From Pirellulales bacterium (GTDB taxonomy: Bacteria > Planctomycetota > Planctomycetia > Pirellulales > JALHPA01), in contig JANRLT010000060.1 of NCBI GenBank assembly GCA_033762255.1, positions 1 through 64,000 on the forward strand: a stretch of DNA of 64,000 bases, in the 5' to 3' direction. Made by a program: the position numbers and the translations under genes. The notes under the pieces are model-generated. The model did no database searches. It worked only from the letters and a program-made list of their open reading frames with translations, and had not been told where the DNA came from. Positions 1-64,000 of the stretch are shown here, one piece after another (position 1 is the stretch's first letter; each line of letters opens with the position of its first letter).

Positions 1-25
1 AGCGGCGCGCTGGCGCCCTCCCCGC

Positions 26-313
26 TCACTTTAACTCGATGCGAAAAATCCAAACCGTGGCCACGTTAACAGACGTTGACCTAGCCCCACTCCCCATAAA
101 CCACAACCCGACTTTGTTCTGTTTACGCTGAACCAGTACACCCCCATACTGCAGAGATTCAGCAAGAAACCATTTTTTAGCGGCTTCCAGCTTTTCCTGT
201 CGCAATTTTAGTAACGCGGTTTTGGGATCATTGGCATGATTCTCTTTCAGAAAAACAAAGCAACCTGTTGATAGTGTCACCACTGCAAATGCCCAGAACA
301 TCCACTTGGCCAT
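26..313 (-). CDS. Small exported or lipoprotein-like hypothetical protein
   Basis: I do not recognise this 95-residue protein. It opens with MAKWMFWAFAVVTLSTGC, a short hydrophobic segment ending in a cysteine, so it may be a lipoprotein or a single-pass inner membrane protein; the residues before the Cys (S-T-G) are only a fair lipobox. The remainder is a charged, partly helical segment followed by a hydrophobic patch. I chose the ATG at 313 because GGAG lies six bases upstream; an earlier in-frame start at 358 lacks such a site. It sits alone, transcribed in the same direction as the chromate transporter upstream of it. Confidence 0.6.
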   Translation of the reverse strand: MAKWMFWAFAVVTLSTGCFVFLKENHANDPKTALLKLRQEKLEAAKKWFLAESLQYGGVLVQRKQNKVGLWFMGSGARSTSVNVATVWIFRIELK

Positions 314-497
314 GATCAACTCCATCTCATGTAAATGCAGGGACGATAATAACGACAATCAGCAAATTAGAACATACGATCAGTATACTAGGCCAACACC
401 TTATGTAAAACGACTGATTAACAGGTAAAGTCCCATCGATCGGGCATAACCTATTGTAACAAATTCTGTATCACAAACACTCTAATACCGCCCACCC

Positions 498-1928
498 TCA
501 CCCCCAGATGAGCCAGCCCGCCCAGCCCAGTGCTCCGCAACCCAGGATCACGGCGATCAGGCCGACCCGGCCCGATTGCAATGCCAAAAACGCTCCCACC
601 GTTAACAATGCCTCTCCCCAGGCGAATTCTCCTTCTGGCAACAACGTCCCTTGGCCAAACTTAACCGCCAGATTCAGTATCACGCCCACGACGGCCGCGG
701 TGATGGCGGTCAGGGCCGCATTGAGCCGGGGTTTTTGGTCGAGTTGCTCTAAATGCGGCGCGCCCAAAAATATCATGATAAAACTGGGTAAAAACGTCAC
801 CCAAGTGGTGATCAGCCCGCAGATTGTCCCCATCGCCAACGGACTTAATTCCCCCGGTTGCCGCCAGCCGCCGACAAACCCCACAAACTGCAAGACCATG
901 ATCAGGGGGCCGGGGGTGGTTTCCGCCAGGGCCAAGCCGGCCAGCATTTGGTCCGGTGTCAGCCACCCATAATTATCCACCGCCTGCTGGGCGACATAGG
1001 GCAGGACGGCATACGCCCCGCCAAACGTCACCAGCGCCGCCTGACTAAAGAACAATCCTTGCTGTGCGGGCAAACTACTCCAGCCAAAAATTCCCGCCAA
1101 CGCAAAAACTGGACCCCACCATAACGTCAGCCCGACAGCCAAGATCAAAAATGTACGTTGCCAAGAAGCGGGAGGGGCGGGTGGTAATACAAGTGTCTGT
1201 GCTTGTTTTGCGCCGTGACCCGGGCCATGTCCTCCCCCCGCTGGAAATTGTCTAGGGAGCCATAAATTTCCCGCATAACCCAAAAGCGCCGCACCGAGGA
1301 TAATCCATAAAAAAGAGACATTGCCAAAGTGGATCAGCACAAACGATAGAACCGCGATGAGCAAGAGCGCCGCGCTTTTCAGCGATTTGCGGCCAATGCG
1401 TAGAATCGCCTGCGCTACGACCGCTAGCGCGGCGGCGGCGAGTGCCTGAAAGATGGCGGCCAACCAGGGCAAGTTCCCTCCCGCCATGAATAGCCAACTC
1501 AAGCCCCATAGGACCAGCATTGACGGCAGCACAAACAGTGCACCAGCGGCAATCCCTCCCTTGGCTCCGTGCAATCTCCAGCCCAGGTAGGTCGCCAGTT
1601 GTTGCGCCTCGGGACCGGGTAATAACATGCAGTAGTTCAGCCCCTGCATAAATTGCCGCTCGCTAAACCAGCGATTATCGTCAACCAGCAGTTTGTGCAT
1701 AGTCGCGATTTGCCCCGCTGGCCCGCCAAAGCTAATCAGACCCAGCTTGAACCATAGCCGCACGGCCTGCGAAAACGGAGGATGGGAGATGGGGGAGGCT
1801 GACGAGTCCTGCTTCGAATGAAGTGGCGCACCCCCGGCGGAAGGCTCCTCGGCAAGCTGGATAGCGGCAACCCTGTCGCGCTGTTGGGGTGTTTGGGCGG
1901 GGGTGGGAAGATCGGGGGAAGGTGTCAT
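498..1928 (-). CDS. chrA: Chromate transporter, ChrA family, two-domain form
   Basis: An inner membrane protein of the CHR family, whose known members export chromate by proton-coupled transport. The 476-residue length fits the long, duplicated form. The first half carries FGGPAGQIA near residue 68 and LPGPEAQQLA near 104. The second half carries the matching FGGAYAVLPYV near 303 and TTPGPL near 338. The two halves are joined by a short His/Gly-rich linker near 232-240. About ten hydrophobic segments are visible. The N-terminal 55 residues are a polar Pro-rich extension. ATG at 1928 follows an in-frame TTG at 1931, which I did not use. No chrB regulator is adjacent, so substrate assignment rests on family alone. 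Confidence 0.93.
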   Translation of the reverse strand: MTPSPDLPTPAQTPQQRDRVAAIQLAEEPSAGGAPLHSKQDSSASPISHPPFSQAVRLWFKLGLISFGGPAGQIATMHKLLVDDNRWFSERQFMQGLNYCMLLPGPEAQQLATYLGWRLHGAKGGIAAGALFVLPSMLVLWGLSWLFMAGGNLPWLAAIFQALAAAALAVVAQAILRIGRKSLKSAALLLIAVLSFVLIHFGNVSFLWIILGAALLGYAGNLWLPRQFPAGGGHGPGHGAKQAQTLVLPPAPPASWQRTFLILAVGLTLWWGPVFALAGIFGWSSLPAQQGLFFSQAALVTFGGAYAVLPYVAQQAVDNYGWLTPDQMLAGLALAETTPGPLIMVLQFVGFVGGWRQPGELSPLAMGTICGLITTWVTFLPSFIMIFLGAPHLEQLDQKPRLNAALTAITAAVVGVILNLAVKFGQGTLLPEGEFAWGEALLTVGAFLALQSGRVGLIAVILGCGALGWAGWLIWG

Positions 1929-2242
1929 CAATGTGGGATCAAAGCGTGCTAATCAGGCCGTCAGAAAGGAAGCGTTGCGGCGGGTGGTCGTGCGAAAGTA
2001 ACCGGGAAAAAGGCCAAAAATCTTTTCGCAAACTGTCAATTTGCCCCGATTGTAGGGACTTTTCCTCGCCAGGGATAGTTACCCGTTCACGTTATCCGTC
2101 ACGGGAGCGTCCCCTGGATCGTGACTTTTTACGGGCGATCAATTAGACTGAGCCAAGAGCCAGACCAGGCGTTTGCCAGCCTTGTCTTGGGGGTAACGGT
2201 ATCGGTTTTTCTTTCATTTTCTTTTGCATACGCACCAATATT
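1929..2242. other. Gene-free divergent intergenic region
   Basis: A stretch of about 310 bases between the divergently transcribed chromate transporter and the secreted protein at 2243. Short ORFs here are weak and lack ribosome sites. It must hold both promoters, but I see no convincing -35/-10 pair, operator or hairpin. Confidence 0.5.
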
Positions 2243-3757
2243 ATGATCCGCGCATTGTGGCAGCTTTTGTTGAGTGTCGCGTTCGTTCTTGGCACCTTGG
2301 CCCCAACGATAGGGTACGCGCAGGGAACGCCCGCAGTGGCCGACCTGTTAAAATTTGTGCCCGAAACAGCCAACGCGGTCATGGTGATTCGCGTACAGGA
2401 CCTGGTGAATAGCCCTCGCGGGCAGGCGGAAAAATGGCGCACCGCTGATAATCACGACTTGCTAGACGGCGCGCTGCGGATCCCTCCCTGGGTGAATTTG
2501 CTGGTCCGGGCGTCGCATATTTCCAGCCAAAGCCTGCAAGGCAACTGGACCGTCAGCCTGACTCCCCGGCCTGAAAATCTCACCCTCGAGACGATGATCA
2601 AAATGGCCGACGCCAACGTGGAAAAAATTGGCGATCAAACGGTTGCCCGCAATCGCCGCGGTTATGCGGCGGAGGTCCGCCCCGGCGTGATCGGCATGAT
2701 GTCCCCCCCGTTGCGGCAGGATTTTGCCCGTTGGGTACGGGGAGAATTTATTGGCGACCGGCATCCGCTGTCTCCTTATTTGCAAATTACCGCTGCCAAT
2801 ACGACGGCACCGATTGTGCTGGCGTATGACCTGCAGGACTTTTTTGATCCCCTGCACCTGCAGCAGTTTTTAGCCGCTAGCCCCACGCTGGCCAAAACCC
2901 CCGAGAAGCAGGCCCCCCTCTTGCGACTCTTGACTCAATTGCAAGGAGCGCGCATGGCGATCCAAGTTGACGACCAAATCACGGCTGATTTTCAGCTTAA
3001 CTTTTTTACCGAGCTTCCCCCCGATGCCGCCATCCTGCGCGAGTTGTTGATCGAAGCCGCCGGCGACGCCGGATTGGGCCTGCCGGAACTGGAACAAGCG
3101 GAAGTCACAGTCAGCGACAAAACCGTGAGTTTGCGAATGGGGTTGTCGGATTCGTCCCTGCGGTTGTTGTTGACGCTGATTACCGCCCCCCTGCCCGAAC
3201 AGCAGTCGGCGACCATGGCCAATAACACCACCGGCACCCAGCGGACGGTGGACGTGGCCGCCACGCAGGCCTACTACACCGAGATGCGGCGGTTGATCCG
3301 GGATTTGCGCAGTTTGAACCGCCGCAACGCCGGATACGACCGCACCGCGACCTGGCATGATAACTACGCCCGACGGATTCGCGAGATGTCGACCATTGGC
3401 GTCGATACGCGGCTGTTGCAGTTTGGGGCCAACACGGCGGATCGCTTTACCGCCTTGGCCAATTCACTGCGCGGCGTGCCGGTCGATTTGCAGGCCCTAG
3501 AGGATAAGATTCGCGTCAATCTGAATGTCACCACCTGGGAACCAGGGGGCGTCTGGACCGCCTGGGGCTACCACCCCGCCCCGTGGGAAGTGAACAGCAA
3601 TGTCTTGGATGTCCGCGCCGCCCAGCGGCAAGCGGTGGAACAAGGGGCCCGCGACCGCGAGGCGATCTGGCAAGCGATTGAAAAGGAACGGGTGGAGGTC
3701 CGCGACTTTCTTAACAGCAAGTACAGCCGCGACTTTGACAATCCCCCGCGCCGGTAG
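2243..3757 (+). CDS. Secreted planctomycete protein of unknown function
   Basis: A 504-residue protein with an N-terminal signal peptide (hydrophobic core within residues 5-22, then GYAQG as a likely cleavage region). The mature part begins with a segment like VADLLKFVPETANAVMVIR, a beta-alpha pattern seen in several large planctomycete exported proteins that resemble periplasmic sensors or scaffolds. The rest is mixed alpha/beta with a polar, Arg/Glu-rich C-terminal helix from about residue 445. I see no catalytic motif and do not assign a function. It stands alone, with a strong inverted repeat just after its stop codon. Confidence 0.75.
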   Translation: MIRALWQLLLSVAFVLGTLAPTIGYAQGTPAVADLLKFVPETANAVMVIRVQDLVNSPRGQAEKWRTADNHDLLDGALRIPPWVNLLVRASHISSQSLQGNWTVSLTPRPENLTLETMIKMADANVEKIGDQTVARNRRGYAAEVRPGVIGMMSPPLRQDFARWVRGEFIGDRHPLSPYLQITAANTTAPIVLAYDLQDFFDPLHLQQFLAASPTLAKTPEKQAPLLRLLTQLQGARMAIQVDDQITADFQLNFFTELPPDAAILRELLIEAAGDAGLGLPELEQAEVTVSDKTVSLRMGLSDSSLRLLLTLITAPLPEQQSATMANNTTGTQRTVDVAATQAYYTEMRRLIRDLRSLNRRNAGYDRTATWHDNYARRIREMSTIGVDTRLLQFGANTADRFTALANSLRGVPVDLQALEDKIRVNLNVTTWEPGGVWTAWGYHPAPWEVNSNVLDVRAAQRQAVEQGARDREAIWQAIEKERVEVRDFLNSKYSRDFDNPPRR

Positions 3758-3770
3758 GGGGCAGGCCCTA

Positions 3771-3795
3771 AACCGGTCACAAATTGTGACCGGTT
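3771..3795. terminator. Perfect 12-bp inverted repeat between convergent genes
   Basis: AACCGGTCACAA is followed after one base by its exact reverse complement. It lies 14 bases after the stop of the plus-strand gene and about 30 bases beyond the end of the minus-strand ORF, so a bidirectional stop is the simplest reading. No long T-run follows on either strand, so a protein-binding palindrome is possible. Confidence 0.5.
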
Positions 3796-3824
3796 CGCAA
3801 AAGCATCGCGATCCTCGCTACCCC

Positions 3825-4355
3825 TCACGTGAAGAATTCAATCGGGTTGCCCGTCTTTGCACTTGCATCGCATAAGACAAGCCCATTCTTCAACGTCTCG
3901 TGAATATCTCCGTCGAGGAATGGATACCCCCATGCCAATTCTCTCTCGAACGCTTTCTTCACGTGCCACCCCATATGCTCCTCGTCGGAGAGGTAATTTT
4001 GCAGCTGTTCGATCTCTAGCCGCCAAAAGGAGGCTTCGTCCGGGGAAAGCGCCAGATATCCATCTTTGTACTATCTCCTAATTGAGATTCTCATGAATAA
4101 CTCGAAATACCCAGCCCGCTCCTGGTATGTGGCCTTAAGCGCCAAGCCGATCTCTAGCAGGTCCCCGGGCCAAAATTGGACAAGCAGGCCTTCACGGTGG
4201 CCGCACTTAAACATATCTCGAAAGTTCTCTTCCCACTCTTTCCTTTTTCTTACACTACGAAAGTGGTAACGGTATGAATCATCCCCGTGGTATTGACACC
4301 CAGGAAGAGGCTCCCTGTCAGGGGAGTCGCATTTCACTTTACACCACGAACCCAT
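3825..4355 (-). pseudogene. Cassette-borne hypothetical gene interrupted by an in-frame TAG
   Basis: The frame opening at 4355 encodes 94 residues with several Cys and His (for example CKVKCDSPDREPLPGCQYHG), then stops at TAG, 4071-4073. The same frame continues directly for 81 more residues that look fully coding (YKDGYLALSPDEASFWRLE, then an acidic helical stretch) and ends at TGA, 3825-3827. The two parts together make a natural protein of about 175 residues, so I read this as one gene broken by a nonsense codon. Alternatives are UAG readthrough, a base-call error, or two genes, though the second part has no good start codon. I do not recognise the family. It is the last of four same-direction ORFs. 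Confidence 0.55.
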
Positions 4356-4411
4356 CGTCTCTCACTTATGCGGTAGCTGCCTTATGACTGCGTTACCCGT
4401 GTTGCCGCCTA

Positions 4412-4630
4412 CTAACTTTCCGGGTGTAAAACCGCACACGGCAATTCCGGTTCATCGCCTTGTTCGGCGAATGCGGGTTGACTTTGCTTGGCAGAGAAGG
4501 AAACAATTCGAGCGCCGCTTAATTCTTGCTCGCGACGCAACTCATTGCACATGGCGTGCAAATCATAGTTGAAGCGACGGGCGGCTTCATCCCGGGTATT
4601 ACGAATCTCTTGAATGATGGTGTCAGACAT
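4412..4630 (-). CDS. Short antitoxin-like protein of unknown function
   Basis: A 72-residue acidic/basic helical protein beginning MSDTIIQEIRNTRDEAARRF and continuing NYDLHAMCNELRRE before a segment like RIVSF. Small proteins of this pattern (MTDxIIxEI followed by ARxxYDlhAlxxdLrrrE) are very common in planctomycetes and cyanobacteria and are often taken for orphan antitoxins; their function is not established. AGGAG lies six bases before the ATG at 4630, which is why I reject the longer frame opening at 4744. It is the third ORF of the cassette-like run and has no toxin partner beside it. Confidence 0.75.
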   Translation of the reverse strand: MSDTIIQEIRNTRDEAARRFNYDLHAMCNELRREQELSGARIVSFSAKQSQPAFAEQGDEPELPCAVLHPES

Positions 4631-4680
4631 TCTGTTCTCCTTGTTCCAGCATTTCATGGCGTCCCGTTGACGAAAAAATG

Positions 4681-5019
4681 TTAGCACGCGCGCTCTAAAG
4701 TTCGAATTACAAGTAAAGCAGGCCAAAGGCTCATATGCCCACAACCACCGATATGTGGGTCAGGCAAAAGCAAGGTACCTTTTGCGACAACCAATTTGCC
4801 GTGCATTGCCTCGTACGCCGATGGATTGAACCGCAGATTACCTTGGCCAACTTCAAGCCAGATAGAAGAGTCGTAGTCCGTTCTTAGCTGGGATGCGGGG
4901 CTGTGATAAATGGCGACATCTTCAAACTCGAAGTGGAGAAGCCCCGTGATGCTGACGTAGAGTCCAGCCAGCTTTTGTTTTTGATCCAGTGCTTCGTTGA
5001 CGCTAAGCGTTATTCTCAT
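4681..5019 (-). CDS. Small OB-fold-like hypothetical protein
   Basis: A 112-residue protein of beta-rich character. Segments such as KLAGLYVSITGLLHFEFED, then SSIWLEVGQ, then KLVVAKGTLLL and GGCGHMSLWPALLVI, follow the order expected for a small barrel found in short planctomycete proteins; that similarity is from memory, not a search. The start at 5019 lies only a few bases after the end of the attC-like site, as in integron gene cassettes, and there is no clear Shine-Dalgarno. The TAA stop is embedded in a TGCTAAC sequence resembling the first core box of another attC, but I could not find its second half. Confidence 0.65.
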   Translation of the reverse strand: MRITLSVNEALDQKQKLAGLYVSITGLLHFEFEDVAIYHSPASQLRTDYDSSIWLEVGQGNLRFNPSAYEAMHGKLVVAKGTLLLPDPHIGGCGHMSLWPALLVIRTLERAC

Positions 5020-5022
5020 GAA

Positions 5023-5115
5023 TGCTAACAACCCAAGCTCAGCGACCCGGCCCACGAGACGCCACGATTGCTACCGCGACGCGATTGCCGGGTTCCCTGC
5101 AGCGCATGGTTAGGC
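5023..5115 (-). other. attC: attC-like integron recombination site
   Basis: A 93-base imperfect palindrome read on the minus strand. It starts with GCCTAAC, which fits the R'' core RYYYAAC and contains the stop of the preceding gene. It ends with GTTAGCA, close to the R' core GTTRRRY, three bases before the next start codon. Inside are pairable arms ending in ACCCGGC and GCCGGGT at equal distances (29 bases) from the two ends. The middle carries GCGCTGCA and CGCTGAGCTTGGG, typical of environmental attC sites. Read through in one frame it gives a peptide like NHALQGTRQSRRG, often misannotated as a small protein. No integrase is in the window. Confidence 0.75.
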
Positions 5116-5559
5116 GGCGACGAATTTGGAACGTAACTCATAAGGACACCTCTCTGTGACGTGAACAACCTCCCAAGGTTGCCCCTTGCCTTCGCCGGAA
5201 ACCCCGCGAATTGCAATGAACAAGTCGAACGCTGTTGCGGCGCTCTGCGCGACAACACCAAGCACGGCTGTGTCGGGACATGACGCCGACACCGTCGAAT
5301 GTGTCCAACGCGGGTCATGGTGAATTTCGAAATCCAATCCGAGCCTCTGCGCTTCGTCACGGGAAAATGTGGAATCAGTGAGGTCTGTGCCACTGAACAC
5401 CATGCTGACAGCATCCTCAACACTGCCGCTGAACTTACGAGGCGGGTCGCTCTTGCCGAGATGCGAAATGGAAACGCCACGCTCCTGCAACGAGCGAAAG
5501 AAACTGCAAACCCGCGCTGCTGTCGGCTTGGCGATGTAAGCATAGAGGACGTGTGACAT
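5110..5559 (-). CDS. First cassette gene, unknown function
   Basis: A 149-residue soluble protein. It starts MSHVLYAYIAKPTAARV and has a central segment with FSRDEAQRLGLDFEIHHDP and a C-terminal region ending RSKFVAA. I do not recognise a family or catalytic motif. It is the first ORF after a strong promoter at 5640-5668, and its stop codon lies inside the attC-like site that follows. A larger ORF at 5025-5543 in another frame runs across the attC and is a shadow. Confidence 0.7.
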   Translation of the reverse strand: MSHVLYAYIAKPTAARVCSFFRSLQERGVSISHLGKSDPPRKFSGSVEDAVSMVFSGTDLTDSTFSRDEAQRLGLDFEIHHDPRWTHSTVSASCPDTAVLGVVAQSAATAFDLFIAIRGVSGEGKGQPWEVVHVTERCPYELRSKFVAA

Positions 5560-5639
5560 AGCCGCCGGTCATTAGATTATACAGTCTTTTCGCTGGGATA
5601 TTCGTAATATCCAGGACAGCTACACAGCGATTTTCCCGT

Positions 5640-5668
5640 ATAGTACAGTCTTGATATAGGCCTGTCAA
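5640..5668 (-). promoter_or_regulatory. Strong sigma-70-type promoter of the cassette run
   Basis: On the minus strand TTGACA is followed after exactly 17 bases by TACTAT, a near-consensus pair. Transcription would begin about 75 bases before the first cassette ORF and run through all four. A small palindrome, GGATATT and AATATCC around three bases (5596-5612), lies in the leader and could be an operator. In integrons the cassette promoter lies in just this position, but no attI core is visible here. Confidence 0.65.
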
Positions 5669-5930
5669 ACAGTGCATCATCCTTTAGCAAAACCGGTTAA
5701 GTTCATTAGTCCCCTAGCAGCCAGCCTGTAATATCCAGCAATATACCATCCTCCACTCAACCCACCTGATAATGCAAACGACGATTGTCGGTATTGAACC
5801 GTCAACACCCCAGCTAAAGCCAAAACTCCTCAATCAGCTCCGCGATTCGCGGCGGATCAGGCATTATGCAGCCCCTGGCACTGAGAGGCACGGGAACTGC
5901 AAGTAGACATAGATATTGCCCAAAAACGCA
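5669..5930. other. Gene-free stretch between cassette promoter and tRNA terminator
   Basis: About 260 bases with no credible gene. A tiny minus-strand reading frame, MPDPPRIAELIEEFWL, near 5818-5870 might be a remnant of a larger gene. I see no integrase and no attI core. Confidence 0.4.
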
Positions 5931-5957
5931 AAAAACCCTGGGTAGCCAGGGTTTTTT
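5931..5957 (-). terminator. Intrinsic terminator after tRNA-Ser
   Basis: On the minus strand ACCCTGG, a short loop and CCAGGGT are followed by a run of six T. It starts five bases after the tRNA 3' end. Confidence 0.85.
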
Positions 5958-5961
5958 TCAG

Positions 5962-6048
5962 CGGAGAGGACAGGATTCGAACCTGCGGTCCAGTTTCCCG
6001 GACACGGCTTTAGCAAAGCCGCGCTATCGACCACTCAGCCACCTCTCC
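5962..6048 (-). tRNA. tRNA-Ser(GCU)
   Basis: An 87-base class II tRNA. The acceptor arms GGAGAGG and CCTCTCC pair perfectly with discriminator G. The D region GGCTGAGTGGTCGA, the anticodon stem CGGCT/AGCCG with loop TTGCTAA, a long variable arm around GTGTCCGGGAAACTGGAC, and the T loop GGTTCGAATCC are all present. The anticodon GCT reads AGC/AGU serine codons. The CCA end is not encoded. A strong terminator follows. The nearby cassette run begins about 300 bases past its 3' end, a common place for acquired DNA. Confidence 0.96.
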
Positions 6049-6393
6049 GGATTGGGATTTGCCGCTCTTTTCGCAGTTTCGGCAAATCCACCTCCAGTAT
6101 ACCTCAATTTTTCCGCGCTGGGAATTGCTTTTTACCCCCGCGTCAGCCAGAGATTAGAGCAAGCAGGTTGCCCCGTTGGCACTGCCCCGTGCGGGGGACA
6201 AAAAAACCCCCTGCTTTTTAAGGCGATTTTTTTAGTCAACAAACCTCCAGGCAATCTGGGCTAGCTTAGAAAATCTCCCCTGGGTGGGACACGGCAAGCC
6301 CCGTCAGGTTCGGCAAAATATCCGCGTCAAGTCGCCAGAATATTGGTATATTGGCACTATCCGTTTTGTAAATTAATAGCCCCTGGAATTTTT
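6049..6393. other. Gene-free intergenic region upstream of the beta-propeller gene
   Basis: Between the tRNA 5' end and the next start codon. It contains both promoters by position and a short GC hairpin near 6186-6200 (CCCCGTGCGGGG). Nothing else is clear. Confidence 0.45.
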
Positions 6394-7464
6394 ATGAGCA
6401 AATACCCCCTTTGGACGTTGTCTTTACGGTATGTGTTATTGTGCACAATTTTCAGAAAAGTTTGGGGAAACTTGCTGTGCCTGGCCCCTCGATACATGGC
6501 CCCTCTCTGCATCGCCACCCTTTGCCTGGCAACTTTGTGCCGGACCGGTGTGGTTGTAGCCGAAGAGGCGGCCACCCCGGCGGCAAAAACGGCCCCTCCC
6601 GCGGACCAATCCGCTGCCGCTGAAGAACCCGCGGCCCCCGCGGCCAACCAGCCCCGTCCCCGGTGGAAGCTCACGACCGGTCTGGCCGCCCCCGAAAGCG
6701 CCTATTTTGACGCGGGGACCCAGGCGATCTATGTGAGTAATATCGACGGCTCGCCGGGAGAAAAAGATGGCAAGGGCTATATCGCTAAATTAGGCTTGGA
6801 CGGCAAAATGATCGCCGAGCGCTGGGTGGAGGGAATGAACGCCCCCAAGGGAATCCGCACCCACGCGGGCAAATTGTATGTCACGGATTTGGACCGCGTG
6901 CAGGTGATTGACCTAAAAACCGCCAGGATCACCGGCACCATTATTATAAAAAATGCCAAATTTCTCAACGATGTGGCGATTGATGATGCCGGGACGGTGT
7001 ATGTCTCGGACCTGTTGGATAACACCATCTACCGAATTGCCGGCGACACACCCGCGGTCTGGGTCAGTGGCAAGGAAGTCCCCCATCCCAATGGCCTGTT
7101 GGTGCATGATTCCGAATTGATCGTGGCCAGTTGGGGGGAGGGCCTGGATTCGGCGAACTTTACCACCAAGCAGCCGGGCCAGTTGCTCAGTTTTGACTTA
7201 AAAAGTAAAGCCCGGCAGATTTTAACGCCGGATGGCCTGGGAAATTTGGACGGATTAGAGAACGACGGCAGCGGCGGCTATTATGCCAGCGACTATCTGG
7301 GGGGCAATGTTTTCCACGTCGGGGCTGATGGAACGGCCCGGGTGATTTTGTCTGGTTTGCCCTCCCCCGCGGATTTGGGCATGGTCGAAGGGGCACAATT
7401 ACTGCTGGTCCCCCTGATGTCGGAAAACGCCCTGGCGGCTTATGAATTACCTGACTTGCAATGA
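6394..7464 (+). CDS. Exported SMP-30/gluconolactonase-like beta-propeller protein
   Basis: A 356-residue protein with a long N-terminal signal sequence, an Ala/Pro-rich linker, and a C-terminal domain of repeated four-strand blades. Segments such as AIYVSNIDG, KLYVTDLDRVQVID, TVYVSDLLDNTIYRI, PHPNGLLV and GGYYASDYLGG follow the SMP-30/gluconolactonase/LRE-like pattern, with Asn and Asp at blade turns that often bind a divalent cation. The likely role is a lactonase or ligand-binding scaffold outside the cytoplasm; the substrate is unknown. I chose ATG at 6394 (TGGAA upstream) over an in-frame TTG at 6343. Confidence 0.8.
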   Translation: MSKYPLWTLSLRYVLLCTIFRKVWGNLLCLAPRYMAPLCIATLCLATLCRTGVVVAEEAATPAAKTAPPADQSAAAEEPAAPAANQPRPRWKLTTGLAAPESAYFDAGTQAIYVSNIDGSPGEKDGKGYIAKLGLDGKMIAERWVEGMNAPKGIRTHAGKLYVTDLDRVQVIDLKTARITGTIIIKNAKFLNDVAIDDAGTVYVSDLLDNTIYRIAGDTPAVWVSGKEVPHPNGLLVHDSELIVASWGEGLDSANFTTKQPGQLLSFDLKSKARQILTPDGLGNLDGLENDGSGGYYASDYLGGNVFHVGADGTARVILSGLPSPADLGMVEGAQLLLVPLMSENALAAYELPDLQ

Positions 7465-7525
7465 TGGCGGGGCTAACTCCGTCTAACGGTGGATAGATGA
7501 TGGCAAACCAATGCATGCACCGCCC

Positions 7526-8128
7526 CTACGCTTGGCCCCGTAGTAAGCTTAGGCTCAATCTGCCAATCATACCGATAACGCATAAAGCTACCCATACCCC
7601 GAATGCTGGCTCGGGGATTTGTTGTACCTCAAAAGTAAATTGGTAAAACGTGGGTTGGGATTCTAATTGTTGGGCCCAAAAAGTGTAATCCCCAGGTCCT
7701 AGTGGTACGCTAAACCCCTGAGAGCCAAAGGATGTACTCATATCCAACATCAAATTGGATGAAATCGTATCAAAACCAAAATGGGTATAACCCGCTAAAT
7801 CGGCTGGGAGTGCCGCGTTTGGCAACACCGTGAATGTTGGACCGAATTGCATGCCCAGAAACGCCCGCGCATTGTTACTTTGATAAATGTCATGGTTGAT
7901 GACGCTAAGTAGAGAATTTGCAGGTACGACCACTCGAAAATACTCTAAATCACCACTAGCTGAAGTGGCGGAAATTCGATTTTGACCAACATCCAACTCG
8001 AAAAGAGTCGGCACCATAAGATTTCCAGAGAGATCACCATCAGTGCTCTCTTGATAATTATCAGCCAGCAGCTGCAAATTAAAGGCAAAGAACAGTGACA
8101 GGACCAACGTATACCGAATTGTTGACAT
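7526..8128 (-). CDS. PEP-CTERM protein of unknown function
   Basis: A 200-residue exported protein: signal peptide at residues 1-22, a beta-rich middle, and a C-terminal PEP-CTERM-type signal (IPEPAFGVW, a hydrophobic helix, then a short Arg-containing tail LRGQA). PEP-CTERM proteins are thought to be processed by exosortase and sorted to the envelope or extracellular matrix. No exosortase gene is in this window. The middle resembles prepeptidase-like beta-sandwich domains (RVVVPANSLLSVI, then GPGDYTFWAQQ), but I would not name a family. It lies downstream of, and in the same direction as, the PhoX-like PEP-CTERM gene. Confidence 0.78.
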   Translation of the reverse strand: MSTIRYTLVLSLFFAFNLQLLADNYQESTDGDLSGNLMVPTLFELDVGQNRISATSASGDLEYFRVVVPANSLLSVINHDIYQSNNARAFLGMQFGPTFTVLPNAALPADLAGYTHFGFDTISSNLMLDMSTSFGSQGFSVPLGPGDYTFWAQQLESQPTFYQFTFEVQQIPEPAFGVWVALCVIGMIGRLSLSLLRGQA

Positions 8129-8169
8129 GATGGGTTATTCAAAAATAGGAAAAATATGGATAAAAGAAC

Positions 8170-8190
8170 TCACAGCAATTTTAGCTGTGA
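8170..8190 (-). terminator. Short hairpin, possible second terminator
   Basis: TCACAGC and GCTGTGA flank a seven-base AT-rich loop. On the minus strand it is followed by GTTCTTTTAT. It is weaker than the hairpin at 8210. Confidence 0.35.
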
Positions 8191-8209
8191 AGAAAAGATC
8201 GAAAGAAAC

Positions 8210-8241
8210 GGGACAGGTTGATGCGATGAACAACCTGTCCC
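8210..8241 (-). terminator. Hairpin terminator after the PhoX-like gene
   Basis: GGGACAGGTT and AACCTGTCCC form a perfect ten-base stem about 50 bases beyond the stop of the minus-strand gene at 8291. On that strand a T-rich tract follows (GTTTCTTTC). Confidence 0.6.
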
Positions 8242-8290
8242 TCTCAATCAAATTACAATTTCTCAAAAGTACGTGTCGTACTTTGCATAG

Positions 8291-9760
8291 TTACTTGACC
8301 AACCGGCGACGCAACCCGAGCAACCCGAGTCCGGCTGCTCCAATTGCCGCTAGGATAAAAGTGCTTGGTTCTGGGACGGCGATCTCGATCGTCCGGTCAA
8401 CCCCGCTTGTGGGATGTTGAATGTTCACCCAAGCCCGATCCGGGTTGAACGGATCAAAGTACAGGCCGGTAAATTCCGAACCAGGTGTGCCGTTCGATGC
8501 CCAACGGCCAATCCCTTCGCCAGCGTCGAGCAGATCGCCGTCCTTGTTAAGATCATTAGCAAACCAAATATCATTATCGACGCCGCCATTGCGGTCTTCG
8601 ATAATGTAGATGTTCCCCAAGCTGTCGATCGCCAGATTGTCTGGACTGGCCAAACCGCTATTACCACCCCCCACCGCCAAATTGGTCGCCAAATCGTTGG
8701 TAGATGTGTTGGCAAATACCGAAATCATAGCATCGGTAATATTGATGGCGTAGATTTCATTGGTTGTAGTGGTGGTCATGTAGATGATTTCATCACCATC
8801 GGCCCGCACCTGAATCTGTAGGTCTTCAGGACGTTGATAATCGGTCCCCTTAAATGGGGCCAAATTGGTAGTATTACGGGCATCAACTGACATGACACCG
8901 TTTAGATCTGTGATCGTCAGAGCGCCAGCCAAGGCCGCGCCCGTGGCATCCGTAAAGGGGACCCAACTAAATGAACCGGTGGCATTGGGGGTATTCCCAT
9001 CACCCACGCGCAAGACGGAAGTTGTGCCGGCTAAAAAATAGTCGGCCGTGCCGGCGAGGACATCGGCATAGTTGGCGGCGGTGGTATAACGATAAACGTT
9101 CCCCCCGTTCAACTCGTCGATAAAGTACATATTGCCAGCGGCATCAAACTGAATCCCTTCGTGCGATGTGCGGGGAATTACGTTTTTATGCGTAAAATCG
9201 GCCCCGGCATTGCTGGCGGGGGTCACGGGATTAAGAATTCCCGGTGCCGAGATCGGATTTTTAAATTCAAACAATCGGCCATAGGGGCTGTTGGAACCGT
9301 TCGCGGCCGTGCTCCACGATTCTTCCGCGGTAATGTATGTGCCCCAGGGAGTCCAGTAAGAGGCGTCAAACGCCACGTGACTATCCAACGCTGGCGCGAC
9401 ACCGGGACTTTGCCAAATTGTTTCCGTAACGCCGGTCAATAGGTCCTGACGCTGTACGCCGGAACTGCTGGTTTCAAAGACAGTCAATAGATACCGGCCG
9501 GCATCGCGACCAGTTTCGTTGAGCGTGATCATGTCCCAAGCGCCGGAATTCGGCTTATTGGCGGCAATCTGAGTGGCGCGATCCGCAATGGAAACCTGGG
9601 TAAAGCCAGGATTGCCAAACGTGATCGGCGTGGCTTCGTTAGCCGTGGGGCCAGCGGAAGTCGGAAGTGGTGTGAAATTGCTGAATTGCGCAAAAACAGG
9701 CGTGGCAAAGAATGCCGCAGCGGCAAATACAACACAAGTACGAAGCGAAAGCGTCTTCAT
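8291..9760 (-). CDS. PhoX-like (DUF839) PEP-CTERM protein
   Basis: A 489-residue exported protein with a signal peptide (to about residue 24), a beta-propeller body and a C-terminal PEP-CTERM signal (VPEPSTFIL, helix, RRRLVK). The body has features of PhoX/DUF839 proteins: TYITAEESW near 134, SHEGIQFD near 200, RPEDLQIQ near 307, SPDNLAID and NIYIIEDRNGG near 375-392, and acidic turns such as DLNKDGDLLD. PhoX is a Ca2+/Fe3+ alkaline phosphatase, so phosphate-ester hydrolysis at the cell surface is plausible but unproven. GGGGAG lies eight bases before the ATG at 9760. PhoX proteins are usually Tat-exported; here the signal looks Sec-type, which is odd. Confidence 0.82.
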   Translation of the reverse strand: MKTLSLRTCVVFAAAAFFATPVFAQFSNFTPLPTSAGPTANEATPITFGNPGFTQVSIADRATQIAANKPNSGAWDMITLNETGRDAGRYLLTVFETSSSGVQRQDLLTGVTETIWQSPGVAPALDSHVAFDASYWTPWGTYITAEESWSTAANGSNSPYGRLFEFKNPISAPGILNPVTPASNAGADFTHKNVIPRTSHEGIQFDAAGNMYFIDELNGGNVYRYTTAANYADVLAGTADYFLAGTTSVLRVGDGNTPNATGSFSWVPFTDATGAALAGALTITDLNGVMSVDARNTTNLAPFKGTDYQRPEDLQIQVRADGDEIIYMTTTTTNEIYAINITDAMISVFANTSTNDLATNLAVGGGNSGLASPDNLAIDSLGNIYIIEDRNGGVDNDIWFANDLNKDGDLLDAGEGIGRWASNGTPGSEFTGLYFDPFNPDRAWVNIQHPTSGVDRTIEIAVPEPSTFILAAIGAAGLGLLGLRRRLVK

Positions 9761-10715
9761 TAGCTACTCCCCGGAGAAAAGAGAAAGACAAAACACGGGG
9801 GGAGTATATCAACAGTTTGCTTTTCTTTGATGAGACAACAACCAGAAATATGTCAGATTATTGTTAGCGCGGCGGGATTCAAAGAGAGTCAATACATCAA
9901 ATTGATTTCATGGTTCCTTTAGTGCGGCTACGATACTTATCAAGACGGTAGTTCAAATGGTTTTGCAAAACCGCTTGAACGCTCTAATTAAACCGCAAGG
10001 TGTTAATCAAGAACTTCAAGTCATTAAAATTTTTGCTCAGTGGAATAGTCTTGTGGAGCAGATCCTGTTGTGGAGGAGACGATTGCGTATTGCGTGTCAC
10101 GGGCAGATCAGGTCGTGTGAATTTTCGAATTAACAGTTAGACGATAAATGGATCGAGAGTGAAAGCACCTAACAAAGTTAGGTTCAAAGACCACAGTTCA
10201 ACACGGACAAGCGGCCAATAACTTTCTAATGACGATCATTCCAAACTAAGCGAAGCCAGCTTGCATTCGCTTGTGAATTGTGGGAGTGACCAATTTAGGC
10301 AAACGGGGATGAGTTTGCTGGGGGAGGTTGAATTTTTAAAATGAACGGAGTTCGGCTGCAAACGTCATCTGGATAAAATTATTTTAGGCTGTTTTTGCAG
10401 GCTCTATGAATCCCAATAATTACGATACCAACATATCCGCAGCTTTTTTGAAGTGGTGAATTGTGGGTGGTGATTATTGGCCGCAAATGCTTGGTGCGTA
10501 TGCATTTGCGTCATTTTACACGGCTATTTCCACTGTATTTATAGACTTCGCTGGCCGAGACCTTTAGGAAGTCTTCTAGGTATTTAATGAAGCACTGCCA
10601 GAATTGATTGCGAGCCATCTCCAAAACGTCTATGATTTCAATTGTCCGTAGGGGGATCTGCTTGTGCGTGCCCACCTTTTTTATCACTCCGTTTCCGCTG
10701 TGAGGAGCGTCTGTT
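9761..10715. other. Long gene-free AT-rich intergenic region
   Basis: About 950 bases with no supported gene on either strand; the long antisense ORF that enters from 10638 is a shadow of the oxidoreductase. The only structure I see is a perfect palindrome, ACCTAAC-AAA-GTTAGGT, at 10167-10183. It may be a large regulatory region or a decayed gene. The promoters of both flanking divergent genes must lie here. Confidence 0.4.
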
Positions 10716-12029
10716 ATGGTCCGAGGTACGAATCGTCGTCAATTTATCCAAACCACGAGCGCGGCTGTCGTGGGTGTGGGGTTTTTTAGCAGCCTTAGCC
10801 CCGCGGTCAGCCGGGCGGCGAATGAAGAAATTCGCTTTGGTTGCGTGGGAATCGGGGGCAAGGGAGAATCCGACTCTGGCGATGCCAAGCGTTTTGGCAA
10901 GGTCGTGGCCATTTGCGACATTGATGAAGGCCGCCTGGGAACCGCCGGCGACACCAAATTTGAAGGTGCCAAGCGGTACGTTGATTTTCGCAAAATGCTG
11001 GACGAAGTGGGTAAGGATTTGGACGCCGTGACGGTCAGCACGCCCGATCATACCCACGCCGTGGCCGCGGCGATGGCCATGCGCATGGGCAAGCACTGCT
11101 TTTGCCAAAAGCCGCTGACGCATGACATTCATGAAGCGCGCGTCTTGGCGGAAATTGCCCGCGACAAGAAAGTGGCCACCCAAATGGGGAACCAAGGGAC
11201 CGCCAACGATAAACTGCGCGAGGCGGTGGCGATCGTGCAAAGCGGCGCCTTGGGCGATATCAAGGAAGTGCATGTTTGGACCAATCGGCCGATTTGGCCC
11301 CAAGGTGGAAAACGCCCCCCCGCCAAGGAACCACCCAAGGGGATCAATTGGGATCTGTTTCTTGGTCCCGCGCCGGAACGTCCCTTTGGCGACGGCTATC
11401 ATCCGTTTGCCTGGCGCGGCTGGTGGGACTTTGGCACGGGCGCCCTGGGAGATATGGCGTGCCACACGTTTAACATGCCTTATTGGGCGGTAAATCTGGT
11501 TGATCCGACAACCATTGTAGCCACCACCAGCGGCCACAACCGCGACAGCTATCCAAAGTGGTCGGTCATCGACTTTGAATTTCCCAAGACCGACAAGCGG
11601 GGCGCGGTTAAGGTGGTCTGGTACGACGGCGGCAAGCTGCCACCAAAAGAAGTCTATGACGGACCGGATAAGAGCGGTTGTGTCATCGTGGGTTCCAAGG
11701 CCAAGTTGCACGGGACCGGCGACTACTGCGAAAATATTGTCCTGCACGGCATTGACATGCCCAAAGTCGAATTTGAAAAGTCCCCCGGCCATTACGATGA
11801 ATGGATCAACGCGATCAAGGGGGGCCAACCGGCCAAATCAAACTTCCCCGACTACGCGGGCAAGCTGACCGAGACAATTTTGCTAGGAAATCTGGCCGTT
11901 TGGGCGGCCAACGAACCTGGCGGCCCCGGCAAGAAGATCGAATGGGACGCCAAGAACCTGAAGGCGGTCAACGCCCCGGAAGTGCAACACATTGTCAAGC
12001 GCGAATATCGCTCGGGCTTTACGCTCTAA
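10716..12029 (+). CDS. Tat-exported Gfo/Idh/MocA-family oxidoreductase
   Basis: A 437-residue NAD(P)-dependent sugar or cyclitol dehydrogenase-like protein. The N-terminus has a twin-arginine motif (NRRQFIQTT, residues 6-14) and a hydrophobic stretch, so it is probably exported. A Rossmann fold follows (GCVGIGGKGES near 43, then VVAICDID), then DAVTVSTPDHTHA near 105 and HCFCQKPLTHD near 128, where the Lys of the E/QKP motif is the usual catalytic residue. The C-terminal domain is the alpha/beta dimerisation part. Such exported paralogues are abundant in planctomycetes and their substrates are mostly unknown. GGAG lies eight bases before the ATG. Confidence 0.92.
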   Translation: MVRGTNRRQFIQTTSAAVVGVGFFSSLSPAVSRAANEEIRFGCVGIGGKGESDSGDAKRFGKVVAICDIDEGRLGTAGDTKFEGAKRYVDFRKMLDEVGKDLDAVTVSTPDHTHAVAAAMAMRMGKHCFCQKPLTHDIHEARVLAEIARDKKVATQMGNQGTANDKLREAVAIVQSGALGDIKEVHVWTNRPIWPQGGKRPPAKEPPKGINWDLFLGPAPERPFGDGYHPFAWRGWWDFGTGALGDMACHTFNMPYWAVNLVDPTTIVATTSGHNRDSYPKWSVIDFEFPKTDKRGAVKVVWYDGGKLPPKEVYDGPDKSGCVIVGSKAKLHGTGDYCENIVLHGIDMPKVEFEKSPGHYDEWINAIKGGQPAKSNFPDYAGKLTETILLGNLAVWAANEPGGPGKKIEWDAKNLKAVNAPEVQHIVKREYRSGFTL

Positions 12030-12057
12030 ATTGTTGGCGCGCATATTACCAAGCTCG

Positions 12058-12088
12058 ACCGGCGAAGGGAAATTCCCTTCGCCGGTTT
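12058..12088 (+). terminator. Strong intrinsic terminator after the oxidoreductase
   Basis: ACCGGCGAAGGGAA and its reverse complement are separated by one base and followed by TTTT. It separates the oxidoreductase from the phosphatase-like gene 24 bases downstream. Confidence 0.85.
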
Positions 12089-12111
12089 TGTTTCCAAAGG
12101 AGGGATTGTTC

Positions 12112-12843
12112 ATGTCAGGTCAATTTATAGTTAAATTCTTGTTTGCCGCCGCCCTGGGATTGATTGTCGTTACGGTGTTTTCCGCCGAGCCGCCGCGCTT
12201 GCATCCCCCATTGGCCGAATATGTCACGGAACGCTTGACCGAGTTTGATGAAATTGACGCTGAGCGTAAAAAGCAGTTAACGGCATTAGCCGAGCATATT
12301 AGTCAGCGCCGCCGCGCGAAGGAAGCAATTAAACTGACATTTATTTGCACACACAATTCGCGTCGTAGTCACCTGGCCCAAATGTGGGCAAGTGTTGCCG
12401 CCGCGCGGTTTAACATCGAGGGTGTGGAAACATTTTCTGGCGGAACGGCGGCGACCGCGCTCAATCCCCGCACGGTGCGCGCTTTTGAGCGGGCGGGCTT
12501 TAAGGTGGAGCGGGAAAAATCTCCGGCGAATGCAAAGAACCCGCATTATCAAATTGAATTTGCAACCGGCATCAAGCCGAGCGTGTGCTTTTCCAAAGTT
12601 TACAATATGGCCCCTAATCCCACCGAGGGATTTTGCGCGGTGATGACCTGTTCCCAAGCGGACGAAAGCTGCCCCCAAGTCGCCGGGTCGGTCGCGCGCT
12701 TGGCGATTCCCTACGAGGATCCCAAGGTCTCCGATGACACAGCCGAAGAAATCGCCACCTACGACGAACGTTGCGCGCAGATCGCGCGGGAGATGCTATT
12801 CGTCTTTCAAGAGGCGGAGCGGATGATCAAAGCAGAGAAGTGA
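12112..12843 (+). CDS. Exported low-molecular-weight tyrosine phosphatase/arsenate reductase-like protein
   Basis: A 243-residue protein with an N-terminal hydrophobic segment (residues 6-24) that looks like a signal peptide or anchor, a helical stretch, then a low-Mr protein tyrosine phosphatase fold. The phosphate loop is CTHNSRRS at residues 79-86, matching C-X5-R-S. An Asp in YEDPKVSDD near 201-209 is a candidate general acid. The family is usually cytoplasmic; arsenate reductases of this fold also need further Cys residues, and CSQADESCP near 182 offers two. AAAGGAGG lies upstream of the ATG at 12112, which rules out the longer frame from 11992. Function as phosphatase or reductase cannot be decided by reading. 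Confidence 0.8.
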   Translation: MSGQFIVKFLFAAALGLIVVTVFSAEPPRLHPPLAEYVTERLTEFDEIDAERKKQLTALAEHISQRRRAKEAIKLTFICTHNSRRSHLAQMWASVAAARFNIEGVETFSGGTAATALNPRTVRAFERAGFKVEREKSPANAKNPHYQIEFATGIKPSVCFSKVYNMAPNPTEGFCAVMTCSQADESCPQVAGSVARLAIPYEDPKVSDDTAEEIATYDERCAQIAREMLFVFQEAERMIKAEK

Positions 12844-12921
12844 TACGTTTTTAAGTTAAACATAGCGTGGCTAGCAATTTGTGAAGTCACCCCGCATTCA
12901 TGGGTTATATCCGGCTGACGC

Positions 12922-12977
12922 AACCGCGTTGCGGTAGAATCCCTCACCCCGGCCCTCTCCCAGAGGGAGAGGGAGTA
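12922..12977 (+). repeat. 56-base dispersed repeat, copy 1
   Basis: Begins AACCGCGTTGCGGTAGAATC, continues with CCCTCACCCC and CCTCTCCCAGAGGGAGAGG, a hairpin. The second copy starts exactly 100 bases later with a few substitutions. This kind of CCCTCACCC...GAGAGGGAG hairpin is a frequent intergenic repeat in many bacteria. Confidence 0.8.
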
Positions 12978-13021
12978 TTCCCTAGGTAGCCGCTGCAGGG
13001 CAATCCAGGGCTGAGTTTCTT

Positions 13022-13077
13022 AACCGCGATGCGGTAGATTCCCTCACCCCGACCCTCTCCCAGAGAGAGAGGGAGTA
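13022..13077 (+). repeat. 56-base dispersed repeat, copy 2
   Basis: Same layout as the copy at 12922-12977, differing at a few positions (for example GATGCGG for GTTGCGG and CAGAGAGAGAGG for CAGAGGGAGAGG). Confidence 0.8.
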
Positions 13078-13298
13078 CCGCAACGCGCCCTTTTCAATGA
13101 TAATACTGGGTAACATAGCCCACGGGTTGGAGCGCAGCGAACAACCCTGGGAAAAAGGACAAAACCAAGGAACTCTTACTCCAACGGAGTTGCGGAATCT
13201 CTTGGTAAACTGGGTTAAAACCGCGCTCTAATTACTTGCGATTAGCATGAGAAGATTCCAAATCTCAAATTTGAAAAGGGGTCACCCGTCTTCCCCCC

Positions 13299-15341
13299 TT
13301 ACATCAAACCCTTTTTGGGAATTTGACCTTCCAGTTCATAACGGCGAATTTTGCGGTCCAATGTCGAGCGCTCGATCCCCAGGATCGTCGCGCTCTGGCT
13401 TTTGTTCCAGTTAGTCGCCCGCAATGTCGCCAAAATGTGCCGCCGTTCCATGTCATCCAGCGACATGAATTCAAAATCGGCTGGTTGGCCGGGAATGGTG
13501 GGCTCGTTGGTATCCCCCGCGGTGGAGAGTTTTGTCAGGGCCAAATCTTCTAGCTCAATTTGCTCGCCGCGGGCCAGGACCACCGCCCGTTCAATCACAT
13601 TTTTTAGCTCGCGGATATTTCCCGGCCAGCGATACTGCATCAGCGCGTCTAGCGCCTCCGGAGAAAAGCCGCCAATCTTGCGCCCGGTTTCCAGATTGTA
13701 GCGCTGCAAAAAATAGTGGGTCAGTTCCGGCAAATCCTCGATCCGTTTGCGTAGCGGAGGGACGGTGATTTCCAGCACCCGTAGGCGAAAATACAAATCG
13801 CGGCGAAATTCCGCCTCGGCCACCGCCTTTTCCAGATCCCGGTTGGTTGCCGCGATCACCCGCACATCCACCTTGATCTGTTCACTGCCGCCAACTCGTT
13901 CAAAGGGGTGCCCCTCGAGTACGCGTAAAAACTTGGCTTGGATATTGAGGCTCATTTCGCCAATTTCGTCCAGCATGAGCGTGCCGCCGTGGGACGCCTC
14001 AAACTTGCCGATCTTTCGTTCAGTCGCGCCGGTAAAGGCCCCCCGCTCGTGCCCAAATAATTCGCTTTCCAAGAGACTCTCGGCCAGTGCCGCGCAATTC
14101 AAGCAAACAAAAGGGCCTTTCTTGCGCGGACTGCAAAAATGCACCGCCCGCGCGACCAGTTCCTTCCCCACGCCGCTTTCCCCCCGGATGAGGACCGTGG
14201 CCTTATTCGGGGCGGCCCGATTGATCTCGCGGCTCACTTGCTGCATGCTGACGCTGCTGCCGATAATTTCGCACTGGGCTCCCAGTTGTTCCCGCAGTTG
14301 GAGGTTTTCATCGCGAATTTGATTCAGGTTTTCGGCCAGTTCCTGCCGCTGGCTCAGGTTTTCTAGCGCAACGCCCACGGTCTCGGCCACGGCCAGGGTA
14401 AATTCCAGGTCGTCCGGGTCGGGGGCCCGCTGGGGGCTGGTGCTGGCCAGGTGAATCAGCCCCATGATCCTTTCGCCGCGGCGAATCGGGGCACAAATGA
14501 CGCTCAGGGCTAAAATTTCTCCCTGGCTGTCGCGGGTTCCCAGGTGGCTATCCCCCATGACATTTCTAGCCAAGACCGCTTCCCCCTCGCGCATGACGGT
14601 CGCGGCCAAAAAGTTGGAAATCCGCTGGTAGGCGTGCACGCCATCGCTGCGCGAAGCGACAATTTCCAGTTCCTTGCCTGTCGGTTCGCCAACAAAATCG
14701 CGCGGTATCAGCAAGACCGCTCCTTGATCGACCTGCGTGGAATCAAACAACCCATCCAGCGTCATCTTGGCCAGTGTTTTGGCATTCGGCGATTTTGCCA
14801 GGCCAAAGGCCAACCGCGCCAGTTGCGCCGCCGCGCGGCCCAGCTTGGGCATGGTGCCCGAAGTATCCGGCAGGGCCTCTGGCTCGAGCAGTTTGGTCTG
14901 TCCGCGGCGATGGGTGATCGTCGTAGGTTCCCGGTCCAATAGCACCTGCCCCGACTCGCGCAAGCCGTCGGTTGTGTCGTCCAGGCGACCCGTCGCCATC
15001 ATCCCCGTGCGAAACGCCGAACCCGAATCCGGAAACGCCTTGGAAATATCATGGACAAAAATCAAATGCGAATGGCCAATCCGCACATGCTCGCCCGGTT
15101 CCAAAATATGATCGCCGCGGACTGGTTCGCCATTCACCAGCGTCCCGTTGCGACTTTCCAGATCGCGGATCACCCACTTGCCGCCGCTATTAAATAGCTC
15201 GGCGTGATGTCGGCTACAGCGGTCATCCTTGAGGATCACCAAGTTTGTCGGTGCCCGGCCCACGGTTACGGTTTGCCCCGGCACCAGACGAAAAACGTCG
15301 GTCCAGTTGGAACCTTCTCGAATTACCAAATAGGCCAGCAT
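13299..15341 (-). CDS. FHA-GAF-sigma54-interaction-Fis transcriptional activator
   Basis: A 680-residue enhancer-binding protein that should activate sigma-54 RNA polymerase. Order: FHA phosphopeptide-binding domain (about 25-100, with GRAPTNLVI and SRHHAE); linker; GAF domain (about 170-335); AAA+ domain (about 365-590) with Walker A GESGVGKE, the sigma-54 contact loop GAFTGA and LDEIGEM as Walker B; and a C-terminal Fis helix-turn-helix (about 638-670, [20 protein letters not shown]). All key motifs look intact. The FHA domain in place of a response-regulator receiver suggests input from Ser/Thr phosphorylation, which fits the kinase-rich planctomycetes. Targets are unknown; the aminotransferase is divergent from it across 325 bases. 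Confidence 0.95.
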
Positions 15342-15666
15342 GGGTGTAAAGGACTAGCGTGGCTCAATTATCCGCTGGGCAAGTAGAAGAACACCAGAAA
15401 ACATATTAAAAATTAAACATCTGTATTATTATTGAACACAGTAATTTCGTGAACACCCGCTTAACTATTACAATTATGCTAAAAATAGTTTATTTTTCAA
15501 CATGGCCGGACTGAATTTGCAGCATTTTTAGACACTTAGCGGTATGACGCAGAACTTTTCAGGATATGCAATGTCAGTTAAATTGTAATTCTTTCTATTC
15601 TTTAGGACGGACAGATGGTGCTTTTCTGCTGTAAAGCGTTGCCACTTTTGGAAATACAGGATTTTT
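15342..15666. other. AT-rich divergent regulatory region
   Basis: Separates the sigma-54 activator from the aminotransferase. Very AT-rich around 15400-15520, so both promoters are likely here. I found no clear TGGC-N9-TGC sigma-54 site. Confidence 0.45.
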
Positions 15667-16803
15667 ATGGCTCATCCCTGGATTGCCGACCGCGCCCTGG
15701 CCTTTGACAGTTCGGGCATTCGCAAAGTCTTTGAACTGGCGGCAAAAATGCGCGACCCGATCAATTTGTCGATTGGGCAGCCCGATTTTGACGTGCCAGA
15801 GCAAGCCCGCGCGGCGGCAATGAGCGCGGTCCAGTCGCGCAAGAACGCGTATTCAATCACGCAGGGGATCGCGCCGTTGCGTGAAAGATTGCAAAAACAG
15901 GTGGAGGGCGAATTGGGCCATGCCGACCGGCAGTTGTTTATCACGAGCGGCACCAGCGGCGGCCTAGTGTTGACGATGATGACGCTGGTCAATCCGGGAG
16001 ATGAAGTGCTGATCTTTGATCCGTATTTTGTCGCTTATGAACCGCTGATCAAAATGGTCGGGGGGGTGCCGGTGGTGGTGGACACCGCGCCGGACCTAAG
16101 GATTGACGTGGATAAGGTTCGGAAAATGTTAACCCCGCGGACCAAGGTGATCCTGCTAAATAGTCCGACCAATCCCACGGGTAAAGTCGCCACCGAGGCG
16201 GAAGTGGAGGGACTGGCGCGGTTGGCGGCGGAACGCAATATCGCGCTGGTCAGCGACGAGATTTATCGGCTGTTTTGTTATGACGCGCCGTTTGTCTCTC
16301 CGGCTCGGTTTAATCCGCACACGATCGTGATTGACGGCTTTTCAAAATCCCACGGCATGACCGGTTGGCGGGTCGGCTGGATTCATGGGCCAAGCGCGGT
16401 CATCGAACAAATGCTCAAGATGCAGCAGTTTACGTTTGTCTGTGCGCCGCAGCCATTGCAATGGGGGGCATTGACCGCCCTGGATACGGATATGTCGCCG
16501 CAAATTGCCGCCTATCGCGGAAAGCGGGATCTCATCTACGACGGGCTGCGCGAACATTATCAAGTGGCAAAACCGGGGGGCGCGTTTTATATCTTTCCAC
16601 GGATTCCCTCTGGCCCAGCCGCGCCGTGGCGCAACGCGGCCGAATTTGTGGAACAGGCCATCGAGCGCGAGCTTTTAATAATCCCAGGCCACATCTTTAG
16701 CCGCCATGCGGACCACTTTCGCATTTCTTACGCGGCGGACGAACGCACACTGACGCGGGGAATCGCCGTGTTGCAAGAGTTGGCAAAAGTGGCGGGTGGG
16801 TAG
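15667..16803 (+). CDS. Class I/II PLP-dependent aminotransferase
   Basis: A 378-residue fold-type I aminotransferase of the aspartate aminotransferase family. Landmarks are INLSIGQPDFDVP near 32, the cofactor-binding TSGTSGG near 98, NSPTNPTGK near 165 (the conserved Asn), SDEIYRLF near 200 (Asp and Tyr contact PLP), the Schiff-base lysine in DGFSKSHGMTGWRVGW near 225, and FRISYA near 356 with the substrate-carboxylate Arg. It is cytoplasmic. The amino donor cannot be assigned by motif; aspartate, aromatic or alanine are all possible. AGGA lies before the ATG. Full length for the family. Confidence 0.93.
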   Translation: MAHPWIADRALAFDSSGIRKVFELAAKMRDPINLSIGQPDFDVPEQARAAAMSAVQSRKNAYSITQGIAPLRERLQKQVEGELGHADRQLFITSGTSGGLVLTMMTLVNPGDEVLIFDPYFVAYEPLIKMVGGVPVVVDTAPDLRIDVDKVRKMLTPRTKVILLNSPTNPTGKVATEAEVEGLARLAAERNIALVSDEIYRLFCYDAPFVSPARFNPHTIVIDGFSKSHGMTGWRVGWIHGPSAVIEQMLKMQQFTFVCAPQPLQWGALTALDTDMSPQIAAYRGKRDLIYDGLREHYQVAKPGGAFYIFPRIPSGPAAPWRNAAEFVEQAIERELLIIPGHIFSRHADHFRISYAADERTLTRGIAVLQELAKVAGG

Positions 16804-16893
16804 GTAGTGGAACTTGCCAAAGTTCCGTTGCCGTAGTGGATATTGCAAATAGTCTCGTGCAGTAATTATGTAAATTTGCAACCGAACTTTCAT

Positions 16894-16913
16894 CAGAATT
16901 CTTGCGAATTCTG
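16894..16913. repeat. Short hairpin between convergent genes
   Basis: CAGAATTC and GAATTCTG pair around TTGC. Short GTAGCAGAATTCGC-type hairpins recur between planctomycete genes; here it lies between the 3' ends of the aminotransferase and the secreted protein and may serve as a terminator. Confidence 0.5.
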
Positions 16914-16961
16914 CTACGGCATGTCAGTAGACACGGCGGAACGAGTTTCGCCCTACGCATC

Positions 16962-19043
16962 CTACCTCCGGACCGTTCCTGATGCGGCGGGTGGCACAAA
17001 GGGGTTGGCTACTGATTGCACAGCCGCGGGATTAAACAGGGGTGTTTCGCTAGACCACTTGGATAGCGGGGAGTTTGTCGCGGGAGGAATTGGCCGGGCC
17101 GACTCCCCTAACGATATTTCCAGGGGAACACGCGCGGTGGATGACTCTGTTCCTTCGCGGATCGGTCGCACCTCGCGTAAATGCCCCTTCGGATTCGCTT
17201 TTTCCAGCGAGATCGGCGCGGTGGAGGCGCTCACGCCCACGTTACCCGCCGCGTCGCGAACTTCCAGCTTGAGGTAAATCTGATCGGGGGTTTGCAGATC
17301 ATATCGCCAAGTGTAACGTCCTGTGTTCTCGAGTCCCGCCGCGATGGTCGTCCACGGGCCGTTAGCGGTCGAGGCCCACCACAGGCTGACCGGTCGCGAC
17401 GCCAGATAAGAGTCACCGGCTTGCCAGGTAATGGCCACCTCTCCTGTGGCCCCCCCCGTGCCAATCTCGGCATTGAGCAGTTTAACCGCCGGGGGGGTCA
17501 AATCCACGCCAATCACCATTTCCGGTGGATCGTTGGGCTGGGGTGGTCGCGGTTGGGGGCCGCCAGCGCTTTGCACCGTGATGCGATAGCCATAAGTTCC
17601 TTCCTCGGTCACGCTGGTGCGAATGGGCGTGCGATTATCGGGGTCGACGCCGACGCTCGTCCAGGTTTTGCCGTTGTCGCGGGTCATCCACAGTTCCACC
17701 CGTGCAATTCCCGCCACGCCGACCTGGTCCAGTTCGTAATCCCATTCAAAGACTTTGGCGTTGACCAGGGGAACGGGATTTGCGGCGGCTGGCTGCGGAC
17801 TGACTAAAGGATTGCCAGTGCTGGGAAGAGTCGCCAGGCCTGTTGTTGGCTGTTGTGCGCTGCCAGTAGTGACAAGTGGTGGCTTGGCGGCGGCGGTGGG
17901 TAAGGCGTTTGCCGATGGTGCGGCGGGCGGTGTACTCCATTGGGGGCCGGGGACTTGTTTGATATTTGCCGCAGTGGAAGGGGGGATGTTGCCCAAGGTG
18001 TTGCTACTTAAAAACGCGGGAGGCTCACTTCCCGGGCCTAATAACAACGGGCCGCTCGTTTCCGCAGGGGCCAATCGCATGCCATTGGCGGTTTTGCCGG
18101 TGGAACCGGCGCTGGCTGACGCTGGGATTGAAGGTTCCGCGAATGGGGCCAGGACGTTGCTGCCGCTGGTGGGAGCTGTGGATGGTAACACCGCCGGGCT
18201 ATTTGCAGCGATCGGCGATTGTGCAGCTAACGAGGTTGACGATGAAGCGAGCTGTGCTGCTGGCGACGCGTTGGATTTGCTGTTGGTGGCAGTGACCGCT
18301 GGCGTGTTGGTGTTGCTGGTTACCGTGGCCGCTGGGGTTGTTCCCCCCCCTGCCCCATTCAGTCGCAATTGCGTGGCCGCTAGATTTCCCGCGCGGTCTT
18401 TTACCTCGGCCCGGATCAGTAGTTCAACCCCTGGCTGCCCCTGGGTCCAAAACGTGGTCAGCCCCCGCGCGGGCGATGCCGTCCCTGTTGTGCGCGGCCG
18501 GTCAAAGGCCACATCGCGCCATTCCGTATCACCTAGGTACTGATATTGCAGTGACAATGATTCCGCCACCAAAAACGGGTCGGCGAGTTCCCAGCGAACT
18601 TGAATTTCTCCCGCCGCGCCGCGCTCGGCGCTGGCTTGCAGCTTGGGCGGCTCGGAATCGACAATCACCCTCAGTTCGGGGCCTTGCTTTCCTCCGCGCA
18701 GTTGGCCCTGGCGATCAACCGTGCGAATGGCAAACAGATATTCGCCATCGCGCGGCGCGCGAAACACAAACTCCCCTTTGCGGGATTCTGGCTGGCTCGC
18801 CAGCTTGACCGCGTCCGCCACTTGCCAGGATTTGGCCCCGTCGGCGCTCACAAACAGGCGAATCTCTTGGATTTGCTCGTTCAGATTTTGCGTAATGGGA
18901 ACCGTGTAGGGGATGGAAAACGAATTTTGGCGGGTCATAATGGGAGCCGGCAGGGACGCGCCGTCCCCGGGCGCCGCGGCTCCCGTGGAGCACAGCAGAC
19001 CGATCGCCAGCAGACAAAACATTCCCCCCGCAACAACGCGCAT
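16962..19043 (-). CDS. Large secreted protein with duplicated Ig/FN3-like modules
   Basis: A 693-residue exported protein with a signal peptide (MRVVAGGMFCLLAIGLL, cleavage near AAAPGD). The N-terminal half has two beta-sandwich-like units: one around EIRLFVSADGAKSWQVAD, FRAPRDGEYLFAIRTVD and LRVIVDSEPPKL, then a second with IQVRWELADP. A low-complexity Thr/Ala/Ser/Pro linker of some 170 residues follows. The C-terminal half repeats the pattern: RVELWMTRDNGKTWTSVG, TYGYRITVQSAGG, VIGVDLTPPAVKL. This looks like an adhesive or scaffold protein; function unknown. The long plus-strand ORFs opposite the linker are shadows. ATG at 19043 preferred to TTG at 19049. Confidence 0.8.
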   Translation of the reverse strand: MRVVAGGMFCLLAIGLLCSTGAAAPGDGASLPAPIMTRQNSFSIPYTVPITQNLNEQIQEIRLFVSADGAKSWQVADAVKLASQPESRKGEFVFRAPRDGEYLFAIRTVDRQGQLRGGKQGPELRVIVDSEPPKLQASAERGAAGEIQVRWELADPFLVAESLSLQYQYLGDTEWRDVAFDRPRTTGTASPARGLTTFWTQGQPGVELLIRAEVKDRAGNLAATQLRLNGAGGGTTPAATVTSNTNTPAVTATNSKSNASPAAQLASSSTSLAAQSPIAANSPAVLPSTAPTSGSNVLAPFAEPSIPASASAGSTGKTANGMRLAPAETSGPLLLGPGSEPPAFLSSNTLGNIPPSTAANIKQVPGPQWSTPPAAPSANALPTAAAKPPLVTTGSAQQPTTGLATLPSTGNPLVSPQPAAANPVPLVNAKVFEWDYELDQVGVAGIARVELWMTRDNGKTWTSVGVDPDNRTPIRTSVTEEGTYGYRITVQSAGGPQPRPPQPNDPPEMVIGVDLTPPAVKLLNAEIGTGGATGEVAITWQAGDSYLASRPVSLWWASTANGPWTTIAAGLENTGRYTWRYDLQTPDQIYLKLEVRDAAGNVGVSASTAPISLEKANPKGHLREVRPIREGTESSTARVPLEISLGESARPIPPATNSPLSKWSSETPLFNPAAVQSVANPFVPPAASGTVRR

Positions 19044-19304
19044 GTCCAATTATCTGGTTAAAGTGCCAAATTGCCGCAAATGCTGGACCTTAATCGTGGT
19101 ATCGACGACGCGGAACATACCGCTTGAAGCGTTCGGCGGCGGCAATCCCCCTACAAATAGCTTTCGTGGCGGACTTTGACGATTACCAAGCCTGGGGAAC
19201 GAGATTGTGGGATTACGGTTGTGTGCTAGCGTTTGCCGGGATGAGCGGGCTTGTCATTTTTGTAAGATTTTAGCCAATCGAAATGATAAGAATTAAACCG
19301 GACA

Positions 19305-19366
19305 CTAGCGCGTAGCGGCTGATGGTTTATACAATAACGGTGACGAAATCAGCCGTCGGGCGCTAG
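19305..19366. repeat. Imperfect inverted repeat in the leader of the aldolase gene
   Basis: CTAGCGCGTAGCGGCTGAT pairs with ATCAGCCGTCGGGCGCTAG (7 + 8 paired bases around four mismatches), loop 24 bases. The right arm continues as CCCACGGTTG, a phrase I associate with dispersed planctomycete repeats. The rest of 19044-19427 shows no gene. Confidence 0.55.
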
Positions 19367-19427
19367 CCCACGGTTGCTGTGTCGTGAACAGCTAAGCAGT
19401 TGTCATTTTTTACTTTGGAAATGTCGT

Positions 19428-20066
19428 ATGAGCGCTGATTTAACCCGCTTGCTCAACAGCGGCATCGTGGCTGTTATCCGGACGGATTCGCCGGATAAGG
19501 TCCTGGCCACGACGGAGGCGCTGCTAGCAGGGGGAGTGGAAGCCGTGGAGGTGACCTTTACGGTCCCCGCGGCACACCGCGTCCTAGAGGAGGTTCGTGA
19601 ACAACTGGGAGACCGCGTGCTATTGGGGGCGGGGACGGTCCTCGATGCCGAGACCGCCCGCGTCGCCATCCTTTCTGGCGCGCGGTTTATTGTTTCCCCC
19701 TGTGTCAATCTGGCGACGATTGAACTGTGCCGTCGCTACGGCGTCTTGGTGCTGCCAGGGGCTCTTACCCCGACAGAGGTCCTCACCGCCTGGCAGGCCG
19801 GAGCGGACATCGTCAAAATCTTTCCCAGTGAATTGACCGGTCCCGCTTATTTAAAAGCCCTGCGCGGCCCCTTGCCCCAAGTGCGACTGATGCCCACGGG
19901 GGGCGTGAACCTGCAAACCGCAGGGGAGTTCTTGCGCGCGGGGGCGTGTGCGCTGGGGATTGGCGGCTCGCTAGTCGATCCGCGGGCCATGGCCGAGGGA
20001 AATTATGCGCAGATCACCGCGCTGGCGCGGCGGTATGTGGAGATTTTTCGGGAATTTTGTGCATGA
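19428..20066 (+). CDS. eda: KDPG/KHG aldolase
   Basis: A 212-residue class I aldolase (2-dehydro-3-deoxy-6-phosphogluconate / 4-hydroxy-2-oxoglutarate aldolase) of the Entner-Doudoroff and related pathways. Visible are GIVAVIR at the start of the barrel, EVTFTVP with the catalytic Glu region near 42, GAGTVLD near 72, SPCVN near 98, LPGALTPTEV near 116, the Schiff-base lysine in DIVKIFPSE near 136, and PTGGVN near 162 for phosphate binding. Length and motif order are normal. ATG at 19428 chosen over the longer frame from 19374. No other Entner-Doudoroff gene is adjacent, so it may serve sugar-acid breakdown. Confidence 0.95.
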   Translation: MSADLTRLLNSGIVAVIRTDSPDKVLATTEALLAGGVEAVEVTFTVPAAHRVLEEVREQLGDRVLLGAGTVLDAETARVAILSGARFIVSPCVNLATIELCRRYGVLVLPGALTPTEVLTAWQAGADIVKIFPSELTGPAYLKALRGPLPQVRLMPTGGVNLQTAGEFLRAGACALGIGGSLVDPRAMAEGNYAQITALARRYVEIFREFCA

Positions 20067-20105
20067 CAACAACTAATTGAACCCCCCTTAGAGAGCCCAC
20101 GCCGC

Positions 20106-21089
20106 ATGGACGCCAACCACCCCGAACTGGACTCGCCCGTTACCGCCCATATGCGCGTCCGTTTTGCCAGCCTGACCGCCGGCGAAAACGTGGGCCAGGC
20201 GCTCAACCGGCTGCGGGCCGAACCGCCCAGCGAGCGGATCTTGTACCTGTATGTGCTGGATGACCAGCGGCGGATCGTCGGCGTGATACCCGTGCGGCGG
20301 CTGTTGACCAGTTCGCTGGAAACGCCCCTCACGGCGATCATGGTTCAGCCGGTGATTGCCATCCCCGACACGGCCACCCTGCTCGAGGCGTGCGAGTTTT
20401 TCCTGCTGCACCGATTGCTGGCGTTCCCCATCATCAATGACCAAAAGCAAATGGTCGGGCTGGTCGATGTCGAGCTGTTTGCCGCGGAACTAAACGACCT
20501 GGAAGAACGCTCCCGCACCGATGATCTGTTTCAGCTGATCGGCGTGCAGGTCTCGGCCGCGCGCGGCAACTCCGCCTGGGCCGGTTATCTGGCGCGGTTT
20601 CCGTGGCTTATCTGCAATATTGTGGGTGGTCTGTTGGCAGCGGTGGTGTCCTGGCTTTTTGCCGCCGATCTAGAGCGCACCGTCGCCCTGGCCCTCTTTG
20701 TGCCGGTGGTGCTGGCCCTGGCGGAATCCGTCAGTGTCCAATCCGTCAGTCTGGCCCTACAATTAGTTCCCGCCGCTGGATGGGATTGGCAAAAGTTTTG
20801 GGATGCCTTGCGAAAAGAATTTTTGACCGGCGGCCTCTTGGGCATCAGTAGCGGGGCCTGCGTGGGCCTGGCGGCGCTGGCCTGGCTGGGGCATGGGCCT
20901 TTGGCGATATTACTGCTAATGACCATCGCCGGATCGATGACCTTTGCGGCGTGGTGGGGCTACACCCTCCCCACGCTCATTCGCATGCTTGACCGCGACC
21001 CCAACATTGCCAGCGGGCCGATCGTGCTGGCCAGCGCGGACCTCTTTACGCTGGTGCTGTATTTTAGCCTGGCCCGGTGGTGGCTGTGA
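20106..21089 (+). CDS. MgtE-like transporter with CBS pair but no MgtE N-domain
   Basis: A 327-residue protein in the MgtE Mg2+ channel family. Residues about 10-130 form a CBS pair (ILYLYVLDDQRRIVGVIPVRRLL, then LLAFPIINDQKQMVGLVDVE). From about 155 come five membrane segments, with PVVLALAESVSVQSV corresponding to the pore region where MgtE has PVILATGGNSGSQA. The N-terminal helical Mg2+-sensing domain of about 130 residues is absent. The glycines of the pore motif are replaced, so ion selectivity may differ. A full-length MgtE is encoded at 52721-54088. It follows the aldolase by 39 bases and could be cotranscribed. Confidence 0.85.
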   Translation: MDANHPELDSPVTAHMRVRFASLTAGENVGQALNRLRAEPPSERILYLYVLDDQRRIVGVIPVRRLLTSSLETPLTAIMVQPVIAIPDTATLLEACEFFLLHRLLAFPIINDQKQMVGLVDVELFAAELNDLEERSRTDDLFQLIGVQVSAARGNSAWAGYLARFPWLICNIVGGLLAAVVSWLFAADLERTVALALFVPVVLALAESVSVQSVSLALQLVPAAGWDWQKFWDALRKEFLTGGLLGISSGACVGLAALAWLGHGPLAILLLMTIAGSMTFAAWWGYTLPTLIRMLDRDPNIASGPIVLASADLFTLVLYFSLARWWL

Positions 21090-21242
21090 TACGGGAGACG
21101 GGAGGTGGGAGACGGTTATAAAATTCGGCGAGCGGTGGACGTTAGTCCGCCGGTAAGTACCGGAGTAATGAGTGAGGCCCTTAGGAAGCGATTCCGTCGC
21201 CGAATGGAATCTGTAGGAGTCAACTCTGTTGACGAATCGTAC

Positions 21243-21366
21243 GTAGCGGCGAGTTCCACTCGCCGTACTATCCGTAGCGGTGAGTTTCACTCGCCATCCT
21301 ATCCGTAGCGGTGAGTTTTACTCGCCGTACTATCCGTAACTGCGAATTTTACTCGCCATTTTGCTC
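21243..21366 (+). repeat. Four tandem 31-base hairpin repeats
   Basis: Units at 21243, 21274, 21305 and 21336, each of the form GTAGCGGYGAGTTYYACTCGCC followed by a nine-base spacer. Each can form a GGCGAGT/ACTCGCC hairpin. The fourth unit is degenerate. The same family, inverted, occurs at 41295-41356. The remaining bases between 21090 and 21512 show no gene. Confidence 0.85.
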
Positions 21367-21512
21367 CTCGTTGCAAGTTCCGCTCGTCGAACAGGTTTTG
21401 GCAGTTGAGAAGCCGCGACGCGTAGCTCCGGAGGAGCGGCAGCTTTATAGCAATCGACACTCAAAGAACTTGTTCCTGGGCTACACGTTAATAACGGCTG
21501 TGACAGTCCCCC

Positions 21513-23504
21513 CTACCTTAACCCACCTGAGGTGATTTGCGACCGGCCTAGGTCGGGCCGGCCCAGTGGTTTGGTCACGACCTTCGGCAGCGTGGCCAGT
21601 GTAAAAAATTTGTAATTTGGTTGCTCACGTTCACGCAGCAGGTCGGCGATGGTCTGGTCTTGCTTTAGGTGGACGATGCCGCCGGGGGGATAGCCACTGG
21701 CGGCGGCGCTTTGCCAGATAGTGTTACCATCCAGCGTATAGGTGATTTTGCTGATTTGCGGGGTAAACGAGTAGGTCTCCGACCCGCCAAAGCCAAAACT
21801 GCGGTAGGTCACTTCCTCGGTCTTGCCCGCCTCGATGACACAGGTAATCTGACAGGCCGCGGAGGGATCAATCGTGTAGCCATAGCCGGTGAGTTGTTTG
21901 GTAAAACGCTCCTCCGCCTGGGCGATGGTTTCGGCATCGCCGATTCCCTGCACATTCAACCCGACACTGGCTCCCGGTTGCAGCCAGTATTCCACGGGGG
22001 GCGGTTTGTAGTTGGCGGCCGCTTCCTTGGCCGCTGGATGGGGGATTTGTACCGGCACCACTCCCTGGGTTTGATGTTCCTTGAGCCAAGTCCAGACGCT
22101 GCCGTTGCAAAACACGGTCTGTTCGGCGCCGTTATATTCCCATAGGGCCGCTTGCTTGACGGCGTCCACGCACAGCGTGTTGCCGATCAGCACATGGCTG
22201 TCGCTGGTCCACAGGAGTTTATTTTGATGATGAATGGGAAAGAGCTTAGTCTCGCGCAGGATATTGCCGCTGGCTAGATCGGCAATTTGCAGCACCAGGC
22301 GGCTGTTATCGTTGCCGTCGTTAGCTCCGCCGGAGGTCAAGAGCATGGCCAGTTGCTTGCCGTTTTGGCTAAAGGCGAGCGCCTCGACGGTTTGGCCCTC
22401 TAGCTTTTTCCTCGCGACCACTTTTTCATCCACCACGTCAATGATGCCCAGGAACGCGTCCTGCGCGACGGCAATGTAGCGCTGATCCGGACTGATAGCC
22501 GGCTTTCCGCCGCGCAAGTCCTTGATTTGCCAGAGAGGCTGCATCGTTTTGAGATCCCACAGCACCACCCGTCCCCATCCACCACCGGTTAAGACGCGAT
22601 CCGCGCCGACATACGCGCCCCATTTTACCTCGGCGTTCCAATCGTCTTTGTTCTCTCCGCTGGGCCAGCTATTGGTCCGTTCCACCCCTTTAGCTCCTAA
22701 ATTCCAGGTTTCCAGCAGGAATGGAAGCTCGCGATTGTGTTGATCGCCCGGCTTGCCCGACATTAATACTTGTTGACCATCGGGACTGAGAGCGAGCAAT
22801 TGCCAATTGCCTGTATTGTATCCCTCGCCCAGCGGTTTACTGGCTGCCAAGTCCAAGAGCAGCAACCGCGTCACCGGGCCTTTGCCGCCGGGGGGATCAT
22901 TGACATAGCCCAGCATTCCCCGCTGACTCTTCGTCGAGACGACAAAGTTATTTACCCGCTCAAAAAACTCATCCTTTTTGGGCGTGGTGTTAATCGCCTT
23001 GGGCTTTGAACTGGCGGGGGGGACATCAACCGGTTTGACGGTCAGTTGCCATTGGTCCGACTCGCTACGGAGGGAAATCTCTTTTAGACCGAACCACTTG
23101 GGCGCGCCGGTGCGAACACTCGCGGAGGGGGCCACGGAAGAAGCGTCCGTAGTGGCGGGCGTGGCTGATGAATCATTTGCCACGGAGGGCTCATCGACCG
23201 ACTGAAAGGGGTTTTCCTCGGTCAGGGTGGACAGATACTCTTTGTCAGCGGGGCTTAATTTGGCAAGGGGAATTTTTAACTCTTTGCCGGCGGATGTCTT
23301 TAAATGGACAAACCCCGCTTCTTGCTTAACGTAAGTTCCCTGGACTTTGAATTTGCCCGTGGTGTCACTCCACGTGCGCTCCTCGGCGGCTATGAGTAAG
23401 CCGAGACGCGCGTAAAGCAGCCAGCAAATGCACGTACAAGCGATTGTAAGCAGTTTGCCTGATTTGCGTGCGAAGGAATGCGTGGGTAAAGAAAACAGTG
23501 GCAT
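21513..23504 (-). CDS. Exported SHD1-domain protein with WD40-like body
   Basis: A protein of 663 residues from the ATG at 23504. After a hydrophobic signal region comes an SHD1-like segment (RTWSDTTGKFKVQGTYV, then VHLKTSAGKELKIPLAKLS), a small beta-barrel common in planctomycete exported proteins. A linker rich in Ser/Ala/Thr follows. The middle has beta-propeller-like repeats (LLALSPDGQQVLMSG, RVLTGGGWGRVVLWDLK, QRYIAVAQDAFLGIID, EALAFSQNGKQLAMLL). The C-terminal part is a separate alpha/beta domain near WLQPGASVGLNVQG. Function is unknown; protein-protein or ligand binding at the envelope is likely. The first frame Met at 23579 has no better support. Confidence 0.8.
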   Translation of the reverse strand: MPLFSLPTHSFARKSGKLLTIACTCICWLLYARLGLLIAAEERTWSDTTGKFKVQGTYVKQEAGFVHLKTSAGKELKIPLAKLSPADKEYLSTLTEENPFQSVDEPSVANDSSATPATTDASSVAPSASVRTGAPKWFGLKEISLRSESDQWQLTVKPVDVPPASSKPKAINTTPKKDEFFERVNNFVVSTKSQRGMLGYVNDPPGGKGPVTRLLLLDLAASKPLGEGYNTGNWQLLALSPDGQQVLMSGKPGDQHNRELPFLLETWNLGAKGVERTNSWPSGENKDDWNAEVKWGAYVGADRVLTGGGWGRVVLWDLKTMQPLWQIKDLRGGKPAISPDQRYIAVAQDAFLGIIDVVDEKVVARKKLEGQTVEALAFSQNGKQLAMLLTSGGANDGNDNSRLVLQIADLASGNILRETKLFPIHHQNKLLWTSDSHVLIGNTLCVDAVKQAALWEYNGAEQTVFCNGSVWTWLKEHQTQGVVPVQIPHPAAKEAAANYKPPPVEYWLQPGASVGLNVQGIGDAETIAQAEERFTKQLTGYGYTIDPSAACQITCVIEAGKTEEVTYRSFGFGGSETYSFTPQISKITYTLDGNTIWQSAAASGYPPGGIVHLKQDQTIADLLREREQPNYKFFTLATLPKVVTKPLGRPDLGRSQITSGGLR

Positions 23505-23657
23505 GGTAGAGAATTCCACAGGGAACCTTGTCTGCGAGAAATTTTTTGCATTATAAAGCAGCGGCTGGCCTAAAATCAAACATATTTGCTAGGGAATATT
23601 GCGAATTACCAAGCCGAAGTCCCCCCCGAATGTCGCGTATTTCCTGATAATTCATCG

Positions 23658-25499
23658 CTACTTTTCTTGTGCCAGTTGCATAAATTCCGCCAGTTTGGCC
23701 TCCCACAAATTGGCCATTTCCTTAACGCGTTCGGGCTGTTCTTTTGCTAAATTACGCTCTTCGCCACGGTCGGTGCCTAAATCATATAATTCCCATGGCC
23801 CATTTTTTCCCGCTGAAACAATCTTCCAATCGCGCACGCGCAGGGCGCGATTGTTTTGATGAAACCACCACAGGCATTCCCGCGGGATTGGGGCATCTTT
23901 TTCAAAAACAGGAAGCAAGCTAGAGCCGGGGGGGACGGGGACTTTTTGGTTATGAATCATGTTTGGCGGGCTAATGCCGGCCGTCGCCAAAAGCGTGGGG
24001 ACGACATCAATGACATGTCCGACGGCATGGCGTAATTCGCCGCGCGCGGAAATTCCCCGCGGCCAGTGCACGATGAGCGGGGTGGCGATACCCCCTTCGT
24101 GGACCCAGCTTTTGTGGCGGCGAAACGGCGTGTTGGCCAGACTGGACCATCCCGGTCCCAGGCATAAAAATGTCGCCCCCGTCCCGCACGCGGCATGCGG
24201 ATCATGGCCGTCCCCCCGGACTAAAATCTCGGCGCTGGCTCCGTTGTCGGACAAAAAGAGGATGAGCGTATGATCCAGGGCGCGCATTGCGCGGATTTGT
24301 TCGATGACGCGACCAATTTCTTGGTCCATCCGGTCCACCATCGCCGCATGCACCGCCATTTTATCGGCTTGAAAGGAGCGTTGCTGGTCGGAAAGCTCAT
24401 CCCAGACAAGCGGTTTGTTCAGCTCGTGCGGACCTAATTGTTCATGTAGCTTGGGAAAGGGGCTAGGCGGGCCAAGTTCACGCTCGATCGGGACCAGCGA
24501 GGTGCCGGCGATTTTTAGCGGGCGTAATCGTGCCCAACGTGCTTCCCGTAATTTATCCCAGCCCCCGAGATAAGTCGCATTATATCGGGCAATATCCGCT
24601 GCCGGAGCATGCAGGGGAAAATGTGGTGAAGTAAAAGCCAGGAATTGAAAAAATGGACGCTGGGGATGATTTTCGGCATGTTCGCGCAGGCATTTGATCG
24701 CATGGTCGGCGATTGCCGTGCTGGAGTAGTAACCACTGTCGGGAGGGACGGCGGGCAACGGCTGGTCGTCCTCGGTATGCTCGCGCGGGGCAAAATGGCG
24801 ATTATGATCCTCCAGGCTATATGAGCGGTCAAAACCATTGGCCAGCGGTTTGCCATCAATATGCCATTTGCCCGAGTGGTAACTTTGATAGCCGTGGGGG
24901 CGAAGGAGTTCGGGTAAGAGCACCCCCCAGGCGGGACGCACGCCGCTTGTTCCGCTCGTGACGCCGGGCAACGTGTCTCGACGGACTTGCTGGGCATAGT
25001 AACCCGTCAAGATGGCGGCGCGAGTCGGCCAGCAGCGCGCGGTATTATAAAACTGGGTAAAGCGGAGCCCGTTTTTAGCCAGTGCGTCCAGATGCGGAGT
25101 GGCGATCTCTCCTCCATAACAACCAAGGTCGGAAAACCCCAGATCATCGGCCAGGATAAGCAAAATATTCGGGCGAGGGGCATCAACGCCGCTCGCTATA
25201 GTGGTGGAATGAGTTTTTTCTGGGAGATGATGTGTTTGCGGGTTTTGTGTTTGTGGATTTTGATTTTGCAGCGAGCGAGTTTGTGGATGGATTAGGTCCC
25301 CTGCTGGTTGAGCAGGAGCATGCTGCTCTTTGAAGTTTTCGCTGGCAGCGCGTTGGGTGGATTCTTCGGCGGAAAACAGGGGATTCACGCCACAACCAAA
25401 AAGCCAGCAAAGCAATACGCAGACACGGAAGGGGATGATTAAAATATGGTGCATGCGGGAATAGACTTGGCAAATGAAAAGACTGGCATTGATTAGCAT
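23658..25499 (-). CDS. Arylsulfatase-type sulfatase
   Basis: A secreted sulfatase that hydrolyses sulfate esters, probably of polysaccharides. Hydrophobic signal region near residues 17-45, then a Gln/Asn/Thr-rich linker, then the sulfatase domain from about 110: NILLILADDLGFSDLGCYGG with the metal-binding Asp pair, and CWPTRAAILTG at 156-166, which matches C-X-P-X-R and should be converted to formylglycine. ILFLSDNGAS near 425 supplies the second metal Asp-Asn. The C-terminal subdomain is complete. No sulfatase-modifying enzyme is in the window. The start is uncertain: AGG five bases before the ATG at 25499, or ATG at 25454. Confidence 0.93.
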   Translation of the reverse strand: MLINASLFICQVYSRMHHILIIPFRVCVLLCWLFGCGVNPLFSAEESTQRAASENFKEQHAPAQPAGDLIHPQTRSLQNQNPQTQNPQTHHLPEKTHSTTIASGVDAPRPNILLILADDLGFSDLGCYGGEIATPHLDALAKNGLRFTQFYNTARCWPTRAAILTGYYAQQVRRDTLPGVTSGTSGVRPAWGVLLPELLRPHGYQSYHSGKWHIDGKPLANGFDRSYSLEDHNRHFAPREHTEDDQPLPAVPPDSGYYSSTAIADHAIKCLREHAENHPQRPFFQFLAFTSPHFPLHAPAADIARYNATYLGGWDKLREARWARLRPLKIAGTSLVPIERELGPPSPFPKLHEQLGPHELNKPLVWDELSDQQRSFQADKMAVHAAMVDRMDQEIGRVIEQIRAMRALDHTLILFLSDNGASAEILVRGDGHDPHAACGTGATFLCLGPGWSSLANTPFRRHKSWVHEGGIATPLIVHWPRGISARGELRHAVGHVIDVVPTLLATAGISPPNMIHNQKVPVPPGSSLLPVFEKDAPIPRECLWWFHQNNRALRVRDWKIVSAGKNGPWELYDLGTDRGEERNLAKEQPERVKEMANLWEAKLAEFMQLAQEK

Positions 25500-25687
25500 A
25501 AGAACCTGGATGAGTGAAAAGATTCCTAAGATTATAAAGGAGATTATTGGCCTAAATCAAACATCAGAGTGGAAAAATACAGTTAGCACAAGCATTATGC
25601 ATGGCTGCATACTTGGAAAGGCTGGATGTTGTCGGACTAAGTGAGCGCACTATAAAAACTGTCAAAGAATATTTCCTCTAACCAATA

Positions 25688-26797
25688 TTACTCCGTCGGC
25701 CGCTCCCCCGTGATCTCGCTCAGCAGCCGAAAAAAGCCCCGTTTGCGGTCGCTGCTGATTTTCCAGTTGACCGGCACGCTTTGAAATCCCTCGTCATAAC
25801 CCTCGTCCCGCATCCGGTAGTCAAAATAGCCCCAGGAGGCATATTCCGCCACCGCCGCGCGAAAGTTATTTTGCGGACGATCAAAATCAAAGTGGTCGTC
25901 TTCGTTAAACAGAATAGGCTTGGGCGTGTAGCCGGGCACCAATCGCGTTTGGCGAACCATTTCGCCAATCCGTTCCGGACGATCAACGCCGTTGCCATGC
26001 AACAGAATAAAATCCGCCGCCCCTACCACGTTTTCATCCGGGATGGTATTACCACCATAACTCGTGCTAACCAGCAACTTGAATCCTTTTTGTTTGGCAC
26101 GCTCCCGGGCGCGAATCATTAGCTCGTGAACGCGTTGTGGCTGCAAAACTTTGTGGTCGTAACGCACATTGCATTCGTTATTAACCTCCAGCAGCACATG
26201 GGTGTAACCCTTGGCCAATAGCCAATCAACGGTCGCGTCAAGACCCGCCAGAACCGCTTGTTCATCGCGTAAGCGTTGATCTTGGCCAAAATAATACACG
26301 CCCAGGATAACCGCCATGCCCAACTCATCTGTTTGATCGAGGACTGATTCCAATCGTTTGAGATAATCGGGCCGCAACTCGCCTGTTTCGGTGAATGCGG
26401 AATTATGCCAGGGTTGGTCGCGGGAGTAACCCTGGGGGCTGCCCCCTTGCAAATTCAGGGTGATGGCTAGCAGGCCATGCCGGCGCCAACTGGGCAACGC
26501 GGCGAGGAACTCGCGGGTGTTGCGATCGGCATTCCAAGTGCCAGTGTCGCTGTAGGCCCAGCGCGAAGCGGTCCGGGGATTGAGATCGTCAAAGGTCGCT
26601 TGCACCATGCGGCTGTTAAAGAGCAGCCCTTCGATCTTGTGGCCGTTCCACTCACGGCCTAGATATGTAGGTTGGCCGTTGATCGTGAATTTCTCGCCAT
26701 CGATCCCCACGACGGTCTTACGCTGCGGAGGAGCGGCGGCAAGAGTGTTTACGGCACTACAAGCGAGCACGATCACGATAAACAAACTCCGCCACAT
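25688..26797 (-). CDS. Secreted glycoside hydrolase-like TIM-barrel protein
   Basis: A 369-residue exported protein with a signal peptide to about residue 21. The body resembles clan GH-A glycosidases: a leading DGEKFTINGQPTYLGREW as in cellulase-type families, LNLQGGSPQGYS, then LLEVNNECN near 203-210 with Glu208 as the likely acid/base, and KPILFNEDDHFD near 293-302 with Glu299 as the likely nucleophile. A His in FILLHGNG lies at the expected strand 6 position. I cannot assign a GH family; such proteins are widespread in planctomycetes. Neighbouring genes (a sulfatase upstream of its 3' end) suggest polysaccharide degradation. Confidence 0.8.
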   Translation of the reverse strand: MWRSLFIVIVLACSAVNTLAAAPPQRKTVVGIDGEKFTINGQPTYLGREWNGHKIEGLLFNSRMVQATFDDLNPRTASRWAYSDTGTWNADRNTREFLAALPSWRRHGLLAITLNLQGGSPQGYSRDQPWHNSAFTETGELRPDYLKRLESVLDQTDELGMAVILGVYYFGQDQRLRDEQAVLAGLDATVDWLLAKGYTHVLLEVNNECNVRYDHKVLQPQRVHELMIRARERAKQKGFKLLVSTSYGGNTIPDENVVGAADFILLHGNGVDRPERIGEMVRQTRLVPGYTPKPILFNEDDHFDFDRPQNNFRAAVAEYASWGYFDYRMRDEGYDEGFQSVPVNWKISSDRKRGFFRLLSEITGERPTE

Positions 26798-26989
26798 GGG
26801 ACACCTATGGGTTTAAATCCAGGATCAATCCAAGAACGTGTGTTATAAAATTGCCAGTTGCGACCTAGCTATCTGTTGCGCACATATTTCCCGCTGGATG
26901 CGCTTCCGCAAATCGAAGTTATCTGAGTATGGATATACAAAAATTACTGAGCAGATGAAAACTATTTCTGCTGAATAAAAAAATATATT

Positions 26990-27358
26990 TCACAGTGCTA
27001 ATTGAACACCTATGCTTCCGGCTGCAAGCGCGACTAGGATCGCCACCCAAAAAGAGAAGTTGACAAAATAGCGTTCGGGTAGTTGATGAGGAGTGAGTCC
27101 CTTGCAGAATTGGCGAAATTGCTCCGCGGCGATGCCAATCACAGCCGCACCCAAAAAGACCAGGAAGATGCCAATAGCGGCGGAAACGCTGTGCGACGTA
27201 CGCTCTTGGGCCAGCGGTTCATTCGCGACCGCGGATAGAAACAGCCGATAGCGGGCAAAGACAAATCCCAAGCCAATTAGTGCCAGCCCCGTTCGCAGCC
27301 AGGCGAGTAGCGTGCGCTCGGCGGCAAAAAAGACGCGGGGGTCGTGTGGTTCAGGCAT
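26990..27358 (-). CDS. DUF202 (YidH-type) membrane protein
   Basis: A 122-residue inner membrane protein with the DUF202 signature: DPRVFFAAERTLLAWLRTGLAL spans the first conserved Arg/Glu segment and helix, with two further membrane helices at about 55-80 and 98-120. The role of DUF202 proteins is unknown. Start at 27358 (MPEPHDPRVF) fits the family's usual beginning. The small membrane protein at 27395 reads in the same direction 37 bases upstream, so the two may form an operon. Confidence 0.88.
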   Translation of the reverse strand: MPEPHDPRVFFAAERTLLAWLRTGLALIGLGFVFARYRLFLSAVANEPLAQERTSHSVSAAIGIFLVFLGAAVIGIAAEQFRQFCKGLTPHQLPERYFVNFSFWVAILVALAAGSIGVQLAL

Positions 27359-27394
27359 GGGATATGGGAAAAAATTACAAAACATTTACGGCAA

Positions 27395-27628
27395 TTATGT
27401 GGTCATGTCCCTTACCGACAATAGTTTATGCAGTAGCCACGCCATGGCGAGACCGCACAATGCCCCCGCGCCGCCAAAAACGTGTGCCCAAACTCCCTGG
27501 GCGAATGTCATTTTATCATTCGTCAATATCACACTCACATATATCGCCACCACGATGCCAAAAAAGAAATAACCCGCTACCGCTAGCAACGCGGCTAGCA
27601 ATAACCATCCCAAGGATTTCAGTGACAT
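27395..27628 (-). CDS. Small two-helix membrane protein
   Basis: A 77-residue protein with hydrophobic helices at about 4-34 and 45-70, separated by a short polar loop (TNDKMTFAQG). I do not recognise a family. AGGAA lies upstream of the ATG at 27628. It precedes the DUF202 gene in the same direction. Confidence 0.68.
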   Translation of the reverse strand: MSLKSLGWLLLAALLAVAGYFFFGIVVAIYVSVILTNDKMTFAQGVWAHVFGGAGALCGLAMAWLLHKLLSVRDMTT

Positions 27629-27886
27629 GTCGGAATTCCTGTAGGAAAACATACCCCCTCATTCGCAATGTTGGACAGGATAAAGCATCGTTAATGAGTT
27701 TGCATTACTGTCGTTATCGATTTAGGTTAGCAATCGGGGGCTAATGAATTAAACCTCCCTTTATGGCCGAGAGTTTCAGCACAGGAGATTTTAATGCCGG
27801 GAATCCTTTGATATGACTCTCTTACACGTTTGTGTGGGAGAGCGAACGTCAAATTCCGCGATAAAGGGATCGCATGTACTATCGAA

Positions 27887-28120
27887 TCACGCCGCGGCGG
27901 GGGTGATCGGCTCGATACTGGTCACGTGCAACAGCGAGCAAATCTTGAACGATGCCGGCACATCGTAGCGCGATTCGCCAACACCGACCAGGATATCTGT
28001 CCTGGTCAAAAGCGCCATCTCAGGATGTCGCACTTCGTATTTTTCTCCGCTCGACATGATTAGCCGAAAGGGTTGAAATGGTTGCTTTTTTAGCATGTCG
28101 CGAAATGTTTGTACGGTCAT
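27887..28120 (-). CDS. Small conserved planctomycete protein of unknown function
   Basis: A 77-residue soluble protein: MTVQTFRDMLKKQPFQPFRL, then a beta-hairpin-like GEKYEVRHPEMALLTRTDILV, ending SIEPITPAAA. Short proteins of this form (xxPFQPFxLxxxxGxxxxVxHPE) are abundant in planctomycetes, often in many copies per genome. No function is known. GGGAG lies nine bases before the ATG at 28120. Confidence 0.78.
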   Translation of the reverse strand: MTVQTFRDMLKKQPFQPFRLIMSSGEKYEVRHPEMALLTRTDILVGVGESRYDVPASFKICSLLHVTSIEPITPAAA

Positions 28121-28220
28121 CTTTGGGCTCCCATAATCTGAAATGTATTATTAACTATTTTACCGCATGTTTTTCCACGGTTCAATTTGTTTACGCGCCA
28201 GATAGAAATCTCGCGGAATA

Positions 28221-29315
28221 CTAAGTTTGCGCATACCGCGGAAAATCCGTATACCCCGCCGCCCCCGGCTTGTACCAATCACTCACTTCCGCGGGAGGGC
28301 TAAGTGGCCACCCCTGGGCGATTCGCTCGACCAGATCGGGATTGCTGATAAACGGCCGTCCAAAGGCGATAAGGTCGGCGTCGCCCGCCGCAACCCGCGC
28401 TTCGGCCTCCTCCACTGTATACCCGCAGTTCCCCATCAGCGGCCCCTGAAATAGAGTGCGAAATTCGGCCAGTGTGACCGGCGTTCCCAAATTGTGAAAG
28501 CCAAATCCCAGGCCATCCATCACGTGCAAATAAGCCAAGCCAAAGGTGTTTAACTGGCCGGAGACGTATAAAAACTGTTCGCGGTAATCAGGCGAACCCA
28601 TATCGTTAAAGACCCCGTTCGGCGATAATCGCACGCCCACGCGATTGGCAGGCCAGACCGCCGTCACCGCCTGAACCACTTCCCGCAAGAAGCGGAAACG
28701 CTTTTCGATTGTGCCACCGTAGTCGTCTGTCCGTTGATTGGTTTTAGACTGGAGGAACGAATCGATCAAATAGCCATTTGCGCCGTGGATTTCGACGCCG
28801 TCAAACCCGGCGGTTTTGGCATTCGCGGCGGCCAACTGATAATCGTTTACCGTCCGGGCAATTTCAGCGATAGTTAAAGCGCGCGGCGTTTCATACGGTT
28901 GCTTGCCAATGGGCGTGTGAATATATTCGCCATTCAATTTTACCGCTGAAGGGGCCGCCGGCAGCGAACCATCCGCGTGAAAGCTGCTATGCGACGCCCG
29001 TCCACAGTGCCAGAGTTGGCAAAAGATTTTACCCCCCGCGGCATGCACGCGGTCGGTGACCATCTTCCAGCAAGCCGTCATTTCGGGTGTATATATCGCT
29101 GCATTTTCATTCCAACCGTTCGCCTCGTCCGAGATCGTCGTCCCCTCGCTGATAATGAGACCCGCGCTGGCGCGTTGGCTGTAATACTCGGCCATCAATT
29201 CATTGGGGATGCGGGACTTTCCCGCCCGCGCGCGGGTCATGGGGGCCATGACAATGCGGTTTTTAAGGGGCAGATCACGCAGGGTAAAGGGAGTCAGCAG
29301 GGAGGAAATTGACAT
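28221..29315 (-). CDS. Old yellow enzyme family alkene reductase
   Basis: A 364-residue FMN-dependent NAD(P)H:flavin oxidoreductase of the OYE/NemA type, reducing activated C=C bonds, nitro compounds or nitrate esters. Motifs: IVMAPMTRARA near 21, LIISEGTTIS near 53, CQLWHCGRASH near 99, GVEIHGANGYLIDSFLQ near 174 with the His-x-x-Asn substrate pair, RVGVRLSPNG near 225, and IAFGRPFISNPDL near 324. Normal length and order. AGGA lies five bases before the ATG. It stands alone. Confidence 0.95.
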   Translation of the reverse strand: MSISSLLTPFTLRDLPLKNRIVMAPMTRARAGKSRIPNELMAEYYSQRASAGLIISEGTTISDEANGWNENAAIYTPEMTACWKMVTDRVHAAGGKIFCQLWHCGRASHSSFHADGSLPAAPSAVKLNGEYIHTPIGKQPYETPRALTIAEIARTVNDYQLAAANAKTAGFDGVEIHGANGYLIDSFLQSKTNQRTDDYGGTIEKRFRFLREVVQAVTAVWPANRVGVRLSPNGVFNDMGSPDYREQFLYVSGQLNTFGLAYLHVMDGLGFGFHNLGTPVTLAEFRTLFQGPLMGNCGYTVEEAEARVAAGDADLIAFGRPFISNPDLVERIAQGWPLSPPAEVSDWYKPGAAGYTDFPRYAQT

Positions 29316-29514
29316 GGAAATCCTAAGAAAAAGTGATTTAGAGTTAAGATATATGTCAGCTTAACGATGGGTTATTAATGCGTCTATCCCTGTTGGTTCA
29401 TTGACTAACTGGCAAGAAAATTAGCCATTGAAAACGAGGCGCTTTTAGATTGTGCCCCCAGAGGAAACCATGAATCGCCTAACAGGCAAAAAGAGTGCGA
29501 TTATCATGCCAAAA

Positions 29515-30354
29515 CTATTTTTTGATACCCCACATTTTTTCCACCAGGGCGTACCCCACGGGATCATAAGTGGCAAGTGTGGCGCGATCAAAAGGATGGT
29601 ATTCGCAACCAACAAAATAAATGCAGGATAACTCGGCAAAATACTCCAATTGATTAACGGCCGCATAGGCCTTCTTGATAGTATTGCCTTCTCTCGATTC
29701 CACGTTGAGATATAGACCCGCGCTGGTTGCCTGATCCCAAGCGCGCAAAATGTCGGGCTGATCCTCCGGCCACTGCAATAATTGATGTGCGTGGGCGTAT
29801 TCATGTACCAGCACTTTTAATGCCCAGAGGTCCGAAATCCAGGCATAATTTTCCGCGGAATAAATGACGATGCAGTTGCGCCAGCGGGGGTCAAGTTGAC
29901 GGTCATGGTCGGGGGCATGTTTTTGGAAATATTCCAAACCGTTATCCCTTCCGCCGCCGCGCGCTTTTGGCCCATACATTAGATAAAATTCCAGGTTTTT
30001 CAGTCGATCCCGCGAGTCCGCGGGCAGCAGTTTAAAAACCACGGCAAGGTTTTTTTCTAAACGCTCTTGTGCCTCTTTGGCAAATTCCGGCGCATCGGTA
30101 AGCAATTGTCGTTCGACATGGATGGTCCATTCGGCTGCTTTCACAGTATCATAATCGCGCGGCGGGTCGGCGTAATTGACGGGTTTTTGCGGGGGAGGGA
30201 GCGGGGTGACGCGGGGAGTGGCGAGCTTATCTTGCGCGGGTGCCGACTTTGGCTCTTCCGCTGAGACTGTTAATAGCGTGGCCAGGCTCCATAAACAGCC
30301 AACCACAAAGCGTGTTATTAAACGGGGAATCCCCGGGTGAGGAATGGCAAACAT
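29515..30354 (-). CDS. Exported zincin-like metallopeptidase candidate
   Basis: A 279-residue protein with a signal peptide (hydrophobic core 14-30). HEYAHAHQ at 184-191 matches the zinc-binding HEXXH, and EYFAELSCIYF at 237-247 provides a plausible third zinc ligand Glu 50 residues later, as in gluzincins and the lethal-factor-like peptidases. This arrangement suggests an active protease acting outside the cytoplasm, but I cannot name the family. I start at the ATG at 30354; the frame is open to 30570 but the extra residues are Arg-rich and unlike a signal. Confidence 0.7.
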   Translation of the reverse strand: MFAIPHPGIPRLITRFVVGCLWSLATLLTVSAEEPKSAPAQDKLATPRVTPLPPPQKPVNYADPPRDYDTVKAAEWTIHVERQLLTDAPEFAKEAQERLEKNLAVVFKLLPADSRDRLKNLEFYLMYGPKARGGGRDNGLEYFQKHAPDHDRQLDPRWRNCIVIYSAENYAWISDLWALKVLVHEYAHAHQLLQWPEDQPDILRAWDQATSAGLYLNVESREGNTIKKAYAAVNQLEYFAELSCIYFVGCEYHPFDRATLATYDPVGYALVEKMWGIKK

Positions 30355-30476
30355 GAGCAAAATACTCCCGCGAATCGTGATATCACACGACTTGAGTGTA
30401 TTCCGGCGGGAACATTGTGTAAAACGACGGCGGACTGGGATATAAAGCAAAATGCACAAAATCCCGGTTCCCGAAG

Positions 30477-30962
30477 CTAAAATAGCGGCCCCAACCCCGC
30501 CTCGCGCCGACAACTGGACAGTTGCGCCAGATGAAATCCAAAATGGTTGGTCAACAAAAGAGTGACACAATGCCCCACGGTTATAATGGGTGTGCCGGCA
30601 AAGAGCGCGATATCGGTCGGCAGGGAGGTTAACTGCGAGTTGGCGGTTGAAGCCATCTCTTGCAACTTTAAATAGCTATGGACCAGGACATCCCCCAGGT
30701 CCGTCTGGTCAAGGGGAAAATCCCGCGGCACGTCATTGCCTGAACCGGGTCCAAATAGGGGCAACCATTCAGGATGGAGAAAGTCCCCGCCCAGCATTTT
30801 ATGGCCAAATTCCGCGACTAAGGCCAAATGGCCCATAATCCAAACCGGAGGATGGCCATGCCCCGCCCCGGGAACAAAGAATTTTTCCCGCGGCAGATCG
30901 GCTAGGATTTTATGAAATAAGCCTAGTTGAAACTGATTGACGGCGATTTCGTTGGCAAACAT
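30477..30962 (-). CDS. DinB-superfamily protein
   Basis: A 161-residue helical protein with the DinB/YfiT four-helix layout: NQFQLGLFHKILADLPREKF, then HPPVWIMGHLALVAEFG with a first His, and TNHFGFHLAQLSSCRR near the end with two more His in the usual metal-ligand places. Members are often metal-dependent thiol transferases or stress proteins. An alternative TTG start lies at 30989. Function not assigned. Confidence 0.72.
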   Translation of the reverse strand: MFANEIAVNQFQLGLFHKILADLPREKFFVPGAGHGHPPVWIMGHLALVAEFGHKMLGGDFLHPEWLPLFGPGSGNDVPRDFPLDQTDLGDVLVHSYLKLQEMASTANSQLTSLPTDIALFAGTPIITVGHCVTLLLTNHFGFHLAQLSSCRREAGLGPLF

Positions 30963-31131
30963 TTGATATACCGGTACATGCTGTTTCAATATTTGATGCG
31001 TGGCCGCAGAAAATTGAAAGAGGAATTCAATACATGATCAGCAAACGATACCCCCGCGGGTAAAGTGGCCAGCCACAATAATTCCCACCACTGTCATAGA
31101 ACAGCCTAAGCGGAATTTCCTGGTAAAAATA

Positions 31132-31163
31132 ATTCCGCCTGAATGAACGCATTCAGGCGGAAT
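31132..31163 (-). terminator. Perfect 14-bp stem terminator of the PEP-CTERM gene
   Basis: ATTCCGCCTGAATG, loop of four, and its exact complement. On the minus strand it is followed by TATTTTT. It lies 60 bases past the stop of the PEP-CTERM gene at 31223. Confidence 0.85.
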
Positions 31164-31222
31164 AAAGAACAGAATTAGCGTGAACGCTTTTTCGTAATGA
31201 ATGGATTTAGGAATCGCTCAAA

Positions 31223-31948
31223 CTATTTGCGGCGCATCCAGCAGGCCAGGGCCAGGCCACAACCCAGCAGGACATACGTGCTAGGCTCCGGGATGAAAGT
31301 TCCTTCCACGGTAAAATTATCCACACGGCTGGTACCGCCAGCGGCCACGACGCCGCCATTGGCCGAGACCGTGCTGGTGCTGATCAAGCGAAAGTACACC
31401 GTGGCGGCGTTTTCAATAGACGACACCGACGACAGATCGCGGAAATAGGTGTGGATGGGCAGGGCCGTGCCGCTGGTCCAGCTATTAGGGGTGGCATTAG
31501 GCAATACGGAATAGCCCGGAGCAACGTCTGTAAATGTTGTCCCGTCAATGCTATAAGCCAATTTGAAATCGCGTGGGCCGGTATTGCTGCTGGTATGATC
31601 CCAGGTTACCTTGATGTCGTTAAACAGCAATGTGTTGGTCTGAAATTCGTAATAATCACCCACCGCCCAATTATTTGAGCTAAATGATTCCGTCGAGCCA
31701 TTACCGACGGGAGTGCTCCATACGGACGCCGCACTGACATGCGCGCCACCCGCATTACCGGTGCCCACGGCGGGGGCAATTAGATTGGGATAGACGGCCG
31801 CGGTGGCATCCGCGGGGGTATTGGGCGATTCAAACGTCCAGGAAGTAATGATGGTGGCGTTAGCGATTTGCGTGCTCAGCACACAAGCGATAAGACTTGC
31901 CAGCCAGAGAGCCCGGATAGGGCCGCAACCCAAGAATTTTACGTTCAT
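31223..31948 (-). CDS. PEP-CTERM protein, beta-sandwich type
   Basis: A 241-residue exported protein: signal peptide to about residue 30, a beta-rich body (SWTFESPNTPAD, GDYYEFQTNTL, IKVTWDHTSSNTGPRDFKL, VYFRLIST) of the kind found in many choice-of-anchor proteins, and a C-terminal PEP-CTERM signal IPEPSTYVL, helix, WMRRK. It probably ends up in the envelope or extracellular matrix. AGGAG lies eight bases before the ATG at 31948, so the frame upstream to 31984 is not used. A strong terminator follows. Confidence 0.85.
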   Translation of the reverse strand: MNVKFLGCGPIRALWLASLIACVLSTQIANATIITSWTFESPNTPADATAAVYPNLIAPAVGTGNAGGAHVSAASVWSTPVGNGSTESFSSNNWAVGDYYEFQTNTLLFNDIKVTWDHTSSNTGPRDFKLAYSIDGTTFTDVAPGYSVLPNATPNSWTSGTALPIHTYFRDLSSVSSIENAATVYFRLISTSTVSANGGVVAAGGTSRVDNFTVEGTFIPEPSTYVLLGCGLALACWMRRK

Positions 31949-32219
31949 TAGACAAACTCCTTTGCCCTCTCGTTGAAAAAACATGGATAGTAAACAACCA
32001 CAACTACCAATTAATGTAATCAGCTAACGATGATTATGTTAGCCATACCCCCGCTATGGACCAAAATTTCACAAAAACAACATAAATATTGCTAAACTAG
32101 GGTCTATTTCCGCTGGATAATTGCTTGTTTTCTGGCGAGGTCCCGTTGAGATAAACTGCGATATTATTCATCCGTGGTAAATGGCATGGTGGGCGTTAGA
32201 TGCTTTACTAACGCGGGAT

Positions 32220-32561
32220 TTACCTGGGTTGGGCGTTTACGGTGATATTTCCCCGCAGATCGACCCGCACCGAATCGCCATTTTTTAGCGTTCCCTTCGG
32301 CTGGCCATTCACGGTTAAGACACCATTCTCCACCCGCAGATGATTTGGTCCGCTTTTGATTTCCACCAATTCCTGTTTGGCTCCTTGGCCATCGTCAAAA
32401 GTATTGCTAGAGATGCTGGTGTTAGAGACTCCACTTTCTTCGATTGCAAATTTATAAGAATTGACCGTTAGTTGCGCCCAGGTACCGCCACCAGGGGGAG
32501 TAGGCCCGCAGCCGGCACAGACGAGCAACCAAAAACAAACGATTAAATTGGCAAAACGCAT
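32220..32561 (-). CDS. Small lipoprotein
   Basis: A 113-residue protein with a short hydrophobic leader ending VCAGCGPTPPGGG, where the Cys at about 19 is a likely lipid attachment site. The mature part is beta-rich (LTVNSYKFAIEES, HLRVENGVLTVNGQPKG, GDSVRVDLRGNITVNA). I do not recognise a family. A hairpin GCGTTAG/CTAACGC at 32193-32214 lies just after the stop and may be a terminator. Confidence 0.72.
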   Translation of the reverse strand: MRFANLIVCFWLLVCAGCGPTPPGGGTWAQLTVNSYKFAIEESGVSNTSISSNTFDDGQGAKQELVEIKSGPNHLRVENGVLTVNGQPKGTLKNGDSVRVDLRGNITVNAQPR

Positions 32562-32572
32562 GGAAAGTAATC

Positions 32573-33049
32573 CTATAAACTGCCTGGATACTCGGCCTGC
32601 CTGCGCAGCAACACCCGCAGATAGTTAACGTTCGTCATCCGCGCGACTTGCTTGGGAGTGGTCTTAAGTTTTTTTGCCAAATCCTCATTGGACAATTCAG
32701 GGTTCTGTGCGAGCATAAACAGGCCAGTCATCTCCCTGGTAAGTTGTTTCTGCGGAAAATCCAGCAGATCCCTGGCAGCATACATCAGTACTTTTGTTGC
32801 TAGGTCCAGCCCTGAAATAGAGGTGAGTACTTTTGCCACACTCGGTGATACGATATCTTCTAAATATTCGTTAAGTGCCTGAATAAAATCCGCCCAGTCG
32901 AGGCGAAAGAAATTACGATTGAGCAGCCTCCCTAGCCAGTAAGGAGCTTCAACATGCGAACCACCCAACCTGGCATCATCGCGTAACCCGCGATGCTTAT
33001 CCGAGGTAATCGGCGCATCGAAATGATCCGCAAATATTTTCGACTTCAT
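32573..33049 (-). CDS. Hypothetical helical protein
   Basis: A 158-residue protein starting MKSKIFADHFDAPITSDKHR. The C-terminal half is helical with a possible DNA-binding segment (SNEDLAKKLKTTPKQVARMTNVNYLRVLL, in two parts a helix-turn-helix pattern: EDLAKKLKTTPKQVARMT). The start at 33049 is four bases beyond the stop of the YdeI-like gene, so the two are probably cotranscribed. A regulator role is possible. The longer frame from 33178 overlaps the upstream gene and is not used. Confidence 0.6.
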   Translation of the reverse strand: MKSKIFADHFDAPITSDKHRGLRDDARLGGSHVEAPYWLGRLLNRNFFRLDWADFIQALNEYLEDIVSPSVAKVLTSISGLDLATKVLMYAARDLLDFPQKQLTREMTGLFMLAQNPELSNEDLAKKLKTTPKQVARMTNVNYLRVLLRRQAEYPGSL

Positions 33050-33053
33050 CTTT

Positions 33054-33629
33054 TCAACCCCGCCACTGGTTCGCGCGCTTGTTCTGGGCCGCCAACTGGG
33101 CGGTTTCCTCAATCCGACGCGCACGGGTATCGGCTTTCTTAGCCGTGACAATCCACTCGAGTATTCCCCGTTTGACACTGCGGGGGAACGCCATAAAATT
33201 ATCCTCCGCGGGGGGGCGGCTCCGCAAGGCTGCCCGCAAATCCGGAGGTATCAGCAACTCTTCAATCGCGTCCAGCTTTTCCCAAGAACCATCCGCTTGG
33301 GCGGCCTGAATTTTTGCCAAACCTACCGGTGTCATTTTTTTTGCCACGATCATGCGGGCGATCCGCTCTTTATTTGGCCGCGACCAACCGGTACCGGCTT
33401 TACGCGGGGCAAACCAGAGCTTAGTCCGCTCCTCGTCCACTTTGCCCGGCTTGCTGTCGATCCAGCCAAAGCAGAGTGCCTCTTCTATTGCCTCGTCAAA
33501 AGTAAACGTCTGCTTACCGGAAGTCTTTTTGTAAATCACCAGCCAGACGCCGCTGCCGCGTTGATGATTATGCGCTAGCCATGCCCGCCACGCGGCGCGG
33601 TCCCCGGGTTGTACGCTCTCGGTCGGCAT
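33054..33629 (-). CDS. YdeI/OmpD-associated family protein
   Basis: A 191-residue soluble protein with the YdeI-type order: WRAWLAHNHQRGSGVWLVIYKKTSG, LCFGWIDSK near 52, LWFAPRKAGTGWSRPNKERI near 70, and a C-terminal ARRIEETAQLAAQNKRA helix. The family is described as associated with bacteriocin protection in enterics; its biochemical role is not settled. Full length. It is the first gene of a likely two-gene operon with the hypothetical protein at 32573. Confidence 0.88.
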   Translation of the reverse strand: MPTESVQPGDRAAWRAWLAHNHQRGSGVWLVIYKKTSGKQTFTFDEAIEEALCFGWIDSKPGKVDEERTKLWFAPRKAGTGWSRPNKERIARMIVAKKMTPVGLAKIQAAQADGSWEKLDAIEELLIPPDLRAALRSRPPAEDNFMAFPRSVKRGILEWIVTAKKADTRARRIEETAQLAAQNKRANQWRG

Positions 33630-33663
33630 AAGTCCGTAATATGGCAGTCAACTGATTGATTAC

Positions 33664-34602
33664 CTATGGAGAATTTTCCACCCAAGCGATAGCCATTTGC
33701 TCGACATGGCGCGCATCCGTGCCGCAGCACCCACCGAGTATTGTAATATTTGGCAAGAGTCTGGCCAATTTGCCACATTGCGCGCCCAGTGCTGGGGGAT
33801 CGCCATCGTCCAAAGCGGTTGCCTCGTTGAGTTCCGCGTGGCTTTTTAGGGATGAATTAACACGTAATCCCCGTAGCCGAGTGACCCAAGGTTCGCCTGT
33901 CAACACTTGCTGCTCAAAATGCTCGGGATGGGCACAGTTGATCAGATAGTACGCGGGGTAGCCGTCCGTGACGTCATCTACCTGGGTGATCGCTTCGCCT
34001 AATTTCTGTCCAGTGGGCAAACGACCGTCCGTCTCGACCGTGAATGATATAGCGACGGGTTTGCCAGCCGCGCTAGCGGCCCGGGTGATGCCAATCGCCT
34101 CTGCAACATAGTTAATGGTATACGCCGCCAGAAGATCCGCCGCGGTGTCAGCCAGTACCGCGCATTGTCGCGTGTGATAGGCGGTCGCCTGTTCAATGGT
34201 CATAAGCTCCCCAGGCTGATAGCCATCCCCGCGCGGGCCGATACACCCGGTGACCACCACCGGCAGCGTCTCGGTGGCAAATTCCGCGCGCAGATCGGCA
34301 AACATGGCAATCGACTGGCGATTAGCCGCGTCTAGTTCATCCTGTGAATAGCCCAAGCGCATCCCCCAATCCGCGCTAGCCCGCCAAGTAGCGCTCTCCA
34401 ACAGCAACCCAGTCTGGTATTTTTTTGCCAGTTCCGCGTAATCACGATAGTACTCTCGCAGCGCGGTTTCGCCCGCGGCCGTGCGTAAGAGCTGAAACGC
34501 CGCAAAGTGGGGAAGCTCCCACCCGCGATGATAAATCAGCGTCGTTTCCAACCCGCCATCGGTCAAATAGCGCGGAGCGGTAAAAATGGATTTGTTAGGC
34601 AT
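33664..34602 (-). CDS. mmuM: Homocysteine S-methyltransferase
   Basis: A 312-residue zinc-dependent methyltransferase, transferring methyl groups to homocysteine, typically from S-methylmethionine or a betaine. Motifs: LTDGGLETTLIYH near 13, LLESATWRAS near 66, GCIGPRGDGYQPG near 118, the first zinc Cys in LINCAHPEHF near 212, and GGCCGTDARH near 288 with the other two zinc Cys. Order and length fit. I give mmuM because of the size and motif set, with less certainty on the methyl donor. It is separate from the YdeI operon by 34 bases and shares its direction. Confidence 0.9.
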   Translation of the reverse strand: MPNKSIFTAPRYLTDGGLETTLIYHRGWELPHFAAFQLLRTAAGETALREYYRDYAELAKKYQTGLLLESATWRASADWGMRLGYSQDELDAANRQSIAMFADLRAEFATETLPVVVTGCIGPRGDGYQPGELMTIEQATAYHTRQCAVLADTAADLLAAYTINYVAEAIGITRAASAAGKPVAISFTVETDGRLPTGQKLGEAITQVDDVTDGYPAYYLINCAHPEHFEQQVLTGEPWVTRLRGLRVNSSLKSHAELNEATALDDGDPPALGAQCGKLARLLPNITILGGCCGTDARHVEQMAIAWVENSP

Positions 34603-34773
34603 GGAAAAAAATTCATAATAATACGATGATTACTCATTCACACATAATATTGGAGACTGCCGCTTTATTAAATTATTACTATCAAAGTCGATAAAATTCT
34701 CACCCTGGGCAAGTCCGGCAAATTTGAACCAGAGGAGAAAAAATTAAAAGGGGACTAACACGCTCCATCTTTC

Positions 34774-35427
34774 TTAAAGCCCCAAGATTTGATTAACGGA
34801 TAAGCGTACATCCGCAAATGTCTGCGGTGCCACGGCCTCGCCAGGACCGGCGGATCGCTGCTGTTGGTACGCTCCGTTCACAGGCTGGGTGTACACCTCA
34901 ATCCGTTGCTCAACCAGATTGACAATCCAAACTTCGGGAATGCCAGCGGCGGCATACAGCGGAAGTTTGACCTGAATGTCCTTTAAAAGACTCGAATCCG
35001 CGACCTCAATTAGCCAAGACACATCAGCGGCGGCGGGCATACGCTGACGATAGACATCCGCCGGAGGATGGAATATCGCCACATCCGGCTCTGGTTCGCT
35101 ATAGGTGTTCAAACGCACTGAATTTTGCACGCTTACAATCGCTCTGTTACCCAGGCTGGTAACCAAGAGAAAGTTTAGCATATTCACACAAGCGATATGG
35201 GCATACCCCAGCGGACACATTTTGATGATCTCCCCGACAAGCAGTTCCACCCGTTCATCGGAATCCAATATTCCCACCTCGCCCATGCGATGGTATTCCT
35301 CCACCGTAAATTGCCGCGGTTGTAGCAACGCCCCGGATGTGTGCCCGGGGAAAGCGGCAGGCGTATCCGCTGTGCCAATCGCAGGGCTATCCGTCGTTGA
35401 GGTAAACGCTTGCAGTTCAGTGCTCAT
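34774..35427 (-). CDS. Uma2-family (DUF820) PD-(D/E)XK nuclease-like protein
   Basis: A 217-residue protein of the Uma2 family, expanded in cyanobacteria and planctomycetes and related to restriction-endonuclease folds. Visible motifs: FTVEEYHRMGEVGIL near 38, ERVELLVGEIIKM near 58, EPEPDVAIFHPP near 111, WLIEVADSSLLKD near 135 and KLPLYAAAGIPEVWIVNL near 153. The Glu, Asp and E-V residues fit the PD-(D/E)XK core. Biological role is unknown. Its start overlaps the stop of the SGNH hydrolase by four bases (ATGA). Confidence 0.92.
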   Translation of the reverse strand: MSTELQAFTSTTDSPAIGTADTPAAFPGHTSGALLQPRQFTVEEYHRMGEVGILDSDERVELLVGEIIKMCPLGYAHIACVNMLNFLLVTSLGNRAIVSVQNSVRLNTYSEPEPDVAIFHPPADVYRQRMPAAADVSWLIEVADSSLLKDIQVKLPLYAAAGIPEVWIVNLVEQRIEVYTQPVNGAYQQQRSAGPGEAVAPQTFADVRLSVNQILGL

Positions 35428-36314
35428 CGCTTTTTCTCCGGCTCAAAATATTTGATTAGGATTTGGCCCAAGACCGCCTCCCCCGCGCGATTGGCATGGA
35501 CCTCGTCGCGTTTATAATCGGTTACGGGTTTTTCCCCCGCGCGAATAAACTCTCCCCAGGCGCGTTGCAGGTCGACAAATTCGCACTTTTCCTCCGCCGC
35601 CAGTTTGGCCAGCCGCGCACGATACGAATCCGCCGGGGCATCGCTGATTGACTTCCACTGTTCCGCGTCGCGCGGATCAACCGTGCCAAATGGCCCCGTC
35701 ATCAGTACTATGTCGGTCGGTCGGACCGCGCGGATTTGTTGGATCACATCCAGGATCGCGTCAGTATCATCCCCGTGGCTAATCCCCCCGATCATGACCA
35801 AATGCGGCTGCAGATCCGTCACATAGTGGGCCACGCGACCCGCGGCGCGATACCATTTGCAGCCGGTTGAACCGCGGACGACCGTATATTTAATGATTTT
35901 GACGTTGGGGTAGAGATCATTCAAGTGAAATGTCCAGTTGGAACGCGCGGTGTCATTGACAATGCTATCCCCTAACATCACGATTCGCAGCTCTCCCCCG
36001 TTTTTCAGGATTTCCCGCGTGAGGGGGAGTTGTGCCCAGTGGTCGGCAGGTGGGGTATAGGCGAGCGGCGGCAGCGCGGCGGCAGCCTTGGCGGTTTCGA
36101 CCAGGGGAACCTCGGGCTTGGTCGAAACGTACACCCCCTCGGCATCCGGCGGACCATTGACGTTCAGGGGGGCGTCAGCGGCCTGGGCAAGAGGCGGAAC
36201 ACAGAACAGAAACAGAAAAAATGCCACAACCAACAGGCCCGGCCTGCGGCAAGAAGCTGATATCGAGCGTTTCCAAGGGGAATGCAAGGGAGCGCCTCCG
36301 TTGACGTACGTCAT
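35424..36314 (-). CDS. Exported SGNH/GDSL hydrolase
   Basis: An exported esterase-type protein of the SGNH superfamily. Hydrophobic signal (LLVVAFFLFLFCVPPL), then block I RIVMLGDSIVND with the catalytic Ser, MIGGISHGDD near block II/III, and the C-terminal DEVHANRAGE block V with the catalytic Asp and His. It may de-esterify polysaccharides. Two starts are possible; I take the ATG at 36314 because the promoter at 36338-36366 overlaps the earlier ATG at 36347. The Uma2 gene overlaps its stop codon, so the two form an operon, though a functional link is not obvious. Confidence 0.85.
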   Translation of the reverse strand: MTYVNGGAPLHSPWKRSISASCRRPGLLVVAFFLFLFCVPPLAQAADAPLNVNGPPDAEGVYVSTKPEVPLVETAKAAAALPPLAYTPPADHWAQLPLTREILKNGGELRIVMLGDSIVNDTARSNWTFHLNDLYPNVKIIKYTVVRGSTGCKWYRAAGRVAHYVTDLQPHLVMIGGISHGDDTDAILDVIQQIRAVRPTDIVLMTGPFGTVDPRDAEQWKSISDAPADSYRARLAKLAAEEKCEFVDLQRAWGEFIRAGEKPVTDYKRDEVHANRAGEAVLGQILIKYFEPEKKR

Positions 36315-36337
36315 GCAAATTATTAGTGAGTTGGCGT

Positions 36338-36366
36338 AATTTACCATAATACTGTACTTATGTCAA
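36338..36366 (-). promoter_or_regulatory. Promoter of the SGNH hydrolase/Uma2 operon
   Basis: TTGACA and TAAATT separated by exactly 17 bases on the minus strand, with an expected start of transcription about 15 bases before the ATG at 36314. A perfect 12-base palindrome TGACGTACGTCA (36302-36313) lies across that start codon and could be an operator. Confidence 0.5.
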
Positions 36367-36473
36367 GTGGATGGCGGGAGGGAAAGTACCATTTTTAACT
36401 CCGACCGACCTGGCGAAACCAGCCTGCTTATCAGCTAAAAACAGCGGGTAGCCCCGCAAATCGCCAATTGGCT

Positions 36474-36615
36474 AGCACTGGAACTTGTTCCGGTGTGCGT
36501 AGCACAAGAAGCCCACATGGATATAATGGAAATATTAGAAGAAATGCTTCTTGCCGCTGCGCGGCCAAGGAACAAGTTCCTTGGGTACCCTTGCGAATCA
36601 CCTGGGCTACCCGCT
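36474..36615 (+). repeat. About 140-base dispersed repeat with inverted arms, copy 1
   Basis: Left arm GCACTGGAACTTGTTCC, right arm GGCCAAGGAACAAGTTCC; the cores are exact reverse complements about 90 bases apart. An inner stem CAAGAAGC/GCTTCTTG is also present. The end reads CACCTGGGCTACCCGCTACGC. A relative lies at 40949-41097 with conserved arms and a divergent middle. Confidence 0.7.
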
Positions 36616-36692
36616 ACGCAGCCACCACCATCTGGACGTCTCCCCCCGGGTACTCCTTCACATGTCCCCTCAAGGTAATAGCTTGCACACAT

Positions 36693-37220
36693 ATGGCATC
36701 CGTCGTCACCTTTTGGCAACTTCCGGATGAGGAACAAAGATTCTTCGATTACATGGAATCCACTGGAGAGGTTGTAGCAATAACAACCTTGCGAGTCTAT
36801 GAACAAAGTGAGATTGCGCCGATACCTATTCGACAATTTGTTGCAAACAACAATTCCATGCAGTTGTATATTGGGTTGAAAACGTTGATTGTCGCTAATG
36901 GGATAGATACATTCATAATCAAAGGCCAGACACGTTATGGGTTAGAGAGCATGAAGTCTAATGTCATTGGCTATGATCGTCCTGTTTTTTTAGAGGGCAA
37001 GTTAGCTCAGTCTAACTTATTCTACTACAATTCTTATCCAGACATTGCCAAGAATTCGATGATAAGCAAAGACCGCCTATTCTTGAATTGGGCTAAGAAA
37101 ATTTTAAATTGGATGCGTCGTAATACGCCTGAAAAAGTTATGTACAATGGTTTTCCTTATCGAGCTACAAAAGCTGTCAAGGATGCCGTTTCCCAAGGAA
37201 AGATTGACTTGTGTTCCTGA
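36693..37220 (+). CDS. AT-rich orphan protein, soluble
   Basis: A 175-residue protein that I do not recognise. Begins MASVVTFWQLPDEEQRFFDYM, a segment also typical of uncharacterised proteins that pair with toxins or repeats. The gene is clearly more AT-rich than neighbours and sits between repeats, which suggests recent acquisition. The long frame upstream to 36468 runs through the repeat and is not coding. No signal peptide or membrane segment. No operon partner; the next gene lies 460 bases on. Confidence 0.65.
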   Translation: MASVVTFWQLPDEEQRFFDYMESTGEVVAITTLRVYEQSEIAPIPIRQFVANNNSMQLYIGLKTLIVANGIDTFIIKGQTRYGLESMKSNVIGYDRPVFLEGKLAQSNLFYYNSYPDIAKNSMISKDRLFLNWAKKILNWMRRNTPEKVMYNGFPYRATKAVKDAVSQGKIDLCS

Positions 37221-37256
37221 ATTTCATGCTAACGGCTATGTCTACTAAAGATTACT

Positions 37257-37508
37257 CATCGGCGGGGCGGCACCGCCGATGTTTCCATTTGCAGCTAGCC
37301 TTGGCCCTGCTCTTGCCGGTTCCATTTCCTTGCACCAGACTTAGCAATTATGAAAAAGACGGAGTGTGCCACTGGCATTTTGCCAGTGCTTAGCCAAAGG
37401 GATTGCCATTCCATATAGCTTAGGAATTATTAATCAGACTTTTCCGAAGCCCTGGACGATACAAATCATCAAACACCCGTCTCGGCACTGGTGTTCCACC
37501 AGTGGCAC
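37257..37508 (+). repeat. Three short hairpin repeats between AT-rich genes
   Basis: CATCGGCGG/CCGCCGATG at 37257-37281, CACTGGCA/TGCCAGTG at 37370-37388 and CACTGGTG/CACCAGTG at 37486-37504. The last two share a (G)CACTGG core and resemble dispersed GTGCCACTGG hairpins. The intervening bases, and the rest of 37221-37683, show no gene. Confidence 0.6.
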
Positions 37509-37683
37509 CCGACTGTTTCACAAAATGGCCAAATTTATGGTTGTTCGTGGGGGTGCAAAGAAATGGCTGTCAGCATGGACTGGGCAAAGCTAGAATAAAA
37601 TAGAGAAAATTCGTCAGTGCCACCCCGCCGTTTGAATCGTATTCATCGTCCATTAATACCTCCTTGCAGTAGGTGATTTTTTT

Positions 37684-38451
37684 ATGTCCATTTCCACTTG
37701 CATCAGTTTACGAGACAAAGCATCTCAAGTCCTAATCATGATTACTCTTGTGATAGTCATGGTATGCTTCTCGGTTTTTGGAACGGAGATAGTTGCGAAA
37801 TCACCTATTGACGCTCTCATTTCAGAAAATGAGCCAGTTTATTTGGCGACCAGGGACTATATCGTTTATAAACCTCTTTTTCCGTTAAATTACAATTGGC
37901 AGGAGAACGACAGGGTAGCAAACGCAGTGAAAGAAATTGACTTAACAATACCATCAACTTGGTCGTTGGCTGTGGAAAATATGTTATGTTCAAAATATTC
38001 TATCACAGTTTGGTCAGAAGGGGACTATACCCATGTATATAATTATACTCGCGGTGAATTATTAACGGCAATGATCAAAAGCGCGCTCAATCGCGCCATT
38101 GTAAATTTGATGCCCCTCGACATGCAATCTTCAATGTACAATGAAAATGCGAGTCCAGGTTTTAAGAACGATCCGGCCGAACTGCAAAAATGGTGTCTTC
38201 AGCGTAAAGACAAGAAACTTTACGAGCTACAAATCGAAACCGCGGAATGGGCGATCTCTGTAATTAGAGAAAAATCGAAACGCCCCACAGAAGAAAAAGA
38301 GGATGCAATCACAGCCATTCAAGGAAATATTGATAAATTGCGGAGAACGCAGCAGCCAATTTTGCCAAGTAGGTTTTTTGTAACGGATATTACTGGGTAT
38401 TATAGTGAGGAAACCGCAAAAAAAATTAGATTGAAAATTTTAGGACAGTAA
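37684..38451 (+). CDS. AT-rich orphan protein with one membrane segment
   Basis: A 255-residue protein with an N-terminal hydrophobic segment (residues 16-34) that is a signal anchor or signal peptide; the rest is soluble, with Tyr/Glu/Lys-rich stretches (TRDYIVYKPLFPLNYNWQE, RPTEEKEDAITAIQGNIDKL). No recognised family. AGGTG precedes the ATG. Base use is unlike that of nearby genes, as for the gene at 36693, and both lie in a repeat-rich patch. Confidence 0.7.
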   Translation: MSISTCISLRDKASQVLIMITLVIVMVCFSVFGTEIVAKSPIDALISENEPVYLATRDYIVYKPLFPLNYNWQENDRVANAVKEIDLTIPSTWSLAVENMLCSKYSITVWSEGDYTHVYNYTRGELLTAMIKSALNRAIVNLMPLDMQSSMYNENASPGFKNDPAELQKWCLQRKDKKLYELQIETAEWAISVIREKSKRPTEEKEDAITAIQGNIDKLRRTQQPILPSRFFVTDITGYYSEETAKKIRLKILGQ

Positions 38452-38471
38452 TTGCTTTAGTGCGCGGGCCG

Positions 38472-38522
38472 CGTCCTGTGCCAAAATTAATCCCGACTAA
38501 AAATGACACGGTCAAAACTGAA
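38472..38522 (+). repeat. 51-base direct repeat, copy 1
   Basis: Starts CGTCCTGTGCCAAAATTAAT and continues to AAATGACACGGTCAAAACTGA. The second copy begins 92 bases later and differs at about a third of positions, mostly in the second half. Confidence 0.6.
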
Positions 38523-38563
38523 AAAAAGTAGAAGGCATGAGGTAACGATTGCTTCATTCGCCC

Positions 38564-38616
38564 CGCCCTGTGCCAAAATTAGTGCAACCCCAAAATGACG
38601 CAATTGAATCTGACAA
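38564..38616 (+). repeat. 51-base direct repeat, copy 2
   Basis: Starts CGCCCTGTGCCAAAATTAGT and continues to CAAAATGACGCAATTGAATC. Paired with the copy at 38472. The rest of the gap to 38995 shows no intact gene; a short minus-strand frame VHYPYNSLEALRDTGRLREL near 38830-38905 could be the end of a lost gene. Confidence 0.6.
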
Positions 38617-38995
38617 ATCGTAAGCCTGACGAGGTAGGAACGCCGTTTCTCGCAGCCGACCCATGAAGAATTTGCAAACAAATCACCGCACACGCACACC
38701 GAAGCAAAGATTTTCCCGCTCGGCGCGTGCGGGGTACGCAGTTGTCCTTCGCCAAGAAGAGCGCCTCGCGCCGGTTGCCACCAGCGTCCATCACGCCGCC
38801 CGGCGACTGTAACTTTTTAGCGGCTTAGCCCCAGTTCACGCAGCCTACCGGTGTCGCGCAGCGCCTCGAGGGAGTTGTACGGGTAATGAACTTTTATTAA
38901 AGTTCAACCTGCGACAAAAATCCTTTTGCGGCAGCCGGTGTTCCTTTTGCGGATCCGCCGACCAGGCTTGCAAGCAGTCTGGGCCAACCTACCGG

Positions 38996-40222
38996 TCATG
39001 CTTCATACACCAGCTCTTCGATACTTTCCACTTCATTCTCGGACCGTGGACCCGGAACCGGCGGGAACAAGAGTTTAAGCAGCGGCGGCGCCATAAATGT
39101 CGTCACCATGACCATCAAGGCCACCGCGCTGAACATTGCCGCGTCAAACACGCCGGTTGATAATCCCATTTGGGCAAAGATAAGCCCGACTTCACCGCGC
39201 GGAATCATACCAACACCTATGACTTGTTTATTTCCACGAATCCAAAAGGGAGCATAGCCCGCCAGAAACTTGCCCAACACGGCCACCACAATGAGTCCAG
39301 ACGCCACGAGAAGGGTTTGATGATTCGCTGGCTGCAAGGGATTAAAAACTGTTAAGTCTACCGCCGCGCCGACAATCACAAAGAACAGCGGCACAAAGAA
39401 ATGTCCTAACTGCGTGATGCCCCGCTCGATGGCGTGGGCCTCGGGAGTTTCTCGAATAAGCAAGCCAGCCGCGAATGCTCCGATAATCGTAGCCGACCCA
39501 GCGTAGTTTGCGAGCCAGGCCAGTCCGAAAGCCAGCAGCAGGGCCAACATGGTGGGCGTGCCGGGTAAATCGACATTGAACAGCAGACGAGCCAGTGGAG
39601 GAACTACCAGGCGGCCAACAAGCAATGTGCCCGCAAGAAATCCGAACGCCATCAGCGTCGTGCCCATGACGCTCCAAAGCGAGAGTCCTTCGCCCCGCGT
39701 GACTCCGGCCACCACGGCGAGTATGACGAGTCCAACCACGTCGTCAATGACCGCGGCCCCGAGAACGATTTGGCTTTCCGGTTCTTGCAAACGATTGAGG
39801 TCCGAAAGGACGCGGGCGGTAATCCCCACGCTTGTGGCGGTCAGTGTCGCTCCCACGACAACAGCGGTAAGAGAACCCAGGCCGATGGCCAGACAGAACG
39901 CATAGCCAAAGGCAAATGGTAAAATGACGCCGGCGATTGCCACGGCCAATGATGCCGCCCCGACCTTTAGTAAATTCTTGATGTCGGTTTCGAGGCCTAT
40001 GGCAAAGAGCAGAATGATGACCCCCAGCTCGCTCAGTAAATGCAGGACTTCGGCCTTTGGGTCCACTATGCCCAGCACGGAGCCGCCCAATACTACGCCC
40101 GCGCAAAGCTCGCCGAGTACGGCGGGTTGCCCAATCCATTGGGCAATAGCCCCAAAGAGTTTTGCCGCTCCCAGGATGGCAACTAGCAAGCCTAGGAAAT
40201 GCGGCAGGTCAAGATGGTCCAT
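38996..40222 (-). CDS. Monovalent cation:proton antiporter, CPA2 family
   Basis: A 408-residue inner membrane protein with about 12 helices, of the KefB/NapA-type CPA2 group that exchanges Na+ or K+ for H+. Visible are VLGELCAGVVLGGSVLG near 34, the unwound-helix region around GIGLETDIKNLL, AVIDDVVGLVILAVVAG near 155-170 with the ion-binding Asp-Asp, and IGVGMIPRGEVGLIFA near 340. There is no C-terminal TrkA/RCK domain, so it is probably not ligand gated in the KefC manner. It follows the small membrane protein by three bases and should be cotranscribed. Confidence 0.92.
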   Translation of the reverse strand: MDHLDLPHFLGLLVAILGAAKLFGAIAQWIGQPAVLGELCAGVVLGGSVLGIVDPKAEVLHLLSELGVIILLFAIGLETDIKNLLKVGAASLAVAIAGVILPFAFGYAFCLAIGLGSLTAVVVGATLTATSVGITARVLSDLNRLQEPESQIVLGAAVIDDVVGLVILAVVAGVTRGEGLSLWSVMGTTLMAFGFLAGTLLVGRLVVPPLARLLFNVDLPGTPTMLALLLAFGLAWLANYAGSATIIGAFAAGLLIRETPEAHAIERGITQLGHFFVPLFFVIVGAAVDLTVFNPLQPANHQTLLVASGLIVVAVLGKFLAGYAPFWIRGNKQVIGVGMIPRGEVGLIFAQMGLSTGVFDAAMFSAVALMVMVTTFMAPPLLKLLFPPVPGPRSENEVESIEELVYEA

Positions 40223-40225
40223 ATT

Positions 40226-40537
40226 TTATTCCTGCCAAAGTTTTCCCAGGGCGTTTGCTGTTGCCCACGCGATCAATCCAATTGCGATTGTAAGCCCTGT
40301 ATGCCATCGTATTTGCGATAAAGTTGTGGGCTGTCCCTCTCCGTTTGTAGGGTCTAACCGACGAGCGAGGATGATTCCCCCCATGACCATGAGGAATCCC
40401 AAGCTCTGAGGCGCCAGCCAGCCATTAAAGTTGTAGAGTATGCTAAGTGTGAGCAAAATCAGTGCCAGTGGACCAGCCATTATCCAAAACACTCTGGCTA
40501 ATGCGACGACAAGCGAGGTCGATGGATTCGATTCCAT
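40226..40537 (-). CDS. Small membrane protein in antiporter operon
   Basis: A 103-residue protein with three hydrophobic segments (VVALARVFWIMAGPLALILL, SLGFLMVMGGIIL, TGLTIAIGLIAWATANAL). No family recognised. I chose MESNPSTS at 40537. Its stop is three bases before the antiporter start, so it likely forms a unit with it and may be an accessory subunit. Confidence 0.68.
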   Translation of the reverse strand: MESNPSTSLVVALARVFWIMAGPLALILLTLSILYNFNGWLAPQSLGFLMVMGGIILARRLDPTNGEGQPTTLSQIRWHTGLTIAIGLIAWATANALGKLWQE

Positions 40538-40948
40538 GGGTAAAGACTCCGAAAAATGAGCGAGGACGGGTCGCAAATCAGCCCGTCGAAACCAATTAAC
40601 GCCAGGTGAGGATAGAGCCTCAAACCCCGCCAGCACTCGATGCGAAGAGCACCAAGTACAATGCGTTCTCGGAAAACAAATTGGTTCTAACTCGAAAATA
40701 CATTTTTACGGAAGCAACGCTATTATCAAATAATACTTTATGGTCGGTTTTGTGCAGAGATTAGCATTGTGATGAGTTTCGTTATGTCATCAACTAAGTT
40801 AGTCTGCCCCCTTTATACTTCACATAAAATCAATTTAGACTGCTTTGGTTCGCAGTTCAAGTATAATTGCGAGGCCGTTTACCGAGAGACTTTCAAATCT
40901 GATTTGACTTCTATTACCTGGTAACACCGATGGGGCAGCCACGCAAGC

Positions 40949-41097
40949 AGCACTGGAACTTGTACCAGGGTGCGCAGCAAAAGCAGACCGCTGGGTGGAG
41001 TTTAGGTATTTTAAAAGGTGCAGCTTGTGGTTGCATGGCCAAGGAACAAGTTCCGTGGGGATGCTGTTTTTTTGCGTCACCCGGGTAGTCGCTCGCT
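40949..41097 (+). repeat. About 150-base dispersed repeat with inverted arms, copy 2
   Basis: Left arm AGCACTGGAACTTGTACCAG, right arm GGCCAAGGAACAAGTTCC, ending CACCCGGGTAGTCGCTCGC. Arms and end match copy 1 at 36474; the middle is divergent. The minus-strand ORF over it is a shadow. The surrounding gap from 40538 to 41369 shows no gene. Confidence 0.7.
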
Positions 41098-41294
41098 TTG
41101 ACCCGTTCCTAAGTTTTACAGTCACTTCGCGTTAGGATGAACGAGAATTAAAAAATAAAAATGAAAAATTAGGCGGCTTCGTAAATATTGTGGGCTACAA
41201 AGATGGATATCTTCGGGGACTACCCACGTTGTAAATTCCAGATATCACGCTCCGCTATGCGTCGCGGCTAAGCAAAGACCAACAACCAAGAAGC

Positions 41295-41356
41295 AGAGCG
41301 GCGAGTGAAACTCGCCACTACGGCCAGAGCGGCGAGTAGAACTCGCCGCTACGGCC
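41295..41356 (-). repeat. Two tandem 31-base hairpin repeats
   Basis: Units at 41295 and 41326, AGAGCGGCGAGTRRAACTCGCC plus spacer CNCTACGGCC. Same hairpin and period as at 21243-21366. Confidence 0.82.
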
Positions 41357-41369
41357 GGCTTTAGTCACT

Positions 41370-42305
41370 TTATGGCTTTTCGTCCGGATTGCCCCCGGCG
41401 GCCACGACCGCGGCTTTGGCTTTTTCCCCTTGTTCCTTGGACAGTTCGGGATTCGGCTCGGCATTGCCAGATTCCTTGCCCAGGATCCATTTGATACCGC
41501 CTAACAGCGATTCTTGGTATTTAGGGTTGGCCCAGACGGATTCATTATGGCCCAGGCTCATGTGCAGGGCTTTTCCCTCGCCGTATTCCTTGCACCAGGC
41601 GATTGGCACATGGTAGGGCTTTTTGAGCTTGGTTTTGGCCATATCCAGGCTCATCAGCACACGGACTTTTTCCGGCTGCCAATTGCGAAATTGGTAAATC
41701 TCGTCCTGAATTTCAAACTCCGTTCCTCCCCAAGGTTTGCAAATGGGATGTTCCGGTTCGTGGACGCTGACCGTGACGGTATCCCCCGCGTTCCAGGGAT
41801 GTCCGGCAAACGACCCGCCGATCATATCCCAGTACGGTTCGTAATCGGCCATGGTGTCCGCCGCGGAATGCGTCCCGATAAACCCATGTCCCTTTTGCTT
41901 GAGCCAGGTGCCTAAAAAATATTCCATGTCTTCTTCCTTGATCGGGAACTTGTCGCGGGGGCCAGTGGTGTAAAACATGACAATGTCATACTGGTCCAGC
42001 TTTTCCTTGGTGATTTCGGCGGGGTCTTGGGTGCAGTCCACGCGGAAGAGGCCGCTTTTGATGCCTAATTCTGTCATGGCCAGTTCGGAGGGAGACAGCT
42101 TGTCATCCTTGCGCGTGACGGATCCATGTTTAAAACCGCCGCTATAGGTCAAAAACAAAATGCGGGCCCCTTTGTCGCCGCTTTTGGCACTGGCGGAGGC
42201 TGCTGACTCGGCCGCAGGGGCCGATCCACTGGCAAAAATCGCAAAACCTACGGCACAGAGTGCCGCCCAGCCAACATTTCGAAAAAAATCATGCAACTGC
42301 CGCAT
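41370..42305 (-). CDS. Exported ThuA-domain protein
   Basis: A 311-residue exported protein. Signal peptide, then a ThuA/class I glutamine amidotransferase-like fold: ILFLTYSGGFKHGSV near 38, DIVMFYTTG near 95, GFIGTHSAADT near 128, HPICKPWG near 170 and CKEYGEGKALHMSLGHN near 222. ThuA proteins are linked to trehalose and other sugar use; in planctomycetes exported forms are common. The catalytic Cys of true amidotransferases is absent. GGAG lies nine bases before ATG 42305, so the first Met at 42341 is not used. Carbohydrate-related role inferred. Confidence 0.88.
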   Translation of the reverse strand: MRQLHDFFRNVGWAALCAVGFAIFASGSAPAAESAASASAKSGDKGARILFLTYSGGFKHGSVTRKDDKLSPSELAMTELGIKSGLFRVDCTQDPAEITKEKLDQYDIVMFYTTGPRDKFPIKEEDMEYFLGTWLKQKGHGFIGTHSAADTMADYEPYWDMIGGSFAGHPWNAGDTVTVSVHEPEHPICKPWGGTEFEIQDEIYQFRNWQPEKVRVLMSLDMAKTKLKKPYHVPIAWCKEYGEGKALHMSLGHNESVWANPKYQESLLGGIKWILGKESGNAEPNPELSKEQGEKAKAAVVAAGGNPDEKP

Positions 42306-42589
42306 AAACACCAACTCCGTGGGCAAAAGAGATAAAAACATGGTGGGTGGGAAAACCGTCGCGGGGTAAGCGCATTATCATGCTCCTGAAAATGGCCTTT
42401 GCTGGCAACGCGGATCATCGCGAACGGGCACATTTCTTTGCATGGATTTTAAAGGATGCCCCATCCTTTGTGAATAAAATTACACTTTTTCGGACGAATT
42501 TTTTAGAACTACAACTAATTGCAAATGCGTTGCATAAACACGCCCGGCGGGGAATGGTCACTCCTTTATACCGTTATTAAGAAAAGGAA

Positions 42590-43441
42590 TTAATCTAGAA
42601 ACTTTTGCCAACGTGTTTGTAAATGCGTATTCCAGGCGGTAAACCAACTTCCCCACAGCCGATCAGACAGCGTGATTGACGCCACCACCATCCCCACCGC
42701 CGCTCCCCAGCAGACATCGCTGGCAAAATGCGACATCGATTCGACCCGCTGCAAACAAGCCAACACAGCCAAAATAGAGAAATATACCCTTCCGCGTGGA
42801 TAAATGGCCGTCAACCCCAAGGCCAAGCCAACCGCCGTCGCCGCATGGGCGGATGGGAATGCCTGCCACGCGCTCAACTTGCCATGGGGAACAATGGCAT
42901 AGCCACCGGTAAAAAAGGGAAACCAACTGACAAAGGATTCGGTAATGGGGCGGGTCAAATCAAAGCTATGCGGTCGTACGCGGGCTAGGAGAACCTTGCC
43001 CAGGTTTGCCAAAATGCCCGAACCATAGGCGCAGCAAAGTAGAGTGGGTAGGTTGGGCAGTTTTCGCGGTGTAAGCCAGACGACGCCCATCAGGATCAGG
43101 GCGACTCCCCATCCGTGGGCAAAGGCTTCCGCCAGTTGGATGGGCTTCCAGTCAAAATTGCCGTGATTTTTCACAAAGCCAGAGATCGCGGTATCCCATG
43201 GCAGACAAAAAAAACCGCCAATGACTAAACCAAAGGCATACACCAAACGAATCAGTAACAACCGATCAACGGGAGATAATTTGCCGGTTTGAGTGGGATA
43301 TTCGTTTACTTTAGCAACATGAATCGCCTGATCCACCGTACCAGTGAGGGGCATGGGGGGGTAGTCGGGTTCTGATCGTAGAACCGCAGTTGCCGCCGCG
43401 CGTGAACTAGCGTCCGTTGTGTGGGTTAGGAGGCTTGACAC
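42590..43441 (-). CDS. PAP2-family membrane phosphatase
   Basis: A 283-residue inner membrane protein with about six helices and the PAP2 acid phosphatase signature: KVLLARVRPHSF near 151 (K-X6-RP), FPSAHAATAVGLALG near 195 (P-S-G/A-H) and a final S-X-FASDVCWGAAVG near 240 (SR-X5-H-X3-D like, with HFASD). Family members dephosphorylate lipid phosphates such as undecaprenyl-PP or phosphatidate. The start is a GTG at 43441 and is uncertain; the first 50 residues are polar. Confidence 0.85.
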   Translation of the reverse strand: MSSLLTHTTDASSRAAATAVLRSEPDYPPMPLTGTVDQAIHVAKVNEYPTQTGKLSPVDRLLLIRLVYAFGLVIGGFFCLPWDTAISGFVKNHGNFDWKPIQLAEAFAHGWGVALILMGVVWLTPRKLPNLPTLLCCAYGSGILANLGKVLLARVRPHSFDLTRPITESFVSWFPFFTGGYAIVPHGKLSAWQAFPSAHAATAVGLALGLTAIYPRGRVYFSILAVLACLQRVESMSHFASDVCWGAAVGMVVASITLSDRLWGSWFTAWNTHLQTRWQKFLD

Positions 43442-43721
43442 GCCCAGAGATCCTTTATTCCATCAAAGGTTAGGGTACACAGCCTGATAATTTTGTTTAA
43501 GGTAGCTGCAAGTGAAAAATTCGCCAAGAGCGAAATTGCTAGCAGCTAAAGGGTGGGAAAAATTTGGTAAAAGGGAGAACGCTATTACGGGAGATCGTGC
43601 GGGATAATTTTTTATGGGATTTGGTTGCTGGCATGGGGCTTAGTCGCCTAAAATCGAGTTTGGCCAGCAGCGGGGGATAATGGCAAACAAGGGCAACGGC
43701 AATTTTTATAAGGAACGAAAG

Positions 43722-44255
43722 ATGGCCAAGAGAATTAACCATGGTGGAATCCAATTTCGATGGGCCAGCTATGGACTGGCAATTGCTTTTTTGATGTTGG
43801 CAAAGCATGTCCACGCGGTGGAGGTTGCTGCGTCGGGGGGGGTAACCGGGGATTCATCGCGCCAGCTATCCGATGCGTCAAAAGCCAAGCAGCCCGTGAC
43901 AGTACAGCCCACTACTAAAAAACCTATAGCCAAAAAGCCAGCAGCAAATGTCAACGCGTTTTTTCAGCGGCAGGTTTTGGCTCAACAGGGGGTGGTTTTT
44001 GGCCAGGGAAATCCGGCGCAGCAAAATCGCAACGCCAATCGCCGGCAAAACACACGGAATGCTAATGATGATCTAGGCCCGCAATTGGTAGATGTGATTC
44101 ATAACACCGTCAGTCCGCCCACCTGGGATGTCAATGGCGGGACCGGACATATCCATTACTATTGGCAAGGGCGGGCATTAGTGGTGGCGGCACCCCAGGA
44201 AACGCATGAGCAATTGATCAACGTGGTTAATCAATTGCGACGGGCGGGACAATAA
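43722..44255 (+). CDS. Exported protein with secretin-type short C-terminal domain
   Basis: A 177-residue protein: signal peptide near residues 11-32 (YGLAIAFLMLAKHVHAVE), a Lys/Thr/Pro and Asn/Gln-rich middle, and a C-terminal domain (PQLVDVIHNTVSPPTWDV, then HIHYYWQGRALVVAAPQETHEQLINVV) that resembles the small domains before secretins, including a V-V-A-P-Q-E-T-H-E-Q-L pattern. Exported planctomycete proteins with this domain are common; their role is unknown. AAGGAA lies before ATG 43722. Confidence 0.72.
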   Translation: MAKRINHGGIQFRWASYGLAIAFLMLAKHVHAVEVAASGGVTGDSSRQLSDASKAKQPVTVQPTTKKPIAKKPAANVNAFFQRQVLAQQGVVFGQGNPAQQNRNANRRQNTRNANDDLGPQLVDVIHNTVSPPTWDVNGGTGHIHYYWQGRALVVAAPQETHEQLINVVNQLRRAGQ

Positions 44256-44365
44256 GGGATTTTTGAGCGCATGGCGAATTGACAGCGCGCTTGATTTTGG
44301 GCCAGGGCGGGTGCTATGGTAAGGGCAGATATCCCTCCCTTGCTTTCCCTAGCGAAAGTCCCGCC

Positions 44366-46474
44366 ATGCCCCGCTCTTTCTTTTTATGGATTCGTTACGC
44401 GCTGGTTTGTCTGAGCGTGTATTTGACTCTGGGCGCTTCTGCCCTAGGTCAAGTGGTTATAACCGGCAAATACACGCATCCCCGATTTGCCTCCGTACAG
44501 CATGAGTCCCACGTCGCGGATCAAGGAGCAACCGCAGTGTCCGGTAACCCGTTGGCAGTGGCGGTAAGTAAAGCCACCGAGGACAATAAAGCAACAGGCG
44601 AACTCGATGTTCCCCACATCCATATGTCTGGTATCAACGTCTTTGCCGCGCGGGAAAATCCGCGTGCCGAGCCGAGCCAGTTTCGCACCTGGGAGACCGC
44701 CCCCGCGGGTTGGTACCGCCTGACGGGAGGCACGGGGCGATACACGCTACTCTTTGGCACGCCGGGACATTATGCACGCCCACGCATCGTTACCAATATT
44801 TTTTTGCGGGACAACGAAGAACTGAAGTGGGACACGCAACCGCTGTTCATGTACGCGCAGTTTGATGACCGAGATTACGACACAAAACGGGCCAGCCATT
44901 ATTGGCAAAAGTTTATCGCCAACGGAACGGGGATGACTAGTGTTGGCTTTAAGTTAGCGCATGACGGCGTCGATGGGGTGGGGTCCGGGTCGCAAACGGT
45001 GCTAGTCAGCATCCACCGCCGGGGAAACGGCCCCCCCGATAGCTGGCCGCAGATCGGCCCAGCGATACCCGCCGTCGAGGTAGATTGCGGTGGGCCAAAA
45101 AGTTACAGCTACTCTGTGGGTTGGAACACCGGCGAAGTGGTCACCGAACCGGGCGAAACTTATGCCGTGCAACTGCGCGCTGAGCAGCCAGGGGGCACGT
45201 TCCAGACGCATTGGGCCAATGATGGCAATCCCGCCACGGACTGCTACCGCGAAGGGGAACAGGGCAAAACCGGCTGGCAGGGAAAGGACCTGTGGCTGGC
45301 GGTGGGAGGCGATGGTGATGGCCTGGTCATTCCCTACAATAAGCGAGTGCATAAACAATTTGGCGAATTGACAAACTGCCTCCCCAAATGGTCGCAATCA
45401 TACGTGGCCCAGGGAAAAAGCCTGGCGGCGGTGCAGCTTTATGCGGCGGTTTCGGGCGCGCAGCCGCCCCTCAGCCGCCAGCGGGTTATCGTGCGCATCC
45501 GTGAAAGCGCGCCCGATGGAAAGATAGTCGGAGTGGAGCGCGTCGCGATCGGCAATGGCAATTACACAGGCGATGCGTCGTGGGGTGTCTTTGGCACGGT
45601 CTATTCCCCGGGCGAAGTACCGTTAGTACCCGGAAAGAAGTATGTGATCGAATGGGAATCGCTGGAAAGCGGACACACGCTGGATGGATTTGTGAATATT
45701 AAGGGGGAAGTCAGTAACGGCAAGCCAGGGTTTAACCCATATCGCAAACATCCGCTGGACCAATATGACCAGGGGACCGCGTATCTGGATGGAAAGGATA
45801 TGCAATATGATTTGGATGCGCAGATAGTGGAATACACAGAACCCATAATTGGTGCTACTCATATTGATAACAATAACTTACTCATCAATGGCGACTTTGA
45901 AGCGATCAACCGCGCGGATGGAATTCTGATCGGCGGCCCGACTGTGGATTTCACTCCTCCCAAAAAGCAGGTGCCAATCACCTGGCAGGAATTCAAGCTC
46001 GCCCCCGATACTGAATTGAGTATTACAGCTATCCCAAGTCATCATGACTTTGTGGCCCGTGTCCAGGCTCCCGCAAAGTCGCTGGCCGATCCCACGCATG
46101 CGCCGCCTCTCGACGGCGGTTGGGTGCAGCAGGTGACGGGACTTAACCCCCATGATACTTATCGTGTGGAAGGTGATGTGCGCTGCACTTGGCCACTGGA
46201 TGACGCGCGGCAGTGTCTGATCGGCATTGATCCCACGGGGCAGATGGACAATCCGCGGGCGGACACGATCCAATGGACTAAACTGCCGGAATTTCACGGA
46301 GTTTTTTCGCGCCACGCGGGGGAACCTATCCGCCCCCAAGCGGATAAACTCAGCGTGTGGCTGCGGGCCAAAACAACCAAGCATGACAAAGTAGCCCCCT
46401 TTGTGGCCGAATTTGACAATCTGCATTTGTGGCGGGTGAGAACAGAACTATTAGAGTCCGCAGGAACCAAATAG
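44366..46474 (+). CDS. Large secreted protein of unknown function
   Basis: A 702-residue protein with a signal peptide (MPRSFFLWIRYALVCLSVYL, then ASALGQ). The body is beta-rich, with a repeated unit that includes VLVSIHRRGNGPPDSWPQIG, then a second similar unit VIVRIRESAPDGKIVGVERV, and a C-terminal segment starting LLINGDFEAINRADG that looks like a carbohydrate-binding-type jelly roll. No catalytic motif seen. It lies 68 bases before the DUF1592 gene in the same direction and could be cotranscribed. Confidence 0.78.
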   Translation: MPRSFFLWIRYALVCLSVYLTLGASALGQVVITGKYTHPRFASVQHESHVADQGATAVSGNPLAVAVSKATEDNKATGELDVPHIHMSGINVFAARENPRAEPSQFRTWETAPAGWYRLTGGTGRYTLLFGTPGHYARPRIVTNIFLRDNEELKWDTQPLFMYAQFDDRDYDTKRASHYWQKFIANGTGMTSVGFKLAHDGVDGVGSGSQTVLVSIHRRGNGPPDSWPQIGPAIPAVEVDCGGPKSYSYSVGWNTGEVVTEPGETYAVQLRAEQPGGTFQTHWANDGNPATDCYREGEQGKTGWQGKDLWLAVGGDGDGLVIPYNKRVHKQFGELTNCLPKWSQSYVAQGKSLAAVQLYAAVSGAQPPLSRQRVIVRIRESAPDGKIVGVERVAIGNGNYTGDASWGVFGTVYSPGEVPLVPGKKYVIEWESLESGHTLDGFVNIKGEVSNGKPGFNPYRKHPLDQYDQGTAYLDGKDMQYDLDAQIVEYTEPIIGATHIDNNNLLINGDFEAINRADGILIGGPTVDFTPPKKQVPITWQEFKLAPDTELSITAIPSHHDFVARVQAPAKSLADPTHAPPLDGGWVQQVTGLNPHDTYRVEGDVRCTWPLDDARQCLIGIDPTGQMDNPRADTIQWTKLPEFHGVFSRHAGEPIRPQADKLSVWLRAKTTKHDKVAPFVAEFDNLHLWRVRTELLESAGTK

Positions 46475-46542
46475 GATTAGTTTTTGACGCGCGTTTGCAA
46501 TATTCGCTCAACAACCCCGTTCAATAAGGCTCAGCAATAATA

Positions 46543-49500
46543 ATGCCCGCACTACGTATCACACTCGCGAGTTGTTGCGCATTAGTGCTTTGCGCATTGG
46601 GAGCTTTTGCCGCTAATCAGGCCCGGGAGTTACCGCTTAACTTTACAGACTTTAAACCCTTTGAAGTCTTACAAACCAAATGGAATGAGCGTGATCAAGC
46701 ACTGATCAAAAAATACTGCTTGGATTGCCATTCCACGGCGGCAAAAGAAGGAGACTTCGATCTGGAGCGGTTCCGGCAAGTTGACGACATGCGCGCGGAT
46801 ATTGAGCCTTGGCAGCGCGTGCAAGAACAACTGGAGAACGGCGAAATGCCCCCTCGCGATGCTCCGCAACCCTCTGCCACTGAACGAGCGGAGTTGCTCG
46901 ATTCGGTGGATCTATTACTGCTAGCCGTCGCCACGGAAAATTCGGGCGATCCGGGACCAGTGGTCCTGCGACGCTTGAACAATGCCGAATACACCTACAC
47001 CATCCAGGACCTGACTGGCGTGTCGCTTCAGCCAGCAAGGGAATTTCCCGCGGACAGCGCGGCGGGCGAGGGGTTTACCAATGTGGGGAGCGCGCTGGTT
47101 ATGTCGCCGGCTTTGTTGGAAAAGTACCTGGCGGCGGCAAAGGAGGTAGCCAGCCACGCCGTTTTGCTGCCGGACCGGATAGAATTTTCACCAGCCACCA
47201 CACCCCGCGACTGGACCAATGAAAAGCTCGTCGCCATTCGCGATTTCTATGCCCGCTACACCGACAACTCCGGCGCGACAGCGGTCAATCTCCAAGGAAT
47301 CCAGTTTGAGACCAACGGCGGAGGTCGCCTGCCGCTGCAATCTTATATTCGCGCCACACTGTTGGAACGGATGGCGATTAGCACTGGTAAAAAAGAGATC
47401 GCCCAGGTCGCGCAAGAAAATCACTTGAACGAAAAGTATCTGCGACGTATTTGGTCCGCGCTGACTGACTCGACGCCATCCAAATTGCTCGATCCCATTC
47501 GTCAGCGTTGGCATGGTGGCCTTCCCGAGGACGCCACGCAAATCACCGCGGATATCCTCCGCTGGCAATGCCAACTCTGGCGCTTCACCACGGTGGGTCA
47601 TATTGGTAAAAAAGATGGCCCCCAGGCCTGGCAAGTGCCCGTTAATCCCCTGGTAACGGAGCAGGAAGTGCGGCTCAAGTTGCCTCCTTCCACAGCGGAG
47701 GGGACGGTTACGATTTATCTGGTTTGTCACGCACTTGGTGATGGAAATAACCAGGACTATTGCTTGTGGGATAATCCCCGCCTGCTTAGCGAATTAATGC
47801 CTGAAATAAAATTGCGGGACCTGCGCGCACATTGCACGGCGGAGGCTGACGCGGGTAACTTGGAAAAATCCGCGGTACCCTACGGCCTGGATCCCGCGCT
47901 GTTTGGCAAGCATCCTAACGGCGCTCCGCTGGGTGATAACCAATTGTGTATGGCGGAGGATGGCGTCTTGGCCATCAGTATCCCCGCAAAGATTGCCGAA
48001 AAACGCGAATTTGTAGCGACCGTGCGACTGCACGAACCTACGGAAAAATCCGGAGGGATGCAAGTGAGCGTCCTGGCTGAACCACCGGCCAAACCGCTTC
48101 AACTGATCGTCCCGGGACTAAGCGCGACCACGGATAAAACCGTCTGGACCGACGCCCAACAACCATCGAATTATGCCGCGCCGCTGCTGGTGGCTGACAA
48201 AAGCGCGGCCCAGCGCGCCTGGCAAGCGGAGTTTGACGCGTTCCGGCAGCTCTTTCCCGCGGCGCTCTGCTATACCAAGATTGTCCCCGTGGACGAGGTT
48301 GTCACACTGACTTTGTTTTATCGCGAAGATGATCAATTACAACAATTACTACTGGACAATGCCGAAATCGATAAGCTCAATTCCCTATGGTCTGATTTGT
48401 ATTATGTCAGCCGTGCCCCGCTGATGACGGTCGATGCCTATGAGCAGCTTTGGCAGTTTGCCACGCAAGACGCCGATCCCAGCGTGTTTACACCCATGAA
48501 GGAGGAGATCATGCGGCGGGCGGAGGAATTTCGCGGCCAGTTAGCGGCGAGCGAGCCGGCGCATCTTCGCACCGCGCTGGAATTTGCCGCGCGGGCGTGG
48601 CGGCGACCATTATCAAATACAGAGCAAGAACAGCTTCAAGCATTTTACCGCCACCTGCGCGAGTTAGACAATAACCACGAGGATGCTATTCGCGCGCTCT
48701 TGACTCGCATCTTGGTCTCACCCGCATTTATGTACAAAAGCGAACAACCCCCCGCGGGTGCATCTCCCGCGCAAGTGAACGACTGGGAACTAGCCAGCCG
48801 GTTAAGCTATTTTCTTTGGTCCTCGCTGCCGGATAATGATTTACGCGCCCTGGCGATGAACGGCAAGCTGCGGGACCTGGACGTGTTGGCGGGACAAGTG
48901 CGCCGCATGAGCCAGGACCCGCGCATTCGCCGACTGGCGGTGGAGTATGGCTGCCAATGGCTGCACATCCGCGAGCTTGACGCTGAGAATGAAAAGAGCG
49001 AACAGTTTTATCCCGAATATGCCGAGTTACGCTCGGATTTTAAGGAAGAAGCGGCGCGGTTTTTTACCGATTTCTTTCAGGCGAATCGGGGGATAGGGGA
49101 GTTGTTGAACGCGGACTATGTCTTTGTGAATGGCCGCTTGGCAAAGCATTATGGCATACCCGGGGTTGAGGGGGACGCCTGGAGGAAAATTGAACAAGCG
49201 CGACAATACGGCCGCGGCGGGATTCTCGGCTTTGCCGCCACGCTTTCCAAACACTCCGGCGCATCGCGCTCTAGTCCGATCCTTCGGGGTAATTGGGTGG
49301 TGGAGTTTTTGCTGGGGCAAAGGCTCCCCCCTCCGCCGCGGAATGTCCCGGTCTTGCCGGAAGTCGCTCCCGGGGAACTTACCGAACGGGAACTGACCGC
49401 GCGGCATAGTTCGGATGCCGCGTGTGCCAAATGCCATGCGCGGATCGATCCCTTTGGATTTGCCCTGGAGGGTTACGACACCATTGGCCGATTGCGGACG

Positions 49501-49806
49501 CATGACCGCGCGGGGCATGCGGTGGACGTCAACGCTATTTTGCCCGACGGAACTAAAATAGCGGGACTACCGGATTTGCGGGATTATTTGCTGCATCGGC
49601 GGCGGGCGGATTTTACCCGGGCGTTTAACCGCAAACTGTTAGGCTATGCCCTGGGACGGGGTGTGCAATTATCGGATGAATCATTGCTAAAAGAATTGGA
49701 TGCTAAATTGACAGCTAGCGACGGGCGGATTACCGACGCTTTGATCATCATCGTGCGCAGCCCACAGTTTACACGGATTCGCGGCGCGGCGGCCAAGAAA
49801 GAGTAA
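46543..49806 (+). CDS. DUF1592-type multidomain exported cytochrome-like protein
   Basis: A 1087-residue exported protein, signal peptide to about 24. One c-type haem motif KKYCLDCHST (Cys59-Cys62-His63) sits in a PSCyt1-like N-terminal domain. Then DUF1587-like (VVLRRLNNAEYTYTIQDLTG near 142), a long middle, DUF1595 (AARAWRRPLSNTEQEQL near 686), DUF1592 (LVSPAFMYKSEQPP near 724, SRLSYFLWSSLPDNDL near 750), DUF1588 (RGGILGFAATLSKHSGASR near 888, CAKCHARIDPFGFALEGYD near 963) and DUF1585 (RRADFTRAFNRKLLGYALG near 1022). The DUF1588 Cys pair CAKCH could bind a second haem. Family function is unknown; it is a planctomycete hallmark. Confidence 0.95.
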   Translation: MPALRITLASCCALVLCALGAFAANQARELPLNFTDFKPFEVLQTKWNERDQALIKKYCLDCHSTAAKEGDFDLERFRQVDDMRADIEPWQRVQEQLENGEMPPRDAPQPSATERAELLDSVDLLLLAVATENSGDPGPVVLRRLNNAEYTYTIQDLTGVSLQPAREFPADSAAGEGFTNVGSALVMSPALLEKYLAAAKEVASHAVLLPDRIEFSPATTPRDWTNEKLVAIRDFYARYTDNSGATAVNLQGIQFETNGGGRLPLQSYIRATLLERMAISTGKKEIAQVAQENHLNEKYLRRIWSALTDSTPSKLLDPIRQRWHGGLPEDATQITADILRWQCQLWRFTTVGHIGKKDGPQAWQVPVNPLVTEQEVRLKLPPSTAEGTVTIYLVCHALGDGNNQDYCLWDNPRLLSELMPEIKLRDLRAHCTAEADAGNLEKSAVPYGLDPALFGKHPNGAPLGDNQLCMAEDGVLAISIPAKIAEKREFVATVRLHEPTEKSGGMQVSVLAEPPAKPLQLIVPGLSATTDKTVWTDAQQPSNYAAPLLVADKSAAQRAWQAEFDAFRQLFPAALCYTKIVPVDEVVTLTLFYREDDQLQQLLLDNAEIDKLNSLWSDLYYVSRAPLMTVDAYEQLWQFATQDADPSVFTPMKEEIMRRAEEFRGQLAASEPAHLRTALEFAARAWRRPLSNTEQEQLQAFYRHLRELDNNHEDAIRALLTRILVSPAFMYKSEQPPAGASPAQVNDWELASRLSYFLWSSLPDNDLRALAMNGKLRDLDVLAGQVRRMSQDPRIRRLAVEYGCQWLHIRELDAENEKSEQFYPEYAELRSDFKEEAARFFTDFFQANRGIGELLNADYVFVNGRLAKHYGIPGVEGDAWRKIEQARQYGRGGILGFAATLSKHSGASRSSPILRGNWVVEFLLGQRLPPPPRNVPVLPEVAPGELTERELTARHSSDAACAKCHARIDPFGFALEGYDTIGRLRTHDRAGHAVDVNAILPDGTKIAGLPDLRDYLLHRRRADFTRAFNRKLLGYALGRGVQLSDESLLKELDAKLTASDGRITDALIIIVRSPQFTRIRGAAAKKE

Positions 49807-49862
49807 TCCAATATTGTGTCTGTTTCTTCGCAAGTCGCAATCATAACCAACAGGTCACCTCC

Positions 49863-51191
49863 ATGAATCAAAAACTTATTTCGCGGCGGACAGTCTTGCG
49901 CGGCTTGGGCGTGACCTTGGCGCTCCCCTGGATGGAGTCGCTACGCGTTTGGGGCGCGGAGACTGGCCCAGCCAGCGCTACAGCCAGTAGCCCAATAACG
50001 GCATCCGCCGCCGCGCCACAACGCTTGGCGGTATTGTTCTCTGGAAATGGCTTTCATAAGGATCATTGGTGGGCCAAGGGGACCGGCAAGGAAATGGAAC
50101 TGGGCCAAGTGCTGCGGCCGCTGACTCCTTTTCGTGAAAAAATGCTCTTTATCAGCGGTCTTTACAATGAAGAAGCGCAAAAGGGAAACATTCATAGCTC
50201 CCAAACCGGCAATCTGCTAAGCGGCGCGCCGCTCGAGGCGGGAGGCGGCATTCGCAGCGGGACCAGCGTCGATCAACTGCTGGCCCAGCGATTGGGCGGC
50301 ACAACCAAGCTGCCTAGCTTGGTGTTAGGCTGTGAAAAAGCCAATCCGTCCGTCCACAAGAATTATTCGATGCTGTATAGCAGCCATATTTCGTGGAGCT
50401 CGCCGACAGCGCCAACGCCGCTCGAGGTTTATCCCGCGCTGGCATTTGACCGGTTGTTTCGCCAAAGCAACGCCAAAAGCGACGCCAGCGTGTTGGACGC
50501 CGTGGGGGAGGACGCCAGCGGCCTGCGGGGCAAAATCAGTCAAGCCGATCAACGCAAGCTGGATGAATACCTGCAATCGGTGCGCGAGGTGGAACAGCGA
50601 ATTCAAAAAGCGGGAACTCGCGGTGAAATGCAAGGTTGGCGGCCGACGCGGGACCAACCAAATATTCCCCGTCCCGCCGACGGCATTCCCCAGGACATCG
50701 CCGAGCATATGCGTCTGATGTGCGATATTTTAGCACTGGCTTTGCAAACGGACACCACGCGGTTTTGCACGCTCAAATTAAATAACGATCATTCGTCCTT
50801 GCGTTTTCCAAACCTGGGGGTCGATTATATGATTCACCATTTACTCTCCCACCAGGAATCGGCGGACTGGCTCAAGGTAAATCAATTCTTTTTAGAACAG
50901 GTGGCGTATCTGGCGGGCAAGCTGGACGCGATCCAGGAGGGGGAACGGACCGCGCTGGATAATACGGCCCTGCTCTTTTGTAGCAGCATGCTGACCGGCA
51001 GTCATGACGCCAGCCGTCTGCCGGTGGTGTTGCTGGGGAGTGGCGGGGGAAAAATCGCAACCGGCCGAGTCCTCGATTACAGCGACAAGCCCAACCGCCA
51101 AATGTGTCGGCTTTACCTGTCGCTGCTGCGGCATTATGGACTAGAAGAGCGGACGTTTGGGGATGCGACGGAGCCGCTGGGCGAGGTGTGA
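49863..51191 (+). CDS. DUF1552 exported protein, partner of the DUF1592 protein
   Basis: A 442-residue protein with a Tat-like start (SRRTVLRGLGVTLALPWMES, residues 8-27). Motifs typical of DUF1552 include GNGFHKDHWWAKG near 60, LFISGLYNEEA near 95, HSSQTGNLLSGAP near 112, TSVDQLLAQRLG near 133 and DYMIHHLLSHQES near 320. It follows the DUF1592 gene by 56 bases in the same direction; the pair recurs in many planctomycetes, where the DUF1592 protein is Sec- or lipid-exported and this one probably Tat-exported. Role unknown; redox handling at the envelope is plausible. Confidence 0.95.
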   Translation: MNQKLISRRTVLRGLGVTLALPWMESLRVWGAETGPASATASSPITASAAAPQRLAVLFSGNGFHKDHWWAKGTGKEMELGQVLRPLTPFREKMLFISGLYNEEAQKGNIHSSQTGNLLSGAPLEAGGGIRSGTSVDQLLAQRLGGTTKLPSLVLGCEKANPSVHKNYSMLYSSHISWSSPTAPTPLEVYPALAFDRLFRQSNAKSDASVLDAVGEDASGLRGKISQADQRKLDEYLQSVREVEQRIQKAGTRGEMQGWRPTRDQPNIPRPADGIPQDIAEHMRLMCDILALALQTDTTRFCTLKLNNDHSSLRFPNLGVDYMIHHLLSHQESADWLKVNQFFLEQVAYLAGKLDAIQEGERTALDNTALLFCSSMLTGSHDASRLPVVLLGSGGGKIATGRVLDYSDKPNRQMCRLYLSLLRHYGLEERTFGDATEPLGEV

Positions 51192-51200
51192 GAAAGGTTT

Positions 51201-51224
51201 CAGCCCGCCGCGTTAGCAAGGGAC
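51201..51224 (+). repeat. REP unit upstream of the transposase
   Basis: CAGCCCGCCGCGTTAGCAAG followed by GGAC, 24 bases. Inverted relative to the array after the transposase. The same 24-base unit occurs at 58795-58893. Confidence 0.8.
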
Positions 51225-51249
51225 ACGAACATTACTTAACAGCTATCAC

Positions 51250-51741
51250 ATGAAAGACCCCATAGGCTATTTTATGATGTGGGGGACCTATGGGACGTGG
51301 CTTCCTGGTGATGAGAGAGGATGGGTGGATTATCGGCATGGATGGCAACTCCTTAACTCCGTCTTAGAAATAGAAGCCCAATCCAGAATGACCGAAACAG
51401 CATGTTTCTTGAGTGTGACTCAACGAACCTTAGTTGAAGAGCAAATTCGTGAAACATGTGATTTTAGAGAATGGAAAATGTTCGCGGTAAATTGTCGGTC
51501 AAATCATATCCATGTAGTTGTATCCGCTCTCCATGTTGATCCCAAGAAAATCCGAAATGATTTGAAAGCCTGGTCTACTCGCAAGTTGAAGGAAGCGTCA
51601 TTAGATAAGCGTGATAAATGGTGGAATGAGCGAGGGTGCACACGATATATCTACGATGAAGACAATTTGGCGATAGCTATCGAATACACCATGAAAGCCC
51701 AGGACCGAAAAGGGAGAGAGCAAAAAGAGTTCCGTTGCTAA
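51250..51741 (+). mobile_element. REP-associated tyrosine transposase (RAYT)
   Basis: A 163-residue Y1/HUH transposase of the IS200/IS605-like RAYT group, which cuts and moves single-stranded REP sequences. Motifs: MMWGTYGTWLPGDERG near 9, HIHVVV (HUH) at 86-91, and a catalytic Tyr at 146 in AIEYTMKAQD. It is flanked by REP units: one inverted at 51201-51224 and three in tandem after it. Its TAA stop lies inside the first REP unit. The gene is intact and may be active. There is no IS200 accessory gene. Confidence 0.92.
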
Positions 51742-51833
51742 CGCAGCGGGCTGGTAATACGCCAGAACCCTTGCTAACGCTGCGGGCTGAGAATGCAACA
51801 GAACCCTTGCTAACGCTGCGGGCTAAGTTCCTT
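51732..51833 (-). repeat. Three tandem REP units (36-base period)
   Basis: Units at 51732, 51768 and 51804, each CCNTTGCTAACGCWGCGGGCT then a 14-base spacer (the third truncated). The transposase stop lies in unit 1, and the last codons of the ParD-like antitoxin (LSPQR, stop) lie in unit 3. Confidence 0.85.
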
Positions 51834-52073
51834 GCTGAGGACTTGGGCCAAATTCTCAAAGCATAATCCCTCCCCTTGATCCAATTCCGCGAATCCGGCT
51901 TCGGTCATTTTTTTAAGGATGGCCAACTTTTCGGCTTCTTCATTTGTACGTATCTCCAATAATCGCAAACCCGCCCGCAACACCTCGCCAGCGTTCATGT
52001 AACGGCCGCTGCGAACTTGTTCGTCGACAAAATCTTCCCACCGTTTGGTAAGTTCAATTTTTCTCGCGGGCAT
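51810..52073 (-). CDS. ParD-like antitoxin without toxin partner
   Basis: An 87-residue protein of the ParD/CopG type: ARKIELTKRWEDFVDEQVRSG as the N-terminal ribbon-helix-helix, MNAGEVLRAGLRLLEIR as the core helices, then an acidic tail. It would bind operator DNA and a RelE/ParE toxin. No ParE-like gene lies on either side, and the usual place for it, downstream, is occupied by REP repeats and the transposase. GGAGG lies upstream of the ATG at 52073. The C-terminus is encoded by the REP unit and may differ from the ancestral one. Confidence 0.85.
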   Translation of the reverse strand: MPARKIELTKRWEDFVDEQVRSGRYMNAGEVLRAGLRLLEIRTNEEAEKLAILKKMTEAGFAELDQGEGLCFENLAQVLSKELSPQR

Positions 52074-52144
52074 GCGATACCTCCATAGATGGTAAATAGG
52101 ATAATATGATTATATCAATTGTTGAATCGTTAAGAACAATCTCA

Positions 52145-52693
52145 TCAAGAAATAATTCGAGGTATGACGGCCATTAAGAGTATGATAAAAGGGAGGAAGC
52201 CTATTGCCAACGCAATCAAGCAAGCTATTTTATACCACCCTTCAGTTTTGCTATTTGCGTTGTAAGCTAAAATAGCAAGAAACAAACCGGCGACAGGTAT
52301 CCAAGAAAGTAATAAACTAAAGATCGCCAGTATTTTAACGACAAGTGAAGGCTCATCTGTTATGATTATTTCCGGATCATCCGCTCTGACATTCAGGATT
52401 TTTGGAGAGGCGTAGGGGTTAAATTCCCCGCTTGTATCGGGATGATTGGGGTAATCATAAGTGGTAAATTCTCCCCGCAATGAATCATTGCCGGCAACTT
52501 TTGGTTTTGACTTGCGATCCACAATCCAAATGAATATCCCCGCGAGTAAGCCCATCGTAGTCGTTAACGCGAGATACGATAACGGTTCTAGCTCTTGATT
52601 AATATTTGTGCCATTTATCATTAAGCCAATCAGCAGGCCCGCCACGGTACCCACCGGAGGACCCAACCAACCCGGGAATGAAAGATTTTGCAT
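52145..52693 (-). CDS. Polytopic membrane protein of unknown function
   Basis: A 182-residue protein with N-terminal helices (GTVAGLLIGLMING, YLALTTTMGLLAGIFIWI), a polar middle rich in Asp/Pro/Tyr, and two more helices at the C-terminus (VKILAIFSLLLSWIPVAGLF, IALAIGFLPFIILLMAV). I do not recognise a family. It lies 28 bases downstream of the MgtE gene and could be in its transcript. Confidence 0.65.
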   Translation of the reverse strand: MQNLSFPGWLGPPVGTVAGLLIGLMINGTNINQELEPLSYLALTTTMGLLAGIFIWIVDRKSKPKVAGNDSLRGEFTTYDYPNHPDTSGEFNPYASPKILNVRADDPEIIITDEPSLVVKILAIFSLLLSWIPVAGLFLAILAYNANSKTEGWYKIACLIALAIGFLPFIILLMAVIPRIIS

Positions 52694-52720
52694 AAATCAC
52701 CACAATCAAATCGAGTAGAG

Positions 52721-54088
52721 CTACAACCCGATCACCGCGCTGGCCACCAAAAAGTAGATTGTGATCCCCGTCACGTCGACCAGTGTCGCCACAAAGGGGC
52801 TGCTGGCCAGGGCCGGGTCGGCCCCAAAGCGCCGCATGACCAGGGGGAGCATCGACCCGACGATCGTTCCCCACACGCAAATGAGCGACACCGTCACCGC
52901 GATCACGATGCTTAACGTGTAACGGTTGGTGGTGTCCAGAATCGTGTCCCCCACCAAATACCCCCGGATCAGTCCCAGCACGCCCAGCGCTCCCCCCAGG
53001 GCCAGTCCCATGAGCAACTCATGCTTCAGAACCCGCCACCAGGTCCGTGGTTCAATCTCGCCCAGGGCCAGCGCGCGGGTGATCAGGGTTGCCGCTTGGG
53101 AACCGCTGTTTCCCCCCGTGGCTAGGATCAAGGGCAGGAACAGACTTAGCACGATGGACTTTTTCAATATGTCGTCAAAATAGGCCATGACGCTAAATGT
53201 GAGCATGCCGGTCAGGAAGAGGCATGAGAGCCAGGTAAAGCGTTTAAGCCATAACTCTCGAAACGGCGTGTCGAGGTACCCCGCGGCCAGGGGCACCATC
53301 GCCCCCATGCGGTGCGCGTCCTCGGTCGCTTCTTCCACCACAACGTCAATCACATCGTCATGCGTGACAATCCCCACCAAGCGTCCGGAATCATCCACCA
53401 CGGGAATCGCCAAAAAGTCATACCGGGCCATCTTTTGCGCGACGGTCTCTTGATCATCCGTGACCCGGACCGAGACCACGTCGGTTTCCATGATCTCGCT
53501 GACCAATGTGGAGGGTTTGGCCAGGATCAACGTTTTGAGCGAGACAAATCCCAGCAAGTGCCGGTCCGGCCCCAACACGTAAATGTAATAGATCATCTCA
53601 TTGTTGGGGGCCTGCAAGCGCAACCGGGCGATGGCCTCGCCGGCGGTGATTTCGGCAGGGACGCTGGCATACTCGGTCGTCATAAGCGCGCCGGCGCTCG
53701 ATTCGGGAAAGGACAACAGCGTGCGAATATCCTGCCGCTCGGCCTTGGCCACCAACGGCAGCAATTCCTCCACCACGCTTGGTTCCAACCGTTTGAGCAA
53801 ATCCACCCGGTTGTCCGGGGCCATTTCCTCTAACAACGCCGACATATGCCGCCGCCCCCCCTCATGCACCAATTCTTCCTGCTTGCTATTGGAATAATAT
53901 GAAAAAATGTCGGCCTGAACGGCCAGCGGAGCATGGGCAAGAACCCGCCAGACATCCTCCACGGAAAGTCCCTCGGTAAAGTCGGCCACCGTGGCGGGGT
54001 GCAGCTCGTTCGTGACCTCGGTCAAGCCTTGATCATCGTTTTCGGCCAGCATCAGTCGTAATTCGGGAAGCAAAATCGGATTGGCCAT
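52721..54088 (-). CDS. mgtE: MgtE magnesium channel
   Basis: A 455-residue Mg2+ channel with the usual order: MgtE N-domain (about 10-125, with VTNELHPATVADFTEGL and EMAPDNRVDLLKRLEPSV), a CBS pair (about 130-250, LDTPFRELW following), and five membrane helices from about 285. PLILATGGNSGSQAATL near 332 is the pore motif and DPALASSPFVATLVDVTG near 423 holds the conserved Asp of the ion path. Mg2+ binding to the N- and CBS domains is known to gate the channel. ATG at 54088 (MANPILLPEL). A second, shortened paralogue is at 20106-21089. Confidence 0.95.
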   Translation of the reverse strand: MANPILLPELRLMLAENDDQGLTEVTNELHPATVADFTEGLSVEDVWRVLAHAPLAVQADIFSYYSNSKQEELVHEGGRRHMSALLEEMAPDNRVDLLKRLEPSVVEELLPLVAKAERQDIRTLLSFPESSAGALMTTEYASVPAEITAGEAIARLRLQAPNNEMIYYIYVLGPDRHLLGFVSLKTLILAKPSTLVSEIMETDVVSVRVTDDQETVAQKMARYDFLAIPVVDDSGRLVGIVTHDDVIDVVVEEATEDAHRMGAMVPLAAGYLDTPFRELWLKRFTWLSCLFLTGMLTFSVMAYFDDILKKSIVLSLFLPLILATGGNSGSQAATLITRALALGEIEPRTWWRVLKHELLMGLALGGALGVLGLIRGYLVGDTILDTTNRYTLSIVIAVTVSLICVWGTIVGSMLPLVMRRFGADPALASSPFVATLVDVTGITIYFLVASAVIGL

Positions 54089-54335
54089 GCAATAACCAGG
54101 CGGCAAAAAATACGGTCGATTAGGGAATTTATGCAATCTGGTCAAAGTTCGGCGTTACGCCAAGGGGCCAGATAGTATTTTTTGGGGAAATTGGCTTTTT
54201 ACGGGACCAAAGAAGGTGGCTCGTTCGAATCGGTAATTCTTTTCCAACAGCCAACCACTCCACTCAGGCGCGCTACCTTATATAATAGATTTATAAAGGA
54301 TGCCAGAGAAACTTCGTTCATATCGCGGGAATTTT

Positions 54336-56078
54336 ATGCTGCAACCGCACAATCAACCTAGAAAAAATTTCATTCCGGTCCTAACCGGAAGCCTACCCGT
54401 GGCATTAGGGTTGTTTTGGTCGATTAAGTTACTATTGAGTGGTGAACCAAATACATCATCCGGGCGTGAACCCAATTTGCCAACAGAAACATTGGTCACG
54501 CGGGAATCATCCGCTGCTTCTCCATCGAGCCAAACTTTTCCTAAAGCGGCCAGTCAGGTGATTTCCTATGATGTTTCCGCTAAAACCGCGGACACCCGTA
54601 AATTGGAACCACGGTTCACTTCCCCCGCCCAGCGGGGCCTGTGGCTATTGCTAAATAAGGCATTTTTGCCGCCCGATTTTGACCAAGAGACGTTTGACCG
54701 GCTGTGGGAAACCTGGGAGGAACCGCTGCGCGGCCAGGCGGAACGGGCCACTCCTGCCGAGCGGAGGCGATTGGCCTTTGCCCGCTATGGCCTGACGGAA
54801 CGTCCTCCCGAGATGCTCTTTGGCCAAACACCGCATAAGGACGATCAGCCGCTGCCCCTGCAGTATGTAGTGAGCCAGGATGGCCAATGGTCGATGAATT
54901 GTCTGGCGTGCCACCAAGGGACCGTGGCGGGCCAGGTCATTCCCGGCGCGCCGAATAACGCTTACAACATGCAAACTTTATACGAGGATGTGCGCAATAC
55001 AAAATTAAAGTTAGGAAAAAAACTATCGCATATGGACCTGGGTTCGGCGTTTGTCCCTCTTAGCACCAGCCGCGGCACGACCAACGCCGTCATGTTTGGC
55101 GTGGTGCTTTTGAACTATCGCCAACCGGATTTGACCGTGGACAAACTGCGCCCAAGGCCCGCCCTTACCAATCATGACCATGACCCGCCGGCCTGGTGGC
55201 AGCTGCACCGCAAGTCGCACCTCTACATAGACGGCTTTGCCCCCAAGGGGCACCGCGCGCTCATGCAGTTTCTTTTAGTCGAACAAAATGGTCCGGCACA
55301 ATTCACCCAGTGGGAGCGGGATTTTATGGACGTGCTGGCTTGGCTAGAGTCTTTACGCCCGCCAAAATACCCCCAAGCCATCGACCCCGTTTTAGCCACG
55401 AGTGGTGAAAAACTATTTACCCAGCACTGCGCTAAATGCCACGGAACCTATGGGCAAAATCCCCAATGGCCCGCGCGGGAAGTCCCTCAAAAAGTGGTGG
55501 GCACTGATCCCACTCGGCTGTTGGGTCTGACCGCGGGTCAGCGTGCCCATTATGCCTCGAGCTGGTTCGCCGAATTCAAGCATTCTTCCCCTGTGTCTTC
55601 CCCCCCGGTGACAACCTTTGGCGGGGCGGCGCGGGCGCTTTCGGGGCGTCCGCCCGCGGCCAACGTCACCGTTAATCTCACAAAAACCGAACCTCACGGA
55701 TATATTGCCCCGCCGTTGGATGGGGTCTGGGCCTCAGCGCCATATTTTCATAACGGATCCGTTCCGACATTATGGCAAGTTTTGACCCCAGACCAGCGAC
55801 CCGCAATCTGGCAGCGTAAACTGACCACTGAATTAACGACGCCAGCGACGGATTTAAGCAAGCAGGCAACACCACCGGGCACCCCCGTCTATGATTGGCG
55901 GCAGTTGGGCCTTGCGCATGAAGTTCTTGACAGCGTGCCCCCGGATGTGGGTCCCGCGTCTCGACGGGAATTTTACGATACAACGCAAAAAGGCAAATCC
56001 AACGCGGGTCATGATTTTGCCGCGCGACTGAGCGAGCCTGCCCGGCGAGCCTTGCTGGAATACTTAAAGACGTTATAG
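54336..56078 (+). CDS. RoxA/CcP-like dihaem cytochrome c
   Basis: A 580-residue exported protein with two c-type haem motifs, MNCLACHQG (about 187-195) and HCAKCHGTYG (about 364-373). The C-terminal phrase APPLDGVWASAPYFHNGSVPTL near 465 is typical of RoxA-type and CcP-type proteins. It may act as a peroxidase or an oxygenase for a polymer, on the periplasmic or outer side. The N-terminus has a signal anchor (residues about 10-34). ATG 54336 chosen. It stands alone, divergent from MgtE. Confidence 0.87.
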   Translation: MLQPHNQPRKNFIPVLTGSLPVALGLFWSIKLLLSGEPNTSSGREPNLPTETLVTRESSAASPSSQTFPKAASQVISYDVSAKTADTRKLEPRFTSPAQRGLWLLLNKAFLPPDFDQETFDRLWETWEEPLRGQAERATPAERRRLAFARYGLTERPPEMLFGQTPHKDDQPLPLQYVVSQDGQWSMNCLACHQGTVAGQVIPGAPNNAYNMQTLYEDVRNTKLKLGKKLSHMDLGSAFVPLSTSRGTTNAVMFGVVLLNYRQPDLTVDKLRPRPALTNHDHDPPAWWQLHRKSHLYIDGFAPKGHRALMQFLLVEQNGPAQFTQWERDFMDVLAWLESLRPPKYPQAIDPVLATSGEKLFTQHCAKCHGTYGQNPQWPAREVPQKVVGTDPTRLLGLTAGQRAHYASSWFAEFKHSSPVSSPPVTTFGGAARALSGRPPAANVTVNLTKTEPHGYIAPPLDGVWASAPYFHNGSVPTLWQVLTPDQRPAIWQRKLTTELTTPATDLSKQATPPGTPVYDWRQLGLAHEVLDSVPPDVGPASRREFYDTTQKGKSNAGHDFAARLSEPARRALLEYLKTL

Positions 56079-56147
56079 ACGTCCTGAATTATCGCAAATC
56101 AAAGTAGCTTATTGGGTGCCTTGCGTAAGATGCCTGTTTAGCACGAT

Positions 56148-57476
56148 TTATGGCAAGTTGCCTGGCGGTATTTCCACGGCGATCATTCCCGCGAACATGA
56201 GATCGGGATCTCCTCGCTCAGCCAGGGAAGCCGCCAGGGCCGTGATCGTTCGCGGAACAACGCCGCGAAAAAGCTCTTGTTTACCGTGTATGACGCGGAT
56301 TTCCTGATCCAGGTCTTGCATTTGGTCATCGACGTGTACCAAAAGCGATTTGACATTTTTTGTCTCTTCCAGGTTGATTGTCTGGCCGTCGCGCGTGGCG
56401 ATAACCAGGGAATCGCCTTTAACTTGATCCGGAGGCACCGCTAGCCAGTATGAGCGGCGTTGGTTGTGGCCTGTTTGCTGCCAGACCACGCGCTGGGGGC
56501 GGGGATTGCGCGTAAACTTGGCCATCCAAGGGAGGGCCTCCGCATCCTCGCCGTCCATCCAATGTCCTTTTCCTTGGCGAATATTTACAAAGTGCTCATA
56601 CCCACCGGGGTCGGCGGTCCGCATTTCGGCTAGTTTATCGCCATATTCGCGCCCGACGCGGTTGCGGCTGTAGGCGCTGTCCCGCTCTCCCACCTGCAGG
56701 GCAAAGGGAACATTACGGACTGATAACAGCGACACACCGTTGGGATGACCGGCCATCATGGACGCGGCCGCCCAGCGGTCCGCCATGCGAGGGGCTAGCT
56801 GATAGACGCCGTCGCCCCCGGCGGAATAACCGAGGATGAATACCCGATTGGGATCGACATCCGCCAGCACGATAAAATTTTCTATCAAGCGGGCGAACAT
56901 GCGGTCGATGTGCGGCTCGTGCCAGAGATTCCAATTATCGGTGGGGGCGCGGGGAGCCAGGTAAATTCCTTCGTCCAATTTGTAAAGTCGCTTTTGGTTT
57001 TCCCATTGAGCGTCGTTGACTTTTGGTGGAGCTCCTCCGCCGCCGTGCAATGATATCCACAAGCTGCGGCCGGTTGCCGGGGCTTTGCCAAACACGTGAT
57101 AATCATAGGGCATCCGTAAGTCGCCGTCGGTGATCAACTTTTGGGCATGCTCCTGGCGGCGCTCTTGGCGGATACGTTCACGATGGGCTTGCCAGAGCAA
57201 CCCGCGAGCCGTGGCGGCATCGGCCTTGGCCAGGGGAACCGCCGCAAACGGTTGCTCGGCAATTTTTCCTAAAGGAGCGTCGGATTCCTTGAGCCACTGT
57301 TGCAAATTGGCAACCGCCTGGGCGGATTTGGCGTTATCAGGCGGCGCGGCGACACAAGTTTGGCGCGAGTGTAGATAAAGCACCACGAGCGAAAATCCAA
57401 GTATCCGGTACGCAGCTTTGCCAATGATGGAATTACAAGCACGACTACGAAGAGTGTGGTAGAAAGCAAAAATCAT
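56148..57476 (-). CDS. Secreted alpha/beta hydrolase, esterase-like
   Basis: A 442-residue exported protein with a signal peptide near 14-40. Residues about 135-330 form an alpha/beta hydrolase: LWISLHGGGGAPPKVN near 143 as the oxyanion-hole HGGGG, FILGYSAGGDGVYQL near 215 as the nucleophile elbow G-Y-S-A-G, and RQGKGHWMDGEDAEAL near 313 carrying the probable His. The C-terminal 100 residues form a beta-rich appendage (QRRSYWLAVPPDQVKGDSL, SLLVHVDDQMQDLDQEIRV). Carboxylesterase or feruloyl/acetylxylan-type esterase activity is a fair guess; the substrate is unknown. Confidence 0.85.
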   Translation of the reverse strand: MIFAFYHTLRSRACNSIIGKAAYRILGFSLVVLYLHSRQTCVAAPPDNAKSAQAVANLQQWLKESDAPLGKIAEQPFAAVPLAKADAATARGLLWQAHRERIRQERRQEHAQKLITDGDLRMPYDYHVFGKAPATGRSLWISLHGGGGAPPKVNDAQWENQKRLYKLDEGIYLAPRAPTDNWNLWHEPHIDRMFARLIENFIVLADVDPNRVFILGYSAGGDGVYQLAPRMADRWAAASMMAGHPNGVSLLSVRNVPFALQVGERDSAYSRNRVGREYGDKLAEMRTADPGGYEHFVNIRQGKGHWMDGEDAEALPWMAKFTRNPRPQRVVWQQTGHNQRRSYWLAVPPDQVKGDSLVIATRDGQTINLEETKNVKSLLVHVDDQMQDLDQEIRVIHGKQELFRGVVPRTITALAASLAERGDPDLMFAGMIAVEIPPGNLP

Positions 57477-57510
57477 AAGTTACCGCCTGGGACAAAAGTT
57501 GGTAAAGCAA

Positions 57511-57843
57511 TTACGATGAAGCAATCTCTTTGCCTATAAGCGGACGCTGGGCCAAGTGCCGCACGGCATGGATTTCAAGGATCTCATGATTGATGCGGTA
57601 CAGTGCCAGTTGGGTGAGCTTTTAGCCCAAGCCATAATAAATTTCACGAAGCTCAAAGGGATTTTTATGTTTTCAGAAGATACACTACTTTTTTAGGGAT
57701 TGTCAAGCAGTGTATCAATCGCCATTCTGATACCCGTTTAGCCAATTATCGGCAATCTCTAATGAGCCAGATTGTGCCGCATATCACATTACAATTCTCT
57801 TAATTTCCAACTCCGCCTCCGCTGTAAATTTAAGTTTATTCAT
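57511..57843 (-). pseudogene. Decayed RelE/ParE-type toxin gene
   Basis: From the ATG at 57843 one reads MNKLKFTAEAELEIKRIVM then a stop, then in the same frame YAAQSGSLEIADNWLNGYQN, then a frame change to AIDTLLDNP and a stop, then a further change to KNPFELREIYYGLG, an in-frame TAA at 57622-57624, and KLTQLALYRINHEILEIH with VRHLAQRPL, ending TAA at 57511-57513. Joined, this is a full RelE/ParE-like toxin of about 100 residues. Several lesions make it certainly non-functional. It lies three bases after the equally decayed antitoxin. Confidence 0.85.
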
Positions 57844-57846
57844 AAC

Positions 57847-58131
57847 CTACCGCTGGATGATTCCAATTTCTTCCCTTATCCGTCGAAAGACATCATCGGC
57901 ATCATGCAGCTGCCCCGCTGGGCAATCCTCCACGACGCGCTGCACGGCGGCCGCAGTCGTGTCAAACTCCAACTGCACGGCCGCGCTATCGCAGAGGCCA
58001 TTATCCGTGAAAGTGCTGGCGTTCCGCCAGTGCTCAAGTAATTGGTATCAACTTGCCGGGCCGCCAATTGTGGACAAATAATCGCTGGCCAACTGATAGA
58101 AGTTGTTCAAGTCGCTATGTGTGATCAGCGT
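57847..58131 (-). pseudogene. Decayed antitoxin of the same operon
   Basis: After AAGGAGAG, the frame starts with ACG where ATG is expected (58129-58131), gives LITHSDLNNFYQLASDYLST, an in-frame TGA at 58048-58050, then YQLLEHWRNASTFTDNG, a Val/Glu-rich middle and DADDVFRRIREEIGIIQR before TAG at 57847-57849. This is the pattern of the short antitoxins that pair with ParE-type toxins in planctomycetes, like the intact one at 59881-60129. The spacing to the toxin remnant (three bases) supports an ancestral operon. Confidence 0.8.
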
Positions 58132-58311
58132 ATTTGCTCTCCTTGTTAAACAACCCGAATTTTACCGACATTAATTCATTTTATCCAACTTAATTTATAA
58201 AAATGCCCCTCCTGATTGGAAACAATGCCATAAAAAAATTGTCCATTCGACGCTGCGCATGCCTAAAATAAAAAAACTTGAATGGCAAATGTTCGTGATA
58301 AGTTGAGGATT

Positions 58312-58788
58312 CTATCTTAATCCTACAAACTGAATTACCTGCTCAATAATCTTATCCGGCGGCTGTGACAAACCGCGTATGTCCACCCGCACTTGGCGCG
58401 GTCCTTGATCATCGGCCACATTGAGGATCAATTCAGCCTGCTTAACGGCGTTGTTTTCATATTTTATGTTGTACCCATAACCCAGGATCTGTTCCCAGTT
58501 AAAGATATTCCTGCCTCGATAGTCAATCAGTCCCCCGGCGTGCAGTTCCAGCTTTGGCCCGGGGTCCCGCAGCACGCGAATTCCCCGGTAGATAAAGTAC
58601 ACTCCTCCGCCCATAAATGCCAATGCGACCAGCGAAACAAACACCATGGCCAGTTCATCCCTCTGGCGCGCCGCCAGCCAGAAATAAACCAGTAACCCCG
58701 GCGGAACCAAGATCAACAAAATTCCCAGTCCCAAATCGCCGTGGGCGGCGGGCCGGTTAAGCGTGTAAACGTGGGAGTGAGTTTGCAT
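58312..58788 (-). CDS. Two-helix membrane protein with PH-like domain
   Basis: A 158-residue protein with helices at about 20-40 and 50-68, then a soluble segment (KLELHAGGLIDYRGRNIFNW, RVDIRGLSQPPDKIIEQVI) like a bacterial PH domain of DUF6585 or similar type. Function unknown. Standing alone; REP units lie directly upstream. Confidence 0.7.
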   Translation of the reverse strand: MQTHSHVYTLNRPAAHGDLGLGILLILVPPGLLVYFWLAARQRDELAMVFVSLVALAFMGGGVYFIYRGIRVLRDPGPKLELHAGGLIDYRGRNIFNWEQILGYGYNIKYENNAVKQAELILNVADDQGPRQVRVDIRGLSQPPDKIIEQVIQFVGLR

Positions 58789-58794
58789 AAATTC

Positions 58795-58893
58795 TAGCCC
58801 GCCGCGTCAGCCAGGGACTTTCTGTTTTTTTGCATTTTTAGCCCGCCTCGTAAGCGAGGGACATCCCATCAGCCCGCCGCGTCAGCCAGGGAC
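58795..58893 (+). repeat. Three REP units of the RAYT type
   Basis: 24-base units at 58795, 58839 and 58870: YAGCCCGCCKCGTNAGCNAG then GGAC. They match the unit at 51201-51224 (one or two differences), so the RAYT at 51250 may act on them. The third unit is 7 bases after the second, the first 20 bases before. Confidence 0.85.
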
Positions 58894-59004
58894 TCACTTT
58901 AGCAGCTTATGCGTAAATCCCCTGGGTTTGTTACTTGCGACAATATTTCACTGTATTTTTTGCGGGCCAAAGGTCATTTATCATTACGCAGGCATATCTA
59001 GCGA

Positions 59005-59763
59005 TTACGGCCCTTCCCCAAACGTCCGCGTGTACCACTCGTCCGTGGCATAAGTCACCGGTTCCCCGGCAGCCAGGATTTTTCCCCCGCGCATCAGGAT
59101 CAACTGCCGCAGTTCGGGGATAAGCTCTTCAAAATGGTGCGTCACCAGGATTAGCGTCACCCCCTGTTTGGTAAGTTGCCGAACCAAAGCCATAAAATGC
59201 CGCGCGGCCACATAATCCAGCCCCGTCGTTGGCTCGTCCAGGATCAAGGCCACCGGCCGGTGCACCAGCGCGCGGGCGAGCAAGACCCGGCGTAGTTCAC
59301 CGGTGGAGAGCCATTCCAAGGGCTTAGTCGCCAATCGCCCCGCATCCAACCGCGCCAGGGCATCCAGCGCGGCTTGTTCCATTTCGGACGTGACGGCGTT
59401 CCAGCTAAAAAGCTCGCGCGCGGCAAAAAATCCGGTTATCACCGCCTGCGCGCCGGTTAACTGCGCGCTGCCATAGTCGTGTAAAAAGCGAAATTGCAAA
59501 TCGGCCGAGACCAGGCCCAACTGCCGCCGCAGTTCAAAAACATCCCAGCGTTCACGGCCCAGCACGGTCACGGGGGGCGTGTCGCGGTCCTGCCACACGG
59601 GATAATCCTGAAACGTGAGCAGTCGTATCAGCGTGGACTTGCCGCAGCCGTTGGGACCCAGGATCGCCGTGTGCAGGCCTGGCTCAATCGCCAGCGACAC
59701 GCTATCGAGGAGCGTGCAACGATTTTTGACAACAGTCGCGCGGTCGATGTGAACGAGGTTCAT
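59005..59763 (-). CDS. ABC transporter ATP-binding protein
   Basis: A 252-residue ABC ATPase: Walker A GPNGCGKST (36-44), a signature LSTGELRRVLLARAL near 164, Walker B VALILDEPTTGLD near 180, and the switch His LVTHHFEEL near 222. No membrane partner gene lies next to it, and the domain has no extra parts. The type resembles the ModF or YfmR-like cytoplasmic group; it may serve a distant permease. Start ATG 59763 falls inside a ParE-like toxin remnant. Confidence 0.92.
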   Translation of the reverse strand: MNLVHIDRATVVKNRCTLLDSVSLAIEPGLHTAILGPNGCGKSTLIRLLTFQDYPVWQDRDTPPVTVLGRERWDVFELRRQLGLVSADLQFRFLHDYGSAQLTGAQAVITGFFAARELFSWNAVTSEMEQAALDALARLDAGRLATKPLEWLSTGELRRVLLARALVHRPVALILDEPTTGLDYVAARHFMALVRQLTKQGVTLILVTHHFEELIPELRQLILMRGGKILAAGEPVTYATDEWYTRTFGEGP

Positions 59764-59884
59764 GGGGGGGATCCGAATACCATTCTTTTAGCAAGTGCCG
59801 AGAATATGCGGTTTTCAAATACCATTCCGCGCATTGAATCAATTGCTGGCGTGCGAGCAACGTGATTTTTAACTTATAGCTCAT
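59702..59884 (-). pseudogene. Truncated RelE/ParE-type toxin
   Basis: The first 38 or so residues, MSYKLKITLLARQQLIQCAE with WYLKTAYSRHLLKEWYSD, look like the N-terminus of a ParE-type toxin. Then the frame runs into the ABC ATPase gene and gives unrelated sequence. The ATG overlaps the antitoxin stop by four bases (ATGA), as in intact toxin-antitoxin operons. A deletion probably removed the rest and placed the ATPase gene next to it. Confidence 0.75.
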
Positions 59885-60129
59885 GAGCGCTTACTAATAA
59901 ACCCCAATACGGCGAGCATCTCTTGGTCAGCCGTTGCTAGAACTTGTACGCGACCCGCAGCCACATCCGCTCGCCCTCTTTTAATATCGGTAATCGTGGC
60001 TAATCGCTCTTGTTGCTGTAACCAGGCTTGCCAAAGCGATTCCACATCACGTATTTCCCCGGTCCCGGCCAACTCGCGCGTGGCATGTTCATGAAATGCG
60101 TCAAGTTCAAATTTAGTGCGGATTACCAT
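59881..60129 (-). CDS. Antitoxin of a truncated toxin-antitoxin pair
   Basis: An 82-residue protein starting MVIRTKFELDAFHEHATREL, with VESLWQAWLQQQERLATITDIKRG and a short C-terminal tail. This follows the pattern of planctomycete antitoxins that precede ParE-type toxins. It is intact but its toxin is cut short. ATG at 60129 is preferred over the frame from 60189. It may now be a free regulator that could still neutralise related toxins elsewhere. Confidence 0.75.
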   Translation of the reverse strand: MVIRTKFELDAFHEHATRELAGTGEIRDVESLWQAWLQQQERLATITDIKRGRADVAAGRVQVLATADQEMLAVLGFISKRS

Positions 60130-60262
60130 TGCCACGCCAGTGTTTGTTTGTGAATTAAATCTTAGGTCTAACATCTTGGAGAGGGCCAAGTATCGTCAAG
60201 TCAATTGCCTTTTGCAGGCTTGCAAATCGTTGAAAAACTGTGATTTTACTATTATTACCGCA

Positions 60263-62299
60263 TTACCCGGATACACCGCCAGTCCTTTTTGGCGGAGAAG
60301 CATGCAACCCCCACAAATACGGAAAACTGAGCAACATACCCAACAGAAACCAATTAAATCCCAAAAACGCGGGTAGCAGATGCTGCCAGTCCGTATATCC
60401 CACGGCAAAATGGACAACGATCGCCGGTAAGTAGCCCGCGAAGCCCGCCACAAACATCGTAATCCAGAGCCAACGTTCGCGAAAGTTCCAACCCCATAGG
60501 ACCGGCAGCAAAAATACCAGGCTAGAAGCCATGAGCATACTGCCAAACGTTGCCCGGTCATGCGCGACCAGCGGTAGTAAACGTGGGTTAGCTTCTGTGA
60601 GAGCTTCCGTTGTGGTCCGCATAAAATTCAAATCGGCATGCACAAACACGCTGGTGCAGCCGATGGTGGTAATCGTCACGCCCGCCACAAACAATGCCAC
60701 TCCATGCAGGATTAGCAGCAACTGCCCCCACAAACTCCAATACCAGGTCCAGTCCGCGCGCAACGGAGAGGTATGCCGCGGCCAATATTCGCCCAAATGC
60801 GACCGCACCCCCAACAATAATAATTGCAACAGCACCACCGTGACAAAGGCATGAAACGGATCCAGATAACCAAACCCCAGAAAAGTAAAGAAAGTAAAGA
60901 AACCCAAAAATGCCGAGGCAAATACCGCGACCATCGCCCAATGATATCCCCGGCGAATGCCATACCAGGATAAACTGACATACAACAGGCCAATCGCAAT
61001 CATGGTCCCGGCTAATGTCACCCGATCATGGGCCATGAACGCTAGCAGTCGGGGATTGATTTGGTTGATTTCGACTCGCGAAAGCCCGACAAAATCTTCA
61101 TCATAAGGCAGCACCACGCGGGTTGCGGCTATTAATAATGCTAATAGACTTCCCAAGAGCATGCCCCAGCCCATGCAAGCGGTCCAAAACCAGGTGCTGT
61201 CCACCATGCGCAGCGAAGGATTATGATGCGCGTCGGAAGATTCCCGCGCAAACTTGCGTTCCAGGAGAGCCTGATTGCAGCGTTTGATAATGCCGGGTCC
61301 AGAGAAGATTAAACCGGTGTCTAGCAAGAGCAGGTTGGCTCCGGCAGCGGTTAGCTTTAGGGCATCTTCCGGTTCATGGGCTCCACCGCAGATAATTACC
61401 GCCGTGGCGGGTAATCGTGACCGCAAATACTTAACCCCCGCGGTGGTGTTAGCTAATAGAGGTAAACCTGTCATGACCTCACCCGTGGCGGACGTCTGGG
61501 AATTGTCCACCACAAAGCCCGCGATTCCCACGTCAAGTGCGGCCCGCAAGTACGGCATGGTATCGTCATTGATAAGTGTCGCGGGAAGCGCAAGCAAAAC
61601 TGGCGGATGTCTGGTCTGGCTGCCAGCAGTGACTGCCTCGCTTGCTAGTAGAGCATCTGGCGGTTGGGCTACTGTTGCCGGCGTATTGAGAAAATCCCGC
61701 AGACAGCCAGTCCACGTGGTGATAGGGCAGGCTTGCTTGATCGCCAAATCGAGAATTTCCAACGCGAAAAATGCGATTTGGGAACGGTACGCTTGGTGGA
61801 TACCGCTAGCTGCGCGGACAACCGCTGTGAGGGATGCCGCGGAAGTGGACTGAAAGCGTAGTAATATGGGGACCGGCAGTCGGGCTATTTCGGCGATTTT
61901 TAACTCCGCTAGCGGACCGAAAATTGGTCCCGCGTGTGGCGGATAGCGCAAGGTTTGCTCGGATTGTTCCAAATACACGGGAGGCGCATCAAGCCTGGCG
62001 GGTTCGTCTTGAACGGCGACTTCGATCAAGCCCACGCCAAATTGAGCGAGCGCGGGCCAGGCACTGCCGGTGGGATCGAGTCGATAACCGATCCCTAGCG
62101 GTGAAGCACAGCTAACGCCCGCGACATCCACTTGCAAGCGGGAATCGGCCCGCATGTGGCCTAAAATATCAATAATTTGCGGACCAAGCGGTAAGCGTGA
62201 CAGTGTGCCCATCACACCGAGCGCAAGATCCCGGGCCAGTTTCGCGCGACAGCGAAAAAGCAACGGTTGTGATACGGTGCGGTAAAACCAGTCAGGCAT
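60263..62299 (-). CDS. Degenerate DHODH-like domain fused to duplicated membrane domain
   Basis: A 678-residue protein. Residues 1-360 resemble a class 2 dihydroorotate dehydrogenase barrel: PLGIGYRLDPTGSAWPALAQ (like the GLAAGFDKNG start), GVGLIEVAV, PVLLALPATLINDD, IICGGAHEPEDALKLTAAGA and SGPGIIKRCNQALL as the phosphate-binding end. The NxSxPN segment with the catalytic Ser, and the Lys of DKNG, are not found, so catalysis of dihydroorotate is doubtful. From about 370 a membrane domain of some ten helices contains two copies of a unit with INPRLLAFMAHDRVTLAGTM and ANPRLLPLVAHDRATFGSML. Function unknown; an FMN-binding membrane sensor or carrier is possible. See findings. Confidence 0.85.
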   Translation of the reverse strand: MPDWFYRTVSQPLLFRCRAKLARDLALGVMGTLSRLPLGPQIIDILGHMRADSRLQVDVAGVSCASPLGIGYRLDPTGSAWPALAQFGVGLIEVAVQDEPARLDAPPVYLEQSEQTLRYPPHAGPIFGPLAELKIAEIARLPVPILLRFQSTSAASLTAVVRAASGIHQAYRSQIAFFALEILDLAIKQACPITTWTGCLRDFLNTPATVAQPPDALLASEAVTAGSQTRHPPVLLALPATLINDDTMPYLRAALDVGIAGFVVDNSQTSATGEVMTGLPLLANTTAGVKYLRSRLPATAVIICGGAHEPEDALKLTAAGANLLLLDTGLIFSGPGIIKRCNQALLERKFARESSDAHHNPSLRMVDSTWFWTACMGWGMLLGSLLALLIAATRVVLPYDEDFVGLSRVEINQINPRLLAFMAHDRVTLAGTMIAIGLLYVSLSWYGIRRGYHWAMVAVFASAFLGFFTFFTFLGFGYLDPFHAFVTVVLLQLLLLGVRSHLGEYWPRHTSPLRADWTWYWSLWGQLLLILHGVALFVAGVTITTIGCTSVFVHADLNFMRTTTEALTEANPRLLPLVAHDRATFGSMLMASSLVFLLPVLWGWNFRERWLWITMFVAGFAGYLPAIVVHFAVGYTDWQHLLPAFLGFNWFLLGMLLSFPYLWGLHASPPKRTGGVSG

Positions 62300-62409
62300 A
62301 AGGGGGCCAAGAGTTTACATGAAACTATTGCATTTTACTGTCCGCTAGACCATTTATTAACTCGTTTTTCCGGCTTTAATGGAGATTCATGTGTTCGTAA
62401 TAAGGGCCA

Positions 62410-63023
62410 TCACGACTTGCCTTTTAATCTATTTATCGTGGCTTGATCCACCAGAATCCACATTTGTTGGATGGCGACTGCGTTGAGCTTTTTTAGGCGT
62501 GCTTTCTGGGGCAGTTTATGCTTGACATACTCCACGTTTAAACTTTCTAGATTTGACAAGCAAACCAGTTGCGCGCCGTTGGCCTGATCGCAAATGCTCC
62601 CTCTCCTTGAACCGTTAAAATTCCCTAATCAAACACAGCACAAACGCCACCGAAATCCCCGTGGTAAACTACAGGGCAATGTCCAGTGGGCGAATGTGCC
62701 GCCGTATCGACCAGGCTTCGAGACAATGCCTATGGCCCCTGTGCGGTCGAGCCATTGTTTGGTGTCAAAGTGAAGCTATTCAGTCCAGACTGACTTTTAA
62801 TCCCATCGAATTCGATGGAATTAAACTGGGGATTATTGAGCTTTTCCCATAGGCCTAGGAATTCCAAGGTATTGCGATTTCTCAGCCAATTACGTATGAG
62901 ATCGTCAGTTTCCGCCGCATCCTTAAACCGCGCAATATCGGTCAGACGGATGTAATCATGGTCGAGGACTTGTTTCACGCCCACGGGATGATTCAGAACG
63001 GTCAATTGATTAAACTTAGTCAT
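62410..63023 (-). pseudogene. Decayed KilA-N domain gene
   Basis: From ATG 63023 one reads MTKFNQLTVLNHPVGVKQVL, DYIRLTDIARFKDAAETDDL and LEFLGLWEKLNNPQFNSIEF, a KilA-N start. Near 62755 the frame shifts to QWLDRTGAIGIVSKPGRYGG, then to DIAL-stop-FTTGISVAFVLCLIREF-stop-RFKE, and the end is ICDQANGAQLVCLSNLESLN, VEYVKHKLPQKARLKKLNAV and AIQQMWILVDQATINRLK. Together this is a full KilA-N/RhuM-like protein with at least two frameshifts and two stops. KilA-N proteins are phage- or mobile-element-linked. Confidence 0.82.
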
Positions 63024-63172
63024 AACGTATGTAAGGTTGATGAAGTAGGCAATTCGCCTGGCGATACTGTACTTTAATCCACCTGCTGGCCTAAAATCAA
63101 GCGCGGGTGCAGGTTATCAAACCGTTCGACATGTAAAATCGCGAACTGTTAAATACACTACCAAGGTTAGCC

Positions 63173-63298
63173 GCGACGCGCAGCGGAGCGCGGGAGTTGT
63201 CGTCGAGTTTCCCTCCGCGCTCGTATTCGACTCGAGGCTAACCAGGCCCGGTTATCGTCGCGTTGCGCTCCGCGCTCACCTTCGACTCGCGGTTAATC
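63173..63298 (-). repeat. REP-like repeats next to second transposase
   Basis: Two 48-base direct repeats, 63196-63243 and 63251-63298 (GTTRTCGTCGMGTTKCSCTC then CGCGCTC...TTCGACTCG). Next to them GCGACGCGCAGCGGAGCGCG at 63173-63192 is the exact inverse of the last 20 bases of the window. Confidence 0.75.
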
Positions 63299-63303
63299 GG
63301 GTT

Positions 63304-63912
63304 TTATGCGCGATAATCGGTAACGAATGACCAGTTTTGAACTGGCTTCCCTTCCTTGACAGGGTTCTGTCGAACATAGCGGATGGCTGGCGGAACATCG
63401 GCCTCCTCCAGATATACTTTCCATGCGCCACGAGCAAAGCACTTGGGCACAGAACCACTTAATCGTCGTAAGTGTTTTTGGGGATGCAAATCTTCCTCTT
63501 CCAATTGGCGAGTCGCGCTCCCTTTTAATTGTATAACAATCTGCTCAATTTTGATAAGCGGATTACGCTGATGTCCATTTCTCCCGATAACGAGATGGGC
63601 ATGATCGGGCAAAATGGCACACTCCCAAATTAACAGGCCGGACTGCCGCGCATAATTGCCAAATCCCCTGCCAACCGCGCGGGCTTGTAGGCCATTGAGC
63701 AGCACTGGTGGGTATTTGAGGGCTTTTTTAGCGGCTACTCTTAAGTGCTGATCGTGCTCAATTGCCGCAGTAGAGCGAACTTCGGTAGTTTTTGTGGCTT
63801 TTCCGTAACGAAACAATTCCCAAGCACCCACAAAATTTGACCAGGAGCCTCGCGGGTCATTGGGAAGCCAAAAGCCATACATACCGAAAATTACATGAAA
63901 GCCAACGATCAT
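63304..63912 (-). mobile_element. Second REP-associated tyrosine transposase (RAYT)
   Basis: A 202-residue Y1/HUH transposase: MYGFWLPNDPRGSWS near 11, HAHLVI (HUH) at 104-109, and AIRYVRQNP with the catalytic Tyr179. It is of a different subgroup from the one at 51250, with a longer middle. Repeats on both sides (63173-63298 and 63981-64000) include a perfect 20-base inverted pair, as expected for RAYT-REP loci. Intact by eye. Confidence 0.9.
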
Positions 63913-63980
63913 CGTATTAAAGAGGAATTATAAAGGGGATATTATTCCAATGCGGCGTGAAGGGATTAATACGTTGAATA

Positions 63981-64000
63981 CGCGCTCCGCTGCGCGTCGC
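63981..64000 (+). repeat. Inverted REP arm at the window end
   Basis: CGCGCTCCGCTGCGCGTCGC, exact reverse complement of 63173-63192. It continues out of the window. Confidence 0.75.

Follow-up and report, generated by a model that had tools for sequence, protein, structure and literature searches.

In published accounts, an integron has one attI site next to its integrase gene, intI (PMC3607928, PMC9024848). The default threshold of IntegronFinder 2 for an integrase-free cassette cluster (CALIN) is two attC sites and no intI (PMC9024848), and the proposed origins listed for CALIN in a further study include loss of intI and off-target insertion (PMC8618304). The closest described systems are the degraded sedentary chromosomal integrons of Xanthomonas (PMC12444791) and Treponema phagedenis (PMC3607928), in which intI has been lost or inactivated and attC cassettes remain. 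The available parts of these two reports describe one integron locus with attC clusters elsewhere and mention no repeated attI.

The locus analyzed here lies in a 64,000-nucleotide stretch of planctomycete DNA, referred to in full as the window. It resembles the Xanthomonas and Treponema loci in what has been lost and what remains but differs from them in that its leader, an attI/Pc-like module, is present at eight loci of the genome. It likewise resembles CALIN in having attC and cassette genes without an intact intI nearby but differs in its single intact attC site, its decayed intI start, and its leader (PMC9024848). We consider it probable that the window contains the remnant of a degraded chromosomal integron, one of several loci with a conserved attI/Pc-like module.

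Results

The cassette array contains an intact attC site

Read along the minus strand, the locus consists of a divergently oriented, decayed intI start, the leader, ORF1 with an intact attC site, ORF2, ORF3 with a decayed attC site, a broken ORF4, and a host gene. The four ORFs reported in the initial annotation were present at the coordinates given there, all on the minus strand. ORF1 (5559-5110; 149 amino acids [aa]), the first cassette gene, belongs to no known family: it had no Pfam, NCBIfam, or PADLOC match, and a search of plasmids and of 297 genomes from the order yielded no convincing homologue. ORF2 (5019-4681; 112 aa) has homologues in other planctomycetes. In L178, from the same class, an ORF2 homologue heads an array with the order ORF2 homologue, attC, ORF, attC, ORF, attC, so that the expectation that the same ORFs would be found beside attC sites elsewhere was borne out for ORF2. 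ORF3 (4630-4412; 72 aa) is a member of a widespread family of short planctomycete proteins conserved over the first 50 residues. ORF4 (4355-4071; 94 aa) ends at a TAG codon (4073-4071), beyond which the same frame stays open for another 80 aa, to position 3827; a search for relatives of ORF4 found none, and it is likely to be a gene broken by a nonsense mutation.

The 93-nt attC-like element proposed at 5115-5023 (minus strand) does contain the ORF1 stop codon (TAA) and ends 3 nt before the ORF2 start codon (ATG). It has an R'' box (GCCTAAC), an R' box (GTTAGCA), paired L boxes with unpaired bases, and a conserved fold. Covariance model R1, which was built from 21 diverse attC copies of other genomes with the source genome excluded, scored the element at 94 bits (E, 2.6e-23), with the next site in the 64 kb at 14.1 bits. 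A second held-out model, R3, gave 78.9 bits (E, 1.7e-20), and the covariance-model check suggested by the initial annotation thus placed the site far above background. Across the 21 sites from other genomes, both sides of the L''/L' stem had changed in 18 cells, compared with 4.0 after shuffling. The folding energy of the palindrome was ordinary (z, -0.41 and -0.25); the palindrome by itself is therefore no evidence for attC, and energy was left unused. The element is located at the 3' end of a cassette gene, and its relatives are found with arrays and in genomes that carry intI. Judged by its sequence, 5115-5023 is a real attC site.

At least 117 stretches from other genomes contain a 17-base piece of this attC site, and among the matches listed the carriers of this attC type are mainly Verrucomicrobiota, with Planctomycetes, Acidobacteria, Nitrospira, and Betaproteobacteria also represented. 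Approximately 50 copies extracted from other genomes are near 93 nt in length and have ends identical to those of the window site. When intI was searched for across 28 genomes, nearly all of which hold the window attC type, it was found above the curated cutoff in 10. The presence of near-identical 93-nt attC sites in several phyla (L034-L113) suggests cassette exchange or a common integrase type. The source genome itself has 10 attC sites listed by R1 and 20 by a broader model. Two of its arrays (L235:5835-6095 and L030:7245-7000) encode closely similar small cassette proteins (MKTPRNFS.RSP.EQQ.LTEDSWC.VCEAADLGMR...).

The second-best site in the window, at 4468-4379 (minus strand), has the expected place and strand, overlaps the end of ORF3, and has an R' box that lacks GTT. 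It scored 20.8 bits (E, 0.0017) with R3, a model built without window sequence, and is probably a decayed attC site. On the basis of this site and of the ORF4 TAG codon with its open frame beyond, the array comprises one cassette that is intact and, behind it, others that are decaying. The cassette nature of the locus is thus upheld, but not as four units of one ORF plus attC. With one intact attC site, one decayed site, and a remnant of intI, the window would fall below the CALIN threshold.

A leader with promoter, hairpin, and cassette junction occurs at eight loci

Just upstream of ORF1 is a leader of approximately 130 to 175 bp (5745-5570, minus strand) that comprises a promoter, a hairpin, and the cassette junction, which follows G5570; we regard it as a putative attI site with its cassette promoter, Pc. 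Its core (5699-5570) is the segment matched by R2. The near-consensus promoter that had been noted before ORF1 is there, reading TTGACA-N17-TACTAT at 5668-5640 (minus strand) with 10 of 12 consensus matches. Taken alone it is not significant, since four sites with at least 9 of 12 matches were found and 2.0 were expected, but the hexamers are kept in other copies of the leader, and they are invariant (TTGACA, TACTNT) in the five copies that make up alignment A3. The hairpin (5614-5593, minus strand; CTGGATATT-ACG-AATATCCCAG, with one unpaired C) also is kept in most copies. In G213, a genome from another family of the same order, inspection of the alignment by eye revealed one compensatory change in it, from G-C to T-A.

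The source genome carries eight copies of the leader (the window, C56, C71, C36, C30, C27, C21, and C53), on different contigs and with different neighbors. Most have in common TTGACA, a TACTAT-like -10 hexamer, the hairpin CTGGATATTACGAATATCCCAG, and an end near ATAATACAATG|TTRGGC. In five of the eight (the window, C56, C71, C27, and C36), the next 1.2 kb contains an attC site on the same strand, and the C36 leader is followed by seven attC sites; no attC was detected after the leaders of C30, C21, and C53. Matches to R2 in G262 and G212 (approximately 22 bits) had no attC in the 10 kb covered and were taken as chance. The strong promoter and hairpin, together with the three copies that have no attC detected nearby, could be explained if the leader were a mobile promoter element or a regulatory RNA, unrelated to integrons and upstream of cassette genes by chance. 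Against this, a search of the window with Rfam returned tRNA only, with no match for the leader, five of the eight copies precede an attC site on the same strand, and the leader of G213 lies between an intI fragment and attC, which leaves such an element highly improbable.

In the pairs of leaders compared, similarity extends approximately 0 to 16 nt beyond the junction and no further, and the upstream ends vary. Each copy therefore carries different cassettes, and the pattern would be that expected of different cassettes joined at one crossover. At the leader end of five copies (C56, C71, C36, C30, and C27), a G|TT junction precedes R'-like bases; the window junction reads ATG|ACCGGC and has no TT. 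The C36 leader end, AGTAAAATGTTAGGT, is a near match, including the G|TT crossover, to the attI2 core, AATAAAATGTTRRRY, given in PMC12901181, the comparison being confined to the core.

The leaders of C56, C27, and C30 have a further 370 to 600 bp in common upstream, which lack intI, and some of the spread of the leader is therefore plain segmental duplication. Extended to all copies, this would make the leaders duplicates of a single degraded integron, dispersed through segmental duplication or REP/RAYT-type elements, with cassettes that differ through later deletion or rearrangement and not through recombination in trans at each locus. A REP-associated transposase gene that adjoins the intI fragment on C47 and a small insertion in the C27 leader are in keeping with such an origin. 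It is not to be expected, however, that deletion would make similarity break off at an identical base in each pair, and five copies have the G|TT junction with R'-like bases; we consider general duplication unlikely. The C27 insertion (L233:4994-5132) is approximately 117 bp long, has inverted-repeat-like ends, and splits the hairpin.

A decayed intI start lies beyond the leader

On the plus strand at 5823-5870, divergent from the array, the window encodes a decayed intI 5' end, KLLNQLRDSRRIRHYA. Only about 16 residues are clear; they align with KLLDQLRDVLRVRHYS of the G213 intI fragment (tblastn E, 2.2e-5, within a restricted set), and the score of 59 compares with a maximum of 44 in 3,000 Markov-shuffled copies. 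At the DNA level, identity to G213 is 87% over 23 nt, and the spacing is similar. The leader of G213 is flanked by a divergent intI 5' fragment on one side and by an attC site on the other, which places the leader in the attI/Pc position, and a second leader end in that genome precedes another attC site. Because the window remnant is at the same place as in G213, with DNA similarity and similar spacing, the locus is best read as a putative broken integron and not as an unattached cassette.

An integrase encoded elsewhere might instead have put a single cassette at a nonclassical site (attG) that had no attI of its own. That the window has only one intact attC site would fit such an event, as would the proposal of off-target insertion as an origin of CALIN (PMC8618304). 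The upstream neighbor of ORF1, however, is the repeated leader, which has a promoter and a junction and stands before other arrays too, and beyond it is the decayed intI start; attG insertion is thus already disfavored, and we rate it very unlikely. The same two features bear on the first reading of the locus as a CALIN or the tail of an array, which did not take in the decayed intI 5' end or the fact that the promoter is part of an eight-copy attI/Pc-like leader.

A complete integron has an intact intI; what was found here is a remnant of the N terminus in the window and, on C47, an N-terminal fragment. No intact intI, and none above the cutoff, was found in the source genome, from whose assembly (96.6% complete) one could be missing, and no intI remnant was found ahead of the seven remaining leaders. 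XerC/XerD-like recombinases on C7 and C72 match the family but were rejected as intI, since they lack the middle region and control genomes match too. The C47 locus (L031:3445-4479; G000 C47:23444-24478) has the N-terminal intI fragment, 58 residues of which were used as a query, followed by the gene for a REP-associated tyrosine transposase; it also has a cassette array in divergent orientation, with several attC sites and with a DMP19-like gene among its cassettes. C11 has a shorter intI fragment. Neither C47 nor C11 is a leader locus: the leader is absent from both, and they have in common a second, different attI region that is 90% identical.

An intact IntI is also encoded in G213, next to a cassette array; it was rejected as the owner of the leader because no leader adjoins it. 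No intact intI of the type belonging to the leader was found in the genomes searched, and the attI role of the leader accordingly rests on its position and its junction. A search for the empty site by way of a flanking gene returned remote homologues only and no close relative. In G531, from the same class, contig C1 has two equal-scoring IntI-like recombinase genes approximately 1.6 Mb apart (near 5358687 and 6989235), both below the cutoff.

Discussion

By the known mechanism of integrons, an active IntI would have recombined the attC site of a cassette into the leader junction, ATG|TTRGGC, and Pc would have transcribed the first cassettes. The window copy would later have lost its intI, and its junction now has AC in place of TT. 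Given this loss and the altered junction, ORF1 is probably fixed in place and still under the control of Pc.

Several leaders without intI carry different cassettes, from which we infer, less firmly, that an integrase acting in trans may have used these loci as attI sites. A possible extension, which we put forward tentatively and regard as somewhat doubtful, is a distributed integron in which many scattered attI/Pc sites each collected and expressed cassettes of their own with one integrase acting in trans; the source genome would then represent the state after the loss of that integrase. A leader at eight loci differs from the usual arrangement of one landing site beside one integrase, and a literature search of partial coverage found no report of scattered or multiple attI sites in one genome. 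To our knowledge, little has been described of attI sites beyond class 1, and for this reason software does not look for them.

Through the repeated leader, an attI/Pc-like module can be defined by sequence in a phylum that has been little studied. An array that would be classed as integrase free can have a promoter and a landing site of its own, and the repetition of the leader makes it possible to test whether one IntI captures cassettes in trans at many loci.
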